From Actinomycetota bacterium (lineage in GTDB: Bacteria; Actinomycetota; Actinomycetes; Nanopelagicales; Nanopelagicaceae): a DNA stretch of 64,000 nucleotides. Where the stretch lies: NCBI GenBank assembly GCA_027728065.1, contig JAQBVO010000002.1, positions 62,001-126,000 of the forward strand. Reading direction: 5' to 3'. Shown here piece by piece: positions 1 through 64,000 of this stretch. Position numbers and translations under genes: made by a program. The notes below the pieces were generated by a model. It searched no databases. It was not told where the DNA came from and worked only from the letters and a program-made list of their open reading frames with translations. The first letter of the stretch is position 1. Each line of letters opens with the position of its first letter.

Positions 1-1
1 C

Positions 2-457
2 ATGGTTGGCGCCCAACATTTAGCACAAACAGGTTTAATTTCTGCTGCTCTTGGGCGTAATACGAAAGATGAAAATAGAATTCGTGATAGAGCACGAGTA
101 GCACTCGACCGTGTTTATGCCGGAACCTTAGCTAATCGCCGTGCCAATACACTCTCGTATCCAGATACTAAACGTGTAGCAATTGCACGCGCCCTTGTCA
201 GCGAACCTAAGATTCTTATGCTCGATGAACCTGCAGGCGGACTTGGCACACACGATATAGAGTGGTTGAACTCACTGATCCACAATTTAAGTTCGCAGAT
301 GTCTGTACTTTTAGTCGAACACCACATGGATGTTGTAATGAACGTATGCAGCAAACTATATGTTCTTAACTTCGGCGAAGTGATTGCAAGTGGTAGCGCT
401 GAGAGTGTTCGCCGAGACCCAGCTGTAATCGCTGCATATTTAGGAACGGGTGCCTAA
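2..457 (+). CDS. livG: Liv-type ABC transporter ATP-binding protein, LivG-like (5' end cut by window)
   Basis: This is the C-terminal half of an ABC ATPase of the branched-chain amino-acid (Liv) family. It hydrolyses ATP at the cytoplasmic face of the importer formed with the following genes. Visible are a Walker B (ILMLDEPAGGL, about residue 73) and an H-loop (LLVEHHMDVV). The Walker A would lie upstream of the window, and the first ATG at base 2 is probably internal. The signature motif reads LSYPDTKRVAIARAL, whereas LivG proteins normally have LSYGxQ/LSGGQ-like residues there, so the Gly and Gln are missing. It ends directly against livF. Family assignment is firm from context; whether this ATPase is fully active is uncertain. 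Confidence 0.85.
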   Translation: MVGAQHLAQTGLISAALGRNTKDENRIRDRARVALDRVYAGTLANRRANTLSYPDTKRVAIARALVSEPKILMLDEPAGGLGTHDIEWLNSLIHNLSSQMSVLLVEHHMDVVMNVCSKLYVLNFGEVIASGSAESVRRDPAVIAAYLGTGA

Positions 458-1168
458 ATGTCGCTCAATATCTCCAACCTAACAATTCATCACGGCGCAA
501 TCTGTGCCATCAACTCAGTATCTCTAGCAGTTCCTACTGGAAAGTTAGCAGCGATTATTGGATCGAACGGTGCGGGTAAAACTACTTTGCTAAGAGCCAT
601 CTCTGGTTTGAATAAACCCAGCCATGGAAAGATGAGCTGGATGGGTGAATCTATCCTGGATGAAAAACCTGAAAACTTAGTCCGCCGCGGGATTTCACAT
701 GTATCTGAGGGAAAATCGGTGATTCCAGAGTTAACCGTCAAAGAGAATCTCGAGTTAGGCGCAATCTGGCGTCGAAATAAAAATGAGTTAAGTAGTTCGC
801 TAGAGCAGGTCGTTACGACTTTTCCTCGCTTAGGCGAGAGATTGAGCCAGAGAGCCGATACCTTATCGGGCGGAGAGCGCCAGATGTTGGCTATTGGCCG
901 TGCATTAATGTCAAAACCCCAATTATTATTGCTTGATGAGCCATCTCTAGGGTTGGCACCTTTAGTCGTCGAACAGATCTTTCAGAAGATACATGACCTA
1001 TCGACTTCCATGCGAATAACCATTGTATTAGTTGAACAAAATGCGGTCGGTGCACTTAAGATCGCAGATTTAGGAATAGTCTTAAACCTTGGAAAAGTTG
1101 TCGCCGTCGATCACGCCGATGCACTCATGGTCAACCCTGCTGTGCGCGCAGCGTATTTGGGGTATTAA
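458..1168 (+). CDS. livF: Liv-type ABC transporter ATP-binding protein LivF
   Basis: This is the second ATPase of the branched-chain amino-acid type importer. All ABC motifs are intact: Walker A GSNGAGKTT near residue 35, signature LSGGERQMLAIGRAL near 136, Walker B LLLLDEPSLGLAP, and an H-loop in VLVEQNAVGAL. Its 236 residues are the usual LivF length. The ATG directly follows the livG stop and livH begins 2 bases after its own stop, so the genes form one operon. The intact LivF could carry most ATPase function if LivG is weakened. Substrate (branched-chain amino acids, other amino acids, amides or urea) cannot be read from the sequence. Confidence 0.93.
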   Translation: MSLNISNLTIHHGAICAINSVSLAVPTGKLAAIIGSNGAGKTTLLRAISGLNKPSHGKMSWMGESILDEKPENLVRRGISHVSEGKSVIPELTVKENLELGAIWRRNKNELSSSLEQVVTTFPRLGERLSQRADTLSGGERQMLAIGRALMSKPQLLLLDEPSLGLAPLVVEQIFQKIHDLSTSMRITIVLVEQNAVGALKIADLGIVLNLGKVVAVDHADALMVNPAVRAAYLGY

Positions 1169-1170
1169 TC

Positions 1171-2076
1171 ATGCAACTACTAAACACTATTTTAATTGGC
1201 ATAACGGCAGGATCTATTTATTCACTGATGGCAATCGCATTTGTTTTAGTTTGGCGCAGCACTCGAGTTGTTAACTTTGCACAAGCAGGCATGGCACTAC
1301 TTTCAACATATATAGGTTATGAAGCAGTTACTCGGTTCGGTTCATTCTGGATTGCTCTTCCGGTTGCAATGCTAGGGGGAGCACTTTTCGCCGCACTGGT
1401 AGAAGTAATTTTAATGCGCTTATTGGTTAAACATGCATCCACTGGCCCCATCGCAGCCGTCGCACCGATAATTGCAACCCTTGGATTATTGGGATTAATT
1501 CGCTCAGTTATTGCAATGATTTGGGGCGGTCAAGATTTAAGAATTCTTCCACCAGTTTCTAATATGGGTTTTACCCTCAATGGAGAAACACTTGTCTTTT
1601 CCCCATTAAAACTTTTGATTTTAATTATAACACTTGTTTTGATGGCACTTCTGAGCCTGCTCTTTCAGCGCACTAATTTGGGTTTGTCTTTACGTGCTTC
1701 GGCCTATGCCCCTGAAATTTCAAGGCTTTCAGGGGTCCATGTTGATCTAATTCGAACCCTTGGTTGGGCTCTTGCTGGGGCCGCAGGTGCAGTTGCAGGC
1801 ATCTTTCAGACGGTCAATGGAAATGGAAACTTCTCTCCCGATTCAATTGAATTTGCACTGCTCTTAGTCTCTGGTTTTATTGCTGCAGTTATTGGTGGTC
1901 TTGACAGCTTGCTTGGTGCAGTGATTGGCGGAATGTTTTTAGGCATTGTTATTGCATTTGTTCTTATATATGTCAATACAAGTCTTTTTTTCATCGTACC
2001 ATTCATTATTCTCTTAATCGTATTATTTATTCGCCCTCAAGGAATTATTGGAGCAAGGGCGGGACGCCGTGCATAA
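1171..2076 (+). CDS. livH: Liv-type ABC transporter permease LivH
   Basis: This is an integral membrane permease of the Liv (HAAT) importer. The 301-residue protein is strongly hydrophobic with about eight membrane segments. It carries family-typical blocks: an N-terminal AGSIYSLMAIAFVLVWRSTRVVNFAQ stretch (residues about 11-36; shown in part only as family hallmark positions), a LRASAYAPEISRLSGV loop equivalent to the LivH cytoplasmic coupling segment, and a C-terminal RPQG. It lies between livF and livM. The start ATG is 2 bases after livF. No anomalies are seen. Confidence 0.93.
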   Translation: MQLLNTILIGITAGSIYSLMAIAFVLVWRSTRVVNFAQAGMALLSTYIGYEAVTRFGSFWIALPVAMLGGALFAALVEVILMRLLVKHASTGPIAAVAPIIATLGLLGLIRSVIAMIWGGQDLRILPPVSNMGFTLNGETLVFSPLKLLILIITLVLMALLSLLFQRTNLGLSLRASAYAPEISRLSGVHVDLIRTLGWALAGAAGAVAGIFQTVNGNGNFSPDSIEFALLLVSGFIAAVIGGLDSLLGAVIGGMFLGIVIAFVLIYVNTSLFFIVPFIILLIVLFIRPQGIIGARAGRRA

Positions 2077-3064
2077 ATCTAAGAATTCAAAACACATAGG
2101 CTTATTCATATTCTTTGGCTTTTTATTATTCTTACTCGGTAATCAAGTTGATGAACTACGCGTATATCAAGGTGCTTCTGTTGCAGTATATGTAATCGCT
2201 ATCTCTTCACTTATTTTATTGACTGGATACTCAGGTCAAGTCTCTCTAGGTCATGGCGCTCTCATGGCAGTCGGTGCCTATAGTGCCGCCGTTGCACGTA
2301 ACGAACTGCACATGCCAATTGTTCTTACTTTTTTTGTTGCAGTTATCACCACGGCAATCGCCGGTGCACTTTTAGGTAGCGCCGCTGCCCGGTTATCGGG
2401 TCCCTACTTAGCCGGTACTACACTGGCTCTTGCTATTGGGTTACCATCTCTAGCAAACCAATTTGAGGTTTTAGGTGGAGAGCAGGGCATCTCATTTGAT
2501 GTTGGCTACCCACCGCAACGCCTAGGTGATGATTTCACTCAATATAAATGGTTCTTCTGGATCGCCGCCCTGACCGCCCTCATCTCTATGTGGCTTCTGA
2601 GCAATATTTTGCGATCTCGTTATGGACGTAACTGGCGTGCCGGTCGTAGCAATGAGGTTGCCGCTCAGTTATCTGGAATTAACACAGCTCGCTCTAAAAT
2701 TCTAGCCTTCACACTGAGTGCCGGCATAGCTGGCCTTGCTGGAGCCCTACTTTCTATGACAATTGGCACCGTTTCACCCAGCGCCTTCCCTCTCGCCCTG
2801 TCTTTTTCACTCCTTGCTGGGGCGGTTCTCTCTGGTGTAAGCACCCTCTCAGGGGTCATGATTGGGGCAGTGACGCTGGTGGCGATCCCAGAGATTGCCG
2901 ATGTGGTGGCCCATCGCATCGGTAGCTCTGAGAATGTCACGACGAATTTGCCGGGCTTGATAGTGAGTGTACTGTTGATTCTAACTGTTCTATTTGTACC
3001 AAATGGACCTGTTGAACAACATCATGCACGCGCTGCCAAGCGGGCGGTGAATAAAAAGAGTTAA
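2069..3064 (+). CDS. livM: Liv-type ABC transporter permease LivM
   Basis: This is the second permease of the importer. It has about eight to ten hydrophobic segments, with the LivM-typical LTGYSGQVSLGHGALMAVGAY block near residue 50 and a C-terminal FVPNGP motif. I chose the GTG at 2069, which overlaps the livH stop (GTGCATAA) and is preceded by a purine-rich GGGCGGG. A TTG at 2048 in the same frame would add seven residues inside livH. It pairs with LivH to form the membrane channel. A separate, decayed LivM tail lies at 7485-7736. Confidence 0.92.
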   Translation: MHKSKNSKHIGLFIFFGFLLFLLGNQVDELRVYQGASVAVYVIAISSLILLTGYSGQVSLGHGALMAVGAYSAAVARNELHMPIVLTFFVAVITTAIAGALLGSAAARLSGPYLAGTTLALAIGLPSLANQFEVLGGEQGISFDVGYPPQRLGDDFTQYKWFFWIAALTALISMWLLSNILRSRYGRNWRAGRSNEVAAQLSGINTARSKILAFTLSAGIAGLAGALLSMTIGTVSPSAFPLALSFSLLAGAVLSGVSTLSGVMIGAVTLVAIPEIADVVAHRIGSSENVTTNLPGLIVSVLLILTVLFVPNGPVEQHHARAAKRAVNKKS

Positions 3065-3097
3065 AGTACTCTCCAAACCCTCAATGGAAGGAAACAC

Positions 3098-4387
3098 ATG
3101 AAAGCAATGAATCGTCAGAAACTTATCTCAGTTTCTACGGTGCTTGCCGTGGCAAGCCTGGTAGCAACTGCAATCCCGGCGCATGCGGCCCACGTTGGCG
3201 TGAGCCGATCCCAGATTAAGCTGGGTATGACCCTGCCGATGACTGGGGCAGCATCCCTTGGTTACAACAAGATCCCAGGCGCAGCGAAGGCATACTTCGA
3301 TTATCTGAATGCAAATGGCGGAGTAAATGGTCGCAAAATCACCTTGATTGTTAAAGATGATCGCTACGTGCCGACCGAAGCAGTTGCAAGGACCAATGAA
3401 CTTATTTTAAAGGATAAGGTCATGGCACTTCTAGCACCTCTCGGAACTGCAAATGTAAAGGCCGTTGCCTCTTCAGTCAATCCAGCTAGGCGCGGGGTAC
3501 CAGTGCTCTTTATTAACACGGGATTTAGTGGATTTGCAGATATTAAGAAGTATCCAACGACCTACACAATCCTACCTTCTTATGTAATGGAAGCAAAGAT
3601 TATGGGCGAGTACATTAAAGAAAACTTCGCAGGCAAGAAGATTGGTCTGCTCTATCAAGATGATGACTTTGGTATTGATGCTCTCGCAGGCTTTAAAACT
3701 GCGGGCGTAAACTTCGCAGTCACGGTTGGTTATGCATCTGGCTCACAGAGTGCAGCGGCAGCGGCAGGCTGGATTACTAAGTTCAAGGCAGCCAAGGCCG
3801 ATGTTGTTATCCTCTTTGCGGTATCAAGTGCAACCTCAGCGATGCTTGGAACTGCGGCCGTGTTGAAATACGCACCACAGTGGATGCTTGGCTCAGTCGG
3901 TGGAGATGCGACAACAATTAAGTTAACTGGAGTACCTGCCGGTGTGCTTTACAACGCAATCGGATTCTCATCAGTTCCAGCAACAACAGATCTAAACGAT
4001 GAGTACATCAAACTCTTCTCAGATCTCTATGCAAAGGCAGTTCCTGGATCACCCTTTGATCTCAACGTTCTACTGGGAATGAATAGCGCTTTCATGACGG
4101 CACAAGCCCTTAAGGCAGCCGGGGCTAATCCAAAACGTAAATCTCTGATGGCAGCAATCGATAGCAAAGGTGCAACGTTTGCAAGTTCTGCATTGGTTCC
4201 AACTGGTTACTCAAAGACAAGCCATGTTGGTCTCACCGGTTACTGGGTTGGAAAGTACTCACCAACAGGTGATCTTGCTCCAATCGGCGGAACCTATGTC
4301 ACATACACAACTGATTCAGGAACAGGCGCCGTTGTTAAATCAACATACAAGCGCCCTGCAATGCCAGCGAAGGGATTACCAAACTAA
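3098..4387 (+). CDS. livK: Liv-type extracellular substrate-binding protein (Peripla_BP_6)
   Basis: This is the solute-binding protein that delivers substrate to LivHM. Residues 1-30 form a Sec signal peptide ending in AHA before AHVGVS. The mature part begins with the family-typical IKLGMTLPMTGAA and continues with GGVNGRKITLIVKDD and a LLYQDDDFG segment. There is no lipobox Cys, which is unusual for a binding protein of a Gram-positive cell. The ATG is preceded by GGAAGG. It sits 33 bases after livM and its stop codon overlaps the next start (TAATG), so the secreted hydrolase is co-translated. Substrate is unknown. Confidence 0.92.
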   Translation: MKAMNRQKLISVSTVLAVASLVATAIPAHAAHVGVSRSQIKLGMTLPMTGAASLGYNKIPGAAKAYFDYLNANGGVNGRKITLIVKDDRYVPTEAVARTNELILKDKVMALLAPLGTANVKAVASSVNPARRGVPVLFINTGFSGFADIKKYPTTYTILPSYVMEAKIMGEYIKENFAGKKIGLLYQDDDFGIDALAGFKTAGVNFAVTVGYASGSQSAAAAAGWITKFKAAKADVVILFAVSSATSAMLGTAAVLKYAPQWMLGSVGGDATTIKLTGVPAGVLYNAIGFSSVPATTDLNDEYIKLFSDLYAKAVPGSPFDLNVLLGMNSAFMTAQALKAAGANPKRKSLMAAIDSKGATFASSALVPTGYSKTSHVGLTGYWVGKYSPTGDLAPIGGTYVTYTTDSGTGAVVKSTYKRPAMPAKGLPN

Positions 4388-6006
4388 TGAGAAAACAACG
4401 TTTAGTTGCACTTCTTAGCGCAACCGCACTCGTAACAGGAGTTATTGTTTCTATCCCAGTTGCAGCAAATGCTGCCCCTGCGTGTGATGGCAAAGTTCCG
4501 ATTCAATCCTGCGTCGGTGTTACATCTGATGGCGCACCGTATGCAATGTCGGTTCCTGCAAACTTCAATGGAACCGTCGCTTTGTACTCACATGGATATC
4601 GTTACAACATCGATATTCCAGCGGGAGTACCACTAGTTGGAGGGTATAAAATCACCAATACTCCAGAGCCAGTCCCTGGAGGAAATGTCGCTGTAGCTAC
4701 ATACTTCTTTAGTCAAGGAATCGCAATCATGGGTTCGGGCTTTGCTCGTCAAGGCTGGAATGCTGATTCGGCGATAAAGACAAATGTTGAGTTAATCGAT
4801 ACTTTTAAGAAGCAGTTCCCAAACACAAAGAAAGTAATTGCGTGGGGAAGTTCTCTGGGTGGATTTATCACTCAGGCCCTCAATGAGAAGCACCCAGAGC
4901 TTATTAGCGCAGCTGCTCCTCTGTGCATGGCAGACTCTTTGGCCGCTGAATTAACAATGGCTGGAGATTTCCTATGGGGTCTTAAGACTCTCTTTGATCC
5001 ATCGATTAAAGGTAGTGACTACGCAGCAGGTGCTGCAGGAAATGCTCAATCCGTTGGAGATATCATCAAAGTCTTGACTGTTATGAGCAAACTGAGCGCA
5101 GGAATTTCAACTGGTGCTTGGCCAGATACATCATCTGCAACAGGTAAATCACTTGCAGCTGCCGGTATACCTGTGCGAAGCGCACTCTTGCTACTTGGCT
5201 TAATGGCTGGCGTTCCAACACAATCTGCCCACTTTGATTCAGTCTCTGGCCCAGAGGGTGCTTTGAAGCTCACATTCCCATTGGCAGTTAGCCCTGCGCT
5301 TGCAATCCTTGAGAATGGAACAAATGCTGCAATTCTTGCAATTCTTGCAACACAGGATGTTGAACTTCAAACCGGCGGTGTTAGCTTTGATAATACAAAG
5401 ACAGATTACGCCGCTCGCGTCGAAGATGAACGCATTATCTTTAACGCTGCGCTCTCTGGTAACGCAGTAATCAATGCAATGCTAGGCGCATTATCACCGG
5501 CTAATCCAGGAGCACCACGGATTGTTGGAAACGCTGGAGCAATTGCGAAGTTGAACGCACTTCATGTCAACACGGGAAAGATCAACGTCCCAACCGTATT
5601 GTTGACTGGTGTGGCCGATCCAATTACACCAGCGGGCGCTGTACAACGCATTGTTGATATTTATGCAGAGCAGTTTGCTAATGAAAAGTTAGCTGCCATT
5701 GCTAAGTATAAGTCAACCAGAAGTTATGTTGCCCCGGTTAAAAAGCTGGTAACTTTTTGGTCCATCACGCCTTCTAAGGGCTACACAACCTTTAGCAGTG
5801 CAGGTTCTCCAATAACAACCACACCTGCGGCACCGGGTACAAACCACTGTAACTTCACCACGGCACAGTTTTTACTGGTGGCAAAGACTTTGGTACATGC
5901 TTCCAAAACTGGAAAGCTTCCGCTGCACTCGGCTATTACAAAGGCGGGGAATATCTATCTCGATTCCCAATTTCGTGCTCCATGGCTTAAGTACCACAAC
6001 CAGTAA
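4387..6006 (+). CDS. secreted alpha/beta hydrolase (esterase/amidase-like)
   Basis: This is a 539-residue exported hydrolase. Residues 1-29 form a signal peptide ending ANA before APACDG. A nucleophile elbow GSSLGG sits near residue 157, an acid candidate in LLTGVADPITPAGA near 407, and a His candidate in GTNHCNF near 484, in alpha/beta-hydrolase order. The start overlaps the livK stop by one base, so it is made with the Liv binding protein. A plausible inference is that it releases a substrate outside the cell that the transporter then imports. I do not recognise a specific characterised enzyme; esterase, amidase or peptidase activity are all possible. Confidence 0.75.
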   Translation: MRKQRLVALLSATALVTGVIVSIPVAANAAPACDGKVPIQSCVGVTSDGAPYAMSVPANFNGTVALYSHGYRYNIDIPAGVPLVGGYKITNTPEPVPGGNVAVATYFFSQGIAIMGSGFARQGWNADSAIKTNVELIDTFKKQFPNTKKVIAWGSSLGGFITQALNEKHPELISAAAPLCMADSLAAELTMAGDFLWGLKTLFDPSIKGSDYAAGAAGNAQSVGDIIKVLTVMSKLSAGISTGAWPDTSSATGKSLAAAGIPVRSALLLLGLMAGVPTQSAHFDSVSGPEGALKLTFPLAVSPALAILENGTNAAILAILATQDVELQTGGVSFDNTKTDYAARVEDERIIFNAALSGNAVINAMLGALSPANPGAPRIVGNAGAIAKLNALHVNTGKINVPTVLLTGVADPITPAGAVQRIVDIYAEQFANEKLAAIAKYKSTRSYVAPVKKLVTFWSITPSKGYTTFSSAGSPITTTPAAPGTNHCNFTTAQFLLVAKTLVHASKTGKLPLHSAITKAGNIYLDSQFRAPWLKYHNQ

Positions 6007-6028
6007 GGATGTAGTTCGAGCTTACGTG

Positions 6029-6061
6029 AAAGCGGGGCCAGAGAAATCTGGTCCCGCTTTT
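6029..6061. terminator. bidirectional intrinsic terminator between convergent genes
   Basis: A 14-bp stem, AAAGCGGGGCCAGA against TCTGGTCCCGCTTT with one G-U pair, closes a GAAA tetraloop and ends in T-rich sequence on the plus strand. On the minus strand it also ends in an A/T-rich run. It sits between the secreted hydrolase and the convergent bdhA, so it can stop transcription from both sides. Confidence 0.85.
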
Positions 6062-6077
6062 ACTTGTAAGAATGTAA

Positions 6078-6878
6078 TTATTGAGCCGTCCATCCACCAT
6101 CGACTGGAATTGCAGCCCCAGTAATGTTATGAGCTGCCGTTGAGCAGAGGAATACGGCAATCGCGCCAATTTCAGAGGGTGTCGACATGCGACGTGATGG
6201 CTGTTTTTCTGCGAGTAAGTCCGCAATGCCTGCTTGTCGATCTCCGTCGTGTAGATCTGCCTTTGCCTGAATTTGAGGCTCAATCAAAGCCGTTTCTACC
6301 CATCCAGGGCAGATCGCATTTACTGTTACGCCACCAGTTTCTGCCGTTCCAAGGGCTGCACATTCAAGTGCTGCAACCTTTGTTAAACCTATAACTCCAT
6401 ACTTTGTAGAAACATATGGGGCTTTTTCCATTGATGCAACCAATCCATGCACAGATGCGGTGTTAATAACGCGACCGTAACCTCGCTGCTTCATCTGTGG
6501 AAGCAATAGCCGCATGGTGTCAAAGAAAGATGAGAGATTGACGGCGATAATCTCATTCCACTTTTCACGTGGTATGTTTTCAATAGTTGCAGTGTGTTGA
6601 ATACCTGCGTTATTGCACAAAATATCTACAGGACCATTAGCCAAAATCTTTGCAATTAAGTTTTCAGTGGCTGTGACATCTCGCAAATCAGAGAGGTAGG
6701 ATTCGACCTTTGCAGCACCTGCATCAAGAACTGCTTTTTCGGCCTTGGCGATAGTGGCCTCATCGGCTAAGCCGTGTAAAACAATCGCTGTGCCCTCCGC
6801 GGCAAGAGAGGTGGCAATTCCTAGGCCGATTCCTTGAAATGAACCGGTGATAAGTGCACGTTTTCCTTTAAGACTCAT
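6078..6878 (-). CDS. bdhA: 3-hydroxybutyrate dehydrogenase, short-chain dehydrogenase family
   Basis: This cytoplasmic enzyme oxidises 3-hydroxybutyrate to acetoacetate with NAD+. The Rossmann motif TGSFQGIG lies near residue 12, NNAG near 92, and the catalytic Ser/Tyr/Lys are in NTASVHG and YVSTK (about 142-160). AICPGWVETALIEPQI and the QPSRRMSTPSEIG segment match 3-hydroxybutyrate dehydrogenases more than other SDRs. Its length (266) is normal. The ATG overlaps the stop of the upstream hydrolase remnant (ATGA). The acetoacetyl-CoA synthetase gene nearby completes a route from 3-hydroxybutyrate to acetoacetyl-CoA. Another SDR specificity is possible but less likely. Confidence 0.85.
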   Translation of the reverse strand: MSLKGKRALITGSFQGIGLGIATSLAAEGTAIVLHGLADEATIAKAEKAVLDAGAAKVESYLSDLRDVTATENLIAKILANGPVDILCNNAGIQHTATIENIPREKWNEIIAVNLSSFFDTMRLLLPQMKQRGYGRVINTASVHGLVASMEKAPYVSTKYGVIGLTKVAALECAALGTAETGGVTVNAICPGWVETALIEPQIQAKADLHDGDRQAGIADLLAEKQPSRRMSTPSEIGAIAVFLCSTAAHNITGAAIPVDGGWTAQ

Positions 6879-7320
6879 GAGCGATCTCCATAGATGATTG
6901 TGGCAACCTTTTCAGCACCAGATTCCTTAAAGAACATGTCGTAGTGGTTGCAATCGGCGAGGATTTCAAGTTTTAGCTTTGGGTACTGCGGTAGAACCAT
7001 GTCAAGCACTGCCATCGGGTAGAGACTATTCTCCTCATTTGGTAAGCCACGTTCTGCCTTGATGAAAAGAGATTTCTTCTTCAACCTTTGAAGCGAAGGA
7101 ACAATCAGATCATCTCCAAATAAATCCCGCGAATCATCTTTAACTGTTTGCGGATTGGTTGCCACCTTCATATGTGGTGCTTCTCTGTGAAGATCGTAAT
7201 CAACATACTCATCTAAACCTGTTTCCACCCTTTAGCAAAAGCAGGTTGTGCTTTCCCGTATTCACGGTATGCCTCTTTATTCTCAAAAGTCACCATCAAC
7301 CGGTATTTCAAACTTCTCGG
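6875..7320 (-). pseudogene. frameshifted, N-terminally truncated alpha/beta hydrolase
   Basis: The intact C-terminal part (about 117 codons from 7228 down) resembles the last third of an alpha/beta hydrolase, including the terminal CNHYDM with the likely catalytic His. No nucleophile elbow is present. Directly upstream on the same strand, in another frame (about 7296-7227), translation gives FENKEAYREYGKAQPAFAK and then GWKQ before a TAG. This runs naturally into TGLDEYVDYDL in the other frame, so a frameshift near 7227 is likely. The N-terminal half is missing altogether. The stop overlaps the bdhA start. A short functional product from a GTG at 7228 cannot be excluded. Confidence 0.7.
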
Positions 7321-7484
7321 TAGGCAGCGACATGAGAGCAAGTCTGCCCTTGCTTTCCTGCAAATCCAAACTTTTATGAGTTCAGGTACCCAAGTTCACT
7401 GGCCAGAGGTAAAAGTAATCAAAACGAAACTAGAGCCACTTTCCCATTTGAGCTCCAAACCTATAGATTTAGGGTTAAGAGGGC

Positions 7485-7736
7485 TTGTCCCTCGCTAGCC
7501 CGACAACTCGATCAGGAGCAGTACTAGATGGAGTCTTCTATGCATTTGCCTCAACTCGTATGCAGGATTTAACTCAACAGGAGTCTTTTAACTCAATTCC
7601 ATACTGGATCGGTGGACCAATCGCCGAGCTGGCCTTACTGCTCGGGTTAATCTTCATCTTTATCGTTATGTTCTCACCTGGTGGGCTATCGGGTGCTTAC
7701 TATCGGCTCCGCCTGAAAGCGATTTCTCGCAAATAG
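7485..7736 (+). pseudogene. remnant of a LivM-type permease C-terminus
   Basis: An open stretch of about 83 codons starting at a weak TTG encodes SGAVLDGVFYAF, then a long hydrophobic helix and IVMFSPGGLSG. This matches the last membrane segments and the PxGL-type end of LivM permeases. The rest of the gene is absent, and the sequence just upstream (7321-7484) has no recognisable coding. It ends one base before the acetoacetyl-CoA synthetase start. I read it as the scar of a deleted second Liv transporter; expression as a small membrane protein is possible but unlikely. Confidence 0.7.
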
Positions 7737-7738
7737 TG

Positions 7739-9613
7739 ATGAGTCAAAAACTCTGGGAACCTACACTTACAGGGGTTAGCGCGCTTGAAAGATTACAGAG
7801 AGCGAAGGGATTTGATTCTTACTCGCAGTTACATTCGTGGTCAATCAAGAATCCAGGGCAGTTTTGGTCTCAAGCCTGGGATGATCTAGGAGTTATTGGG
7901 AACAAGGGCTCAGATTTCTATTCCCCAGGTGTGGACTTCATATCTAGTACGTTCTTTAGCGATGCGCGCCTGAATGTGGCAGAGAATCTACTTTCAAAAG
8001 GTAAGCCTGAAGATATCGCCATAGTTTCAATTTTAGAAAATGGTTCACGCAGCGAGATAACGTGGAGAGAGTTACGACTTAAAGTTGCGGCAACGGCTGC
8101 AGCGATGCGGGCCGAAGGTCTAGGTGTAGGCGATCGAGCCGTTGCTTGGGTTCCCAATGTAATTGAAACAGTTATTTACAGCCTCGGTGCACTAAGTATT
8201 GGAGCCATTGTCTCTACCGCTTCCCCTGATTTTGCTCCACATGCAGTGCAGGATCGATTCGGACAGATTGAGCCAAAGATTTTATTGGCTACCGATGAAT
8301 ACCAATACAATGGAAAACTCTTTGATTGCGTAGAGAAATCTAAGAAGATTGGAAAACTTCTTCCGACTGTAATGAAAACTGTATATACAAAAGAGTTTGA
8401 TCGATGGATTGAGCCATTTATTGGCGCTGTGAGCCATTTTGAACAGTTGCCATTTGATCATCCAGGTTTCGTGCTCTTCTCATCGGGAACAACTGGAAAG
8501 CCAAAGTGCATTACGCACAGCGGTGCCGGCGTTATGCTCAAGGCACAAACTGAGATGTTGTATCAGCTCAATATATCTGCAGGAAATAAAATCTTCTTCT
8601 TTACTACCTGTGGCTGGATGATGTGGAACTGGCTAACTATGGCCCTTGGTCGCGGGGTAACCATCGTTTTATTTGATGGAGCACCAATGTCACCAACTCC
8701 AACACGGCTCTTTGATTTAGCACGCGATGAAAAACTTGATTTCTTGGGAGTTTCTGCCAAGTTCATCGACTCGGCACACAAAGAGGGTTTAGTGCCAGCA
8801 AAGAGCCACAATCTTTCAACGATTAGAACAATTGCCTCTACAGGATCGGTTCTCTCACCGGAGAGCTTTGATTATGTCTACTCATCTATTAAATCTGATG
8901 TACACCTCGCTTCAATCTCTGGCGGAACCGATATCTGCGGTTCTTTTTTGGCAGGAGTTCCTACACAGCCTGTATACCGTGGAGAACTACAGGGCCCATG
9001 TCTTGGAATGGCTACCGATGTTTTTAATGCTAACGGTCAAAGTGCTGCGATAGATGAAAAAGGCGAACTTGTCTGTACGGTCGCATTCCCATCAAAGCCG
9101 ATTGGATTTTGGGGGGATTCAAATCATGCCCAGTACCGAGCCGCATACTTTCAAGGTTTTCCAGGCGTCTGGAAACAAGGAGACTTTGCTTCCAAATCGC
9201 ACACTGGTGGATTTATCTTGCACGGCCGTAGTGATGCGACCCTTAACTCCAAAGGTGTTCGTATAGGGACGTCGGAGATTTATAGAGTAGTGGAGAGTTT
9301 TGGGCAGATCCAAGAATCTATGGCTGTTTCTCAAGACTGGGAAAATGACACCCGCGTAATTTTATTTGTAGTTATAAGGGCTGGCCAAGAGTTTAATAAA
9401 GAGCTCGAGGGCGAGATCAGATCAGCTTTACGTACGCAAGCAAGCCCACGGCATGTACCCGACTTGATAATTGTTGCTCCAGATCTGCCACGTACAAAAT
9501 CAAATAAATTAGTTGAGCTTGCAGTCACAGATATTATTAATGGCCGCGAGGTGAGAAATCGTGACTCTCTTGCTAACCCTGATTCACTGGATTGGTTCAA
9601 GAGTTTGGCCTAA
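7739..9613 (+). CDS. aacS: acetoacetyl-CoA synthetase
   Basis: This is an AMP-forming ligase that activates acetoacetate to acetoacetyl-CoA using ATP and CoA. The ATP-binding signature FSSGTTGKPKCITHS lies near residue 245, and the adenylate-forming C-terminal hinge HGRSDATLNSKGVRIG near 498. The N-terminal LWEPT and FWSQAWDDLGV segments are typical of acetoacetate-CoA ligases rather than acetyl-CoA synthetases. Length (about 624) fits. ATG at 7739 is preferred; a GTG at 7736 adds one residue. It sits downstream of the LivM remnant and works with bdhA on the opposite strand. It ends 19 bases before tsaE. Confidence 0.88.
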   Translation: MSQKLWEPTLTGVSALERLQRAKGFDSYSQLHSWSIKNPGQFWSQAWDDLGVIGNKGSDFYSPGVDFISSTFFSDARLNVAENLLSKGKPEDIAIVSILENGSRSEITWRELRLKVAATAAAMRAEGLGVGDRAVAWVPNVIETVIYSLGALSIGAIVSTASPDFAPHAVQDRFGQIEPKILLATDEYQYNGKLFDCVEKSKKIGKLLPTVMKTVYTKEFDRWIEPFIGAVSHFEQLPFDHPGFVLFSSGTTGKPKCITHSGAGVMLKAQTEMLYQLNISAGNKIFFFTTCGWMMWNWLTMALGRGVTIVLFDGAPMSPTPTRLFDLARDEKLDFLGVSAKFIDSAHKEGLVPAKSHNLSTIRTIASTGSVLSPESFDYVYSSIKSDVHLASISGGTDICGSFLAGVPTQPVYRGELQGPCLGMATDVFNANGQSAAIDEKGELVCTVAFPSKPIGFWGDSNHAQYRAAYFQGFPGVWKQGDFASKSHTGGFILHGRSDATLNSKGVRIGTSEIYRVVESFGQIQESMAVSQDWENDTRVILFVVIRAGQEFNKELEGEIRSALRTQASPRHVPDLIIVAPDLPRTKSNKLVELAVTDIINGREVRNRDSLANPDSLDWFKSLA

Positions 9614-9620
9614 TCTGCCT

Positions 9621-9626
9621 TACTCT
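9621..9626 (+). promoter_or_regulatory. -10-like TACTCT for leaderless tsaE
   Basis: TACTCT lies exactly 6 bases before the tsaE GTG, leaving no room for a Shine-Dalgarno site. It matches the TAnnnT-6/7-start pattern repeated across this window. Confidence 0.5.
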
Positions 9627-9632
9627 TAGACG

Positions 9633-10067
9633 GTGATTACCGTTGCCAGTGCCCAAGAGATGCACCAGTTGGGTGTGCAACTATCGGCTCATTTAATCGC
9701 TGGTGATCTTCTGCTTGTAAATGGCCCACTGGGTGCAGGTAAAACCCTCTTGGCCCAGGGGGTTGGTGCAGGACTTGGGATTACAGGAGTCACATCGCCT
9801 ACCTTTGTTATTTCGCGGGTTCACAAAGCTGCAACGCCATTTATTCATGTCGATCTATACCGCCTTATAGATACAGAAAACCCCAGCCTCTACCTCGAGG
9901 ATTTAGATCTAGATATCGCCGACTCCATTACCTTGATCGAGTGGGGTGGCGCTGAATCTGCAAGGTTGAGCAAGGATCGACTTGAGATAGTAATTGATCG
10001 AAGTGAAGATGTGCGAAAAGTCGAAATCACACCAGTTGGCCCACGCTGGGCAGGTTTTTCTCTATGA
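9633..10067 (+). CDS. tsaE: tRNA t6A biosynthesis ATPase TsaE
   Basis: TsaE is the ATPase partner of TsaB and TsaD in making N6-threonylcarbamoyladenosine at position 37 of ANN-decoding tRNAs. A P-loop GPLGAGKTLL is near residue 31, followed by the family-typical TSPTFVI and HVDLYRL. Its 144 residues are normal. The GTG start has a -10-like element 6 bases upstream and no ribosome-binding site. The stop overlaps the tsaB start (ATGA). It is the first gene of a tsaE-tsaB-rimI-tsaD unit. Confidence 0.95.
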   Translation: MITVASAQEMHQLGVQLSAHLIAGDLLLVNGPLGAGKTLLAQGVGAGLGITGVTSPTFVISRVHKAATPFIHVDLYRLIDTENPSLYLEDLDLDIADSITLIEWGGAESARLSKDRLEIVIDRSEDVRKVEITPVGPRWAGFSL

Positions 10068-10603
10068 GCACGGTGTTAGCTATCGATACATCCACATTGC
10101 GCACATCTGTCGCCCTCATTGAAAACGGAGCTTTGATTTGGAAGGCTCATCGCGATGGTGCAACGGGGCATGGGCCGGCGTTGCCTGCATTAGTGCAGGA
10201 AGGCATTATCGGGCGCAGCGTTGATGAGGTAGTTGTTGGCATGGGACCTGGGCCATTTACTGGCCTACGTATCGGCATCGCCTTTGCGCGCAGCTTTGCA
10301 CTAGCCCGAAATATTCCAGTTCGCGGTCTGTGTTCATTAGATGCAATCGCTGCACAGATTGATGAGGCTGACTTTATTGTCACCATAGATGCACGTCGCA
10401 AAGAGGTTTATTGGGCTAGATATAAAGATGGTGTTCGCATGGGTGAGCCGGCCGTTAATTTTCCGGCAGTTGTTAGTTCTCATGGTGCACGAGTGCACGC
10501 CGATCTTTTTCCAGATATGAAATCATTCGTTAACTTACCCGGAAATATCACTGAGCCAATCTATCTACGCCATCCAGATGCAGTAGCAACGGTGGATCGA
10601 TGA
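10064..10603 (+). CDS. tsaB: tRNA t6A biosynthesis protein TsaB
   Basis: TsaB is the non-catalytic ASKHA-fold partner that dimerises with TsaD. The N-terminal VLAIDTSTLRTSVAL and GMGPGPFTGLRIGIAFA (near residue 58) are diagnostic. At 179 residues it is shorter than the usual 200-230, with a reduced C-terminal half, in keeping with a compact genome. It overlaps tsaE and rimI by 4 bases each (ATGA), implying coupled translation. Confidence 0.93.
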   Translation: MSTVLAIDTSTLRTSVALIENGALIWKAHRDGATGHGPALPALVQEGIIGRSVDEVVVGMGPGPFTGLRIGIAFARSFALARNIPVRGLCSLDAIAAQIDEADFIVTIDARRKEVYWARYKDGVRMGEPAVNFPAVVSSHGARVHADLFPDMKSFVNLPGNITEPIYLRHPDAVATVDR

Positions 10604-11055
10604 TCATCTATCGCGATGCAACGGCATTAGATCTTCCAGTTTTAACCTCTATGGAAAAGCAGCTCTTTGCCGATGCGCCATGGTCGATAGGTCAGTTTAA
10701 AGAGGAGTTCAAAGGGGTTCCGCGTACACATTTTTTTATAGTCGCGCTCAATAGCGATAACGAGATTATTGGTTACGCCGCCGTCATGGCGCCAGCCCCT
10801 GGCGTCGAGGCCGATGTCTTAACCGTGGGGGTTCTGCCCGAGCACCGCAAGGCCGGTATCGGCGAAGCCTTTATGGAACGGTTAGAGAACTGGGCGATTG
10901 CCAAAGAGTCCAACGCCATGATGCTAGAGGTCGGGGTTGATAACGCTGCCGCTATCGCTCTTTACCAATCTCTGGGCTATTCCACAGTCTCTACACGTAA
11001 GGATTACTACGGGGCTGGGCTTGATGCATTAGTGATGCGCAAGGAGATTTCATGA
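10600..11055 (+). CDS. rimI: ribosomal-protein-alanine/N-terminal acetyltransferase RimI
   Basis: This is a GNAT-family N-acetyltransferase. The acetyl-CoA-binding stretch [15 protein letters not shown] lies near residue 75, and the C-terminal [19 protein letters not shown] is the RimI-type motif B. Family members acetylate protein N-termini, classically ribosomal protein S18. Length 151 is normal. Overlaps of 4 bases with tsaB and tsaD place it within the t6A operon, a common actinobacterial arrangement. Confidence 0.9.
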
Positions 11056-12086
11056 GCGATCCAATCGTTTTAGGTATTGAAACATCCTGCGATGAAACGG
11101 CAGTGGGCATCGTGCGCGGCCGCACATTGTTAGCAAATACCATTGCATCCAGCGTACAAGAGCATGCGCGCTTTGGCGGAGTTGTTCCAGAGATTGCAAG
11201 TCGGGCGCATTTAGAGGCGATGGGGCCAACGCTTGCCCAAGCATTAAAGGATGCCAAAATTTCACTCAGTGATGTCGATGCGATCGCAGTTACTGCCGGT
11301 CCAGGTTTAGTTGGCGCTCTCTTAGTTGGTATCGGCTCGGGCGCAGGATTGGCCCTTGGTTTAAACAAACCAATATTTGCAGTTAATCATTTAGCAGCCC
11401 ATGTCAGCGTTGATTCGCTAACACATTCAAATCCTTTAGATCCAACGATTGCACTACTTGTAAGCGGTGGTCACTCATCACTGCTACAAGTTGATGAGAT
11501 CACCGGTTCAATTACAAAACTCGGTGCAACGATGGATGATGCAGCAGGTGAGGCCTTCGATAAAATCGCGCGTCTTATGAAGTTAGGTTTTCCAGGTGGA
11601 CCTGCAATCGATGCCTTAGCTACAAGCGGTGGGGCAGAGGCAATCGATTTTCCGCGGGGGTTAACAACTTCGCATGATTGGCAGATACGACCTTTTGATT
11701 TCTCCTTCTCAGGATTAAAGACTGCAGTTGCTCGATATATAGAGGCCACACCCAATTACGCGCGGGCCGATGTTGCAGCCTCTTTCCAAGAGGCGGTCGT
11801 AGATGTCTTACTTCTTAAATCACTCACCGCGTGTAAGCGCTCTGGGATTAACTCGCTCATCATCGCCGGTGGGGTAGCGGCCAACTCACGACTTCGAGCC
11901 GTAGCCGAGCAGCGCTGCGATAAGGCGGGCATCAACCTTCGAATCCCAGCCCCGGCCCTGTGTACCGATAACGGGGCGATGGTCGCCGCCCTCGGCGCTC
12001 TGATGCTCTCTGCCGGTCGCAGCCCGAGCCCGATCGCCTTTGATGGCCTTTCTGGCCTACCTGTTGAGGTTGTGAGCCTGCTCTAG
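11052..12086 (+). CDS. tsaD: tRNA threonylcarbamoyladenosine transferase TsaD
   Basis: TsaD transfers the threonylcarbamoyl group from threonylcarbamoyl-AMP to A37 of tRNA. The protein opens with [16 protein letters not shown], carries the metal-binding HLAAH near residue 112 and SGGHSSLL near 137, and ends with a [10 protein letters not shown] block and the DNGAM motif. Length 344 fits. It is the last gene of the tsaE-tsaB-rimI-tsaD unit and is followed by the groESL control region. Confidence 0.96.
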
Positions 12087-12111
12087 CCGATTTGCCGTGG
12101 GGAATATGCCC

Positions 12112-12117
12112 TAATAC
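12112..12117 (+). promoter_or_regulatory. groESL -10-like element TAATAC
   Basis: TAATAC fits a -10 hexamer. A start about 7 bases downstream would fall at the first base of the CIRCE-like repeat, as expected for HrcA repression. A -35 candidate, TTGCCG at 12092, has short (14-base) spacing and is weak. Confidence 0.5.
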
Positions 12118-12124
12118 CCTTGCG

Positions 12125-12151
12125 TTAGCACTCACGGGCCCACACTGCTAA
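12125..12151. promoter_or_regulatory. CIRCE-like HrcA operator of groESL
   Basis: The left arm TTAGCACTC is a perfect CIRCE half-site. After the canonical 9-base spacer the right arm reads CACTGCTAA, two mismatches from GAGTGCTAA. It lies between the tsaD end and groES. HrcA repression released by heat shock is the established role of this element; the HrcA gene is not in the window. Confidence 0.8.
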
Positions 12152-12196
12152 CCCGGGCCCGCACGAGGAAAACAACGCACAAAAGGAGCTATGTAT

Positions 12197-12484
12197 ATGG
12201 CAATTAAGCCACTAGAAGATCGCATCGTTATTAAGACAAATGAGGCCGAGACAACGACGGCATCGGGTCTTGTAATCCCAGATACAGCAAAAGAGAAGCC
12301 ACAGGAGGGCGTCGTTATCGCCGTCGGACCAGGTCGCTTTGATGATGGCGTGCGCGTTCCAATGGATGTCAAAGTCGGTGACGTTGTTTTGTATAGCAAG
12401 TACGGCGGAACTGAAATCAAGTATGGCGGAGATGATCTTTTGGTGCTCTCAGCTCGCGACATTCTCGCTGTAATCGAGAAGTAA
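12197..12484 (+). CDS. groES: co-chaperonin GroES
   Basis: GroES is the 10-kDa lid of the GroEL folding chamber. The product begins [13 protein letters not shown], holds the mobile-loop region around [19 protein letters not shown] (residues about 16-34) and ends [13 protein letters not shown] prefer the ATG at 12197: the AGGAG at 12185 is then about 7 bases away, whereas the ATG at 12191 is only about 2. groEL starts immediately after the stop. Control is by the CIRCE-like element upstream. Confidence 0.96.
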
Positions 12485-14119
<1,635 letters not shown>

Positions 14120-14130
14120 TAAAACTAGAT

Positions 14131-14165
14131 AAGAAACCCCACAGATTTTCCCTGTGGGGTTTCTT
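14131..14165. terminator. intrinsic terminator after groEL
   Basis: AAGAAACCCCACAG pairs with CTGTGGGGTTTCTT (14 bp) around a 7-base loop, followed by T-rich sequence. It separates groEL from the convergent whiB gene and, being symmetrical, may serve both strands. Confidence 0.9.
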
Positions 14166-14190
14166 CTTTAACTCAGGAGGAGAGTTAAAT

Positions 14191-14493
14191 CTATGATGCC
14201 TCAGGGATATCTGAATTGTGAATCTTCTCGATAATTGTTAGGCGATCATCTTCAGATAGACCACCCCAAATCCCATACGGCTCGTGTACTGCAAGGGCGT
14301 GTGTCCGGCAGGCGGCAATTACAGGACAGGTTGCACATACTGCTTTTGCGCTATTTTCTCGGTTACGCCTACGAGGACCACGCTCTCCATCTGGATGAAA
14401 AAACATCTCTGATGGCAGATCGCGGCATGAACCTTGGTACTGCCACTCCCATTCATCTGCAACGGGACGGGGTAATCGTGATAGTTCAGCCAT
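14191..14493 (-). CDS. WhiB-family iron-sulfur regulator, WblA/WhiB4-like
   Basis: This is an actinobacterial [4Fe-4S] transcription factor of 100 residues. The four cluster cysteines are in SCRDL (about 23), VCATC (about 53 and 56) and ACRTHA (about 62). The GIWGGLSEDDR turn follows. The MFFHPDGERGPRRRNRE stretch is characteristic of the WblA/WhiB4 branch, implicated in oxidative-stress and developmental control in other Actinobacteria. The ATG is 6 bases from a TAGATT with a well-spaced -35, predicting a leaderless mRNA. It is divergent from the MerR/B12 regulator gene. Confidence 0.93.
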   Translation of the reverse strand: MAELSRLPRPVADEWEWQYQGSCRDLPSEMFFHPDGERGPRRRNRENSAKAVCATCPVIAACRTHALAVHEPYGIWGGLSEDDRLTIIEKIHNSDIPEAS

Positions 14494-14499
14494 GGCGAT

Positions 14500-14528
14500 A
14501 ATCTACAACCGCGCCATAGATTGTTCAA
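14500..14528 (-). promoter_or_regulatory. whiB promoter: TTGAAC -17- TAGATT, leaderless
   Basis: On the minus strand TTGAAC (14523-14528) is followed by 17 bases and TAGATT (14500-14505), which lies exactly 6 bases before the whiB ATG. Spacing is ideal for a housekeeping sigma factor. The -35 overlaps the first of two TTGTTCAA repeats that could be operator sites. Confidence 0.65.
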
Positions 14529-14554
14529 GTACCTTCGCGCCAAAACTTGTTCAA
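14521..14554. repeat. direct repeat TTGTTCAA x2 in whiB/merR divergent region
   Basis: TTGTTCAA occurs at 14521-14528 and 14547-14554, 26 bases apart. The first copy coincides with the whiB -35. A perfect inverted repeat GTGAG-ATGG-CTCAC follows at 14571-14584. Direct repeats in the promoter of a B12-type MerR gene are a plausible operator, but this is inference. Confidence 0.4.
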
Positions 14555-14603
14555 ATGGCGTTTTCAGGTGGTGAGATGGCTCACTTGGCGCAAAGATAGG
14601 GCC

Positions 14604-15488
14604 ATGCCCGCCCCAGAGGAGCCCTTAACGGTAGCCGCCACCGCCCGACGCGTGGGCGTTGCCCCTGCCACCCTTCGTACCTGGGACCGCCGTTATGGCT
14701 TAGGACCATCTGAGCACCAGGCGGGGGCTCATCGACGTTACTGTGCACTGGATGTGGCGCGATTGATGATGATGCGCCGTTTGATCTCAACAGGGGTTGC
14801 ACCATGCCAAGCCGCTGAAATAGCTAAGAGCGATAACGGTAAAACTCCCCTTGCGAAAATTAAACATAGTTTTCAATCGCGCGATGAGCTTGTTAGCGCA
14901 GTATTTAAAGCGGTTCAAATCTGCGATAGCGCCTTTACCGAAAGCGAATTGAAAAAAGATGTAACTGCACATGGAGTTGTCTCGTCATGGTCGGAAGTCA
15001 TTGCCCCACTGCTTATTTTAGTAGGAAAGACCTGGGAAGAGACCGATAAGGGAATTGCAGCAGAGCATCTCCTTACAGAGATTATCAAGAATGTATTAAG
15101 AGATAGCATTAAGGAGATCAAGATAGCCCACAATGCACAGCCCGTACTTCTTGCCGCAGTTGGCCAAGAGATTCACTGCCTTGCACTCCACGCACTTGTG
15201 GCAGCACTTGCAGAGCGCAGAATTAAAACTCACTACTTAGGCGCACGCACCCCCATGGCAGCGCTATCGACAATGGTCTCTCGCTCGGCTCCACCTGCAG
15301 TCTTTCTCTGGGCACAGTTGAAAGAGAACGCTCAACCTGAATTCTTCCGTGGCTTACCTGACGTACGCCCCGCCCCTCGGATCGTGCTAGGTGGACCGGG
15401 CTGGGATCGCAATGAGTGCAGCGATGTCGCCTTTGTTGAGGATTTAGAGCAGGCCTGTCAAGAGATTGGGCGTGCCGTAGGGCTTTAA
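14604..15488 (+). CDS. MerR-family regulator with B12-binding (CarH/LitR-type) C-terminus
   Basis: Residues about 8-75 form a MerR helix-turn-helix (VAATARRVGVAPATLRTWDRR and AGAHRRY). The C-terminal half carries W144-x9-E154-H155 (TWEETDKGIAAEH), the signature of the four-helix bundle capping adenosylcobalamin in CarH/LitR photoreceptors. It is followed by QEIH at 189-191, where the His would coordinate cobalt; the usual ExHxxG Gly is Ala here. Known relatives repress carotenoid or light-stress genes in the dark and let go in light. The ATG at 14604 is chosen because the frame upstream has no MerR homology. The gene is divergent from whiB. Confidence 0.8.
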   Translation: MPAPEEPLTVAATARRVGVAPATLRTWDRRYGLGPSEHQAGAHRRYCALDVARLMMMRRLISTGVAPCQAAEIAKSDNGKTPLAKIKHSFQSRDELVSAVFKAVQICDSAFTESELKKDVTAHGVVSSWSEVIAPLLILVGKTWEETDKGIAAEHLLTEIIKNVLRDSIKEIKIAHNAQPVLLAAVGQEIHCLALHALVAALAERRIKTHYLGARTPMAALSTMVSRSAPPAVFLWAQLKENAQPEFFRGLPDVRPAPRIVLGGPGWDRNECSDVAFVEDLEQACQEIGRAVGL

Positions 15489-15497
15489 AAGCCCCGA

Positions 15498-15503
15498 TAG
15501 ACT
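15498..15503 (+). promoter_or_regulatory. -10-like TAGACT upstream of guaB
   Basis: TAGACT lies 24 bases before the guaB GTG. Transcription would begin near 15510, leaving room for the Shine-Dalgarno GAAGGGGG at 15514. This unit is therefore leadered, unlike many of its neighbours. Confidence 0.4.
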
Positions 15504-15515
15504 TCCCGCCTGTGA

Positions 15516-17747
<2,232 letters not shown>

Positions 17748-17755
<8 letters not shown>

Positions 17756-19298
17756 TGATCGCTCCGTACTTGTAGTCGATTTCGGGGCGCAGTATGCCCA
17801 GTTGATTGCACGGCGCGTGCGTGAGGCAGATGTTTTTTCAGAGATTGTTCCATCGACAATTACCGCAGCGCAAATACGGTCAAAAAACCCTTCAGCAATG
17901 ATCTTATCTGGCGGACCATCGAGTGTCTATGCCGAGAATGCACCGGATTTCGATGCAGAGATTCTCACTCTTGGTATTCCAACCTTTGGTATCTGTTATG
18001 GATTTCAAGTTATGGCTGCAGCCCTTGGTGGCCTAGTGAGCCAGACAGGCAAGTCAGAGTTTGGCCGTACTGATATAACGGCGCAAACACAGTCAAAACT
18101 CTTTACCGGTTTACCGGCCCAGCAAAAGACCTGGATGTCACATGGTGATGCCGTTACGCAAGCCCCTTTAGGATTTAACGTCTGTGCAACAACTGTCGAT
18201 ACACCTATCGCTGCATTTGAAAATGTAACTGGTCAATTAGCGGGAGTGCAGTTTCACCCGGAGGTTTTACAGAGCGAACATGGCCAAGTGATTTTGAAGA
18301 ACTGGTTAGTCAATATCGCTAAATGTGGGACTACGTGGACAACATCTAATATTGTAGAAAGTGAAGTTGCAAAGGCCAAACAGGTAATCGGAAACAAGAA
18401 GGTAATTTGCGGGATTTCGGGTGGTGTTGATTCGGCCGTTGCCGCAGCGATTATTCAACGCGCAGTCGGAGATCAGCTGACCTGTGTCTTTGTTGATCAT
18501 GGTCTATTGCGCCAAGGTGAGGCCGAACAAGTCGAACGTGACTTTGTTGCATCTACTGGCGTTAACCTAGTTGTAATCGATGCCAAAGAGGTTTTCTTAT
18601 TAGCGCTCAAAGGTGTGATTGACCCAGAGGAAAAGCGCAAGATAATTGGGCGCGAGTTCATCTTTGCCTTTGAAAAGGCGGCGCGTGATATTGCATCTGG
18701 CGGCGAAGTCGAATTCTTAGTACAGGGTACGTTATATCCAGATGTCGTTGAATCCGGTGGCGGAACCGGAACTGCCAATATCAAATCACACCATAACGTC
18801 GGGGGGTTACCCGATGATTTAAAGTTCACATTGGTCGAACCATTGCGCACATTATTTAAGGATGAAGTACGTCAGGTTGGAATCGAGTTAGGGCTGCCAG
18901 AAGAGATTGTTTGGCGCCAACCATTTCCCGGCCCTGGCTTTGGCATTCGCATTATCGGTGAGGTCACACAAGAGCGCTTAGATCTGCTGCGCCAAGCAGA
19001 TGCGATTGCCCGTTTTGAGCTCAAAGCGGCAGGTCTTGATCGCGATATTTGGCAATGTCCCGTCGTACTTCTAGCCGATGTTCGCTCAGTAGGTGTTCAA
19101 GGCGATGGACGCACCTACGGTCATCCAATAGTTCTGCGTCCCGTTTCAAGTGAAGATGCAATGACTGCAGATTGGGCGCGCCTGCCAAATGAGGTTCTCG
19201 AAAGGATTTCTACACGCATTACCAACGAAGTACGTGAAGTCAATCGAGTTGTCTTAGATCTAACAAGTAAACCGCCAGGAACAATTGAATGGGAATAG
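17748..19298 (+). CDS. guaA: GMP synthase (glutamine-hydrolysing)
   Basis: GuaA converts XMP to GMP using glutamine and ATP. The N-terminal class I amidotransferase domain has the nucleophile in GICYGFQ near residue 83 and the QFHPEV His near 168. The ATP pyrophosphatase P-loop SGGVDS lies near residue 224, and the C-terminal dimerisation domain ends PPGTIEWE. Length 516 is normal. The GTG start lies inside guaB3 and the gene end overlaps the cyclophilin start by 10 bases. Confidence 0.97.
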
Positions 19299-19942
19299 AA
19301 TTGAAAAACCCATTATTAATAACAACGCTGTTACTCTTAATTCTTGCCCCAACGAACCCCGCTCCCGCTGCGCAAAAAGCGCCGGCGGTTAAATGTGTAG
19401 CCACTAAAGCCGTTGGACACACAGTAAAGAAGGTCAAACCTGCGGCTAAACCATTTACAAAACTTCCTAAGAGTTTCATCCTTACAACCAACTGCGGAAC
19501 GATTGTTATTGCAACGGTGGGCAATAAGGCACCTTGGACGCTTACAGCGATCTCTACACTTGCCAGAGCCGGTTACTTTGATGGCTCACTATGTCATCGC
19601 TTAACAACTGCTAGAATCTATGTTTTGCAGTGCGGAGATCCAACTGCAACAGGCCGAGGCGGTCCTGGCTTTTCATATCCCGATGAAAACCTCCCATCGC
19701 CGGTAGCCAACAACTACCCAGCGGGCACAGTAGCTATGGCTAACTCAGGGCCAGGCACTAACGGCAGTCAATTCTTCTTAGTATTTGCCGATACAACCCT
19801 TGGTCCCGACTACACAATTTGGGGAAAGATAACTAAGGGCTTAGAGATTGTCCAAGCGATAGCTAAAGATGGAGTTAAGGGCGGCGGCGCAGATGGCCCA
19901 CCTAAGACAGCGATCGCACTTACAAAGCTACGTGTTGGTTAA
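19289..19942 (+). CDS. secreted cyclophilin-type peptidyl-prolyl isomerase
   Basis: The first 27 residues are a signal peptide or anchor ([12 protein letters not shown] ... APAA). After a basic, Lys/Pro/Ala-rich linker (to about residue 66) a cyclophilin domain follows with [50 protein letters not shown] and a C-terminal [10 protein letters not shown]. It catalyses prolyl cis-trans isomerisation of exported proteins. The usual active-site FHR is LCHRL here and Arg is kept. It overlaps guaA by 10 bases and its end overlaps the convergent deacetylase by 4. Confidence 0.9.
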
Positions 19943-20664
19943 TTCGTATTAACGATTTTGAAGGCTTCGGCGATTCGACCTTCGGTGAATCCAGCAAGGC
20001 CGGCGTTTCGTTGACCCCACTCACGCACCATCGTCTCTAGATTCTCATTATGTGCAGTCTGTGATGAGTGTTCACGCAACGCCTTAATCTTCAAATCAAA
20101 TGTCTCGGTAATATCTACAAAGTGATCGGGTTGAGCAAAGGCAGTAACCCATATCTCTTTAACTCGCCATGGTTGTAAACCCTCAATCTCTAACAATTCG
20201 GTAAAGGCAAAGGGATTTCGCGCATCGGGGTAGACGGCTTGAATCGCAGCTTCACCGGCAGCCAAGTGATCTGGATGGCTTGCGCCTATGCGATCCCAAT
20301 TACGCTCTGGTGATTGGCAGACCAAACGATCTGGCTTCCAGATTCGGATTTGGCGCACTAAATCTTTTCGCAGATCTAGAGTTGCCTGAAGGTGGCCATC
20401 GACATAGTTGAGAAAAGTAATATTGTGAACACCAAGGACAGCACCCGCTGCACGTTGTTCACGTTGACGGACTGCAGGTATCTGCTCTCTGGTGAACTCA
20501 GACTCTTCACCGCCTTGATCGCCATTGGTGCAAAAGACATATGAGAGCTCAATACCTTTTTTAACCCAGTGGGCGATTGTTCCCGATGCTCCAAAATCTG
20601 AATCATCAGGGTGGGCACTTATGACTAAAACCCGTTCGATCTCACTATCGGGGATCGGCTCCAT
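19939..20664 (-). CDS. PIG-L/LmbE-family N-acetylglucosaminyl deacetylase-like protein
   Basis: This is a zinc-dependent deacetylase of the PIG-L superfamily. Zinc ligands are in the AHPDDSDFG motif near residue 17 and the SHPDH motif near residue 129. Characterised relatives deacetylate GlcNAc-linked small molecules such as mycothiol precursors; which substrate is used here is not evident. Length 241 is typical. The ATG is 6 bases from TAGGCT, predicting a leaderless mRNA. The gene is divergent from pcrA and its stop overlaps the cyclophilin stop. Confidence 0.88.
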   Translation of the reverse strand: MEPIPDSEIERVLVISAHPDDSDFGASGTIAHWVKKGIELSYVFCTNGDQGGEESEFTREQIPAVRQREQRAAGAVLGVHNITFLNYVDGHLQATLDLRKDLVRQIRIWKPDRLVCQSPERNWDRIGASHPDHLAAGEAAIQAVYPDARNPFAFTELLEIEGLQPWRVKEIWVTAFAQPDHFVDITETFDLKIKALREHSSQTAHNENLETMVREWGQRNAGLAGFTEGRIAEAFKIVNTN

Positions 20665-20670
20665 CGTATT

Positions 20671-20676
20671 AGCCTA
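20671..20676 (-). promoter_or_regulatory. -10-like TAGGCT for leaderless PIG-L gene
   Basis: TAGGCT on the minus strand lies 6 bases before the ATG at 20664, matching the leaderless pattern of the window. Confidence 0.5.
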
Positions 20677-20677
20677 A

Positions 20678-20683
20678 TAGACT
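20678..20683 (+). promoter_or_regulatory. -10-like TAGACT for leaderless pcrA
   Basis: TAGACT lies 7 bases before the first of two adjacent ATGs (20691). The -10 of the divergent PIG-L gene is only one base away, so the two promoters are back to back. The spacing favours ATG 20691 over 20694. Confidence 0.5.
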
Positions 20684-20690
20684 TGCGCAC

Positions 20691-22925
20691 ATGATGAGTA
20701 CCGAGAATTTACTTTTCGAACTCAACCCCGCACAAAAGGTGGCCGTTACACATACGGGTGGCGCGCTATTAGTAGTAGCTGGTGCTGGATCTGGAAAAAC
20801 TCGCGTTCTCACCCGGCGTATTGCCTATTTAATGTCGGCGCGCAAAGTCGCCCCGTATCAAATACTCGCCATCACATTTACAAATAAAGCCGCTGGAGAG
20901 ATGAAAGCGCGCGTTGGCGAACTCGTCGGCCCGATTGCGCAATCTATGTGGGTATCTACCTTCCACTCGGCCTGCGTGCGGATTTTGCGACAAGAGGCGA
21001 TGCGTTTAGGTTATAGCAACTCTTTTTCGATCTATGACTCAGCAGATTCACTTCGCTTAGTAACGGTTGTTGCCAAAGAACTCAACTTAGATTCAAAACG
21101 TTATCCAGCCCGTCAGTTTCAAGCGATGATTTCAAATGCAAAGAACGAACTTATGGGGCCTCAGGATTATATTAACGCTTCAAGTAATCATTTTGAACAG
21201 GTCGTGGGTGATGTCTATAGCCTCTATCAACAACGATTAACGCGGGCAAACGCGATGGATTTTGATGATTTAATTCTTAAGAGCGTTGAACTCCTTCAAC
21301 GCTTTCCCGAAGCCAAAGCCCGCTATCGATCTCGCTTTAGCCATGTACTTGTCGATGAGTACCAAGATACAAACCATGCCCAGTACGTTCTTGTTAAAGA
21401 GTTAGTTGGTACTATCGGTGAGGTTTTGCCACCAGCAGAGCTATGTGTCGTTGGTGATGCCGATCAATCTATCTACGGCTTTCGCGGGGCAACAATTCGC
21501 AATATCTTGCAGTTCGAACTCGATTATCCCAACGCAACGACCGTTCTTTTAGAGCAAAACTATCGATCGACCCAGAATATTCTCAGCGCAGCCAACGCGG
21601 TAATTACTAAGAACGAGGGGCGCAAAGAGAAAAACCTATGGACCGATTCAGGTTCGGGCGCGCTACTAACCGGTTATGTTGCTGAAAATGAACATGATGA
21701 AGCCAGGTTTATCGCCGAAGAGATTGGTGCGCTTGCACGAGCTGGAAAAACAGAGCCGGGCGAAACCGCGATTTTTTACCGCACAAACGCCCAATCTCGC
21801 GTCTTTGAAGAGGTATTTATGCGCAGTGCGCTGCCATATAAAGTCGTTGGCGGAGTGCGCTTTTATGAGCGCCGCGAGGTGAGAGATCTACTGGCCTACC
21901 TACGGGTCTTGGCTAATCTGGAGGATGAGATTTCACTTCGCCGAATCATCAATGTACCTAAGCGTGGCATCGGTGATACCTCACTTGACTGCGTTGATCT
22001 CTTTGCGCGAGAGCAAGGGATATCTTTTTGGGCCGCGCTACTGCGTGCCTCAGAGGTTGCTGGGTTAGCCAATCGAGCAGCGGTTGCAATAGCAGAGTTC
22101 ACATCGATGATGAGTGCGCTCTATGTATTAGTTGAGGCAAAGACACGACCATCTCTTATCGTAGAGGCAGCGCTGGAACAATCTGGTCTGTTAAAAGAGT
22201 TAGCTGATAGCAGCGATCCGCAAGATGAAGTTCGAGTAGAAAACTTAAAAGAGCTCGTAGCGGTTTCTATGGAGTATGAAGAGCGGGATTTCGAGGAGCT
22301 GCTTGAGGATGAAGAGATTTCACTGGCTGGATTCTTAGAAAAGGTCTCTCTCGTCGCCGATGCCGATCAGATTCCTGATGGCGAAAATCATGGTGGGGTC
22401 GTAACGATGATGACGCTTCATACCGCTAAGGGTCTTGAGTTTCCGACTGTCTTTTTAACTGGCATGGAAGATGGAATCTTTCCGCACTCGCGCACTTTAG
22501 GTGAAAAAGAGGAGCTAGAAGAGGAGCGCCGACTTGCATATGTGGGCCTGACTCGGGCTCGCAAGCATCTATATATTTCTCGCGCGCAGTATCGCTCGAC
22601 ATGGGGTGCACCAAATTACAATCCGCCATCTCGATTTTTAGATGAGATTCCAGAAGAGGTCATCCAGTGGCGTAATGAATCATCAACATCGGTATCACCC
22701 TCACTACTGAAGAGATCGCGGACTACACCACCACCACGGGCTACTGGCAAGAAGATCACAACGATCAATCTGAACGTGGGAGAGCGTGTATCACATGACA
22801 CATTTGGTCTAGGCACCGTTATCGCCATAGCCGGGGATGGAGATAAGGCTGAGGCCACGATTGAATTTGGAGAGTACGGGCAAAAGCGATTACTGCTGCG
22901 CTATGCACCCGTTGAGAAGCTCTAG
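20691..22925 (+). CDS. pcrA: ATP-dependent DNA helicase PcrA/UvrD
   Basis: This is a superfamily 1A 3'-5' helicase used in nucleotide excision repair and removal of RecA or RNA polymerase from DNA. The Q motif is LNPAQKVAV. Walker A VAGAGSGKTRVL is near residue 30, Walker B VDEYQDTNHAQY near 222, motif III GDADQSIYGFRGA near 256, and motif V/VI TLHTAKGLEFPTVF with VGLTRARKHLY near 595-630. The last 45 residues form the Tudor-like RNA polymerase-binding tail (GERVSHDTFGLGTV). Length 744 is usual. Confidence 0.96.
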   Translation: MMSTENLLFELNPAQKVAVTHTGGALLVVAGAGSGKTRVLTRRIAYLMSARKVAPYQILAITFTNKAAGEMKARVGELVGPIAQSMWVSTFHSACVRILRQEAMRLGYSNSFSIYDSADSLRLVTVVAKELNLDSKRYPARQFQAMISNAKNELMGPQDYINASSNHFEQVVGDVYSLYQQRLTRANAMDFDDLILKSVELLQRFPEAKARYRSRFSHVLVDEYQDTNHAQYVLVKELVGTIGEVLPPAELCVVGDADQSIYGFRGATIRNILQFELDYPNATTVLLEQNYRSTQNILSAANAVITKNEGRKEKNLWTDSGSGALLTGYVAENEHDEARFIAEEIGALARAGKTEPGETAIFYRTNAQSRVFEEVFMRSALPYKVVGGVRFYERREVRDLLAYLRVLANLEDEISLRRIINVPKRGIGDTSLDCVDLFAREQGISFWAALLRASEVAGLANRAAVAIAEFTSMMSALYVLVEAKTRPSLIVEAALEQSGLLKELADSSDPQDEVRVENLKELVAVSMEYEERDFEELLEDEEISLAGFLEKVSLVADADQIPDGENHGGVVTMMTLHTAKGLEFPTVFLTGMEDGIFPHSRTLGEKEELEEERRLAYVGLTRARKHLYISRAQYRSTWGAPNYNPPSRFLDEIPEEVIQWRNESSTSVSPSLLKRSRTTPPPRATGKKITTINLNVGERVSHDTFGLGTVIAIAGDGDKAEATIEFGEYGQKRLLLRYAPVEKL

Positions 22926-22956
22926 GATTGCCACCTAATCACGTTGTGGAGTAGCA

Positions 22957-24120
22957 GTGGATCTCTTTGAATATCAGGCCCGAGAGTTGTTTGAAAAGCA
23001 TGGCGTACCTGTTTTAGCGGCAGAGATTGCAACAACGCTAGATGAGGCCGAGGCCGCGGCGAAAAAAATCGGTGGGAAAGTAGTTGTTAAGGCACAAGTA
23101 AAAGTTGGCGGTCGCGGAAAGGCTGGCGGTGTAAAGCTAGCCGAAGACGCTGTCGATGCCCGCGAAAAAGCCAGTGCAATTCTTGGGATGGATATAAAGG
23201 GTCACACTGTTCGTACGGTAATGATTGCCGCAGCCGCACCTATCGAATCCGAGTACTACTTATCGATTCTCCTTGATCGCTCTAACCGAAATTTTCTCGT
23301 CATGGCATCGGTCTCAGGCGGAATGGATATCGAGGAGGTTGCACATACCGCTCCAGAGAAATTAGTAAAGATTCCAGTATCGGCCGTTGATGGAATTAAT
23401 GCGCTAAAGGCCAGAGAGATCGTTGCCGCAGCAAAGTTTCCAGAAGATGTTGCCGAACAAGTCGCGCAAACCTTATTGCGACTCTGGGAGGTTTTCCAAT
23501 CAGAGGATGCAACTTTAGTTGAAGTTAATCCACTTATTAAGAGTAAAGAGGGTAAAATAATCGCCCTCGATGGAAAGATTACTATCGATGACAACGCCCT
23601 CTTCCGCCAACCAGATCACAGCGCACTCGTAGATCACGCCTCGACAAACGCCCTAGAGGCAGCGGCGAAGGAGAGGGATTTAAACTATGTAAAATTAGAT
23701 GGTCAGGTTGGAATCATTGGCAATGGTGCAGGTTTGGTCATGAGTACTCTGGATGTTGTTGCCGACGCAGGCAAAAAATATGGTGGAGTGCAACCAGCTA
23801 ACTTTTTAGATATCGGTGGAGGTGCATCGGCGCAGGTAATGGCCGATGGGCTCTCAATTATTCTTGGCGACAGTGATGTCAAAAGCGTATTTGTTAATGT
23901 ATTTGGCGGTATTACTTCCTGCGACGCTGTTGCAACTGGAATTGTCCAAGCCCTAGAACTTCTAGGTTCTAAGGCCACTAAACCTATCGTTGTGCGCTTA
24001 GAGGGCAATAACGTTGTTCAGGGCCGAGAAATCTTGGCTAAGGCGGCTCATCGCCTTGTCGAACAGGTCGAGACAATGGATGGAGCGGCAGATCGTGCTG
24101 CTCAGTTGGCGGCGAAGTAA
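22957..24120 (+). CDS. sucC: succinyl-CoA synthetase beta subunit
   Basis: SucC is the ATP-grasp, nucleotide-binding subunit of the TCA-cycle enzyme that interconverts succinyl-CoA and succinate with substrate-level phosphorylation. It starts [20 protein letters not shown] and carries [16 protein letters not shown] (about 45-60), EVNPL near 190 and the C-terminal NIFGGIT-like [12 protein letters not shown]. Length 387 is normal. The GTG has GTGGAG about 8 bases upstream. The sucD ATG directly follows its stop. Confidence 0.97.
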
Positions 24121-25002
24121 ATGGCTATCTTTCTCAATGAAGAGTCAATTCTCATCGTCCAAGGAATGACGGGATCTGAAGGCACAAAGCACACTCGCCG
24201 TATGTTGGCCTCTGGCACAAAGATTCTCGGTGGAGTAACTCCGGGCAAAGGGGGACAGCTCGTCGATATCGATGGCCACCAACTCCCAGTTTTTAACACG
24301 GTCGCTGAGGCGATGAGTGCGACGGGGGCAAATACCTCTGTGGTTTTTGTTCCACCCAAGTTTGCAAAAGCTGCCGTAATCGATGCAATCGATGCGTTGA
24401 TGCCACTGGTAGTAGTTATTACCGAAGGTATTCCAGTACATGATGCTGCAAGTTTTTATGCATACTCAGTAAGCAAAGGGACTACACGAATTATCGGTCC
24501 TAACTGCCCAGGATTGATTAGTCCAGGAAAATCTAATGTTGGAATTATCCCGGCAAATATTACGGGTGCTGGTCCGATTGGATTGGTCTCAAAGTCTGGA
24601 ACGCTTACTTATCAGATGATGTATGAGCTGCGCGAGATTGGTTTTACTACGGCAGTTGGAATCGGTGGAGATCCAGTAATCGGAACCACGCACATCGACG
24701 CTCTGCGTGCATTCCAAGATGATCCAGAGACAACTGCAATTGTCATGATTGGTGAAATCGGTGGAGATGCCGAAGAGCGTGCAGCTGCATTTATTGTGCA
24801 GTATGTAACAAAACCAGTCATTGCTTATGTCGCAGGATTTACCGCACCTGAAGGCAAGACGATGGGCCACGCTGGTGCAATCGTCTCAGGCTCATCAGGT
24901 ACGGCGCAGGCAAAGAAAGATGCTCTCGAGGCTGCTGGTGTACAAGTGGGTCAAACTCCCAGTGAAACTGCGCAGTTATTGCGCGATATTTTAGGGCGCT
25001 AG
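24121..25002 (+). CDS. sucD: succinyl-CoA synthetase alpha subunit
   Basis: SucD is the CoA-binding subunit that carries the phosphohistidine intermediate. The N-terminal MAIFLNEES and [15 protein letters not shown], the ITEGIPVHD stretch and the phosphorylated His in [13 protein letters not shown] (about residue 243) are clear. Length 293 is normal. It is contiguous with sucC and 5 bases from the next gene, so sucC-sucD-DUF6350-purN-purH appear to be one transcript. Confidence 0.97.
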
Positions 25003-25007
25003 CGACA

Positions 25008-26084
25008 ATGTTCGGGCGCGTACTTGGGGTCACATTGACCCAAGTGCTGCGCAGTGTTGCAACGATTCTGCTCCCAACATCCTTTATCGCTCTGCTGGCC
25101 TGGGCAACAGCTGGAAGTGCAACGGGAAACACGGGAGATCCACTGCGCGCAGCGTTATGGCTCTGGCTTGGCGCGCATCAGATTCCATTTTCCCTTGTAC
25201 TGCCACCGACCGCGGCCGTTGGTCTTTTATCCTACCTACCGCTGGGTGCACTCATCTTTCCAATACTTGCTATTCGAAGCGCCCTGGCGCGGGTTATCGA
25301 TCGCCTCGATGGTGATACTTCGCTCTTACCACTGGCGCGTATTTTATTCGCGGTTTTATATACAACTCTTGGAACGCTCCTAGCCTTCTTTAGTGCATCG
25401 GATGCGGTAAAACCAATCTGGTACCTAGCTCCAGTTTTTTTACTACCTATTACTTTTATCTGCGCCGCCACCGTGGGTCGCAGATTAGTTTTCGGTCAGG
25501 CAATCCTCTACAGCACAAGAATCATGGCCTTACTACTAGGCATCTCTTCTTTAATCTTTGGAGTATCCCTCTTTGTCAATCTCTCACGAGTTAAAGATCT
25601 CACCATAGTTCTAGAGCCTGGAATCTTTGGCGGTCTCCTGCTCTTAATTCTAAATATTCTCTATATTCCAAATGCAGTCGTTGCAACTCTTGGATACTTT
25701 TCAGGTACGGGCTTTGCAATCGGCTCAGATTCAATAGTCTCTGCCTTGAGTTTTGACCTGGATAAGATCCCTGCCTTTCCACTCCTTGGAGCACTGCCAA
25801 CGGGTACGTGGCTACCTGCACTCTTCGGTATCGCAGTAGTTATCTTCTCAGGCGCGCTCTTAGCGAGTTGGACAGTTGCACTGAGTACGCGCGTTCTTAT
25901 TCAATCCCTGGTTGCATCAATATTTATCATCGCAGCAGTTGGATATGCCGGCAGCGGGAGGTTAATTACCGATTCAATGTCGGCCATGGGTGTTTCACCC
26001 TGGAAGTTCACGCTCAGCTTAGGAAGTGAGTTGATAATCGGTGCTTTATTGGCCACCTATATCCCCCGCATTGGAAGGCGTTAA
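25008..26084 (+). CDS. polytopic membrane protein, DUF6350/PerM-like
   Basis: This 358-residue protein is almost entirely hydrophobic, with about eight to ten membrane helices and no catalytic motif. Its identity rests mainly on position. In Actinobacteria a DUF6350 protein, called PerM in mycobacteria and linked there to cell division under stress, lies between sucD and purN, exactly as here. The stop overlaps the purN ATG by one base (TAATG). Sequence alone would allow only 'membrane protein'. Confidence 0.7.
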   Translation: MFGRVLGVTLTQVLRSVATILLPTSFIALLAWATAGSATGNTGDPLRAALWLWLGAHQIPFSLVLPPTAAVGLLSYLPLGALIFPILAIRSALARVIDRLDGDTSLLPLARILFAVLYTTLGTLLAFFSASDAVKPIWYLAPVFLLPITFICAATVGRRLVFGQAILYSTRIMALLLGISSLIFGVSLFVNLSRVKDLTIVLEPGIFGGLLLLILNILYIPNAVVATLGYFSGTGFAIGSDSIVSALSFDLDKIPAFPLLGALPTGTWLPALFGIAVVIFSGALLASWTVALSTRVLIQSLVASIFIIAAVGYAGSGRLITDSMSAMGVSPWKFTLSLGSELIIGALLATYIPRIGRR

Positions 26085-26647
26085 TGGCTTATCGCGTTGT
26101 TATTTTGGCATCGGGAGCCGGGAGTTTAACGCAGGCGATTATCGATGCGCAGGATTTAGATATTGAAATCGTAGCCATCATTAGCGATCAAAGCCAAGCC
26201 CAGGTTTTAGATCGGGCGCGCACAGCTCGAATTCACTGCCAGATTGTTGCCTTAGAAAACTCACGTGAGCGATGGAATAGAGAGATTATAGAAATAGTTG
26301 CCGGGTACAGACCAGATTTAGTTGTCAGTGCAGGTTTCATGCGCATCTTGCCAGCTGAGTTTGTAGAGCGATTTCCAACAATCAATTGCCATCCATCCCT
26401 GTTGCCTGATTTTCCAGGGGCTCATGCCGTCGGTGATGCCCTTGCCGCCGGCGTAGGCATTACAGGGACAACAGTGCACTGGGTAGATGCTGGCGTTGAT
26501 AGCGGCCCAATCATTACTCAGATGCAGGTTCCAGTGCTTGCAGGTGATGACAAAGCGGTTCTGCATGAGAGGATTAAGAAAGTAGAACGAGGTCTCATCG
26601 TTGCGACCATTGCCTTAATTCTTCCAACTCTGGAGCGCCATGTCTGA
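26084..26647 (+). CDS. purN: phosphoribosylglycinamide formyltransferase PurN
   Basis: PurN transfers a formyl group from 10-formyltetrahydrofolate to GAR, the third step of purine synthesis. The N-terminal [14 protein letters not shown] is the phosphate-binding loop. The catalytic region shows AGFMRILP, the [12 protein letters not shown] motif with the active His near residue 104, and the Asp in [11 protein letters not shown] near 141. Length 187 is normal. It overlaps purH by 8 bases. Confidence 0.96.
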
Positions 26648-28175
26648 TCGCAAATCTATCCGCCGCGCATTAGTAAGCGTCTATGACAAGAGCCGCTTGC
26701 TCGAAATTGGAGAGCTTTTAAGTGATGCTGGGGTTGAAATTCTATCGACAGGTTCAACTGCGACGCAGTTAGCTGCAGCCGGAGTGAGCCTAACGCAGGT
26801 AGACACTTACACGGGTTTTCCAGAGATTATGGATGGACGGGTTAAGACACTTCACCCCCGGATACATGCAGGGATATTGGCCGATCACAATAACCCTGAT
26901 CACATGGCAACAATGGCCAACTTAGATATCGCTCCATTTGATTTAGTAATTATTAATCTCTATCCCTTTGCCGCAACTATTGCATCGGGTGCAGATTTTG
27001 CCGAGTGCATCGAACAAATCGATATCGGTGGTCCATCGATGCTGCGCGGTGCGGGGAAAAATCACGGCTCCGTTGCAGTTATCAGCAATATAACCCAGTA
27101 CGATGATTTAATTACTGCGATTAACGATGGCGGATTTACTTTGGCTCAGCGGCGCAGGTTGGCACTGGAAGCTTTTAGAACAACTGCCGAATACGATTTA
27201 GCGATTGCAACCTGGCTTGCTCAAGGCGATGAACTACCTGAGTGGTTTGGCCAAATTTGGCGGCGTGAAAGCGCGCTTCGATACGGTGAAAACCCTCATC
27301 AAAAGGCGGCGATTTATTCAACCGGCTCGGTTGGAATCGTTGGTGCAGTTCAACTACATGGCAAAGAGATGTCATTTAATAACTACACCGATGCCGATGC
27401 CGCTTGGCGCAGCGCACATGACCACAGCGATCCATGCGTGGCAGTAATTAAACATGCAAATCCATGCGGCATAGCCATCGCTGCAGATATTGCCACTGCA
27501 CACTTAAGAGCACACGAGTGTGATCCAGTATCGGCCTTTGGTGGAGTTGTTGCCGCTAATCGCCAAGTCAGCGTTGCAATGGCTAAAGCTTTATCGCAGA
27601 TCTTTACCGAAGTTGTTATCGCCCCTAGTTATGAAGTTGGCGCAGTTGAAATCCTTGCTAAGAAAGCATCGATTCGAATTCTTCAATGTGATGGAGTAAA
27701 TATTTCACCTCTGGAGATGCGCCCAGTCTCTGGTGGAGTTTTATTGCAGGAGATGGATTTAATCGATGCCCCTGCAGACTCTCCCATGCAGTGGAAACAA
27801 GTCAGTGGCGGATCTGTCGATGCGCAAACCATGAAAGAGCTTGAGTTCGCTTGGAGATCTGTGCGCGCGGTTAAAAGCAATGCAATTTTGTTGAGTAGCA
27901 ATGGTGCATCGGTTGGAATTGGAATGGGTCAAGTAAACCGTGTTGACTCTGCACGCTTGGCCGTGAGACGTGCAGGTGATCGTGTTAAGGGATCGGTTGC
28001 TGCTAGCGATGCGTTTTTCCCATTTGCAGATGGATTACAGATTCTGCTCGATGCAGGCGTGCTCGCCATTGTTCAACCCGGTGGAAGTGTGTGTGATGAA
28101 GAGGTAATCGCTGCCGCCCAAGCTGCCGGTGTTGCGATGTTTTTCACAGGAATACGGCATTTCTCACACGCGTAA
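26640..28175 (+). CDS. purH: bifunctional AICAR transformylase/IMP cyclohydrolase PurH
   Basis: PurH performs the last two purine steps, formylating AICAR and closing the ring to IMP. The N-terminal cyclohydrolase domain (to about residue 195) contains [20 protein letters not shown] and [10 protein letters not shown]. The transformylase domain has [19 protein letters not shown] with the catalytic Lys-His, and ends with [10 protein letters not shown]. Length 511 is normal. It overlaps purN and feeds IMP to guaB in the same window. Confidence 0.97.
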
Positions 28176-28183
28176 GGCTGCAA

Positions 28184-28189
28184 TAGGAT
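28184..28189 (+). promoter_or_regulatory. -10-like TAGGAT for leaderless folD
   Basis: TAGGAT lies exactly 7 bases before the ATG at 28197 and overlaps the alternative ATG at 28188. It therefore supports the downstream start. Confidence 0.5.
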
Positions 28190-28196
28190 GGCGCAT

Positions 28197-29036
28197 ATGA
28201 GCGCAGAGATATTAGATGGCAAGGCGTTAGCGGCAACGATTAAATCGCAATTGGCAAGCCGGGTTCTTGAACTTAAATCTCGCGGAATTACACCAGGTCT
28301 TGGAACGGTCTTAGTTGGCGATGACCCACGTTCACACTCATACGTTGGTGGAAAGCATCGCGACTGTGATGAAGTCGGCGTTAACTCTATTCGTGTTGAT
28401 CTACCTAGCGATGCAACGCAGGCCGATGTTTTAGCGGCCATCGCCGATCTGAACGCATCACCTGAGTGCACGGGCTATATCGTGCAGTTGCCATTACCTA
28501 ATGGGATAGATACCCAACGAGTATTAGAGGCTATTGATCCATCTAAAGATGCCGATGGCTTACATCCGATGAACTTGGGCCGTTTAGTCTCAGGCTATGG
28601 AGCACCTTTGCCATGTACTCCACATGGAATCGTTGAACTCCTTAGCCATTATGGAGTGAGCACTCAAGGCGCTGAAGTAACTATTATCGGCCGTGGATTA
28701 ACCGTGGGACGCCCGCTTGGTTTATTACTCACACGAAAAACCGAGAATGCAACGGTAACGCTGACTCATACCGGTACGAAGGATTTATTAACCCATACAA
28801 AGAGAGCTGACATCATTGTTGCAGCGATCGGTCAGGCACATTTTCTTACGGCAGATATGATCAAAGCCGGCGCAGTCGTTATCGATGTTGGTATTTCACG
28901 TACCGACAAAGGCTTACTAGGAGATGTATCTCCATCTGTCATGGATGTTGCATCATGGGTTGCTCCAATGCCTGGTGGAGTAGGACCAATGACCCGCGCG
29001 ATGTTAGTAAAGAATGTAGTTGATGCATGCAGCTAA
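28197..29036 (+). CDS. folD: bifunctional methylenetetrahydrofolate dehydrogenase/cyclohydrolase FolD
   Basis: FolD interconverts 5,10-methylene-, methenyl- and 10-formyl-tetrahydrofolate, supplying the formyl donor to PurN and PurH just upstream. Signatures are [22 protein letters not shown] (first residues only given as a hallmark), the PLPNGID substrate loop, the NADP-binding [13 protein letters not shown] near residue 165, and [12 protein letters not shown] at the end. ATG 28197 is chosen over 28188 because of the -10-like TAGGAT 7 bases upstream. It overlaps the next gene by 10 bases. Confidence 0.95.
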
Positions 29037-29254
29037 CAGATCGCTTGTTAGGCATCGTCAGTAGCGTTTCGATTCTTATCGGCATTGGCTTAGGCATGGG
29101 TGGGTTAGTGCGAGGTGGGTCGATTTTTATCGCAGTTGGCACAGTGGGTGTAGCTCTCAAAGCACGCAACTCTCGTAAGTTTGAGTTTTATCTACCCCTT
29201 GTTATCGCAATCGCCCTTTTTGCTCTGGCAGTTGCACTTCCTCGTGGGCGGTAG
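29027..29254 (+). CDS. small membrane protein, DUF3017-like
   Basis: This 75-residue protein has two hydrophobic segments (about 8-40 and 54-71) separated by a basic loop RNSRKFEF. It overlaps the folD end by 10 bases. In many Actinobacteria a DUF3017 protein of this size follows folD and precedes mdh, so I place it there by size and synteny. No function is visible. Confidence 0.7.
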
Positions 29255-29296
29255 AGTTGCGGTAGTGCTTTATCGGGTAGGAACAAGGAGTAGGCC

Positions 29297-30247
29297 ATGA
29301 GCGCAAAAGTCACCGTAGTCGGTGCAGGTTTTTATGGTTCCACAACGGCCCTTCGATTAGCGCAGTACGATATTTTTGACACGGTAGTTCTTACCGATAT
29401 TCTCGAAGGTAGGCCCGAAGGTCTAGCTCTTGATATGAATCAATCGCGCCCCATCGAAGGCTTTGAAACAACAATAATCGGTGCGACAACTACGCCCGAG
29501 GGCGCTGGCTATGAAGCAACGGCTAACTCCGATGTTGTTGTGATAACTGCAGGCCTGCCACGCAAACCTGGCATGAGCCGAATGGATTTGATCGGTATCA
29601 ACGCTGGAATCGTTCGTGGCGTTGCACACAATATTGCAAAGCACTCTCCTAATGCCGTAATCATCGTGGTTTCAAATCCACTCGATGAGATGACCTCTCT
29701 TGCTCAGATTGCAACGGGCTTTCCAAAAACCCGTGTCATGGGTCAGGCTGGCATGTTAGATACGGCCCGCTTTACAAACTTTGTTGCCGAGAAACTAGGA
29801 ACGACAGTTGGGGCAGTTAAGACTCTGACCCTAGGTTCACATGGAGAGACGATGGTCCCAGTGCCTTCGCGTTGTAGCGTTAACGGCAAGGCCTTAAGTG
29901 AGCTTTTATCCCAGGCCGAAATCGATGAACTTATAGAGCGCACACGCAATGGAGGCGCCGAAGTTGTCGCGCTCCTTAAAACGGGCTCTGCCTATTACGC
30001 ACCATCGGCTGCAGCTGCCCGCATGGCAAAGGCGGTTATTGAAGACTCTGGTGCGATTATGCCGGTCTGTGCATGGGTAGATGGTGAGTATGGAATTAGT
30101 GGCGTGTATTTAGGTGTTGAAGCTGAGATCGGTCGTGGCGGAGTTAAGAAAGTCATTGAAAGCGCGTTGACCGAAAGCGAAGTTGCAGCCCTTAAGGGCG
30201 CAGCCGAAGCTGTCCGTGCAAAACAGGCAGATGTTCTAACACTCTAA
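29297..30247 (+). CDS. mdh: malate dehydrogenase, LDH-like type
   Basis: Mdh oxidises malate to oxaloacetate with NAD+. The Rossmann GAGFYGS lies near residue 9. The substrate loop ITAGLPRKPGMSR holds the malate-specific Arg pair, followed by VVSNPLDEMT, GQAGMLDTARF and the catalytic His in LGSHGETMVP near residue 176. Length 316 and the loop place it in the LDH-like malate dehydrogenase branch. An AAGGAG lies 9 bases before the ATG. It is followed after 15 bases by icd. Confidence 0.95.
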   Translation: MSAKVTVVGAGFYGSTTALRLAQYDIFDTVVLTDILEGRPEGLALDMNQSRPIEGFETTIIGATTTPEGAGYEATANSDVVVITAGLPRKPGMSRMDLIGINAGIVRGVAHNIAKHSPNAVIIVVSNPLDEMTSLAQIATGFPKTRVMGQAGMLDTARFTNFVAEKLGTTVGAVKTLTLGSHGETMVPVPSRCSVNGKALSELLSQAEIDELIERTRNGGAEVVALLKTGSAYYAPSAAAARMAKAVIEDSGAIMPVCAWVDGEYGISGVYLGVEAEIGRGGVKKVIESALTESEVAALKGAAEAVRAKQADVLTL

Positions 30248-30262
30248 GAGGGAGTTCAACCT

Positions 30263-31477
30263 ATGGTCAAGATTAAAGTAGAGGGAACGGTCGTCGAACT
30301 CGATGGCGATGAGATGACTCGTATTATCTGGCAGTTCATTAAGGAGTCATTAATTCTTCCTTATCTCGAGGTGAATCTAGATTATTACGACTTAGGTATG
30401 GAAAACCGCGATGCAACCGATGATCAGGTAACTATTGATAGCGCCCGTGCGATTCAAACCCATGGCGTTGGTATCAAGTGCGCAACGATTACACCAGATG
30501 AGGCCCGCGTTGAGGAGTTTGGCCTTAAAAAGATGTGGAAATCTCCCAATGGAACGGTGCGAAATATCTTGGGCGGGGTTATTTTTCGTGAACCAATCAT
30601 TATTAGCAATGTGCCACGTTTAGTTCCACATTGGACGAAGCCGATTGTGATTGGTCGTCATGCATTTGGCGATCAGTACCGCGCAACAGATTTCTTAGTG
30701 CCAAGTGCCGGTAAGTTAACGATGACATTTGAGCCTAAGGATGGTTCAAAACCAATTGAATATAACATCTTTGATTTCCCATCATCAGGTATCGCTCTGG
30801 GTATGTACAACATGGATGATTCAATCCGCGACTTTGCACGTGCATCACTAAACTACGGACTCAACCGCAAGTACCCAGTTTATCTCTCAACGAAGAACAC
30901 AATCCTGAAGGCCTACGATGGCCGTTTTAAAGATATCTTTGAAGAGATTTTCCAAGCAGAATTTAAGGCCGCCTTTGATGCCGCAGGAATCTGGTATGAG
31001 CACCGCTTAATCGATGACATGGTTGCAATCTCACTTCGTATGGAGGGTGGATACGTCTGGGCCTGTAAGAACTACGACGGCGATGTTCAATCCGATACCG
31101 TGGCCCAAGGCTATGGCTCACTTGGTCTGATGACATCGGTTCTGATGACACCCGATGGAAAGATTGTTGAGTCAGAGGCCGCGCATGGCACAGTTACGCG
31201 CCACTATCGCGATCACCAAAAAGGTAAAGCGACCTCTACAAATCCAATCGCATCGATCTTTGCATGGACGCGTGGCCTTGCACATCGTGCAAAGCTCGAT
31301 AACAACCCAGAGCTTGCAGCTTTCTGTGCAACTCTTGAACGAGTATGTATTGAGACCGTGGAACAGGGCAAAATGACTAAGGATTTAGCCCTACTTATTT
31401 CAAAGCAAGCGCCTTGGCAAACGACCCAAGAGTTCTTGGCATCTATCGATGCCAATCTCAAAAAGGCGATGGCCTAA
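30263..31477 (+). CDS. icd: isocitrate dehydrogenase (NADP+), homodimeric type II
   Basis: Icd converts isocitrate to 2-oxoglutarate and CO2, yielding NADPH. The 404-residue protein follows the eukaryote-like dimeric family: [14 protein letters not shown], the substrate-binding [14 protein letters not shown] near residue 93, [18 protein letters not shown] near 127, IDDMVA near 250 and an NADP-binding [10 protein letters not shown] near 307. GAGGGAG precedes the ATG. It follows mdh, so two TCA enzymes are co-transcribed, and it ends in a strong terminator. Confidence 0.97.
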
Positions 31478-31501
31478 GCCTGTCAATAGAGATTTAGCGT
31501 A

Positions 31502-31538
31502 AAAAACCCCGCGAATGGATATGGTCCGCGGGGTTTTT
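31502..31538. terminator. bidirectional intrinsic terminator between icd and the msmK-like gene
   Basis: AAAAACCCCGCG pairs with CGCGGGGTTTTT around a 13-base loop. The T-run serves icd on the plus strand and the complementary run serves the convergent ATPase gene. Confidence 0.92.
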
Positions 31539-31548
31539 AACAAAGAGA

Positions 31549-32628
31549 TTAAATACGCTCTCCAGTAACTGAGTTAAACAAGTGCACTACAGATGTTTGC
31601 GCAGTTACTGCAATTGTTGAGCCCTCCTTTGGAGGATTCTTTGGATCCCAACGCACAATAATCTGTACGCCCTCATCGCTGGCGTTAGCAAACTTCACAT
31701 TGCTATCGGCCGGTTTTCCATAGACAAAGGCATCTGAGCCAAGCTCTTCAACAACCTCGACAAGTACATGGAAGCCATCACTAGCTGGAGTTAAGCTCTC
31801 TGGACGAATACCAACGGTTACCTCCCTACCAGCAGATGCTGGAACAGAGATCGCTAGATTGCCGAGCATCGCTTTGCCACCACTAACTGGCGCAGTCAAC
31901 AGGTTCATCGCTGGGGATCCGATAAATCCTGCAACGAAAGCATTTGCAGGGTTGTCATAGAGATTACGAGGCGTATCAACCTGCTGTAGCAAACCATCCT
32001 TCAACACTGCAACGCGATCACCCATAGTCATAGCTTCAACTTGGTCGTGTGTTACATAGACAGTTGTGATTCCTAGACGGCGCTGAAGTGCTGCGATCTG
32101 TGTACGAGTTGCAACACGCAGTTTTGCGTCAAGGTTTGATAGAGGCTCATCCATAAGAAATACCTGAGGCTCACGAACAATTGCGCGGCCCATAGCAACG
32201 CGCTGACGCTGTCCACCAGATAGAGTTTTTGGTTTGCGCTCTAAGTATGGCTCGAGATCAAGCAGTCTTGCCGCGTCAAGAACGCGGCGTTCGCGCTCTT
32301 CTTTTGCAGTTCCTGCGATTTTTAATGCAAAGCCCATATTCTCTGCAACGGTCATATGTGGGTACAGTGCATATGACTGGAAAACCATCGCGATATCGCG
32401 ATCTTTTGGTGCAACATTTGTTACGTCGCGATCACCGATTAAGATTCTTCCGGTATCGACCTCTTCTAACCCTGCCAACATACGAAGTGACGTTGATTTT
32501 CCACACCCTGATGGGCCGACTAAAACCAAAAACTCACCGTCATTAACGGTGAGATTTAATTTATCGACTGCAGGTGAGGTTGATCCTGGATAGATACGTG
32601 ATGCCGCTTCGAAAACGACTGATGCCAT
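31549..32628 (-). CDS. sugar ABC transporter ATP-binding protein, MsmK/UgpC type
   Basis: This is a 359-residue ATPase of the CUT1 carbohydrate importer family. Walker A GPSGCGKSTSLRML is near residue 39, signature LSGGQRQRVAMGRAI near 135, Walker B FLMDEPLSNLDAKLR near 158, and a C-terminal OB-fold regulatory domain (about 235-359) contains the GIRPE motif. I use the ATG at 32628, preceded by AAGGAGAG, over upstream in-frame codons. No permease or binding protein is adjacent, so it probably energises several sugar importers encoded elsewhere. Confidence 0.93.
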   Translation of the reverse strand: MASVVFEAASRIYPGSTSPAVDKLNLTVNDGEFLVLVGPSGCGKSTSLRMLAGLEEVDTGRILIGDRDVTNVAPKDRDIAMVFQSYALYPHMTVAENMGFALKIAGTAKEERERRVLDAARLLDLEPYLERKPKTLSGGQRQRVAMGRAIVREPQVFLMDEPLSNLDAKLRVATRTQIAALQRRLGITTVYVTHDQVEAMTMGDRVAVLKDGLLQQVDTPRNLYDNPANAFVAGFIGSPAMNLLTAPVSGGKAMLGNLAISVPASAGREVTVGIRPESLTPASDGFHVLVEVVEELGSDAFVYGKPADSNVKFANASDEGVQIIVRWDPKNPPKEGSTIAVTAQTSVVHLFNSVTGERI

Positions 32629-32783
32629 GAGATTTCTCTCCTTCTCCGGGCAGGTACGTGCCCGACGGTCCGAGGATGAAGGTGAAGGCCGGTTGGCCAA
32701 CGTTGCAAATCGTAGGGGCAGCCGCGCTCATTGGGTAGTTGGCGCTGCGATAGGAGCCAGGGTGGGCCCTTGGCCTCTTGCCG

Positions 32784-32789
32784 TATAGT
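32784..32789 (+). promoter_or_regulatory. -10-like TATAGT upstream of CNNM/CorC gene
   Basis: TATAGT lies 10 bases before the ATG at 32800, predicting a 5' leader of at most a few bases. Nothing else recognisable lies in the 171-base gap 32629-32799. Confidence 0.4.
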
Positions 32790-32799
32790 TGGGCCCCTG

Positions 32800-34095
32800 A
32801 TGCAACCTCACTCGTTGGGCTCTTTGCTGGGCGATCTTGCAATAGTCACGGTTTTAATCCTGATGGCCGCCTTCTTTGTGGCCGCCGAAATCGCTCTGAT
32901 CTCCCTGCGCGATGGCCAGGTACGCCAGTTAGCGGCTCGAGGAAAACGCGGCGCCCGCGTTGCCAAGTTAGCTTCAAACCCTAACCGCTTCTTAGCCGCG
33001 GTCCAAGTTGGTGTCACTCTCTGCGGGTTCCTATCGGCCGCCCTTGGCGCACAAAGGCTCGGCAGCTATGTAACTCCATGGCTAGAGGGCCTGGGCCTGT
33101 CTGCAGGGGCAAGCACGACGCTCTCTATTATCGGCCTCACTCTTGTTATCGCCTTTTTCTCACTTGTCTTTGGTGAGCTAGTGCCTAAGCGCCTTGCGAT
33201 CTTTCGCTCAGAGGAGATCTCTTTGGCATCGGCCGGGTTCATCGATGCCGTTGCCACGATCTTTCGCCCAATAATCTGGCTACTCTCACACTCGACCGAT
33301 TTAATTTTGCGCACATGTGGTATTAATCCTAAGGAACAAAGAAGTGCCATGAGTGAGGAAGAGTTACTAGATCTCGTAACTGGCCATGCTGCATTGACAA
33401 CCGAAGAGCGCGATATTGTTGAAGAGGTCTTTAACGCATCGGAGCGACAAGTTCATGAGGTCATGATTCCGCGCACGGAAGTTGATTTCATGGATTCATC
33501 TTTATCTGTTGGCAAAGCTATCGAATTAGCCGTCGATAAGGCACACTCGCGTTATCCAGTTATCCGTGGCTCCTCTGATGAGGTTATTGGCTTTCTCCAT
33601 GTCCGTGATTTATTAGATGCCTCATTAGCAAACAAGTCGACAAAGATTCTCGCACTTATACGCAGCATTATGTATTTACCCGGTACTAAGGGAGTCCTAC
33701 CGGCGCTGACAGAGATGCGCGCGCAGCGTCAACACCTTGCAATCGTCTTAGATGAGTACGGTGGTACTGACGGCATTATTACATTAGAGGATTTAGTTGA
33801 GTGTTTAGTTGGCGACATTCACGATGAATATGATGAGGTAGAAGGTGATGTCACAATCGAAACCCGCACTGGTGATTTCGAGATCGATGGGTTGATATCG
33901 ATTGAAGAGCTCACTGAGCAGACTCAACTTAAAATCCCTGACGGTCCCTATGAGACCGCTAGTGGATTTGTCATGCATTATTTAGGGCGAATCCCGCGCG
34001 AACATGATGTTGTAAATATCAATGGTCTGCGCATAACCGTGCTCTCCATAGAGGGCAAACGCGCTGGCCAGTTGCTAATCTCTCGTAGCCCATAA
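32800..34095 (+). CDS. CNNM/CorC-family membrane protein with CBS pair
   Basis: The N-terminal CNNM transmembrane domain (about residues 1-180, four helices, with FFVAAEIALIS and FGELVPKRLAIFRSE) is followed by two CBS repeats (MIPRTEVDFMD and DEYGGTDGIITLEDLVE) and a C-terminal CorC_HlyC domain. Relatives act in magnesium or cobalt transport or homeostasis; older 'hemolysin' names are misleading. I chose the ATG at 32800 because codons upstream encode no family sequence. Confidence 0.9.
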   Translation: MQPHSLGSLLGDLAIVTVLILMAAFFVAAEIALISLRDGQVRQLAARGKRGARVAKLASNPNRFLAAVQVGVTLCGFLSAALGAQRLGSYVTPWLEGLGLSAGASTTLSIIGLTLVIAFFSLVFGELVPKRLAIFRSEEISLASAGFIDAVATIFRPIIWLLSHSTDLILRTCGINPKEQRSAMSEEELLDLVTGHAALTTEERDIVEEVFNASERQVHEVMIPRTEVDFMDSSLSVGKAIELAVDKAHSRYPVIRGSSDEVIGFLHVRDLLDASLANKSTKILALIRSIMYLPGTKGVLPALTEMRAQRQHLAIVLDEYGGTDGIITLEDLVECLVGDIHDEYDEVEGDVTIETRTGDFEIDGLISIEELTEQTQLKIPDGPYETASGFVMHYLGRIPREHDVVNINGLRITVLSIEGKRAGQLLISRSP

Positions 34096-34114
34096 TCTGT
34101 GAAAGAATCACGCC

Positions 34115-35113
34115 ATGATCATCAAACGCGTCTTATCGGGCATCCAACCCACTAGCGACTCTTTTCATTTAGGCAATTACTTAGGTGCCGTAAAGCAGTG
34201 GGTAGCCTTGCAAGATGCCCATGATGCCTTTTATTGCATCGTCGATTTACATGCATTGACTATTGAGACCGAACCATCATTGCTTCGCAAGCGCACATTG
34301 GCATCGGCTGCCCAATTATTGGCTCTTGGAATCTCTCCAGATAAATCAACGTTATTTGTGCAGTCTCAAGTTTCACAACACAATCAACTCGGCTGGTTAA
34401 TGGAGTGCATGGCAGGTTTTGGCGAAGCTAATCGCATGGTCCAGTTCAAAGATAAATCATCAAAGACGGGCGCCGACAGTGCACGTGTTGGCTTATTTAC
34501 ATATCCCATGTTGCAGGCGGCCGATATTTTGTTATATCAAGCAGATCTAGTCCCCGTCGGGGAGGATCAGCGTCAACATATCGAGTTAACCCGGGATTTA
34601 GCTGGCCGCTTTAATGCGCGCTACGGTCAAACATTCACAATCCCGCAGGGATATATTCTTAAAGCAGCTGCCAAGATTAATGATCTGCAAGAGCCAACGA
34701 GCAAGATGAGTAAATCTTCAGGCTCTGCCGCAGGTGTCATTGAGATCATGGATGCCCCCGAAGTAAATGCCAAGAAGATTAAGGGCTCGATCACCGATAC
34801 CGGTAGTCAAGTGCGCTTTGATGAAAAGGAAAAGCCAGGGATCAGTAATTTATTAACGATTCATAGCGCTCTGTCGGGATCTACAATCTCGGCCCTTGAA
34901 AGCGAGTTTGCAGGCAAGGGTTATGGGGATTTTAAAGCCGCCGTTGCCGATCTGGTTGTGGAGTATCTGCGCCCTATCCGTAACAAAACCCTTGAACTTT
35001 TAAGCGATGAAGGGCATTTAATTGAGATCTTGCATCAGGGTGCGGCTAAGGCCCGTACCGTGGCTGCAACCACCCTTGAAACCGCCTATAAGAGGCTCGG
35101 AACTGTCGCTTAA
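34115..35113 (+). CDS. trpS: tryptophanyl-tRNA synthetase
   Basis: This class I aminoacyl-tRNA synthetase charges tRNA-Trp. The HIGH-type motif is [12 protein letters not shown] near residue 14 and the KMSKS loop is [10 protein letters not shown] near residue 194. The product also has the [21 protein letters not shown] segment (first part only). Length 332 is normal. A TAATCT at 34093 could be its -10, giving a short leader. The next gene is 177 bases away. Confidence 0.97.
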
Positions 35114-35120
35114 AATAGCC

Positions 35121-35254
35121 AGTACCTTCAATGACAGGTTGAGGGTTGTCCAAAACGTTATATCAACGGTACTCAGAGAATGGCCTTCGGGTTGAGTTTA
35201 GGTGGCTGGGAAGACTAGGCTCTTTATTACACATTCAGTCTCTATGTAAGCCTA
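35121..35254 (+). ncRNA. candidate structured leader of the nucleoside importer operon
   Basis: The 177-base gap before the binding-protein gene is full of complementary arms. AGTACC (35121-35126) pairs with GGTACT (35168-35173), enclosing GACA/TGTC (35133-35136/35147-35150) and GTT/AAC near 35157-35167, a three-way-junction shape. ACTCA (35171-35175) can instead pair with TGAGT (35193-35197) around a GGCC-TTCG-GGTT hairpin, which excludes the first stem. TAGGC and TTACA (35216-35231) pair with TGTAAGCCTA (35245-35254). Mutually exclusive stems suggest a switch, but it matches no riboswitch I recognise and part may be promoter DNA. Confidence 0.4.
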
Positions 35255-35290
35255 TTTCGGGCCGGCGTAGACGGAGCCCTTGGAGGAAAA

Positions 35291-36343
35291 TTGAAGAAAA
35301 TATTTCGTCTTGTAGCAGTTATCGCTGCAACTATTATGGCTGCGACAGCTTTTGTTGCGCCAACGGCAACTGCAGCACCAAAGATAAAGGTTGGCCTTGC
35401 TTATGATATCGGTGGCCGTGGAGATAAGTCATTTAACGACTCTGCAGCAGCTGGTCTGGATGCAGCAAAGAAGAAGTTTGGTGTTACCGCTAAAGAGGTA
35501 ACCGTTACAACAGGTTCAGATTCAGAGCGTGAAGACAAGCTTCGTTTGCTTGCCGCGGCTGGATACAACCCAATCATCGCCGTTGGATTCCTCTATGCAG
35601 GTCCAATTAAGGCTGTGGGAGCAGACTATCCAAATACTCAGTTTGGAATCATCGATGATGCATCGGTAGATCTTCTCAACGTTGCAGGTCTTGTATTCGC
35701 TGAAGAGCAGGGTTCATACCTTGCCGGTGTTGCAGCAGCACTTGCAACAAAGTCAAGAAAGATCGGTTACATCGGTGGAGTTCGTATTCCACTCCTACAG
35801 AAGTTTGAAGCAGGATTCGTTGCCGGCGTTAAGGCGACAAAAAAGAAAGCTTCAGTTAATGTTAAGTACGTTTCAGAGCCACCTGATTTCTCAGGATTCA
35901 ATGACCCAGCCAAGGCAAAGGTTATTGCTAAGGGAATGATCGATAAAGGTGCCGATGTGATCTACTCAGCAGCAGGTGGTTCAGGTGCGGGTAACTTCGC
36001 AGCTGCAACAGATGCTGCAAAGGCAGGCAAGAAGGTCTGGACTATCGGAGTTGACTCTGATCAGTACCGGACAGCTTCAGCTGCTGAGAAGAAGAACATG
36101 CTCACATCGATGATTAAGCGCGTTGATCGCGCTGTATATGATGTTATTGCAACGGCTATTGTCGGCTCATCAGTTAACGACGTTCTAGATGAGTCAGGTA
36201 TCTATGGTCGTACCTACAACTTGGCTCTTGACGGCGTTGGTGTCTCATACTCTGGTGGATACATCACTAAGTACAAGGCAAAAATCGATAAGGCTGCAGC
36301 TGCAATTAAGTCAGGCAAGATTAAGGTTCCAACAAAGCCATAA
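35291..36343 (+). CDS. BMP-family nucleoside-binding protein of ABC importer
   Basis: This is the extracellular binding protein for the importer encoded next. Residues 1-28 form a signal peptide ending TATA before APKIKVG. The mature part has the BMP-family VGLAYDIGGRGDKSFNDSA, FAEEQGSYLAGVAA, and GADVIYSAAGGSG blocks. There is no lipobox Cys, unlike most BMP/PnrA lipoproteins. The start is TTG, with GGAGG 4 bases upstream. Nucleoside specificity is inferred from the deaminases and phosphorylases encoded downstream. Confidence 0.9.
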   Translation: MKKIFRLVAVIAATIMAATAFVAPTATAAPKIKVGLAYDIGGRGDKSFNDSAAAGLDAAKKKFGVTAKEVTVTTGSDSEREDKLRLLAAAGYNPIIAVGFLYAGPIKAVGADYPNTQFGIIDDASVDLLNVAGLVFAEEQGSYLAGVAAALATKSRKIGYIGGVRIPLLQKFEAGFVAGVKATKKKASVNVKYVSEPPDFSGFNDPAKAKVIAKGMIDKGADVIYSAAGGSGAGNFAAATDAAKAGKKVWTIGVDSDQYRTASAAEKKNMLTSMIKRVDRAVYDVIATAIVGSSVNDVLDESGIYGRTYNLALDGVGVSYSGGYITKYKAKIDKAAAAIKSGKIKVPTKP

Positions 36344-36364
36344 TCAGCTATACGTAGTGGCGCT

Positions 36365-36401
36365 TGGCCCAACAATGGAGTTAAATCTCCTTGTTGGGCC
36401 A
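36365..36401 (+). terminator. long hairpin between binding protein and ATPase genes
   Basis: TGGCCCAACAA pairs with TTGTTGGGCCA, extended inside by GGAG/CTCC around TTAAAT. Only a weak T-run (GCTTTTAT) follows. In this position it could partly terminate or protect the 3' end of the binding-protein mRNA, giving more binding protein than ATPase and permeases. Confidence 0.75.
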
Positions 36402-36443
36402 GATGCTTTTATAGAGATTTTTTATTTAAGGGAGAGAAATTAA

Positions 36444-37949
36444 GTGTCGATTGCGGTCGAACTGCGGCATATCTCCAAGCGCTTTCCAGGGGTCATCGCT
36501 AATAAAGATGTCTCCATGAGCGTAAAGAGCGGCACGGTCCATGCCCTTGTAGGTGAAAACGGGGCTGGAAAATCGACCGTTATGAAGATTCTCTACGGCA
36601 TGCAACGCCCTGATAGTGGTGAGATTTTAGTCAATGGCCAGCCTGTACATTTTAAGAATCCCAACGATGCAATCAATGCAAGTATCGGAATGGTGCATCA
36701 GCACTTTATGTTGGCCGATAACTTCACCGTCTTAGAGAATATAATTTTGGGCTCTGAGCCAAAACGCGGCATAACTATCGATTTTGCCGCTGCCCGTGCC
36801 AAAGTTGTCGAGATGGCAGCACAGTACGGTCTAGATATAGATCCCGATGTCTTGGTTGAAGAGCTAGGTGTAGGACAGCGCCAACGTGTAGAGATTCTTA
36901 AAGTCTTATTTCGTGGGGCACGAATTTTAATCTTTGATGAACCGACTGCAGTACTTGTGCCGCAAGAAGTCGATGATCTCTTTAAGGCTCTAGAGGGTCT
37001 GCGCGCACAGGGAATGGCGATTATCTTTATCTCTCACAAGTTAGATGAGGTCTTGCGCGTGGCTGATGATGTCACCGTTATTCGCCAAGGCTCCACCGTT
37101 GCCGAGGTTAGATCAAAAGATGTGAGCGCTAGGCAGTTAGCCGAACTCATGGTCGGTAGCGAACTACCAAAACCTTCCACGTTGGGTCGTACACGTAGAG
37201 AGCAGATAACGCTGGCATTAAAGGCCGTTTCAATTCCAGGGAGCAAAGGTGGACGAGATTTAATCTCAAATATCTCATTTAATCTTCACGCTGGCGAGGT
37301 CATCGGTATCGCTGGCGTTGAGGGAAATGGTCAAGCCGAGTTAGTAGAGGTGATTATGGGGCTGCGTGATCACTCCGGCTCCGTTGAATTCAATGGCAGT
37401 GCAATCGATGGGTTAAGCGTCTCCGGCCGCCACCACCTTGGTATCGGATTGATTCCAGAGGATCGCCAACGTCAAGGGTTAATGATGAATTCGCCGTTAT
37501 GGGAGAACCGAATTCTCGGCCACCAATATGGAAAACCAGTCATGCGTGGATTTGTCATAGATAAGAAATCTACGATTGAAAGCACTCGAAATATTATGGC
37601 CGAGTTTGATGTACGTGCACCTGGTCCAGAGGTTGCTGCAGCGGCATTATCTGGCGGTAATCAACAGAAATTTATCGTTGGTAGAGAGATGAGCAAGGCC
37701 CCCTCGTTATTAGTTGCATCCCATCCAACGCGTGGAGTAGATGTTGGCGCACAAGGGGCTATCTGGGAGCTCTTACGCAAGGCTCGCGAAGCGGGAATGG
37801 CAGTTGTATTGATTTCAGCAGATCTTGAAGAGCTCATTGGAATGTCTGATCGTCTGTTAGTGATGTTGCGCGGAAGCATTACGGCCGAGTTTGATCCTGC
37901 AAAGACAACTCCAGAGCAGTTGGGCTCTGCGATGACGGGTGCTGCATGA
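36444..37949 (+). CDS. nucleoside ABC transporter ATP-binding protein (two ATPase domains)
   Basis: This 501-residue protein fuses two ABC domains, as in NupO/YufO and RbsA-type importers. The first has Walker A GENGAGKSTVMK near residue 37, a degenerate signature LGVGQRQRVEILK and Walker B ILIFDEPTAVL. The second has the degenerate Walker A GVEGNGQAELVE near 291, signature LSGGNQQKFIVGRE near 400, and LLVASHPTRGVD. The GTG has GGGAGAG upstream and the stop overlaps the first permease (ATGA). Confidence 0.94.
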   Translation: MSIAVELRHISKRFPGVIANKDVSMSVKSGTVHALVGENGAGKSTVMKILYGMQRPDSGEILVNGQPVHFKNPNDAINASIGMVHQHFMLADNFTVLENIILGSEPKRGITIDFAAARAKVVEMAAQYGLDIDPDVLVEELGVGQRQRVEILKVLFRGARILIFDEPTAVLVPQEVDDLFKALEGLRAQGMAIIFISHKLDEVLRVADDVTVIRQGSTVAEVRSKDVSARQLAELMVGSELPKPSTLGRTRREQITLALKAVSIPGSKGGRDLISNISFNLHAGEVIGIAGVEGNGQAELVEVIMGLRDHSGSVEFNGSAIDGLSVSGRHHLGIGLIPEDRQRQGLMMNSPLWENRILGHQYGKPVMRGFVIDKKSTIESTRNIMAEFDVRAPGPEVAAAALSGGNQQKFIVGREMSKAPSLLVASHPTRGVDVGAQGAIWELLRKAREAGMAVVLISADLEELIGMSDRLLVMLRGSITAEFDPAKTTPEQLGSAMTGAA

Positions 37950-39049
37950 AAAAACTAACTCCATCAAAGGTTGTTTTAACCGTTGCAGCACCGGCCGCCG
38001 CCGCTGTTTTTTCAATAGTTATCTCAAGCCTTGCTGTAATTGCAACGAAGAAATCACCGAGGGATGCATTTACAACAATGTGGGAGTTTGGAACACAGAG
38101 TGGCTCTCTCATGGAGGTTCTCAATACGGCGACCCCTTATTACATTGCTGCGATTGCAATCGCCGTTACATTTAGAGCCGGCTTATTTAACATTGGAGTT
38201 GAGGGTCAACTACGGTTAGGTGCGCTATTTAGCTGTTATCTCGGTGCCATGTTCGTCTTGCCACCGGTATTGCATGTGGCCGCGGTCTTTCTGATTTCTA
38301 TGACATTTGGTGGGTTGTGGGCAGCAATTGCCGCCTATCTCAAAGTTAAACGTGGCGTGAATGAAGTAATCTCGACAATCATGCTCAATAGTCTTGCAGG
38401 CGGACTTTCTGCCTATCTCTTATCCAAACATTTCGCTCTCATTGAAGAGGGCTCAAATAATCTTCAAACTAAAGAGCTCCCTGCATCGGCACAAATCCCA
38501 GACTTAATGCCACTTCTTCGCACTCTTGGCGTAGAAGATCAACCTGGCGGCGGAGTCTATGGAATGTTCTTCGTAGCCGTTGCTCTAGGTTTTATATTTT
38601 GGTTTGTAATAAATAGAACACGTTTTGGCTTTGAACTTCGAGCAACTGGATTAAATCCCATTGCAGCACGTATAGGTGGAGTGAACTCAAAGAGGATGAC
38701 TGTGCTCGCACTTGCTATTTCAGGTGCCATCGCAGGTCTATCTGGTCTGCCAGAGGTCTTAGGTCAAACTCATTCGTATAATCTGGGCTTTAGAGCTGGT
38801 ATTGGATTTACAGCGATCGCCGTCGCCTTATTAGGTCGAAATAGCGCTGGGGGAATGGCATTTAGCGCACTTCTCTTTGGATTTCTTGAAGTGAGCTCTC
38901 GTGCATTGGAGTTAATCGATATCGCTCCTGAAACCTACGTCATTATGCAGGGATCGATTCTGCTTAGCTCTGTCATCGCCTATGAAGTGGTACGTAGATT
39001 TGAATTAACCCTACAAAGCAAAGAGCTAGCAAAGGTGGTGGGGACATGA
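37946..39049 (+). CDS. nucleoside ABC transporter permease 1
   Basis: This 367-residue membrane permease belongs to the BPD_transp_2 family (NupP-like). It has about eight to ten hydrophobic segments, with FRAGLFNIGVEGQLRLGALF near residue 74 and the coupling segment NRTRFGFELRATGLNP near 230. It overlaps the ATPase and second permease genes by 4 bases each, so the complex is co-translated. Confidence 0.92.
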   Translation: MKKLTPSKVVLTVAAPAAAAVFSIVISSLAVIATKKSPRDAFTTMWEFGTQSGSLMEVLNTATPYYIAAIAIAVTFRAGLFNIGVEGQLRLGALFSCYLGAMFVLPPVLHVAAVFLISMTFGGLWAAIAAYLKVKRGVNEVISTIMLNSLAGGLSAYLLSKHFALIEEGSNNLQTKELPASAQIPDLMPLLRTLGVEDQPGGGVYGMFFVAVALGFIFWFVINRTRFGFELRATGLNPIAARIGGVNSKRMTVLALAISGAIAGLSGLPEVLGQTHSYNLGFRAGIGFTAIAVALLGRNSAGGMAFSALLFGFLEVSSRALELIDIAPETYVIMQGSILLSSVIAYEVVRRFELTLQSKELAKVVGT

Positions 39050-40275
39050 GCGCAATAAAGCTCTTGCGTTATGCCACGATGCTTGTCTTTGTTTTGGCAT
39101 CGATTCGTGTAATTACTGGAGCATCAGATTTAACTAGTGTCGGAACTGCATCTGCAGCGTTGTTGCTTTCAGTTCCAATTGTTTTAGCTGCCCTGGGCGG
39201 TCTGTTCTCAGAAAGAGCGGGCGTTGTAAATATCGGCCTTGAAGGCATGATGATTATGGGTGCCTGGGCAGGTGGCTTCGTAGGCGCAAAGAGCGGACCC
39301 TGGCTTGGACTACTTGCAGCGGTTATTTTCGGCAGTGTTGGTGCTCTCGTCCATGCAATCGCAACCGTAGGTTTTGGTGTCGATCATGTTGTCTCTGGTG
39401 TTGCAATAAATATTATTGCAGCAGGGTTAGCGCGCTACCTTTCAACGATTTTGTATCAAAGTGGATCATGGCTTGGTCCTTCACAATCACCGGATGTAAA
39501 TCCAATCTCACTCAATGGCTTACCTGTCTTATCGGGTGGTTATTATTTTGGTTGGAAGAGCCCAGATCTATTAGGTGATCTTGCGCAGAAGAACTGGTTC
39601 TTTATCTCAGATCTGGCCGGTATTTTAAGAGGATTAACTGGTGATTTATCCTATGTAACGATTATCGCTATCGCCTTTGTTCCACTTGCATATTTCATCT
39701 TATGGAAGAGCAGTTTTGGACTGCGTCTTCGAAGTGCAGGCGAAGCACCAATTGCCGCAGAATCGCTGGGTGTAAATGTATATGCGATGAAATATGCGGG
39801 CGTGCTTATCTCTGGTGGTTTTGCCGGTCTCGGTGGAGGCTTCTTGGCGATCGTTGCCGCCAATCATTATCAGGAGAACCAAGTCGCAGGTCGTGGATAC
39901 ATTGGGCTGGCAGCCTTGCTCTTTGGTAATTATCGCCCTGGTGGTTTATTAGCAGGAGCTGGATTATTTGGTTTTGCAGATGCGCTACAACTCCGTGACT
40001 CTGCAGCTATCCATGCACTCATCCTATTTATCGTACTTATTTTGTTATTCGTTGCTTTCCGCAGTTTCAAAAAGAGCAATATGCTCAGCGCAGTTCTGAG
40101 TATCGCTATTGCCGCTACCTCATTATGGACCTTTTTTGCATTCGATGAACTGCCAGGCCAGCTTGTAACAATGACTCCTTACATTGCAACAATTTTAGTC
40201 ATGGCACTGGCATCACAGAGATTGCGAATGCCTGCAGCTGATGGAGTCCCATATCGAAGAGGTGGATTGCGATGA
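39046..40275 (+). CDS. nucleoside ABC transporter permease 2
   Basis: This is the second BPD_transp_2 permease (NupQ-like), 409 residues. Typical blocks are ALGGLFSERAGVVNIGLEGM near residue 49 and the coupling segment KSSFGLRLRSAGEAPIAAES near 224. It is longer than usual because of extra C-terminal membrane segments (about 340-400). It overlaps permease 1 and cdd by 4 bases each. Confidence 0.92.
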   Translation: MSAIKLLRYATMLVFVLASIRVITGASDLTSVGTASAALLLSVPIVLAALGGLFSERAGVVNIGLEGMMIMGAWAGGFVGAKSGPWLGLLAAVIFGSVGALVHAIATVGFGVDHVVSGVAINIIAAGLARYLSTILYQSGSWLGPSQSPDVNPISLNGLPVLSGGYYFGWKSPDLLGDLAQKNWFFISDLAGILRGLTGDLSYVTIIAIAFVPLAYFILWKSSFGLRLRSAGEAPIAAESLGVNVYAMKYAGVLISGGFAGLGGGFLAIVAANHYQENQVAGRGYIGLAALLFGNYRPGGLLAGAGLFGFADALQLRDSAAIHALILFIVLILLFVAFRSFKKSNMLSAVLSIAIAATSLWTFFAFDELPGQLVTMTPYIATILVMALASQRLRMPAADGVPYRRGGLR

Positions 40276-40673
40276 GCCGCATCGATTGGGAGAGACTTCA
40301 TAGCGTGGCATTAATCGCGATGAAAAAAGCCTATGCACCTTACTCAAAGTTTCCAGTAGGTGTTGCCGCTCTAGTTGATAATGGTCGAATTATCTCTGGC
40401 TGTAACGTTGAAAATGCCAGCTATGGTTTGAGCTTATGCGCAGAGTGCGGATTAGTCTCTGATCTGATTGCAAGCGGCGGCGGACGTTTAATTGCAATCT
40501 CATGCGTTGATGGACAGGGAAATCAATTAGCACCATGCGGGCGCTGTCGTCAGCTTTTATTTGAGCATGGTGGTCCAACTGCACTGTTAATGACCGATGA
40601 TGGTCCACAAACCATGGCGACGATGTTGCCGTGGGCCTTTGGCCCAGATGATTTAGACCGCAACGAGCGTTAA
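40272..40673 (+). CDS. cdd: cytidine deaminase
   Basis: Cdd deaminates (deoxy)cytidine to (deoxy)uridine. The catalytic NVENASYGLSLCAE (Cys and Glu near residue 55-57) and APCGRCRQ (two zinc cysteines near 90-93) are intact. Length 133 is the homotetrameric class. It starts within the permease stop (ATGA) and deoA begins right after its own stop, so imported cytidine passes straight to phosphorolysis. Confidence 0.96.
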   Translation: MSRIDWERLHSVALIAMKKAYAPYSKFPVGVAALVDNGRIISGCNVENASYGLSLCAECGLVSDLIASGGGRLIAISCVDGQGNQLAPCGRCRQLLFEHGGPTALLMTDDGPQTMATMLPWAFGPDDLDRNER

Positions 40674-41972
40674 GTGATTGAAGCATTTTCTGCCGCAGAG
40701 ATCATTGCGGCAAAGCGTGACCACCACGTATTAAGTGACCCCCAGATCGATTGGATAATCGATGCCTATACACGGGGCGCAGTTGCCGATGAACAGATGT
40801 CGGCCCTGTTAATGGCGATTTTGCTCAATGGAATGAATCTATATGAAATCTCACGCTGGACCGATGCAATGATTAGAAGCGGGGAACGGATGAACTGGTC
40901 GGGGCTCTCTCGCCCAACAGTTGATAAGCATTCAACGGGCGGAGTCGGCGATAAAATTACTCTACCCCTTGCACCACTTGTCGCTGCCTGCGGGGCGGCA
41001 GTTCCTCAACTCTCTGGTCGCGGCTTAGGCCATACCGGAGGCACGTTAGATAAGTTGGAGTCGATACCTGGTTGGCGTGCATCATTAACAAATGCAGAAA
41101 TGCTTAAGGTTTTGCAGGATTGCGGTGCGGTAATTTGCGCCGCAGGTGCGGGTTTAGCACCGGCCGACAAGAAGCTATATGCACTACGCGATGTGACTGC
41201 AACGGTTGAGGCGATTCCCTTAATCGCTTCATCGATTATGAGCAAAAAAATTGCTGAAGGAACAAGTGCACTTGTCTTAGATGTGAAAACTGGTGTCGGT
41301 GCATTTATGAGTGATTCAAAAAAAGCTGCGGAGTTGGCACATGTAATGGTTGGACTGGGAAATAATGCAGGTGTAAAAACATTGGCCCTTATTACCGCAA
41401 TGGATGTTCCACTTGGGTTGACTGCAGGTAACGCCCTTGAAGTCGGCGAATCTCTTGAAGTTCTAAGCGGTGGTGGACCCAGCGATGTCGTTGAGTTAAC
41501 GGTTTTGCTTGCACAAGAGATGCTCGAACTTGCTGGAATTAGAGGCGCAGATCCTGCCGCCGCCCTAAAAAACGGTAAAGCTATGGATGTTTGGCGCCGA
41601 ATGATCCGGGCTCAAGGTGGAGATCCCGATGCCAAGCTCCCCGTTGCAAAGGAAAATACGGTTATCACGGCGCTGCGAAGCGGAACCGTTCTCTCCATGG
41701 ATGCGATGAAGGTAGGCATTGCTGCATGGCGCTTAGGTGCTGGCCGATTACGTCAAGGCCAGGCGATCCAGGCAGGTGCCGGTATTGAGATTCACGCTAA
41801 ACCGGGCGATGTGATCTCTAGCGGTGCCCCTTTGTTTACTTTGCATAGCGATACACCTGCAGCCTTTGCAAGTGCGCAGGAGTCACTCATTGGTAGCGTC
41901 ACGATCGGTGATTTAGCAGCTGGTGAAAAGATAGATAGATTGCCACTTATAATTGAACGAATTACTGATTAA
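40674..41972 (+). CDS. deoA: thymidine/pyrimidine-nucleoside phosphorylase
   Basis: This enzyme splits thymidine or deoxyuridine (and perhaps uridine) with phosphate to base and (deoxy)ribose-1-phosphate. The signature SGRGLGHTGGTLDKLESIPG lies near residue 116, with the KHSTGGVGDK phosphate loop near 84 and SIMSKKIAEG near 187. Length 432 is normal. A GTG start follows the cdd stop directly. deoC and the phosphopentomutase-like gene downstream on the other strand process the sugar. Confidence 0.95.
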   Translation: MIEAFSAAEIIAAKRDHHVLSDPQIDWIIDAYTRGAVADEQMSALLMAILLNGMNLYEISRWTDAMIRSGERMNWSGLSRPTVDKHSTGGVGDKITLPLAPLVAACGAAVPQLSGRGLGHTGGTLDKLESIPGWRASLTNAEMLKVLQDCGAVICAAGAGLAPADKKLYALRDVTATVEAIPLIASSIMSKKIAEGTSALVLDVKTGVGAFMSDSKKAAELAHVMVGLGNNAGVKTLALITAMDVPLGLTAGNALEVGESLEVLSGGGPSDVVELTVLLAQEMLELAGIRGADPAAALKNGKAMDVWRRMIRAQGGDPDAKLPVAKENTVITALRSGTVLSMDAMKVGIAAWRLGAGRLRQGQAIQAGAGIEIHAKPGDVISSGAPLFTLHSDTPAAFASAQESLIGSVTIGDLAAGEKIDRLPLIIERITD

Positions 41973-41983
41973 GGGGCAACAAA

Positions 41984-43081
41984 ATGGCGATGAATAGCCT
42001 TCCAACTGCCGATCAAATCCAGCGCGTTCCTAAGGCCATCTTGCATGATCATTTAGATGGCGGTCTGCGACCACAGACAATTATCGATATCGCTAATGAA
42101 ATTGGATATAGCGCTCTCCCCACTAAGGATGCAAAGGAGCTTGCAACGTGGTTCCGTGAATCCTGTGATTCAGGATCATTAGTTCGATACCTTGAAACCT
42201 TCTCGCATACAATCGCCGTGATGCAGCGCCGCGAAGATATTATCCGTATTGCCCGCGAATGCGCGATCGATCTTGCACGTGATGGTGTTGTCTACGCTGA
42301 AGTGCGCGGAGCACCCGAACTATTTACGCAGCAAGGCTTAACAATGTCGCACGTTATTGAAGCAACACTCGAGGGCTATAAGCAGGGAATGGCAGAGGCC
42401 AAGGCGCAAGGGCATGAGATTGCCGTTTACTCGCTACTGTGTGGAATGCGACAGAACAATCGCTCTCAAGAGGTCGCCGAATTAGTAGTCCGCTATCGCA
42501 ATCAGGGAGTTGTCGGCTTTGATATCGCTGGCCCCGAAGATGGTTTTCCTCCGAGTGATCAGAAGGCGACATTTGATTATCTACGAAAAGAGGATGCGCA
42601 CTTTACGATTCATGCAGGTGAGGCATATGGTCTGCCATCGATCTGGGAGGCGATTCAACTCTGTGGGGCTGAGCGCTTAGGTCATGGTGTGCGCATTATC
42701 GATGACATTGATTTTTCTGCTCCCGAACCAAAGTTAGGACGCTTGGCCTCCTATGTTCGTGATCGACGGATTCCATTAGAGCTATGTCCTACTTCAAATC
42801 TTCAGACAGGGGCAGCCAAAAGTTATGCAGAGCACCCTATTGGGGCGCTCACCAAACTGCGTTTTCGTGTGACTATTAATACCGATAATCGATTAATGAG
42901 TCAGACATCGATGTCATTTGAAATGGGCGAGGCGGTTAAAGCCTTCGGCTGGAATCTAGCTGAACTCCAGCGCGTAACCATTAATGCGATGAAGAGCGCT
43001 TTTATTCCATATCCAGAGCGTTTAAAGATTATAGAGAACATCATAAAGCCTGGCTATCAGAAAATTGCATCGGAGCAATGA
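41984..43081 (+). CDS. add: adenosine deaminase
   Basis: Add converts (deoxy)adenosine to (deoxy)inosine. Metal and catalytic residues are in HDHLDGGL near residue 22, HAGEAYG near 211 with the catalytic Glu, GHGVRI near 236, and NTDNRLMS near 304, where NTDDP is common in enterobacterial enzymes. Length 365 is normal. AAGGGG lies before the ATG. The stop overlaps the cytochrome P450 start (ATGA). Confidence 0.94.
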   Translation: MAMNSLPTADQIQRVPKAILHDHLDGGLRPQTIIDIANEIGYSALPTKDAKELATWFRESCDSGSLVRYLETFSHTIAVMQRREDIIRIARECAIDLARDGVVYAEVRGAPELFTQQGLTMSHVIEATLEGYKQGMAEAKAQGHEIAVYSLLCGMRQNNRSQEVAELVVRYRNQGVVGFDIAGPEDGFPPSDQKATFDYLRKEDAHFTIHAGEAYGLPSIWEAIQLCGAERLGHGVRIIDDIDFSAPEPKLGRLASYVRDRRIPLELCPTSNLQTGAAKSYAEHPIGALTKLRFRVTINTDNRLMSQTSMSFEMGEAVKAFGWNLAELQRVTINAMKSAFIPYPERLKIIENIIKPGYQKIASEQ

Positions 43082-44271
43082 TTGATTTTAACGATCCAGC
43101 TTTTGTTGCAGATCCATATGCTGGATTAAAAAAACTACGCGATATTGGAAAGCCACTCTGGCACGATGGATTAAATATGTTCTTAGCGGCCTGTCATGGT
43201 GATGCCAACGATGTTTTTCGTAATAAATCACTGGGGCGAATTTTCAAGGAGAAAACGCCAGAGTTTGAATGGGAGACCTTCAACTGGCTGCACTCTGATT
43301 CAATCTTAGATAGCGAGCCACCTAAGCACACACGCTTGCGCGCGCTTGTGGCTAAGGCATTTAATCGCAACAAGATTGAGGGGATGCGTCCTGCTATCGA
43401 GCGTATTACATCGCAACTTCTCGATGCTATCGAAGAAAAAGTTAAATCCGGTGAAAACTTTGATTTAATCGCAGATTATGCCGAACCGCTTCCAGTCAAG
43501 ATTATCGCCGATCTCTTGGGCTTTCCTGAATTAGAGGAGCACTTACTGCGCCCATGGTCACAAGCTATTGTTAAGATGTATGAAGTTAATCCTACCGAGC
43601 AGTACCAATTTGATGCAAAGAAAGCCGCGGGTGAATTCGCCGAGTACGTACGCAATCTCGCCGAACATCGAAAGAGAAATCCAGGTCAGGATTTAATTAC
43701 TGATTTAGCGATGGTTGAAGAAAATGGAGAAAAACTTAATTCGCATGAGTTAGTTGCAACATGCGTACTGCTGCTCAACGCCGGTCACGAGGCAAGTGTT
43801 AATGCCTTCGGCAATGGCATGGTCGCTGCATTAAAACGCCCCGATCAGATCGCGCTTTTGCGGCAGAATCCACGGGGGGTTACCGAGCGCGCGCTAGAGG
43901 AGTTCATGCGCTTTGATGCTCCACTGCAGTTATTTGAGCGTACCGCCACGGCCGATACTCACATCGGGGGAGTGGCGATCGCTAGAGGGCAGAAAATCGC
44001 CGCACTTATCGGTGCGGCAAACCGAGATGAGAGTGTATTTAACAATCCAGAGAGCATGGATCTAACACGTGATCCAAATCCCCATATCGGTTTTGGCGCG
44101 GGAATCCATTTTTGTTTAGGCGCACCGCTTGCCCGATTAGAGATGGGTGTTTCTCTGCCGGCCCTTTGGGAGAAGTTTCCGAATATGGAGTTAGCTGGCG
44201 AAGCGATTCGGCGTCCTACATTTGTATTGCGGGGTTATGAAAGCGTAGCTATCTGCTCGACAGTTGGATAA
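43078..44271 (+). CDS. cytochrome P450
   Basis: This is a soluble bacterial-type (class I) P450 of 397 residues. The heme loop FGAGIHFCLG has the thiolate Cys near residue 347. The K-helix ExxR is EEFMR near 280, and the I-helix is LNAGHEASVN near 237, where an acidic residue and Ser follow the AG pair. No ferredoxin partner is adjacent. It is translationally coupled to adenosine deaminase, so oxidation (for example demethylation) of a nucleoside or base is a tempting inference, but the substrate is unknown. Its last 37 bases overlap the convergent ribokinase gene. Confidence 0.93.
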   Translation: MIDFNDPAFVADPYAGLKKLRDIGKPLWHDGLNMFLAACHGDANDVFRNKSLGRIFKEKTPEFEWETFNWLHSDSILDSEPPKHTRLRALVAKAFNRNKIEGMRPAIERITSQLLDAIEEKVKSGENFDLIADYAEPLPVKIIADLLGFPELEEHLLRPWSQAIVKMYEVNPTEQYQFDAKKAAGEFAEYVRNLAEHRKRNPGQDLITDLAMVEENGEKLNSHELVATCVLLLNAGHEASVNAFGNGMVAALKRPDQIALLRQNPRGVTERALEEFMRFDAPLQLFERTATADTHIGGVAIARGQKIAALIGAANRDESVFNNPESMDLTRDPNPHIGFGAGIHFCLGAPLARLEMGVSLPALWEKFPNMELAGEAIRRPTFVLRGYESVAICSTVG

Positions 44272-45131
44272 GAGGATTGAGCACCTTTTTTAGTCACACT
44301 CAAAGAGGCAACATGAACTCCAAGATTTAAGGAGTCTTGGGCGGTTAGTGCACTGGCTAAGCCATAGGCAAATGTTCCGACAAAGGCATCGCCAGCACCC
44401 GTTGTATCAACTGCACTAACAACTGGAGCGGCTACCCGAAAGATAGATCCATCTGCATGTATCAAAACGGCGCCACGGGAGCCAAGAGTTACGACTGAAC
44501 TCTTGCCCGGTCTAAATCTCTTTAGAACCTGATCATTTGATGGTAACTCACCATGGAGTTGGCCGAACTCGGTCTCATTAGGAATTAACCAATCAGTAAG
44601 CTCTAAAAGTTCGGTGCCCAGTGTCTCAAAGGGCGCAGGATTTAAAATAGTTGTACAGCCACGTGCTTTGGCCGCACGAAAAGCGGCGAGTGTAACCTCT
44701 TGCTTAATTTCACACTGAGCAACTACTACCGATAGATCGTTGATGGAACTTACGGCAGCAACAGCCTTTGCACTTTCAATCTCACTATTTGCACCTGGAA
44801 TAATAATGATGCGATTTTCACCGTCGCCATCGACCCAGATATGGGCAACACCAGTAGCCGTATCACTGCGCTCAATATGCACCGAGTTAATACCTAAGTT
44901 TTTAAAGTTTTGGGCGATTGAATCACCAAATAAGTCTCGCCCTAACTTACCTACAAAATGAACTTCGGCCCCACAGTGAGCGGCAATCACCGCTTGGTTA
45001 GCTCCTTTGCCGCCAAAGCCAGTGGTAAATAGATCACCGACCAGAGTCTGTCCTGGCTCTGGTAAGTGTTGGGCATATGCCGTTAGATCCATCATTGCGC
45101 TACCGACCACAGCGACAACTGCTTTACTCAT
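44235..45131 (-). CDS. rbsK: ribokinase
   Basis: RbsK phosphorylates ribose to ribose-5-phosphate. The product shows VVGSAMMDLTAYAQHLPEPG at the start, the PfkB motif 1 TTGFGGKGANQAVIAA near residue 38 and motif 2 VDTTGAGDAFVG near 239 with the catalytic Asp. Length 298 fits. It is divergent from a nucleoside hydrolase through a shared -10 region, and the hydrolase makes the ribose it uses. Its end overlaps the P450 gene by 37 bases. A related sugar kinase specificity is possible. Confidence 0.9.
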   Translation of the reverse strand: MSKAVVAVVGSAMMDLTAYAQHLPEPGQTLVGDLFTTGFGGKGANQAVIAAHCGAEVHFVGKLGRDLFGDSIAQNFKNLGINSVHIERSDTATGVAHIWVDGDGENRIIIIPGANSEIESAKAVAAVSSINDLSVVVAQCEIKQEVTLAAFRAAKARGCTTILNPAPFETLGTELLELTDWLIPNETEFGQLHGELPSNDQVLKRFRPGKSSVVTLGSRGAVLIHADGSIFRVAAPVVSAVDTTGAGDAFVGTFAYGLASALTAQDSLNLGVHVASLSVTKKGAQSSYPTVEQIATLS

Positions 45132-45136
45132 AGCGC

Positions 45137-45143
45137 TAGGCTA
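45137..45143. promoter_or_regulatory. overlapping bidirectional -10 TAGGCTA (rbsK / nucleoside hydrolase)
   Basis: Only 18 bases separate the two start codons. TAGGCT (plus) ends 7 bases before the hydrolase ATG, and TAGCCT (minus, from the same 7 bp) ends 6 bases before the rbsK ATG. Both would yield leaderless mRNAs. A TTGAAG lies 16 bases upstream of the minus -10. Confidence 0.6.
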
Positions 45144-45149
45144 TCGCGT

Positions 45150-46103
45150 ATGAATAAAACTTCAATGATTCTAGATGTCGATACCGGCGTTGATGATGCT
45201 TATGCAGTGCTATTTGCCGCGCTACATCCGGCTATCAATCTCTTGGGGATAACATGCGTTGATGGCAATACACATGTTGATCAAGTCGTGGCAAATACAT
45301 TGAAGGTCTTAGATGCCGCTCAAGCTGGAGATATCCCTGTTGCACGCGGGGCTACAAGGCCCTTGCTTGGTCCATCACAGTATGCCGAATATGTCCATGG
45401 CGCCGATGGAATGGGCGATCTTGGAATCGCACCATCTACTCGGCAGGTAGATCCACGCTCGGCTATCGAGTTACTACGTGATCTTATTGAGGGCTCAAAG
45501 GATCTTGTGACACTAGTTCCTATTGCACCCCTTACTAACATTGCGATTTTCTTGCGCGCATTTCCAGAGACGGCTAAAAAAATCCATCGTATTGTTTTAA
45601 TGGGGGGTTCGACATCTGCTGGAAATGCAACCCCTGTGGCTGAGTTCAATGTTTGGCATGATCCAGAGGCTGCCGCAATTGTCTTTTCTAGCGGTGTACC
45701 CATAACAATGTATGGCCTCGATGTTTTTATGCGCCCAGGTATTTCAAGTCAAGAGGCCTCAGTGTTGAAGAGTTCTAGTGAGCCATCTGCCCAGTTTGCA
45801 GGCCAATTAATTGAGGCCTTTATCGAACGCCTGCACATTTCTCCATTAACACTTGGTGATTATGGTGCTGTTGTAGCGGCGATTTATCCCGAACTATTTA
45901 CTACACAGATGTTTGATGTTGTTGTAGATACCTCTTCAGGACCTGCGCGAGGTCAAACTATCTGTGATCGGCGCGATGACTTCTTGAAAGATTTAGAGCC
46001 ACTAGGTCTTGAGAACCCTGCAAAGGTTCGAGTTGTCATGGATTTAGATGTTGAGGCCGTGCGCCAATTGTGGCTAAAAACGATCGATAAGGGCTGGTCT
46101 TAG
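45150..46103 (+). CDS. inosine-uridine-type nucleoside hydrolase
   Basis: This enzyme hydrolyses the N-glycosidic bond of ribonucleosides to ribose and free base. The calcium-binding DVDTGVDDAYA motif lies near residue 9, with the family's GGSTSAGNATPVAEFN near 151 and a C-terminal Asp in the GDYGAVV segment near 235. Length 317 is normal. It has no ribosome-binding site and is predicted leaderless. Its stop overlaps the convergent aldehyde dehydrogenase-like gene by 4 bases. Confidence 0.93.
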   Translation: MNKTSMILDVDTGVDDAYAVLFAALHPAINLLGITCVDGNTHVDQVVANTLKVLDAAQAGDIPVARGATRPLLGPSQYAEYVHGADGMGDLGIAPSTRQVDPRSAIELLRDLIEGSKDLVTLVPIAPLTNIAIFLRAFPETAKKIHRIVLMGGSTSAGNATPVAEFNVWHDPEAAAIVFSSGVPITMYGLDVFMRPGISSQEASVLKSSSEPSAQFAGQLIEAFIERLHISPLTLGDYGAVVAAIYPELFTTQMFDVVVDTSSGPARGQTICDRRDDFLKDLEPLGLENPAKVRVVMDLDVEAVRQLWLKTIDKGWS

Positions 46104-46942
46104 AGCCCGATCGGATGCCAGACGGTCTTGTTCTCTAAGAAGGCAAGGATTCGTCCTGGATCAGCGGATTTGAAACTATAGATTCGCTTTAAGTTCTCAG
46201 TCCCGGCGATTCGAACTGCGCTATGTGATGTAGTAGCAAGTCCTGAGATATCAAGGCCATCGATATCCATATGTGATGCCATCCACGGTGCAATTTCATC
46301 TTGCTTTCCAGTCAAAATATTGATAACACCTGCAGGCACATCACTAGTGGCAAGGATCTCAGCAAAACTCATCGCAGATAATGGAGCCTTAGTGCTGGCC
46401 AATACAACGACTGTGTTTCCACCGACGATAATCGGTGCAACTGCATCTATGAGACCAAGAAGTGATGGTGACTCTGGTGCAATCGCAGCTATCACACCCA
46501 TGCTCTCTGGCACAGTGAAGTTGTAGTACGGACCTGTTACTGGGTTAAGTGCCCCAGATAGTGATGAAAGCTTGTCAGACCAACCTGCATACCACACTAA
46601 ACGATCAACTGAGTCTGTAACTTCCTTTTCAGCCTTAATCTTTGTAAGGCCAGTGACCGAAACAATCTCATCAACAAACTGTGCACGACGACCCTCTAAC
46701 ATTTCTGCAACACGATAGAGAATCTGCCCTTTGTTATATGCCGAAACCTTATTCCATCCTGCTTGCGCTGCATGTGCAGCAGTAACAGCATCTCTTAAAT
46801 CTTTACGCGATGCTAAGGATGGATTGGCGATAAACACACCTTTTGCACTTTTAATCTCATATGTACGGCCTGATTCACTACGCGGGAAGCTACCGTTTAT
46901 AAATAATTTGTATGTTTTTTTCACATAAATTCGATTACTCAT
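46100..46942 (-). CDS. short aldehyde dehydrogenase-like protein without catalytic domain
   Basis: This product corresponds to only the N-terminal, NAD-binding half of an aldehyde dehydrogenase (about 280 residues versus about 480). It stops before the catalytic Cys. Motifs that bind NAD in the neighbour (PWNFP and KPAES) are APESP and LASTKAP here, so the key Lys is gone. The frame is open and codon use looks ordinary, so a conserved companion or regulatory subunit seems more likely than a pseudogene. ATG 46942 overlaps the upstream full-length gene; a TTG at 46948 is also possible. Confidence 0.75.
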   Translation of the reverse strand: MSNRIYVKKTYKLFINGSFPRSESGRTYEIKSAKGVFIANPSLASRKDLRDAVTAAHAAQAGWNKVSAYNKGQILYRVAEMLEGRRAQFVDEIVSVTGLTKIKAEKEVTDSVDRLVWYAGWSDKLSSLSGALNPVTGPYYNFTVPESMGVIAAIAPESPSLLGLIDAVAPIIVGGNTVVVLASTKAPLSAMSFAEILATSDVPAGVINILTGKQDEIAPWMASHMDIDGLDISGLATTSHSAVRIAGTENLKRIYSFKSADPGRILAFLENKTVWHPIGL

Positions 46943-48386
46943 GGCCAACGCCTTTCAGATATGTACTTAATCCGTGGCGTCCGCCTTCGCGACCCCAGCC
47001 AGATTCTTTATACCCACCAAATGGTGATGCTGGATCAAACTTGTTAAATGTATTTGCCCAGACAACTCCTGCACGAAGCTGTTGACTAGCCCACAAGATG
47101 CGTGATCCCTTTTCACTCCAGACACCGGCCGAGAGGCCAAAGGGAGTGTTATTAGCCTTGTCTATAGCCTCTTGGGGGGTTCTAAAAGTTAATATCGAAA
47201 GGACTGGGCCAAAGATCTCCTCGCGCGCTATGCGATGAGCCTGCGTTACACCAGTAAAGACCGTTGGCGCAAACCAGAAACCCTTCTTTGGGAATTCACA
47301 TGGCGCACTCCAGCGTTGGCCCCCTTCGGCATCACCGATGGCTGAGAGATCTTGAATTTTCAAGAGTTGCTCTTTGCTATTGATTGCACCTAAATCAGTA
47401 TTCTTATCCATTGGATCGCCCACTCGAATCTTTGCCATTCGTATTTTTAACTTTTCCAGAACTTCATCGGCAATACTCTCCTGAAGGAGCAGTCGTGAAC
47501 CTGCGCAACATACATGGCCCTGATTAAAGAAGACTCCATTTACAATACCTTCGATGGCCTCATCGATAGCGGCATCTTCGAAGATAATATTGGCCGCCTT
47601 GCCACCAAGCTCCAGAGTCAGGCTCTTGTGGGTTGGCGCAACTGCGCGAGCGATTATCTTGCCGACCTCAGTAGATCCAGTAAATGCAATCTTGTCGATA
47701 CCCGGGTGATTAACAATGAGTGCACCAGTTGAGCCATCACCAGTAACGATATTGACTACCCCTGCTGGGAGTTCAGCCTGCTGGCAGATTTCGGCAAATA
47801 AAAGTGCGCTCAGTGGTGTGCTTTCAGCGGGCTTAAGTACGACAGTGTTGCCTGCTGCAAGTGCTGGTGCAATTTTCCATGCCAACATCAACAATGGAAA
47901 GTTCCAGGGAATAATTTGACCTGCTACTCCATGCGGCTTAGTTGATGTGCCAAGAGCTGCAAACTCGAGTTTATCGGCCCAGCCTGCATGATAGAAAAAA
48001 TGTGCAGCCGCTAGCGGAACATCAACATCGCGAGATTCCCGAATCGGCTTTCCATTATCTAAAGTTTCAAGGACTGCGAACTCACGTGATCTCTCTTGCA
48101 TAATGCGCGCGATACGGAACAGGTATTTTCCGCGCTCTTTTCCGCTCATTTTCGACCAGATTTGCGTGTATGCCTTGCGCGCAGCTTTGACTGCAGCATC
48201 GATATCGGCCTTACCTGCCAAGGCGATCTGGCTTAAAACCTCTTCAGTTGCGGGGTTAATAGTTGGAAAGTGCTTACTACCAGAGACAAATTTTCCGCCG
48301 ATAAAGTGGCCGTACTTAGCTTTAATCTTCACGATCGCCCTTGATTCAGGTGCTGGTGCGTAATCAAAGCTCACAGGGCTCTCCAT
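46935..48386 (-). CDS. aldehyde dehydrogenase, NAD(P)-dependent
   Basis: This is a full-length 483-residue aldehyde dehydrogenase. Cofactor motifs are IPWNFPLLMLAWK near residue 138 and LKPAEST near 161. The general-base Glu is in LELGGKAANII near 256, and the nucleophile Cys in FNQGHVCCAGSR near 290. Directly after deoC (TAATG overlap), a role in oxidising the acetaldehyde made by DeoC is the obvious inference. It overlaps the short paralogue downstream. Confidence 0.9.
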   Translation of the reverse strand: MESPVSFDYAPAPESRAIVKIKAKYGHFIGGKFVSGSKHFPTINPATEEVLSQIALAGKADIDAAVKAARKAYTQIWSKMSGKERGKYLFRIARIMQERSREFAVLETLDNGKPIRESRDVDVPLAAAHFFYHAGWADKLEFAALGTSTKPHGVAGQIIPWNFPLLMLAWKIAPALAAGNTVVLKPAESTPLSALLFAEICQQAELPAGVVNIVTGDGSTGALIVNHPGIDKIAFTGSTEVGKIIARAVAPTHKSLTLELGGKAANIIFEDAAIDEAIEGIVNGVFFNQGHVCCAGSRLLLQESIADEVLEKLKIRMAKIRVGDPMDKNTDLGAINSKEQLLKIQDLSAIGDAEGGQRWSAPCEFPKKGFWFAPTVFTGVTQAHRIAREEIFGPVLSILTFRTPQEAIDKANNTPFGLSAGVWSEKGSRILWASQQLRAGVVWANTFNKFDPASPFGGYKESGWGREGGRHGLSTYLKGVGHE

Positions 48387-49333
48387 TAATCGATCGTGAC
48401 GTACTCAGGGCTAGCGTAGTAGCCATCATCGAGTTTCATGCGCTGCATTAATAAGTCATTGAGCAGGGAGCTGGCACCAATGCGAAAGAGTGCGGGTGTG
48501 AGCCACTCTGGCCCTGCAGTCTCATTAACTAGTACCAACTGTTTAATAGCATCCTTCGTCGTCCTGATTCCACCGGCTGGCTTTACCCCGATCCGAACTC
48601 GTGTCATCTGATAAAAATCTCGTACCGCCTCCAGCATTATTAAGACAACGGGGGCGGTGGCAGCTGGTGCGACCTTTCCCGTTGAAGTTTTAATAAAGTG
48701 CGCGCCCGCGGCCATGGCAAGAAATGAGGCTTTGCGAATATTGTCATATGTAACAAGTTCACCAGTTTCAAAGATTACTTTTAAGTGGGCACGGCTGCCA
48801 CAGAGTTCGCGAATCTGCACAATTTGATTAAAGACACCGATGTAATCACCGCTTAAAAACGCTCCACGGTCAATCACCATATCAATCTCAGTGGCACCGC
48901 TATCGAGAGCATCTTGAGTATCTTGAATCTTTACGGGCATTGAGGCCCGGCCCGATGGAAAGGCCGTTGAAACTGCTGCGAGACCAACATGGCCACCACC
49001 GATTAAATCTAAGTGTTCTCGTGCAATGGCGACCATGTCGTTATAGACACAGACTGCGCCAACACTTGGCACCGATGAATCAGTGGGATCAGGGCGCACA
49101 GCTTTATTACATAACGCTTTAACTTTTCCTGGTGTATCAGCGCCCTCCAGAGTTGTTAGATCCACCATTGAAATCGCGGTATTTATCGCCCAGCGCTTTG
49201 AGGTTGTTTTAATGCTGCGTGTTGCCAACATAGCTGCACGTGCATCGGCGCCTACTTGATCTACGCCAGAAAGAGCGCCGAGGTACTTCGTGAGTGAGGC
49301 CTGCGAGCCATCAACTAAGCCGTAGAAACTCAC
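48386..49333 (-). CDS. deoC: deoxyribose-phosphate aldolase
   Basis: DeoC splits 2-deoxyribose-5-phosphate into acetaldehyde and glyceraldehyde-3-phosphate by a Schiff-base mechanism. Visible are EIDMVIDRGAF near residue 147, LKVIFETGEL near 182, the Schiff-base Lys in HFIKTSTGK near 216, and GVKPAGGIRT near 249. At 315 residues it is the longer actinobacterial form. The GTG start overlaps the mutase stop (GTGA). Confidence 0.94.
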   Translation of the reverse strand: MSFYGLVDGSQASLTKYLGALSGVDQVGADARAAMLATRSIKTTSKRWAINTAISMVDLTTLEGADTPGKVKALCNKAVRPDPTDSSVPSVGAVCVYNDMVAIAREHLDLIGGGHVGLAAVSTAFPSGRASMPVKIQDTQDALDSGATEIDMVIDRGAFLSGDYIGVFNQIVQIRELCGSRAHLKVIFETGELVTYDNIRKASFLAMAAGAHFIKTSTGKVAPAATAPVVLIMLEAVRDFYQMTRVRIGVKPAGGIRTTKDAIKQLVLVNETAGPEWLTPALFRIGASSLLNDLLMQRMKLDDGYYASPEYVTID

Positions 49334-50940
49334 GATAATAATTCCTTTAGTGGTGCTCGTAATTGATCTAAAATAATCTGCGCGCGCTTTGCATCTTTTT
49401 CAATAACCTCAATGTAACACTTCAGCGTTGTCTCGGTTCCACTGGGGCGAATAATGATGCGGGTTGTACCATCTAACCAGATGCGCAGACCATCAGTTGC
49501 TGGTAAATCATCGGTTGGATGTGATAAATCCTCGATAGCAGTAACAGCGTGGCCGGCGATTTCTTGTGGGGGATTAGTGCGCATATTGCCCATGATGATT
49601 CCAACCTGGGATAGATCAGTTAAGCGGATTGATATCTGTTCAGTTGCATGAAAGCCATCTCTGGCCCAGATCTCATCGAGCAAATCTAGAAGTGTTTTAC
49701 CCGCAGCCGCTAAGTCAGTAGCGATCTGAGCAATTTTTATCGCTGCAGATATTCCATCTTTATCGTTGACAGTAATCGCATCAACGGCATAACCAAGTGC
49801 CTCTTCATAGCCAAAGGTCAATCCATCAATCTTTGTTAACCATTTAAAGCCGGTAAGTGTCTGTTTAAACTCTAAGTTATAGTGCGCCGCTATCTTGCTC
49901 AGAATCCTTGAAGAGACAATTGAATTTGCCAGAACTCCTTTTTTAGTAGTGCGCGCAATAGATTCGCCAAAGATTGCTCCTAATTCATCTCCGCGCAGTA
50001 TTCGCCAACCAGTAATTGGGTCCTTGAGCGCTACGGCGCATCTATCGGCATCGGGATCATTGGCAATTACTAAATCTGCATTGCATGCACGTGCAGTTTC
50101 AAGAGCTAAATCGATCGCACCTGGCTCTTCAGGGTTAGGAAATGCCAGCGTTGGAAAATCTGGATCAGGTTGAGCCTGAGCATCTACTAAAATCGGTGCA
50201 GGAAAGCCCGCACGCTCAAAAACTTTCAAAAGAGTTTTAGTACCAACACCATGCATTGCGGTGTAGACAATCTTTAACTCTCCGGGTTTGCTGGCAATAG
50301 CAGCCGTAATATCCACATATTTCTCAATAATCGCCTCGTCAACAATGCTCCACTGCTCACCGCGTGGATAACTAGCAAGAGTTGTAATGGCATCAATGTG
50401 TGTGGCAATCCAGATATCGGTCGGAGAAACTATTTGAGATCCCCGATAGTAAATTCCATCGACAGTGCCGCCTAGATAAACTTTGTAACCATTATCTTCT
50501 CTTGGGTTATGGCTAGCCGTAATCATGATTCCAACATCGCACTTCAACTCATTGGTTGCAAAGGCTAAGATTGGCGTAGGAAGCGGCCGAGGTAGAACAT
50601 AAACGCTCATTCCCGCACCACTCATAATCTGCGCGGTTTCGATGGTGAAATCCTCTGAGCCATAACGTGCATCGCGTCCAATAACGACTGATTTTAAACT
50701 GTGCTCTTTCATATATACAGCGATCGCAGCTGCTGTGCGACCGACAACTGCGCGATTCATGCCCGATGGGCCAGGCCGCACTGGCCCACGCAGACCTGCA
50801 GTACCAAAGGATAGGAACCCGCTGAAGGATCGCCGTAGCTCTACTTCGTTATCTGTATCAAGCCAGAGTTGTAACTGCGCCGCCGTTGATGGATCTGGAT
50901 CATCGGCGATCCATGCTCGTACTTGGCTGTATAGATCCAT
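49330..50940 (-). CDS. pmmB: phospho-sugar mutase (phosphopentomutase-like, PmmB type)
   Basis: This belongs to the alpha-D-phosphohexomutase superfamily, 536 residues. The phosphoserine loop is MITASHNPREDNGYK near residue 137, the metal loop ANDPDADRCAV near 292, the sugar loop GYEEALGY near 371 and the phosphate-binding RPSGTETTLK near 501. Its place between punA and deoC implies conversion of (deoxy)ribose-1-phosphate to the 5-phosphate. Other Actinobacteria also pair this gene with a purine nucleoside phosphorylase. A phosphohexose substrate is the alternative. Confidence 0.88.
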   Translation of the reverse strand: MDLYSQVRAWIADDPDPSTAAQLQLWLDTDNEVELRRSFSGFLSFGTAGLRGPVRPGPSGMNRAVVGRTAAAIAVYMKEHSLKSVVIGRDARYGSEDFTIETAQIMSGAGMSVYVLPRPLPTPILAFATNELKCDVGIMITASHNPREDNGYKVYLGGTVDGIYYRGSQIVSPTDIWIATHIDAITTLASYPRGEQWSIVDEAIIEKYVDITAAIASKPGELKIVYTAMHGVGTKTLLKVFERAGFPAPILVDAQAQPDPDFPTLAFPNPEEPGAIDLALETARACNADLVIANDPDADRCAVALKDPITGWRILRGDELGAIFGESIARTTKKGVLANSIVSSRILSKIAAHYNLEFKQTLTGFKWLTKIDGLTFGYEEALGYAVDAITVNDKDGISAAIKIAQIATDLAAAGKTLLDLLDEIWARDGFHATEQISIRLTDLSQVGIIMGNMRTNPPQEIAGHAVTAIEDLSHPTDDLPATDGLRIWLDGTTRIIIRPSGTETTLKCYIEVIEKDAKRAQIILDQLRAPLKELLS

Positions 50941-50944
50941 GTTT

Positions 50945-51775
50945 TTAGAATAACTTTGGAATTACACCTTTAAGAAGTGCGCCCATACGATCAGCGGCAG
51001 CCTTACCTGCAGCGATAACCTCTTCATGGTTGAGTTTTTCACCAGTTACTCCGGCCGCTGCATTTGTCACTAATGAGATTCCTAAGATCTCTGCACCTAG
51101 TGCATGTGCTGCAATGGCCTCAGGCACGGTAGACATTCCAACTAAATCTGCGCCCATGGTGCGCATCATGTGAATCTCTGCAGGGGTCTCATAGGTTGGC
51201 CCGCGCCAGTGAACGTAGACACCTTCATCAAGAGTTGGGTCCTGTTGCTTAACAATGGCACGGATTCGCTTGCTGTAGAGATCGGTTAAGTCTAGGAAAG
51301 TTGCACCAGATAATGGAGAGACGGAGGTTAATGAGATGTGATCGCGGATTAAAACGGGCTGTCCGACCGAGAACTTAGGATTGATACCACCACAGGCATT
51401 TGTCAGGATGACAATTTTGCATCCAGCTTTAACTGCCGTGCGAACGCTATGGACAACGGGTTCGACACCCTTGCCTTCATATAAATGTGTACGTCCTAAA
51501 AATACAAGTGCATTAACTCTCTTTCCAGCCGCTTCAATAGCGTATGAACGGACTTTTCCTGAGTGCCCTTCAACTGTAGGTGGTTGGAATCCAGTTAACT
51601 CTGCCGCGTTACATTCGTATAAAGCTGTGCCAAGTGCATCAACTGCGCTAACCCAACCCGAACCCATAATTAGTGCGACATCGTGAGATGCAACGCCAGT
51701 GCGTTTGATAATTTCGGCGGCGGCTGCAGTTGCACACGCTAGTGGATCGCTATAGAGAAGTTCGCTCGATTTCAT
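50945..51775 (-). CDS. punA: purine nucleoside phosphorylase
   Basis: This trimeric-type PNP splits inosine or guanosine (and deoxy forms) with phosphate. Motifs are [14 protein letters not shown] near residue 35, [10 protein letters not shown] near 69, [11 protein letters not shown] near 93, [12 protein letters not shown] near 126, and [14 protein letters not shown] near 210. Length 276 is normal. Its start overlaps accA (ATGA), so salvage enzymes share an operon with acyl-CoA carboxylase genes. Confidence 0.95.
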
Positions 51776-53490
51776 GCGTTAATAATCTCACAAAGTATGG
51801 TTCCGCTAGAAACCGTGGCACCAATTACTACGGTGAGATTAGATATAACTCCAGATTTATGGGCCATCAGTGGCTGCTCCATCTTCATCGCCTCAAGAAT
51901 GATGATTAAATCGCCAACTTCAACGCTGGCACCGACTTCAACCGCTATTTTTACAACAGTGCCTTGCATCGGGCTAGTAAGAGCCGATTGCGCAGAGCCC
52001 CCGGCCATAGCGGCCTTAGCCCTATGGCGCTTAATAACGGGCTTTGGCGCATGCACCACAATCTCAAAGCGTTTTCCGTTTACCTCAGCGATTAAGTGCT
52101 CTGGTGCCATATGTGTTTGGAGCACTTGAGTTGTGGCAATAAATGCAGGTATGTTATTTATAAACTCGTTTTCAATGTAACTCGTATAAACTCTAAAATT
52201 CTCTGTAAATGCAGGGTCTTGCATAATGGCACGGTGGAAGGGCAGTGCAGTTGCTAAACCATCGACTGCAAACTCAGCCAGCGCTCGGCGTGAGCGTTCA
52301 ATAGCCTGCTTGCGAGTTGCACCAGTGACGATTAACTTGGCCAAGAGCGAATCAAAGTTTTCACCAATGGTGTCACCAGTAGTAAATCCCGCATCTACTC
52401 GTATACCTGGTCCTGTTGGAATAACCCAGTTCGTGATTCGACCCGGGGAAGGTAAAAATGAGCGCCCTGGATCTTCGCTGTTGATGCGAAACTCAATGGA
52501 ATGAGCTTTAATGATTGGATCATTGAATCCAAGTGGTTCACCCATTGCAATTCGAAACTGCTCGCGCACTAAATCGATACCAGTAACCTCTTCGCTCACT
52601 GGGTGTTCAACTTGTAGGCGCGTATTGACTTCAAGAAATGAGATTGTGCCATCGAGTCCAACTAGAAATTCGCAGGTTCCTGCACCGATATAGCCCGCCT
52701 CTTTCATAATCGCTTTGCTTGCGCGGTATAACTCTTTATTTTGCGCATCGGTTAAAAACGGTGCAGGTGCTTCCTCAACTAGTTTCTGATGACGACGCTG
52801 TAGCGAGCAGTCTCTTGTACTGACCACAACAGCGTGACCATCTTTATCAACTAGTACCTGTGTCTCAACGTGGCGGGGCTTATCTAAATAGCGCTCAACA
52901 AAACACTCACCGCGCCCAAACCCACTAATGGCTTCTCGCACTGCAGAGGCGAACAACTCTGGAATCTCCTGCATTGTTCGTGCAACCTTTAATCCGCGTC
53001 CACCGCCACCATGTACCGCTTTAATTGCAACTGGCAGACCATGCTCTTTAGCAAAAGCTGTGATCTGGCTATGACCTGCAACAGGTTCTAGAGTACCTGC
53101 AACTAAAGGCGCACCGACTTTTGCAGCGATTTTACGGGCTAAGACTTTATCTCCCAAGGCTCGAATTGCACTTGGCGGCGGTCCAATCCAAATCAATCCT
53201 GCATCGATTACAGATTGAGCAAAACCGGCGTTCTCCGATAAAAAGCCATAACCAGGATGAACGGCATCGGCACCTGATTCCAGGGCAATGGCAATAAGTT
53301 TTTCACCATTTAAATAAGTTTGAGTAGCCGTAGTGCCAGATAATGAATACGCCGCATCGGCCATACCTGTATGAATCGCGGTGCGATCCTCTTGTGAATA
53401 AACTGCAACACTTTCTAATCCATGGTCTCTGCATGCGCGGATTACACGAACTGCAATTTCTCCACGATTGGCAATCAGTACGCGCTTCAT
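51772..53490 (-). CDS. accA: acyl-CoA carboxylase alpha subunit (biotin carboxylase plus BCCP)
   Basis: This subunit carboxylates its own biotin using ATP and bicarbonate. The biotin carboxylase domain starts [20 protein letters not shown] and carries the glycine-rich [10 protein letters not shown] near residue 157 and [14 protein letters not shown] near 285. The C-terminal carrier domain has the biotin-accepting Lys in LEAMKMEQP, near residue 538. I use the ATG at 53490, which overlaps maf (ATGA); upstream codons are not family sequence. It serves AccD and AccE encoded upstream. Acetyl-, propionyl- or broader specificity is set by AccD. Confidence 0.95.
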
Positions 53491-54089
53491 TTCATCGCCT
53501 TTACTTCTGGCCATGAATAACCGAGCTGGGCAAATGTCTTTCGAATAAGTGGCATCGAAATTCCAACAACGTTGGTGTAATCGCCCTCAATCGTGGGGAT
53601 GAATGGCGAGCTAAAACCATCAAGAGTAAAACCACCGGCGACATGAAGGGGCTCGCCACTGGCTACATAGTCACTAATTTCATCATCGCTCATCACATCA
53701 AAACTTACTTTCGTCGTCACAATACTAGAAATCTCTCGATCTTTAACGGTATCAATAATGCAGTGGCCCGTATGCAGTAAACCGCTATGCCCGGCAACGC
53801 GCTTTGCACGCTCGAATGCAATTTCGGGAGAGGCAGGTTTACCGAAGGATTCTCCCTGGAATTCAAAGGTGGAGTCGCAACCGATGATAATCGCTGGAAA
53901 ATCTACCTGTTTACAGATCGTGTGCGCCTTCATAATTGCAAGTGCAATGACCATATCTGATGGTGAGAGCGCATTGAAAAATAGGCTCTCTTCATCGACA
54001 TGACTGACCATAATTATCGGTGTTAAACCAGCCGATTCGAGTAAGGTTCGGCGCGATGACGATGCAGAAGCAAGGATAATCTTTGGCAT
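53487..54089 (-). CDS. maf: Maf-family nucleotide pyrophosphatase
   Basis: Maf proteins hydrolyse non-canonical or modified nucleoside triphosphates (house-cleaning). The start [21 protein letters not shown] is the hallmark loop. It is followed by HVDEES near residue 30, [10 protein letters not shown] near 66 and [12 protein letters not shown] near 77. The ATG at 54089 is chosen by family alignment and lies 8 bases after accE; a TTG at 54116 would overlap accE. The accD-accE-maf-accA order is typical of Actinobacteria. Confidence 0.92.
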
Positions 54090-54096
54090 CGAGGAT

Positions 54097-54276
54097 TTAA
54101 TTGGCTTTACGGCCAAAGCGCAGGTTATTGCTCAATGGTTTACGTAACTGCGCAAGCCCGAACTTGCTTTTTCGTATTACTGGTACCAACTCTTCACGTT
54201 TGTGCAGCGCCATTGCATGCTCGATTGCAATTAACTCTTCGGGGGTGGCTTCACCCTTTACAATTAAAAACTCCAT
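54097..54276 (-). CDS. accE: acyl-CoA carboxylase epsilon subunit AccE
   Basis: This is a 59-codon gene. It starts [20 protein letters not shown], continues ELVPVIRKSKFGLAQLRKPL and ends GRKAN. The KGEATPEELIAI opening and the LRKPL near the end match the small epsilon subunits that bridge and stimulate actinobacterial acyl-CoA carboxylases. The ATG overlaps the accD stop by one base (TAATG), and maf follows 7 bases later. Position and motif agree, so confidence is high despite the size. Confidence 0.9.
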   Translation of the reverse strand: MEFLIVKGEATPEELIAIEHAMALHKREELVPVIRKSKFGLAQLRKPLSNNLRFGRKAN

Positions 54277-55847
54277 TACAGCGGAATATTTCCATGCTTG
54301 CGCGCTGGCAAAGTATCACGCTTAGTTTTCAACGTTCTAAATGCCTTTGTTATGTAGGCACGTGATTGATTTGGTTCGATAACCGTATCAATCGTTCCTC
54401 GTTCTGAAGCTAAATAAGGATTGGCTAATGATTCGTTATATTCATTAATGAGGTCGGCACGCTTACCAACAGGATCTTTAGTATCGGCCAACTCTTTACG
54501 GTAGAGGATATTGACAGCGCCCGCAGCGCCCATGACTGCAATCTCTGCACTTGGCCATGCAAAGTTAATATCACTGCCTAGATACTTAGAGCCCATAACG
54601 ATAAACGCACCACCGTAAGCTTTGCGAGTAATAAGGGTGACAAGCGGCACAGATGCTTCGGCATAGGCATAAAGCAGCTTTGCACCACGGCGGATAATGC
54701 CATCCCACTCCTGTTCGGTACCAGGTAAGAATCCAGGTACATCTACGAGGGTAAGAATTGGAATACCAAATGCATCGCAGAAGCGCAGGAAGCGCGCCGC
54801 TTTTTCACTTGAGTTAATATCTAAAGTGCCAGCTAGTTGTAATGGTTGATTAGCAATGATTCCAATGGATTCGCCCTCAATACGCGCAAAGCCAACGATG
54901 ATATTTGGTGCATAAAGAGCATGAACTTCAAGGAACTCACTCTCGTCAACTAGTGCTTGAATTAGAACCTTCATGTCATATGGCTGATTTGTATTATCGG
55001 GAATCAAAGTATCGAGTAAGACATCTGAAGCCTTTTGATCTAGAGACTGCGTGGGTGGCAGGTGTGGGGTGCTGTCCATATTGTTCGATGGTAGATATGA
55101 GAGCAGCGCTTTAACATAATCAATCGCATCAGCCTCATTCTCAGCCAAGTAGTGCGAGTTGCCTGTCTTAGTGTTGTGTGTGCGCGCACCACCGAGGGCT
55201 TCCATATCTACTTCTTCGCCAGTGACTGTTTTAATAACATCGGGACCGGTAATAAACATATGTGATGTCTCATTTACCATCACGATAAAGTCAGTAAGTG
55301 CTGGTGAGTATGCAGAGCCACCAGCGCAGGGGCCTAGGATCAATGAAATCTGAGGGATAACACCAGATGAACGAGCATTAAGGCGAAAGATTTTGCCGTA
55401 ACCAGATAGAGATGCAACACCCTCCTGGATTCTGGCACCACCTGAGTCGTTGATTCCGATAAGCGGGATTCCACTCTTTAGTGCAAAGGCTGCGATCTTG
55501 ACGATTTTCTCTGCATGCACCTCACCGAGTGAGCCGCCCATGATTGTAAAGTCCTGTGAGTACAAAGCTATTGGGCGAGCATCCACGGTAGCCGTTCCGA
55601 TGACAACACCATCACCGTAGGGGCGGTTCTTTTCCATGCCGAACTGAGTTGAACGATGGCGGGCAAACTCATCGATCTCGGTAAATGAACCCTCATCGAC
55701 GAGCATCTCAATGCGCTCGCGTGCAGTCTTCTTTCCCTTGGCATGTTGCTTGTCGACGGCACGCGCTGAACCGGCATGAATTGCCTCTTCGACTCGTGCG
55801 CGTAGATCTTGGATTTTTCCAGCAGTTGTATTCAGATCACGGCTCAT
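54276..55847 (-). CDS. accD: acyl-CoA carboxylase beta subunit (carboxyltransferase)
   Basis: AccD transfers carboxyl from biotin to acyl-CoA, giving malonyl- or methylmalonyl-CoA. The 523-residue protein has the family's two crotonase-like halves. These show [19 protein letters not shown] near residue 37, a [12 protein letters not shown] region near 103, [16 protein letters not shown] near 173, and [13 protein letters not shown] plus [13 protein letters not shown] in the second half. It heads the accD-accE-maf-accA operon and is divergent from birA. Its ATG lies 6 bases from TACCGT, predicting a leaderless mRNA. Confidence 0.95.
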
Positions 55848-55852
55848 GCCCC

Positions 55853-55859
55853 TACGGTA
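55853..55859. promoter_or_regulatory. overlapping bidirectional -10 TACGGTA (accD / birA)
   Basis: The start codons are 18 bases apart, the same as at rbsK/nucleoside hydrolase. TACGGT (plus) ends 7 bases before the birA GTG, and TACCGT (minus) ends 6 bases before the accD ATG. The two hexamers share the same 7 bp. Confidence 0.6.
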
Positions 55860-55865
55860 CTAGGC

Positions 55866-56624
55866 GTGGAGATAGAAATGCTAAGCAGGCCCCTTGATGC
55901 TTGCATCATCAATGCGGCGCTGACCCGGTACTGGCGAGTAAGCGTGGTTGAACTCACGGTATCAACTCAGAGCGATTTAGTGGAGTTAGCACGTCAGGGC
56001 AGTGCACGCGTAGGAGATGTAATAGCCGCTGAATATCAAAGTGGCGGACGTGGTCGCTTAATGCGAAGCTTTAGCGCACCGCCATCTAGCGCTCTTTTGT
56101 TTTCTCTCTATATTCAACCGCAGCGAAGCCGTAATGATTGGGGATGGATTCCGCTCATTGCCGGCGTAAGCGTTGCTCAATCTTTATCAGAATTTAAGGC
56201 AGAATTAAAATGGCCTAATGATATTTTAATAAAAGATAAAAAAGTATCGGGGCTTATTGTAGAAGCCGTTGGCGATGGAATTGTCATCGGAATTGGAATT
56301 AATGCTGCTATGAGGCCATCCCAACTTCCAGTACCAAGTGCGACATCTCTCTTCATTGAAGGTGCAAAAAATGTAACCCGTAACAAGTTATTAACTGATC
56401 TCCTAAGAATATTTGAAAACAACTTTACAAAGTGGGATAGTGGCAGTGATGATATAAGTCAGAGCTATCTAGATCTCAGCGCCACAATTGGGCGTCGGGT
56501 TCAAGTGCAATACCCAGATGGGCGTATCGAAAGCGATATAGCTGCAGCCATTAGTAGTGCAGGTGAGTTAGTGCTGGCCAACGGCTCTCATGTTCAAGCC
56601 GCTAACATAGTTCATCTACGATAA
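55866..56624 (+). CDS. birA: biotin--[acetyl-CoA-carboxylase] ligase BirA
   Basis: BirA attaches biotin to the Lys of the AccA carrier domain via biotinyl-AMP. The biotin-binding GGRGRLMRSFSAP near residue 60, the LKWPNDILIKDKKVSGLIVEA segment (hallmark WPNDI) near 115, and GIGINA near 142 are clear. There is no N-terminal DNA-binding domain, so it is a non-repressor type. The GTG at 55866 is chosen because TACGGT lies 7 bases upstream; an ATG at 55878 is the alternative. Confidence 0.92.
   Translation: MEIEMLSRPLDACIINAALTRYWRVSVVELTVSTQSDLVELARQGSARVGDVIAAEYQSGGRGRLMRSFSAPPSSALLFSLYIQPQRSRNDWGWIPLIAGVSVAQSLSEFKAELKWPNDILIKDKKVSGLIVEAVGDGIVIGIGINAAMRPSQLPVPSATSLFIEGAKNVTRNKLLTDLLRIFENNFTKWDSGSDDISQSYLDLSATIGRRVQVQYPDGRIESDIAAAISSAGELVLANGSHVQAANIVHLR
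56617..56622 (+). promoter_or_regulatory. -10-like TACGAT for leaderless purK
   Basis: TACGAT lies 6 bases before the purK GTG, inside the end of birA, and there is no Shine-Dalgarno site. Confidence 0.5.
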
Positions 56625-56628
56625 TCCC

Positions 56629-57741
56629 GTGAGCGATTTTTTCCCTACCGTTGGCATCATCGGTGCCGGTCAACTCGCCCGAATGAGTGTCTCACCTGCG
56701 GCAGAGCTCGGAATAAATCTTCTTCTGTTAGCACAGCATTCCAACGATAGCGGGGCACAGGTCGCAAACTATATCGTTGGTGATTGTTCAGACATCGATA
56801 CTGTTCTTGCATTCGCTAAGAAATGTGATGTCATCACATTTGAGCACGAGCTAATTCCATTAACCGTCATTAAGGCCCTTGAATCTGCAGGCGTAGTAGT
56901 TAGGCCAAGCTCTGGTGCATTTATATATTCCCAAGATAAGGCTAAAATGCGCCAGCGCTTAAGTAAATTCCCAGCGCCAAAATCAACTGTTGTTACGAGT
57001 AGCAAAGGGGTAATTCAATATCCATTGATTGCTAAGGCTATTTGCGGGGGATATGACGGTCGTGGAGTATGGAGAATTGATTCGGAAAAAGCGCTCAGTG
57101 ATCTTATTGCTAAGTTAGGGAAAGTTCTCATTGAAGAGCTCATTGAATTTGATTACGAGATTGCAGTAATGGTGGCACGTTCGCCCCATGGCCAAGCCAG
57201 CACGTGGGCACCAACACAGACAGTACAGACAGATGGAATTTGTACAATGACAGTTACACCTGCGCCAGAGTTAAGCCAAGAGTTAAGTGCAAAAGCGCAG
57301 AAGTTAGCATTAGATATCGCACAAGAGGTTGGCGTTGTTGGTGTGATGGCAGTTGAGATATTTGTAAAAGGTGAGCAATTATTTATCAATGAACTTGCCA
57401 TGCGCCCTCACAACTCGGCCCACTGGACGATTGAAGGCGCGCTTACATCTCAGTTTGAGCAGCACCTACGTGCAGTTTTAGATTTACCACTTGGTGATCC
57501 ATCTATGATGGCGCCGGTAGTGGTTATGGGCAATATTCTTGGATCGAGCAAAGTAGATATGTATCGACCATATCTGCACCTTATGGCGCGCAACCCAGCC
57601 TTAAAATTCCACCACTATAAGAAAGATGTGCGTCCAGGTCGCAAGATAGGCCATGTCAATCTCTTAGGCGATGAGGTCGTAGAATTGACCCGCGAAGTCC
57701 AGCACGCCCTAGATTACATGAGTGGAGAAGTCGATGAGTGA
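56629..57741 (+). CDS. purK: 5-(carboxyamino)imidazole ribonucleotide synthase PurK
   Basis: PurK is the ATP-grasp enzyme that carboxylates AIR to N5-CAIR. The dinucleotide-like [11 protein letters not shown] opens the protein. The ATP-grasp core shows [13 protein letters not shown] near residue 134 and [24 protein letters not shown] (last residues the hallmark) near 240-263. Length 370 is normal. The GTG start has a -10-like element 6 bases upstream. It overlaps purE by 8 bases. Confidence 0.95.
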
Positions 57742-58240
57742 TGTTTCAATAATCATGGGATCAGACTCTGATTGGCCCATCATGGAAGAGGCCGCTAAAA
57801 CTTTGGAGCAGTTAGGAATCTCCTATGATGCCGATGTTGTTTCAGCCCATCGAATGCCGCTTGAAATGGTGGAGTTTGCACAAAAGGCGCTAGCTAACGG
57901 CTACAAAGTAATAATCGCTGGCGCAGGTGGTGCCGCACATTTACCAGGCATGATTGCATCCCTGACAACACTGCCCGTCATAGGTGTCCCGATTGCGCTG
58001 GAAAACTTTGATGGAATGGATTCATTACTTTCAATTGTGCAGATGCCGGCAGGAGTTCCCGTTGCAACGGTAGGTGTTGGAAATGCTAAAAACGCTGCCC
58101 TCTTGGCTGTAAGGATTTTAGGAATCGCCGACTCTGCCATATCGGCAAAGGTAAGTAAGGGCTTAGAGGAGATTAACGCCGAAGCAAAGGCAAAGGGTGC
58201 GAACTTAATATCTCGCCGAAACCAAAAGACTGGCTTCTAA
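57734..58240 (+). CDS. purE: N5-carboxyaminoimidazole ribonucleotide mutase PurE
   Basis: PurE converts N5-CAIR to CAIR. The class I signature [15 protein letters not shown] lies near residue 6, with SAHRMP near 40 and [13 protein letters not shown] near 69. Length 168 is normal. I use the ATG at 57734, overlapping purK by 8 bases; a GTG at 57722 would only extend into purK. Its stop abuts the convergent CoA-binding gene with no gap. Confidence 0.95.
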
Positions 58241-58654
58241 TTAGCGAGTTCGATATTCAATAGCTGGACAACGATTCATTACCGTCATCAGACCAGCGGC
58301 TTGGGCTCTAGAAACTGCAGCTTCATCGATCACATCCAGTTGTAGCCATACCGCTTTAGCACCGATTGCAATGGCCTCATCGACGACCTTTCCAACTAAG
58401 GACGAGTTTACAAAACAGTCAACGACATCGACTTGTATAGGTATCTCACCCAGGCTCTTATAGCCAATCTGCCCATGCACAACTTCGGCGCGGGGATAGA
58501 CGGGGATAATGTGGTGGCCCTTATCCTGCAATAACTTTGCTACACCAAATGCCGCGCGATCGGGATTATTACCAAGGCCCACAACTGCCCACACCTTCAT
58601 AGCAAGGAGGGTATCGATTACTTCGCTCTGGTTAATTAGTGCGCCCCAATGCAT
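58241..58654 (-). CDS. CoA-binding domain protein (YccU-like)
   Basis: This is a small Rossmann-fold protein of the CoA_binding superfamily. The opening KVWAVVGLGNNPDRAAFGVAK, GHHIIPVYP, and the later GAKAVWLQLDV and MNRCPAIEY segments (the last containing a conserved Cys) are typical of the YccU type. I place the start at ATG 58654, inside the end of the UDP-glucose dehydrogenase gene; other in-frame starts exist on both sides. The cellular role of the family is unclear. Confidence 0.8.
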   Translation of the reverse strand: MHWGALINQSEVIDTLLAMKVWAVVGLGNNPDRAAFGVAKLLQDKGHHIIPVYPRAEVVHGQIGYKSLGEIPIQVDVVDCFVNSSLVGKVVDEAIAIGAKAVWLQLDVIDEAAVSRAQAAGLMTVMNRCPAIEYRTR

Positions 58655-59942
58655 GGAACTTCCAACCCGCGTCGCGCCATAGCTCTCGATCCAGGGCATT
58701 GCGTCCATCAATAATCATCTTATTTTTGACTAAATTGCCAATTACTAAAGGATCAAGGGCTCGATACTCTTTCCACTCAGTCAAGTGCAGAATTAAATCG
58801 GCATCTTTTACACAATCGGTAACCGAGTGAGCAAAGTTAAGATCGGGAAAACGCTTACGGGCAGGCTCGATTCCTTTAGGGTCGTGGACAACAACGTTGG
58901 CACCGGCGGCGTGAAGTTGCATGGCGATATCTAGTGCAGGGGAGTCGCGCACATCATCGCTATCTGGTTTGAAGGTTGCGCCAAGTACTGCGATTTTGTA
59001 GGCAGTTAAATCCTCTGATAAATCTGTACGCACTACATCGATTACGCGCTGGCGTGCGCGCAGGTTAATTGCATCGATCTCACGCAAAAACTCAACTGCC
59101 TGCTGAGCGCCGAGTTCTTCGGCGCGGGCCATAAATGCCCGGATATCTTTTGGTAGACAGCCGCCACCGAAGCCGATACCAGCTTGCAAGAAACGGCTAC
59201 CGATGCGTGGGTCATAACCGATTGCCTTTGCAAGAACCGTGATATCTCCACCAGCGGCCTCGCATACTTCAGCCATCGCATTAATAAATGAGATCTTTGT
59301 TGCAAGAAATGAGTTCGCTGCAACCTTTACAAGTTCGGCCGTTGCAAGATCGGCGCGGATCCAAGGTGTGCCGAGGGCGAGAATCGGTGCGTATACATCT
59401 TTTAAAATCTGCTCGGCGCGATCATTTACAACTCCAACGACAAGACGGTTAGGTGTCAATGTATCTTCAATGGCAAAGCCTTCACGTAGAAACTCTGGAT
59501 TCCACGCAAGATCTGCCGCAGGTGCTAGTTGCATAAGTTGTTCGCGCAGAGATTGCGCAGTACCAACTGGAACTGTTGATTTTCCAACAACAAGAGCGCC
59601 CTCTTTTAGGAATGGTGCAATGGCAGAGACTGCCGATTTAACATATGTCAGATCGGCAGCTAAACCATCCTTGCTCTGAGGTGTGCCCACACAGACAAAG
59701 TGAACGTCGGCATCGGCAACTGTTGAAAAATCACTGGTAAAAGTTAGACGACCAGTGGCAATCTCTTGGGCCAATAATGCCTCTAGACCCGGCTCATAGA
59801 AAGGGAGCTCGCCTCGTGAGAGCATCGCAACTTTTTTGGGATCGGTATCAACGCCAATGACGCTAAAGCCCAGGGAGGACATACAGGCCGCATGTGTTGC
59901 ACCTAAATATCCGCAGCCAATTACTGAGAGCGTGGAGTTCAT
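58632..59942 (-). CDS. UDP-glucose 6-dehydrogenase
   Basis: This enzyme oxidises UDP-glucose twice to UDP-glucuronate for surface polysaccharide. The Rossmann motif LSVIGCGYLGATHA opens the protein. The central domain has NPEFLREGFA near residue 165, and the catalytic Cys is in GIGFGGGCLPKDIRA near 258. The C-terminal UDP-binding domain has GATFKPDSDDVRDSP near 322. Length 436 is normal. ATG 59942 is preferred over 59948 because TAAACT lies exactly 7 bases upstream of it. UDP-ManNAc dehydrogenase is less likely. Confidence 0.92.
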   Translation of the reverse strand: MNSTLSVIGCGYLGATHAACMSSLGFSVIGVDTDPKKVAMLSRGELPFYEPGLEALLAQEIATGRLTFTSDFSTVADADVHFVCVGTPQSKDGLAADLTYVKSAVSAIAPFLKEGALVVGKSTVPVGTAQSLREQLMQLAPAADLAWNPEFLREGFAIEDTLTPNRLVVGVVNDRAEQILKDVYAPILALGTPWIRADLATAELVKVAANSFLATKISFINAMAEVCEAAGGDITVLAKAIGYDPRIGSRFLQAGIGFGGGCLPKDIRAFMARAEELGAQQAVEFLREIDAINLRARQRVIDVVRTDLSEDLTAYKIAVLGATFKPDSDDVRDSPALDIAMQLHAAGANVVVHDPKGIEPARKRFPDLNFAHSVTDCVKDADLILHLTEWKEYRALDPLVIGNLVKNKMIIDGRNALDRELWRDAGWKFHALGRTN

Positions 59943-59949
59943 AGCCATG

Positions 59950-59955
59950 AGTTTA
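59950..59955 (-). promoter_or_regulatory. -10-like TAAACT for leaderless UDP-glucose dehydrogenase gene
   Basis: On the minus strand TAAACT lies 7 bases before the ATG at 59942, and one base before another in-frame ATG at 59948. It overlaps the start of the gap after the LCP gene. Confidence 0.5.
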
Positions 59956-61068
59956 CTTCAACGCTCCACATGGATTTTCATCGGCTGTCCGAGTCTTAAA
60001 CTTATCGAGGATTATCGGTGTAGGAGAGGTGCTAGATGAGGCCGATGGTGAAGGTGTAACTTCATCGACGAGAGGTAAATCTTCACGTAGGCGATTAAAG
60101 AGATCAGGGGCTAGTACTTTGTCCCAGGTAACAACGGAGCCGACCCCTGCTACGCGGGCATTGGCGTTACCAAGTGGAATCGTAAGAGTACGGACGTTGC
60201 TAGCTGAAAGATTCTTTAACTGTTTAGCAAGAGTGATCAAATCACTTCTATCAAGCTGTGAATCGGTTTTCACCGTTGCAATTGCAGCATCAAAAAAATT
60301 CACTAACTTAACAGGATTTAGTAGCACACCAGTGCTCGTTACCTTTCGCAAGACTGCGCTCATGAACTGCTGCTGCCGCTGTATGCGTCCCAAATCGCCC
60401 ATGCCATCAAAGTCACGGGTCCGTACATATTTAAGCGCTTCGATGCCATTAAGGGTGTGCACACCCGCACTCATTACTAAGTGACTATTTGGATCATCGA
60501 TATCTTTCTTAGCACAGACTTCAATCCCACCGAGCGCATCGACCATACCGGCAAAGCCAGCGAAACCGATTTCGATATAGTGATCGATTCGAATCCCTGT
60601 TTCATTTTCAATTGTTTGAATGAGTAGCGGTGCACCGCCCCAAGCAAAGGCTGAGTTGATTTTGCCATTGGCCGCAGCGACGGTTTTGTCTTTATGAATC
60701 GATGATTTATGTTCTGGAATGATCACTAGTGAGTCACGCGGAATCGAAATAATCGTTGCCTTATCCCGTGCCTTACTGATATGTACCAAAAGCATTGTGT
60801 CCGAGCGTGCTCCAGCCGCTGATTTAGTGGTTCCAACACGTAGGAGTTTGGACTGCTCTTTAGTCAGACCTTCACGAGTGTCAGAGCCAACAAGCAAATA
60901 GTTAAGTGCACTGGAGGGTTTCTCTGGGCGTTTATCAATCCCGCCGAATACATCAATGCGCTCGATTGCGCCACTAATCTGACCTAAGCCCAGCCATGCA
61001 AAGGCCGAGACTGCGACGATAGCCAGTGAGAGAGAGGTAATAATTCGAATAGGTCGTGTTGCTCTCAC
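59953..61068 (-). CDS. LytR-CpsA-Psr (LCP) family glycopolymer transferase
   Basis: LCP enzymes attach undecaprenyl-linked glycopolymers to peptidoglycan outside the membrane. An N-terminal helix (about residues 9-30) anchors the protein. The LCP domain shows NYLLVGSDTR, GARSDTMLLVHI near residue 87, SIPRDSLV near 108, GKINSAFAWGG near 134 and YVRTRDFDGMGDLGRIQRQQ near 218 (first part). A Ser/Pro/Thr-rich linker precedes the C-terminus. The start is GTG at 61068, 6 bases from TAGTCT. Confidence 0.94.
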   Translation of the reverse strand: MRATRPIRIITSLSLAIVAVSAFAWLGLGQISGAIERIDVFGGIDKRPEKPSSALNYLLVGSDTREGLTKEQSKLLRVGTTKSAAGARSDTMLLVHISKARDKATIISIPRDSLVIIPEHKSSIHKDKTVAAANGKINSAFAWGGAPLLIQTIENETGIRIDHYIEIGFAGFAGMVDALGGIEVCAKKDIDDPNSHLVMSAGVHTLNGIEALKYVRTRDFDGMGDLGRIQRQQQFMSAVLRKVTSTGVLLNPVKLVNFFDAAIATVKTDSQLDRSDLITLAKQLKNLSASNVRTLTIPLGNANARVAGVGSVVTWDKVLAPDLFNRLREDLPLVDEVTPSPSASSSTSPTPIILDKFKTRTADENPCGALK

Positions 61069-61074
61069 AGGCGA

Positions 61075-61080
61075 AGACTA
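61075..61080 (-). promoter_or_regulatory. -10-like TAGTCT for leaderless LCP gene
   Basis: TAGTCT on the minus strand lies 6 bases before the LCP GTG. Confidence 0.5.
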
Positions 61081-61089
61081 CTTCAGCGA

Positions 61090-61095
61090 TACGGT
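61090..61095 (+). promoter_or_regulatory. -10-like TACGGT for the GT2 gene
   Basis: TACGGT lies 9 bases before the glycosyltransferase ATG, giving a leader of at most a few bases. It is back to back with the LCP promoter in a 36-base divergent gap. Confidence 0.4.
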
Positions 61096-61104
61096 GGTGG
61101 GGTT

Positions 61105-62097
61105 ATGGCGACATCAGCTAACGCGTTATATGGCTCACCGAAGCGTGAAATCTCAGTAATCCTTGCGGTGCGCAATGAGGCCTTGCACTTAGCCGAGTGC
61201 GTGAATGCGATTTTGTCACAGGATTTTGATGGTCTGCTCGAAGTAGTTTTAGCGCTGGCTCCATCAGATGATGAAACCGAAGCCGTCGCCCAGAGGTTGG
61301 CACAGGCAGATTCACGAGTAGTAATAGTTGAAAATCCCTCGGGTCGCACTGCAGTTGGATTAAATCTTGCCATTGAGAAATCGCAGTATGCACTCATTGT
61401 CCGCGTCGATGGCCATGCACAAATTCCACAGAACTACTTAACTTTGGTCGTTGAGATTCTTACCCAAAGCGGTGCAGCCAATGTCGGTGGTGTCATGGCT
61501 GCAGTGGGTGAGAGTTTATTTGAACGCTCGGTCGCACGTGCAATGCGTAGTCCACTTGGAGTTGGCAGCGCACGTTTTCATACGGGTGGGCGTGCAGCCG
61601 CCGTCGATACCGTTTATTTAGGAGCTTTTAGAAAAGAGGCGATACTTGCAGTTGGAGGTTTTGATGAGCGCTTTACTCGTGCTCAGGATTGGGAGTTGAA
61701 TTTTCGTCTACGTGCTGCCGGTGGCATTATTTACTTTGATCCGCGTTTAGTAGTTACTTATCGACCTCGCTCAACTGTTAGCGCCTTGGCCCGCCAATAT
61801 TTTGAATATGGTCGTTGGCGAAGAGTAGTTTCACGTCGGCACGAAGGCACAATTAACTACAGATATTTAGCACCACCATTTACAGTTCTAGTATCTGCAC
61901 TCTCCATAATTCTCGGTGTTTTTATATCGACGATCTTTCTACTTCCAGTCCTTGTCTATGCACTCTTTATTCTGATGGCATCTTTTGTGATCGGAAAATC
62001 TTTAGGCGAAGTAGTCTCTTTGCCGCTGATTCTTCTCACTATGCATATGTGTTGGGGAACGGGCTTCCTTACTTCACCTAAGTCGCTTGCACCGTAA
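61105..62097 (+). CDS. family 2 glycosyltransferase with C-terminal membrane segments
   Basis: This is an inverting GT-A glycosyltransferase. The nucleotide-sugar fold begins ISVILAVRNEALHLAECV near residue 17. A DxD-like VRVDGHAQIP lies near 95, and the acceptor/catalytic QDWELNFRLRAAGG near 190, followed by QYFEYGRWRR. Two to three hydrophobic segments occupy about 252-320. It resembles ExoA-like enzymes of polysaccharide assembly. Sugar specificity is not evident. It is followed after 15 bases by the exporter permease. Confidence 0.88.
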   Translation: MATSANALYGSPKREISVILAVRNEALHLAECVNAILSQDFDGLLEVVLALAPSDDETEAVAQRLAQADSRVVIVENPSGRTAVGLNLAIEKSQYALIVRVDGHAQIPQNYLTLVVEILTQSGAANVGGVMAAVGESLFERSVARAMRSPLGVGSARFHTGGRAAAVDTVYLGAFRKEAILAVGGFDERFTRAQDWELNFRLRAAGGIIYFDPRLVVTYRPRSTVSALARQYFEYGRWRRVVSRRHEGTINYRYLAPPFTVLVSALSIILGVFISTIFLLPVLVYALFILMASFVIGKSLGEVVSLPLILLTMHMCWGTGFLTSPKSLAP

Positions 62098-62099
62098 GG

Positions 62100-62105
62100 T
62101 AGCCT
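62100..62105 (+). promoter_or_regulatory. -10-like TAGCCT within a palindrome, leaderless exporter permease
   Basis: TAGCCT ends 7 bases before the GTG. It sits within the perfect inverted repeat GTAAGG-TAG-CCTTAC (62094-62108), which could be an operator. Confidence 0.5.
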
Positions 62106-62112
62106 TACGACC

Positions 62113-62940
62113 GTGAGCGCACCATTACGGGTCTACGAGCCATTTAAGGCCGGTCTACCACCCCTAATTCCTTACTGGAAATCACTCTTCTCGCGCCGAA
62201 CATTTATCTCTGAGTATTCGCGCTCAGAGCTTCGTGAACAACACTTTGACTCAGTCTTTGGCCAGTTATGGTTAGTTTTAAATCCCTTGCTGCTCTCCGG
62301 CGTCTATTTTCTGCTCATTGTCATCATTGGCGGTGCATCTGATGGCGCGCGTTATGCTCATTTAACTGCGACGCTTTTCCTCTTTTATCTTGTGGCAAAC
62401 TCACTCACTGGTGGAGTTAAGTCGATTACGGCTGGGCAACGGCTAATTCTCAACACGGCATTCCCAAGAATTATGCTACCAATCTCGGCAGTAGTAATCG
62501 CAGTATTTAAGTTTTTTCCAACACTTATTATCTTTTTCATTATTCGTATCGTTCTTGGCCTTCCTTTTTCTTGGCAGATGCTCTGGGCTATTCCAATTTT
62601 TTTCATTACCCTGCTACTGGCCTTAGCTTTAGCAATCACAATTTCATGTATCAATGTCTACTTCCGCGATATCTCAAGCTTTCTTCCATACTTGACCCGA
62701 ACGCTTTTATATCTCTCACCGATTCTCTACGAGGCATCGGCACTCAAGCCCCAGCTAAAGGCGTTAGAGGCTCTTAACCCACTTTTTCCAATTTTAGATA
62801 GTTGGTCTCAAGCACTAGTACATGGAATAGCCCCACAAAGCTCTAGCTTGTTGACGGGTTTAGCGTGGGCCTTCGGAGTATTTTTAATTGGCACTTACTT
62901 TTTCCTATCAAGGGAGCGTGAATTTGCCGTCCGCCTCTAA
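62113..62940 (+). CDS. ABC-2 type polysaccharide export permease (Wzm/TagG-like)
   Basis: This 275-residue membrane protein has about six hydrophobic segments. It carries the ABC-2 exporter hallmarks SEYSRSELREQHFDSVFGQLW near residue 31 (first part), GVKSITAGQRLI near 100 and CINVYFRDISSFLPYLTR near 178. It would move a lipid-linked glycan across the membrane with the next gene's ATPase, for attachment by the LCP enzyme nearby. The start is GTG with no ribosome-binding site. Confidence 0.9.
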   Translation: MSAPLRVYEPFKAGLPPLIPYWKSLFSRRTFISEYSRSELREQHFDSVFGQLWLVLNPLLLSGVYFLLIVIIGGASDGARYAHLTATLFLFYLVANSLTGGVKSITAGQRLILNTAFPRIMLPISAVVIAVFKFFPTLIIFFIIRIVLGLPFSWQMLWAIPIFFITLLLALALAITISCINVYFRDISSFLPYLTRTLLYLSPILYEASALKPQLKALEALNPLFPILDSWSQALVHGIAPQSSSLLTGLAWAFGVFLIGTYFFLSREREFAVRL

Positions 62941-63721
62941 TTCGCACAAGACCAACGAGATCGCAGTTTCTGTTCGCGGCTTAGGTCTTACGTACACAAC
63001 TGTAATCGATCGCAGGCCAACATTCAAAGCGCGCGTTAAATCTTTAGGGCGTGGGTTAAAACAAACTCGTATTATTCGAGCGTTAGATGATGTAAATATA
63101 GATATTGAATACGGCCAGGTCTTAGGTGTAATCGGCGTAAATGGCGCTGGGAAATCCTCAATGATGCGCGTTATCGCCGGCATCATTCCGCCATCACAAG
63201 GGCGAATCGAAGTCTTTGGAAGCGTTAGTACATTGTTGGCACTTGGCGTCGGCTTTAATCCATCAATGTCAGGTCGTGATAACGTCTTTCTTGGCGGACT
63301 AGCTGCAGGCATGTCACGCCAAGAGATTGAGAGCCATTTTCAAGAGATCGCCGATTTCTCTGAACTAGGCGAGGCCATCGATGCACCTATGCGCACATAT
63401 TCATCGGGTATGTTCTCTCGCCTTGCTTTCTCGGTAGCTGCAACAGTGCGCCCTGATATTTTGATTGTCGATGAGGCTCTAAGCACAGGGGATGCTAAGT
63501 TCAAGCAGAAATCACTCAATCGCATCAAAGAGTTGCGCAGCGATGATCGTGCCTTGATCCTTGTAAGTCATGCCATGGCAACCTTGCGCGATGTATGTAA
63601 TGACATTGCCTGGTTGCATAAAGGTAAGTTGGTCCAACGTGGTGCTCCAGATGCGACGATCGATGCCTACCAAGAGTTTTTACAGCTCGGAAAGAGCGCA
63701 GCCATTGATGAGGATGTCTAG
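62924..63721 (+). CDS. ABC polysaccharide export ATP-binding protein (Wzt/TagH-like)
   Basis: This is the ATPase of the exporter. Walker A GVNGAGKSSMMRVIAG lies near residue 70, the exporter-type GVGFNPSMSGRDNVFLGG follows Walker A, the signature is YSSGMFSRLAFSVA near 160, and Walker B is ILIVDEALSTGD. It has no C-terminal carbohydrate-binding domain. The TTG at 62924 is preferred for its spacing from AGGGAG (62911-62916); a GTG at 62918 and a further upstream codon at 62888 are alternatives. It overlaps the permease and the next gene. Confidence 0.9.
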   Translation: MPSASNSHKTNEIAVSVRGLGLTYTTVIDRRPTFKARVKSLGRGLKQTRIIRALDDVNIDIEYGQVLGVIGVNGAGKSSMMRVIAGIIPPSQGRIEVFGSVSTLLALGVGFNPSMSGRDNVFLGGLAAGMSRQEIESHFQEIADFSELGEAIDAPMRTYSSGMFSRLAFSVAATVRPDILIVDEALSTGDAKFKQKSLNRIKELRSDDRALILVSHAMATLRDVCNDIAWLHKGKLVQRGAPDATIDAYQEFLQLGKSAAIDEDV

Positions 63722-64000
63722 AAAACTTCTTGTCCTAACTCTTTTCTTATCCGCAGTTATCACCCCTGTATCGGCGGTAGAGATACCTAAAGATTTTTCA
63801 TTGTCTGGATCAGGTTATGGCCATGGTGTGGGTATGTCCCAGATGGGGGCGAGATCAATGGCCCTGGCCGGCCAAACATCTGATCAGATTCTGCAGTATT
63901 TCTATAAAGATGTGCTTATCCAACCACTTGATGACTCAAAGATACTACGTGTAAATATCGGTCACTTGCTAACCAATACAAAGATTTCAACGGGTACAAA
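63714..64000 (+). CDS. secreted SpoIID-domain protein (3' end outside window)
   Basis: The frame from ATG 63714 (or 63708) overlaps the ATPase stop and runs off the window. It begins with a signal peptide (KLLVLTLFLSAVITPVSA) and then has GSGYGHGVGMSQMGARSMA and ILQYFYKDV, the typical C-terminal-type motif of SpoIID/LytB-domain proteins, here near the N-terminus. SpoIID proteins cleave denuded glycan strands in spore-formers; in non-sporulating Actinobacteria the role is a cell-wall one not defined here. Confidence 0.8.
   Translation, partial: MSRKLLVLTLFLSAVITPVSAVEIPKDFSLSGSGYGHGVGMSQMGARSMALAGQTSDQILQYFYKDVLIQPLDDSKILRVNIGHLLTNTKISTGT

Follow-up and report, generated by a model that had tools for sequence, protein, structure and literature searches.

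The forward-strand gene at 14604..15488 of the window (the whole stretch of DNA that was analysed, 64,000 nucleotides) encodes a CarH/LitR-like MerR-type regulator of an actinomycete subtype. With a probability of about one half, we take its product to be a probably AdoCbl-binding repressor whose main target is the divergently transcribed WhiB3-type gene, with its own promoter as a probable further target. Carotenoid genes are what known CarH/LitR proteins mostly control. In this case whiB, and not a carotenoid gene, is the likely target, and comparison of related loci makes its control through one conserved DNA site very probable. Such an arrangement suggests a redox switch driven by light or B12 instead of the usual carotenoid switch. 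The reading draws on homology, on capping and ligand residues that do not vary within the family, on the synteny of the gene pair, and on the co-retention and co-loss of gene and DNA element. The interest of the system lies in the WhiB3 pairing and the conserved operator-like site; the changed glycine of its cobalamin motif is ordinary for the clade.

The open reading frame at 14604-15488 (+) begins with ATG and comprises 294 codons plus a stop; a longer frame from an alternative TTG at 14547 is possible, and relatives favour a start at about 14604. The product combines a helix-turn-helix domain (HTH; aa 9-75), a putative four-helix cap and a putative Rossmann-type domain. Pfam recognizes MerR_1 (PF13411; E 6.7e-12), with both B12-binding and B12-binding_2 sub-threshold, and the N-terminal MerR helix-turn-helix carries RTWDRRY, a match to RxWxRRY. 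The NCBIfam CarH equivalog model aligns with residues 9-284 at 103 bits, below its cut-off of 400. Among solved structures, Thermus CarH is the top full-length match (3whp, E 2.6e-18; 5c8d, E 3.2e-18), and the CarH cobalamin-domain construct alone matches with E 8e-10. AlphaFold models from an input limited to three sequences were of low confidence, with a pLDDT of 47 for the full length and 40 for the C-terminal part. CarH/LitR-type ancestry, put forward in the initial annotation, is supported by full-length homology to Thermus thermophilus CarH (TtCarH; E 3e-18) and by the retained AdoCbl-capping motif; a chance motif or artefact is ruled out by this homology together with conservation across homologs.

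The earlier reading of an exact W-x9-EH motif also holds: the cap carries W144-EETDKGIAA-E154-H155, and the Rossmann-type domain contains the D/ExH lower cobalt ligand as Q188-E189-I190-H191, in which the predicted ligand histidine of QEIH, H191, is found in 57/57 family homologs. The classical B12 motif is D/ExHx2G/P-x41-SxT/V-x22-27-GG (PMC9304148), and its spacings fit the protein exactly. The Gly of ExHxxG is indeed Ala, as previously noted: Ala194 occupies the position that is Gly or Pro in class I LitR/CarH proteins. Two departures had been overlooked, namely W236-A-Q238 in the SxT/V position, at the correct x41 spacing, and an extra Trp after GG, where G263-G264, 24 residues on and within the 22-27 range, continues as P-G-W267 (GGPGW, 263-267).

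We aligned the protein with 57 family homologs (mean pairwise identity 55%), 11 class-level homologs and 17 phylum-level homologs. W144, E154, H155, H191, W236, G263 and G264 are invariant within the family (57/57). Ala or Pro at the ExHxxG Gly, Trp236 and Trp267 are present in every family homolog sampled and in almost every actinomycete homolog at class level, and ExHxL[A/P], W[A/S] and GPGW are common to nearly all of the latter. The signature recurs in a Streptomyces homolog encoded beside CrtI and CrtB (EQHTLP, WSQ, CGPGW), and homologs of more distant actinobacterial classes retain ExHxxG in nearly all cases. The Gly-to-Ala change as a private lesion is ruled out by the clade-wide Ala/Pro. 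Because Ala/Pro, Trp236 and Trp267 are common to the clade, the departure is best read as a change of the whole clade, in which the corrin-tail side of the pocket was remodelled in a coordinated way, and not as damage; the altered cobalamin motif of the initial annotation is real, but as a lineage-wide actinomycete signature rather than an oddity of one bacterium. Given W-A-Q for SxT/V and ExHxxA for ExHxxG, the pocket for the nucleotide tail may be changed or closed.

In TtCarH, the His adjoining the motif Trp (His132) forms the bis-His light state. The corresponding residue is Glu145 here and is variable within the family, suggesting that the dark state is left by another route. Light sensing would still be compatible with the missing His132, since CtMerR, SasPcob and AbDPcob, with Arg, Gln and Tyr at this position, are nevertheless photoresponsive (PMC11796333). 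Three of the four parts of the SignatureFinder photoreceptor signature (GxxW, EH, GxxH, GxxxP) are present, as GKTW, EH and GARTP; at the GxxH position the protein has VGQEIH, offset by one residue. As GxxxH replaces GxxH, the published signature search would miss this protein and its clade.

The divergent neighbour, whiB (14191..14493, minus strand; PF02467, E 8e-24), encodes an iron-sulfur regulator of the WhiB3/WhiD type (class III Wbl, described in PMC6282962). Its product has the four-Cys Fe-S arrangement C23-x29-C53-x2-C56-x5-C62 followed by EPY and GIWGG, and it matches WhiB3 of Mycobacterium tuberculosis best (E 1e-33), then WhiB1 (5e-13). In M. tuberculosis, WhiB3 is known to interact with SigA and to be responsive to O2, NO and the redox state (PMC6282962). 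The pair is embedded between groES-groEL (12191..14119, +) on the left and guaB with the guaB-like GuaB3 gene (15528..17755, +) on the right, and the order groEL, divergent whiB, carH-like gene, guaB and then guaB3 recurs in almost every family locus. A strong 15-bp hairpin at 14131-14165 of the window, lying where groEL and whiB converge, is likely a shared terminator. Divergent pairing with whiB extends to other actinomycete families (L101, L102, L107, L112, L115, L149 and L151). Both the carH-like gene and whiB are missing from some genera of this family and from most genomes of genus g9, three complete single-contig ones included; in the g9 genomes that keep whiB (L143, L144, L145), guaB3 lies directly upstream of it and guaB was unseen in the loci. 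At L027 (genome G184), a short whiB match overlaps the carH-like start, which suggests a damaged or rearranged whiB. Beside whiB at L112 (7269-8354), L115 (7410-8387) and L149 (HTH about 1134-1334, minus strand), all from other actinomycete families, the CarH-like proteins retain the DNA-binding domain, and most of their cobalamin motifs are gone.

Between whiB and the carH-like gene lies a conserved 24-bp element, CAACCGCGCCATAGATTGTTCAAG (14506..14529, strand unspecified), the candidate operator. Its consensus is CAAYCG-N3-C-N2-A-N-GTTGTTCAAG, with A replacing G at one site at 14506-14529, and the CAA, CG, C, A, T and GTTCA of the element are invariant in 56 aligned loci. The consensus of the CarH repeat is nAnnTnnACAn (PMC8156234), and the right half of the element contains one perfect copy of it on the minus strand (TGTnnAnnT, 14522-14530). 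A second, less conserved box, CTTGTTCAAAT, also TGTnnAnnT, lies at 14546..14556 (strand unspecified), and 16 of 57 family loci have two TTGTTCA boxes. The two matches here are 26 bp apart, an arrangement other than the three or four tandem 11-bp repeats of CarH. On the whiB strand, the element runs from the -35 hexamer to just before the -10, filling the spacer of a putative whiB promoter (14500..14528, minus strand) composed of -35 TTGAAC (14528-14523), a 17-bp spacer and -10 TAGATT (14505-14500). Across family loci the -35 is conserved in 55/56 and the -10, as TAnnnT, in 51/56; a generic promoter scan did not report this promoter. Since the whiB start codon lies 6 bp past the -10, here and in 34 loci, the whiB transcript is probably leaderless. 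A search of Rfam over positions 11000-20000 of the window returned no match.

Loss of the regulator offers a test of its association with the element. The element is present in 61 of the 63 loci with a carH-like gene, the two exceptions (L018, L041) having close variants of it, and in 0/14 of those in which whiB survives without the carH-like gene and has readable upstream DNA (L120, L122, L123, L131, L133, L135-L140 and L143-L145; L121 and L146 were left out, as the whiB upstream region runs off the contig). Sister controls keeping the regulator have the element in 8/8 cases. On a WhiB-GuaB-GroEL tree, the distribution of the regulator corresponds to 6 changes, at least 4 of them on supported branches (4-6 separate losses). 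Some of the deletions that removed the gene could also have removed the element; in at least one case, L136 (genome G277), the left half of the element is kept in decayed form, which argues for decay in place rather than removal along with the gene. The gene-loss argument is strong in pattern and not in formal count, because the strict independent-pair sign test has 4 pairs, 3 agreeing and 1 tied (p 0.25), too few events. We put weight on the element test because gene adjacency and incomplete MAGs inflate the Fisher value for gene co-occurrence (209/8/16/63).

Scanning with the element alone led to the same gene pair. With up to 1 mismatch allowed, 39 of 395 actinomycete-class genomes contained a match, and WhiB and CarH-like genes flanked it in all 30 of the 30 loci fetched, 3 of them outside the family. 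The genome under study has no second zero-mismatch element beyond the whiB/carH site, and 3-mismatch matches occur in it at the control rate. One additional 1-mismatch match, on contig C34, lies inside the reading frame of an ABC-transporter ATPase and was taken as chance. We found no support for carotenoid genes as direct targets in this genome: the phytoene synthase gene is on another contig, and the scan showed no copy of the element at a carotenoid promoter. Because the genome is without other zero-mismatch sites and the nearest extra falls inside the transporter gene, the circuit looks local to the whiB/carH pair.

A spacer of 17 bp is near optimal for SigA-type promoters. For this reason, repression would fit the whiB promoter better than DNA untwisting of the MerR type. 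In the mechanism we propose, the AdoCbl-bound protein would sit on the element in the -35/-10 spacer in the dark and block the promoter; blue-green light would break the Co-C bond and the protein would release the DNA; and the WhiB3-type [4Fe-4S] protein then made would retune SigA-dependent transcription under photo-oxidative conditions. Binding of the element and of B12, the response to light, the repressive sign and the WhiB3 output are predictions of the model. AdoCbl is expected in the cell: the genome (1.4 Mb, 99% complete) encodes a PduO-type adenosyltransferase (contig C38) and a methylmalonyl-CoA-mutase-type small subunit whose gene is divergent from that of MeaB (L093, 1453-2680). 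The adenosyltransferase gene is found in 51/52 family genomes tested, this one included, and because nearly all carry it, its co-occurrence does not tell genomes that have the regulator from those that lack it. The same genome has an MtgC/MtbC-type corrinoid protein near a methylenetetrahydrofolate-reductase-like gene (L092, 1222-3173), a gene pair suggesting that this streamlined freshwater actinobacterium carries out methyl transfer with a corrinoid.

The tryptophans W236 and W267, which replace small tail-pocket residues across the clade, could alternatively mean that the pocket is closed and that the protein is a CarH-derived, B12-independent regulator akin to CarA that would control whiB in response to a different ligand, to a partner protein or to no signal at all. 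The same-locus orthologs L112, L115 and L149, in which the pair persists without the cobalamin motif, would agree with such a state. We nevertheless regard it as rather unlikely for this protein, as the W, E, H and ligand His found in 57/57 members of its family are hard to explain without corrin binding; CarA has lost the Trp that is kept here (PMC9304148), and the crt-linked Streptomyces homolog displays the same Trp signature. If B12 is bound, light could still be of minor importance, and AdoCbl occupancy or the oxidation state of cobalt could set whiB expression. This possibility, which we judge unlikely, gains from the partner being a redox-type Fe-S regulator, from the oxygen dependence of TtCarH photoproducts (PMC10442372) and from the absence of the bis-His light-state ligand, and loses from the invariance of the Ado-capping W and EH required for CarH light sensing and from the light responses of CtMerR, SasPcob and AbDPcob without His132 (PMC11796333).

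It is improbable that the element serves another factor or simply is the whiB promoter, with the CarH-like protein acting elsewhere. The element does overlap the -35 and -10 hexamers, and other factors bind actinobacterial promoters, but the interior of the spacer (CG, C, A) is invariant in the 56 aligned loci, and the element is kept by none of the whiB genes that remain after loss of the regulator. At L149, the element is present with one mismatch despite the lost cobalamin motifs, which the B12-independent reading would accommodate.

In the regulator tree, one side of a supported branch holds the family, the crt-linked and Streptomyces homologs and the WhiB-linked L107, and the opposite side holds TtCarH and homologs of other classes; the WhiB-linked L101 and L102 fall outside the family/crt-linked group with weak support. 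As WhiB-linked members also branch outside the crt-linked group, the tree suggests that WhiB linkage is older than crt linkage. On this basis (moderate support in the tree), one may tentatively envisage an ancestral actinobacterial photo-redox relay, in which a B12 photoreceptor whose corrin-tail pocket has been remodelled directly gates a WhiB3-type Fe-S regulator via a palindrome-like spacer operator, the crt-linked LitR of Streptomyces being a later recruitment. Several crt-linked homologs outside Streptomyces lack the cap Trp, and two CarH-like copies lie within a few kb at L106 (6040-9851), there beside crt genes, and L108, both without the Wx9EH Trp.

In freshwater actinobacteria that are abundant and have streamlined genomes, the genomic evidence connects the CarH/LitR family with a redox regulator of the WhiB3 type, and with a named candidate DNA site a direct link between light, B12 and redox becomes testable. 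The light-sensing protein of two other freshwater actinobacterial species is said to be unknown (PMC8591293), and the CarH-like protein represents a candidate kind of light sensor for this group.

Compared with class I LitR/CarH proteins, such as CarH of T. thermophilus and Bacillus megaterium, the protein shares the MerR-type DNA-binding domain, the W-x9-EH cap, the E-x-H lower ligand, GG and the motif spacings (x41, x24), with homology to TtCarH over its full length, but has ExHxxA instead of G/P, WAQ instead of SxT/V, a Trp after GG and no His132; it also lacks the tandem 11-bp operator, and its target would be a WhiB3-type gene as against crt genes. Streptomyces coelicolor LitR controls litS and crt genes. 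Taking the crt-linked Streptomyces sequences as LitR, an assignment that rests on gene context, LitR belongs to the same actinomycete clade by tree and shares ExHxLP, WSQ and GPGW. It differs in its crt linkage and in the W-x10-EH of the Streptomyces homologs, as against W-x9-EH here, and no copy of the element boxes was found in the upstream regions of these homologs. S. coelicolor LitR is reported to be a coenzyme-B12 photosensor, and the LitR-dependent light response in S. avermitilis requires added B12 (PMC12705666). CtMerR and the photocobilins found with SignatureFinder resemble the protein in GxxW, EH and GxxxP, and their light response is independent of His132; they differ in having GxxH where it has GxxxH. 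Finally, CarA of Myxococcus xanthus is likewise a CarH-family regulator that retains the ExH ligand motif, but it works without B12 and has lost the Wx9EH Trp, which the actinobacterial protein keeps.
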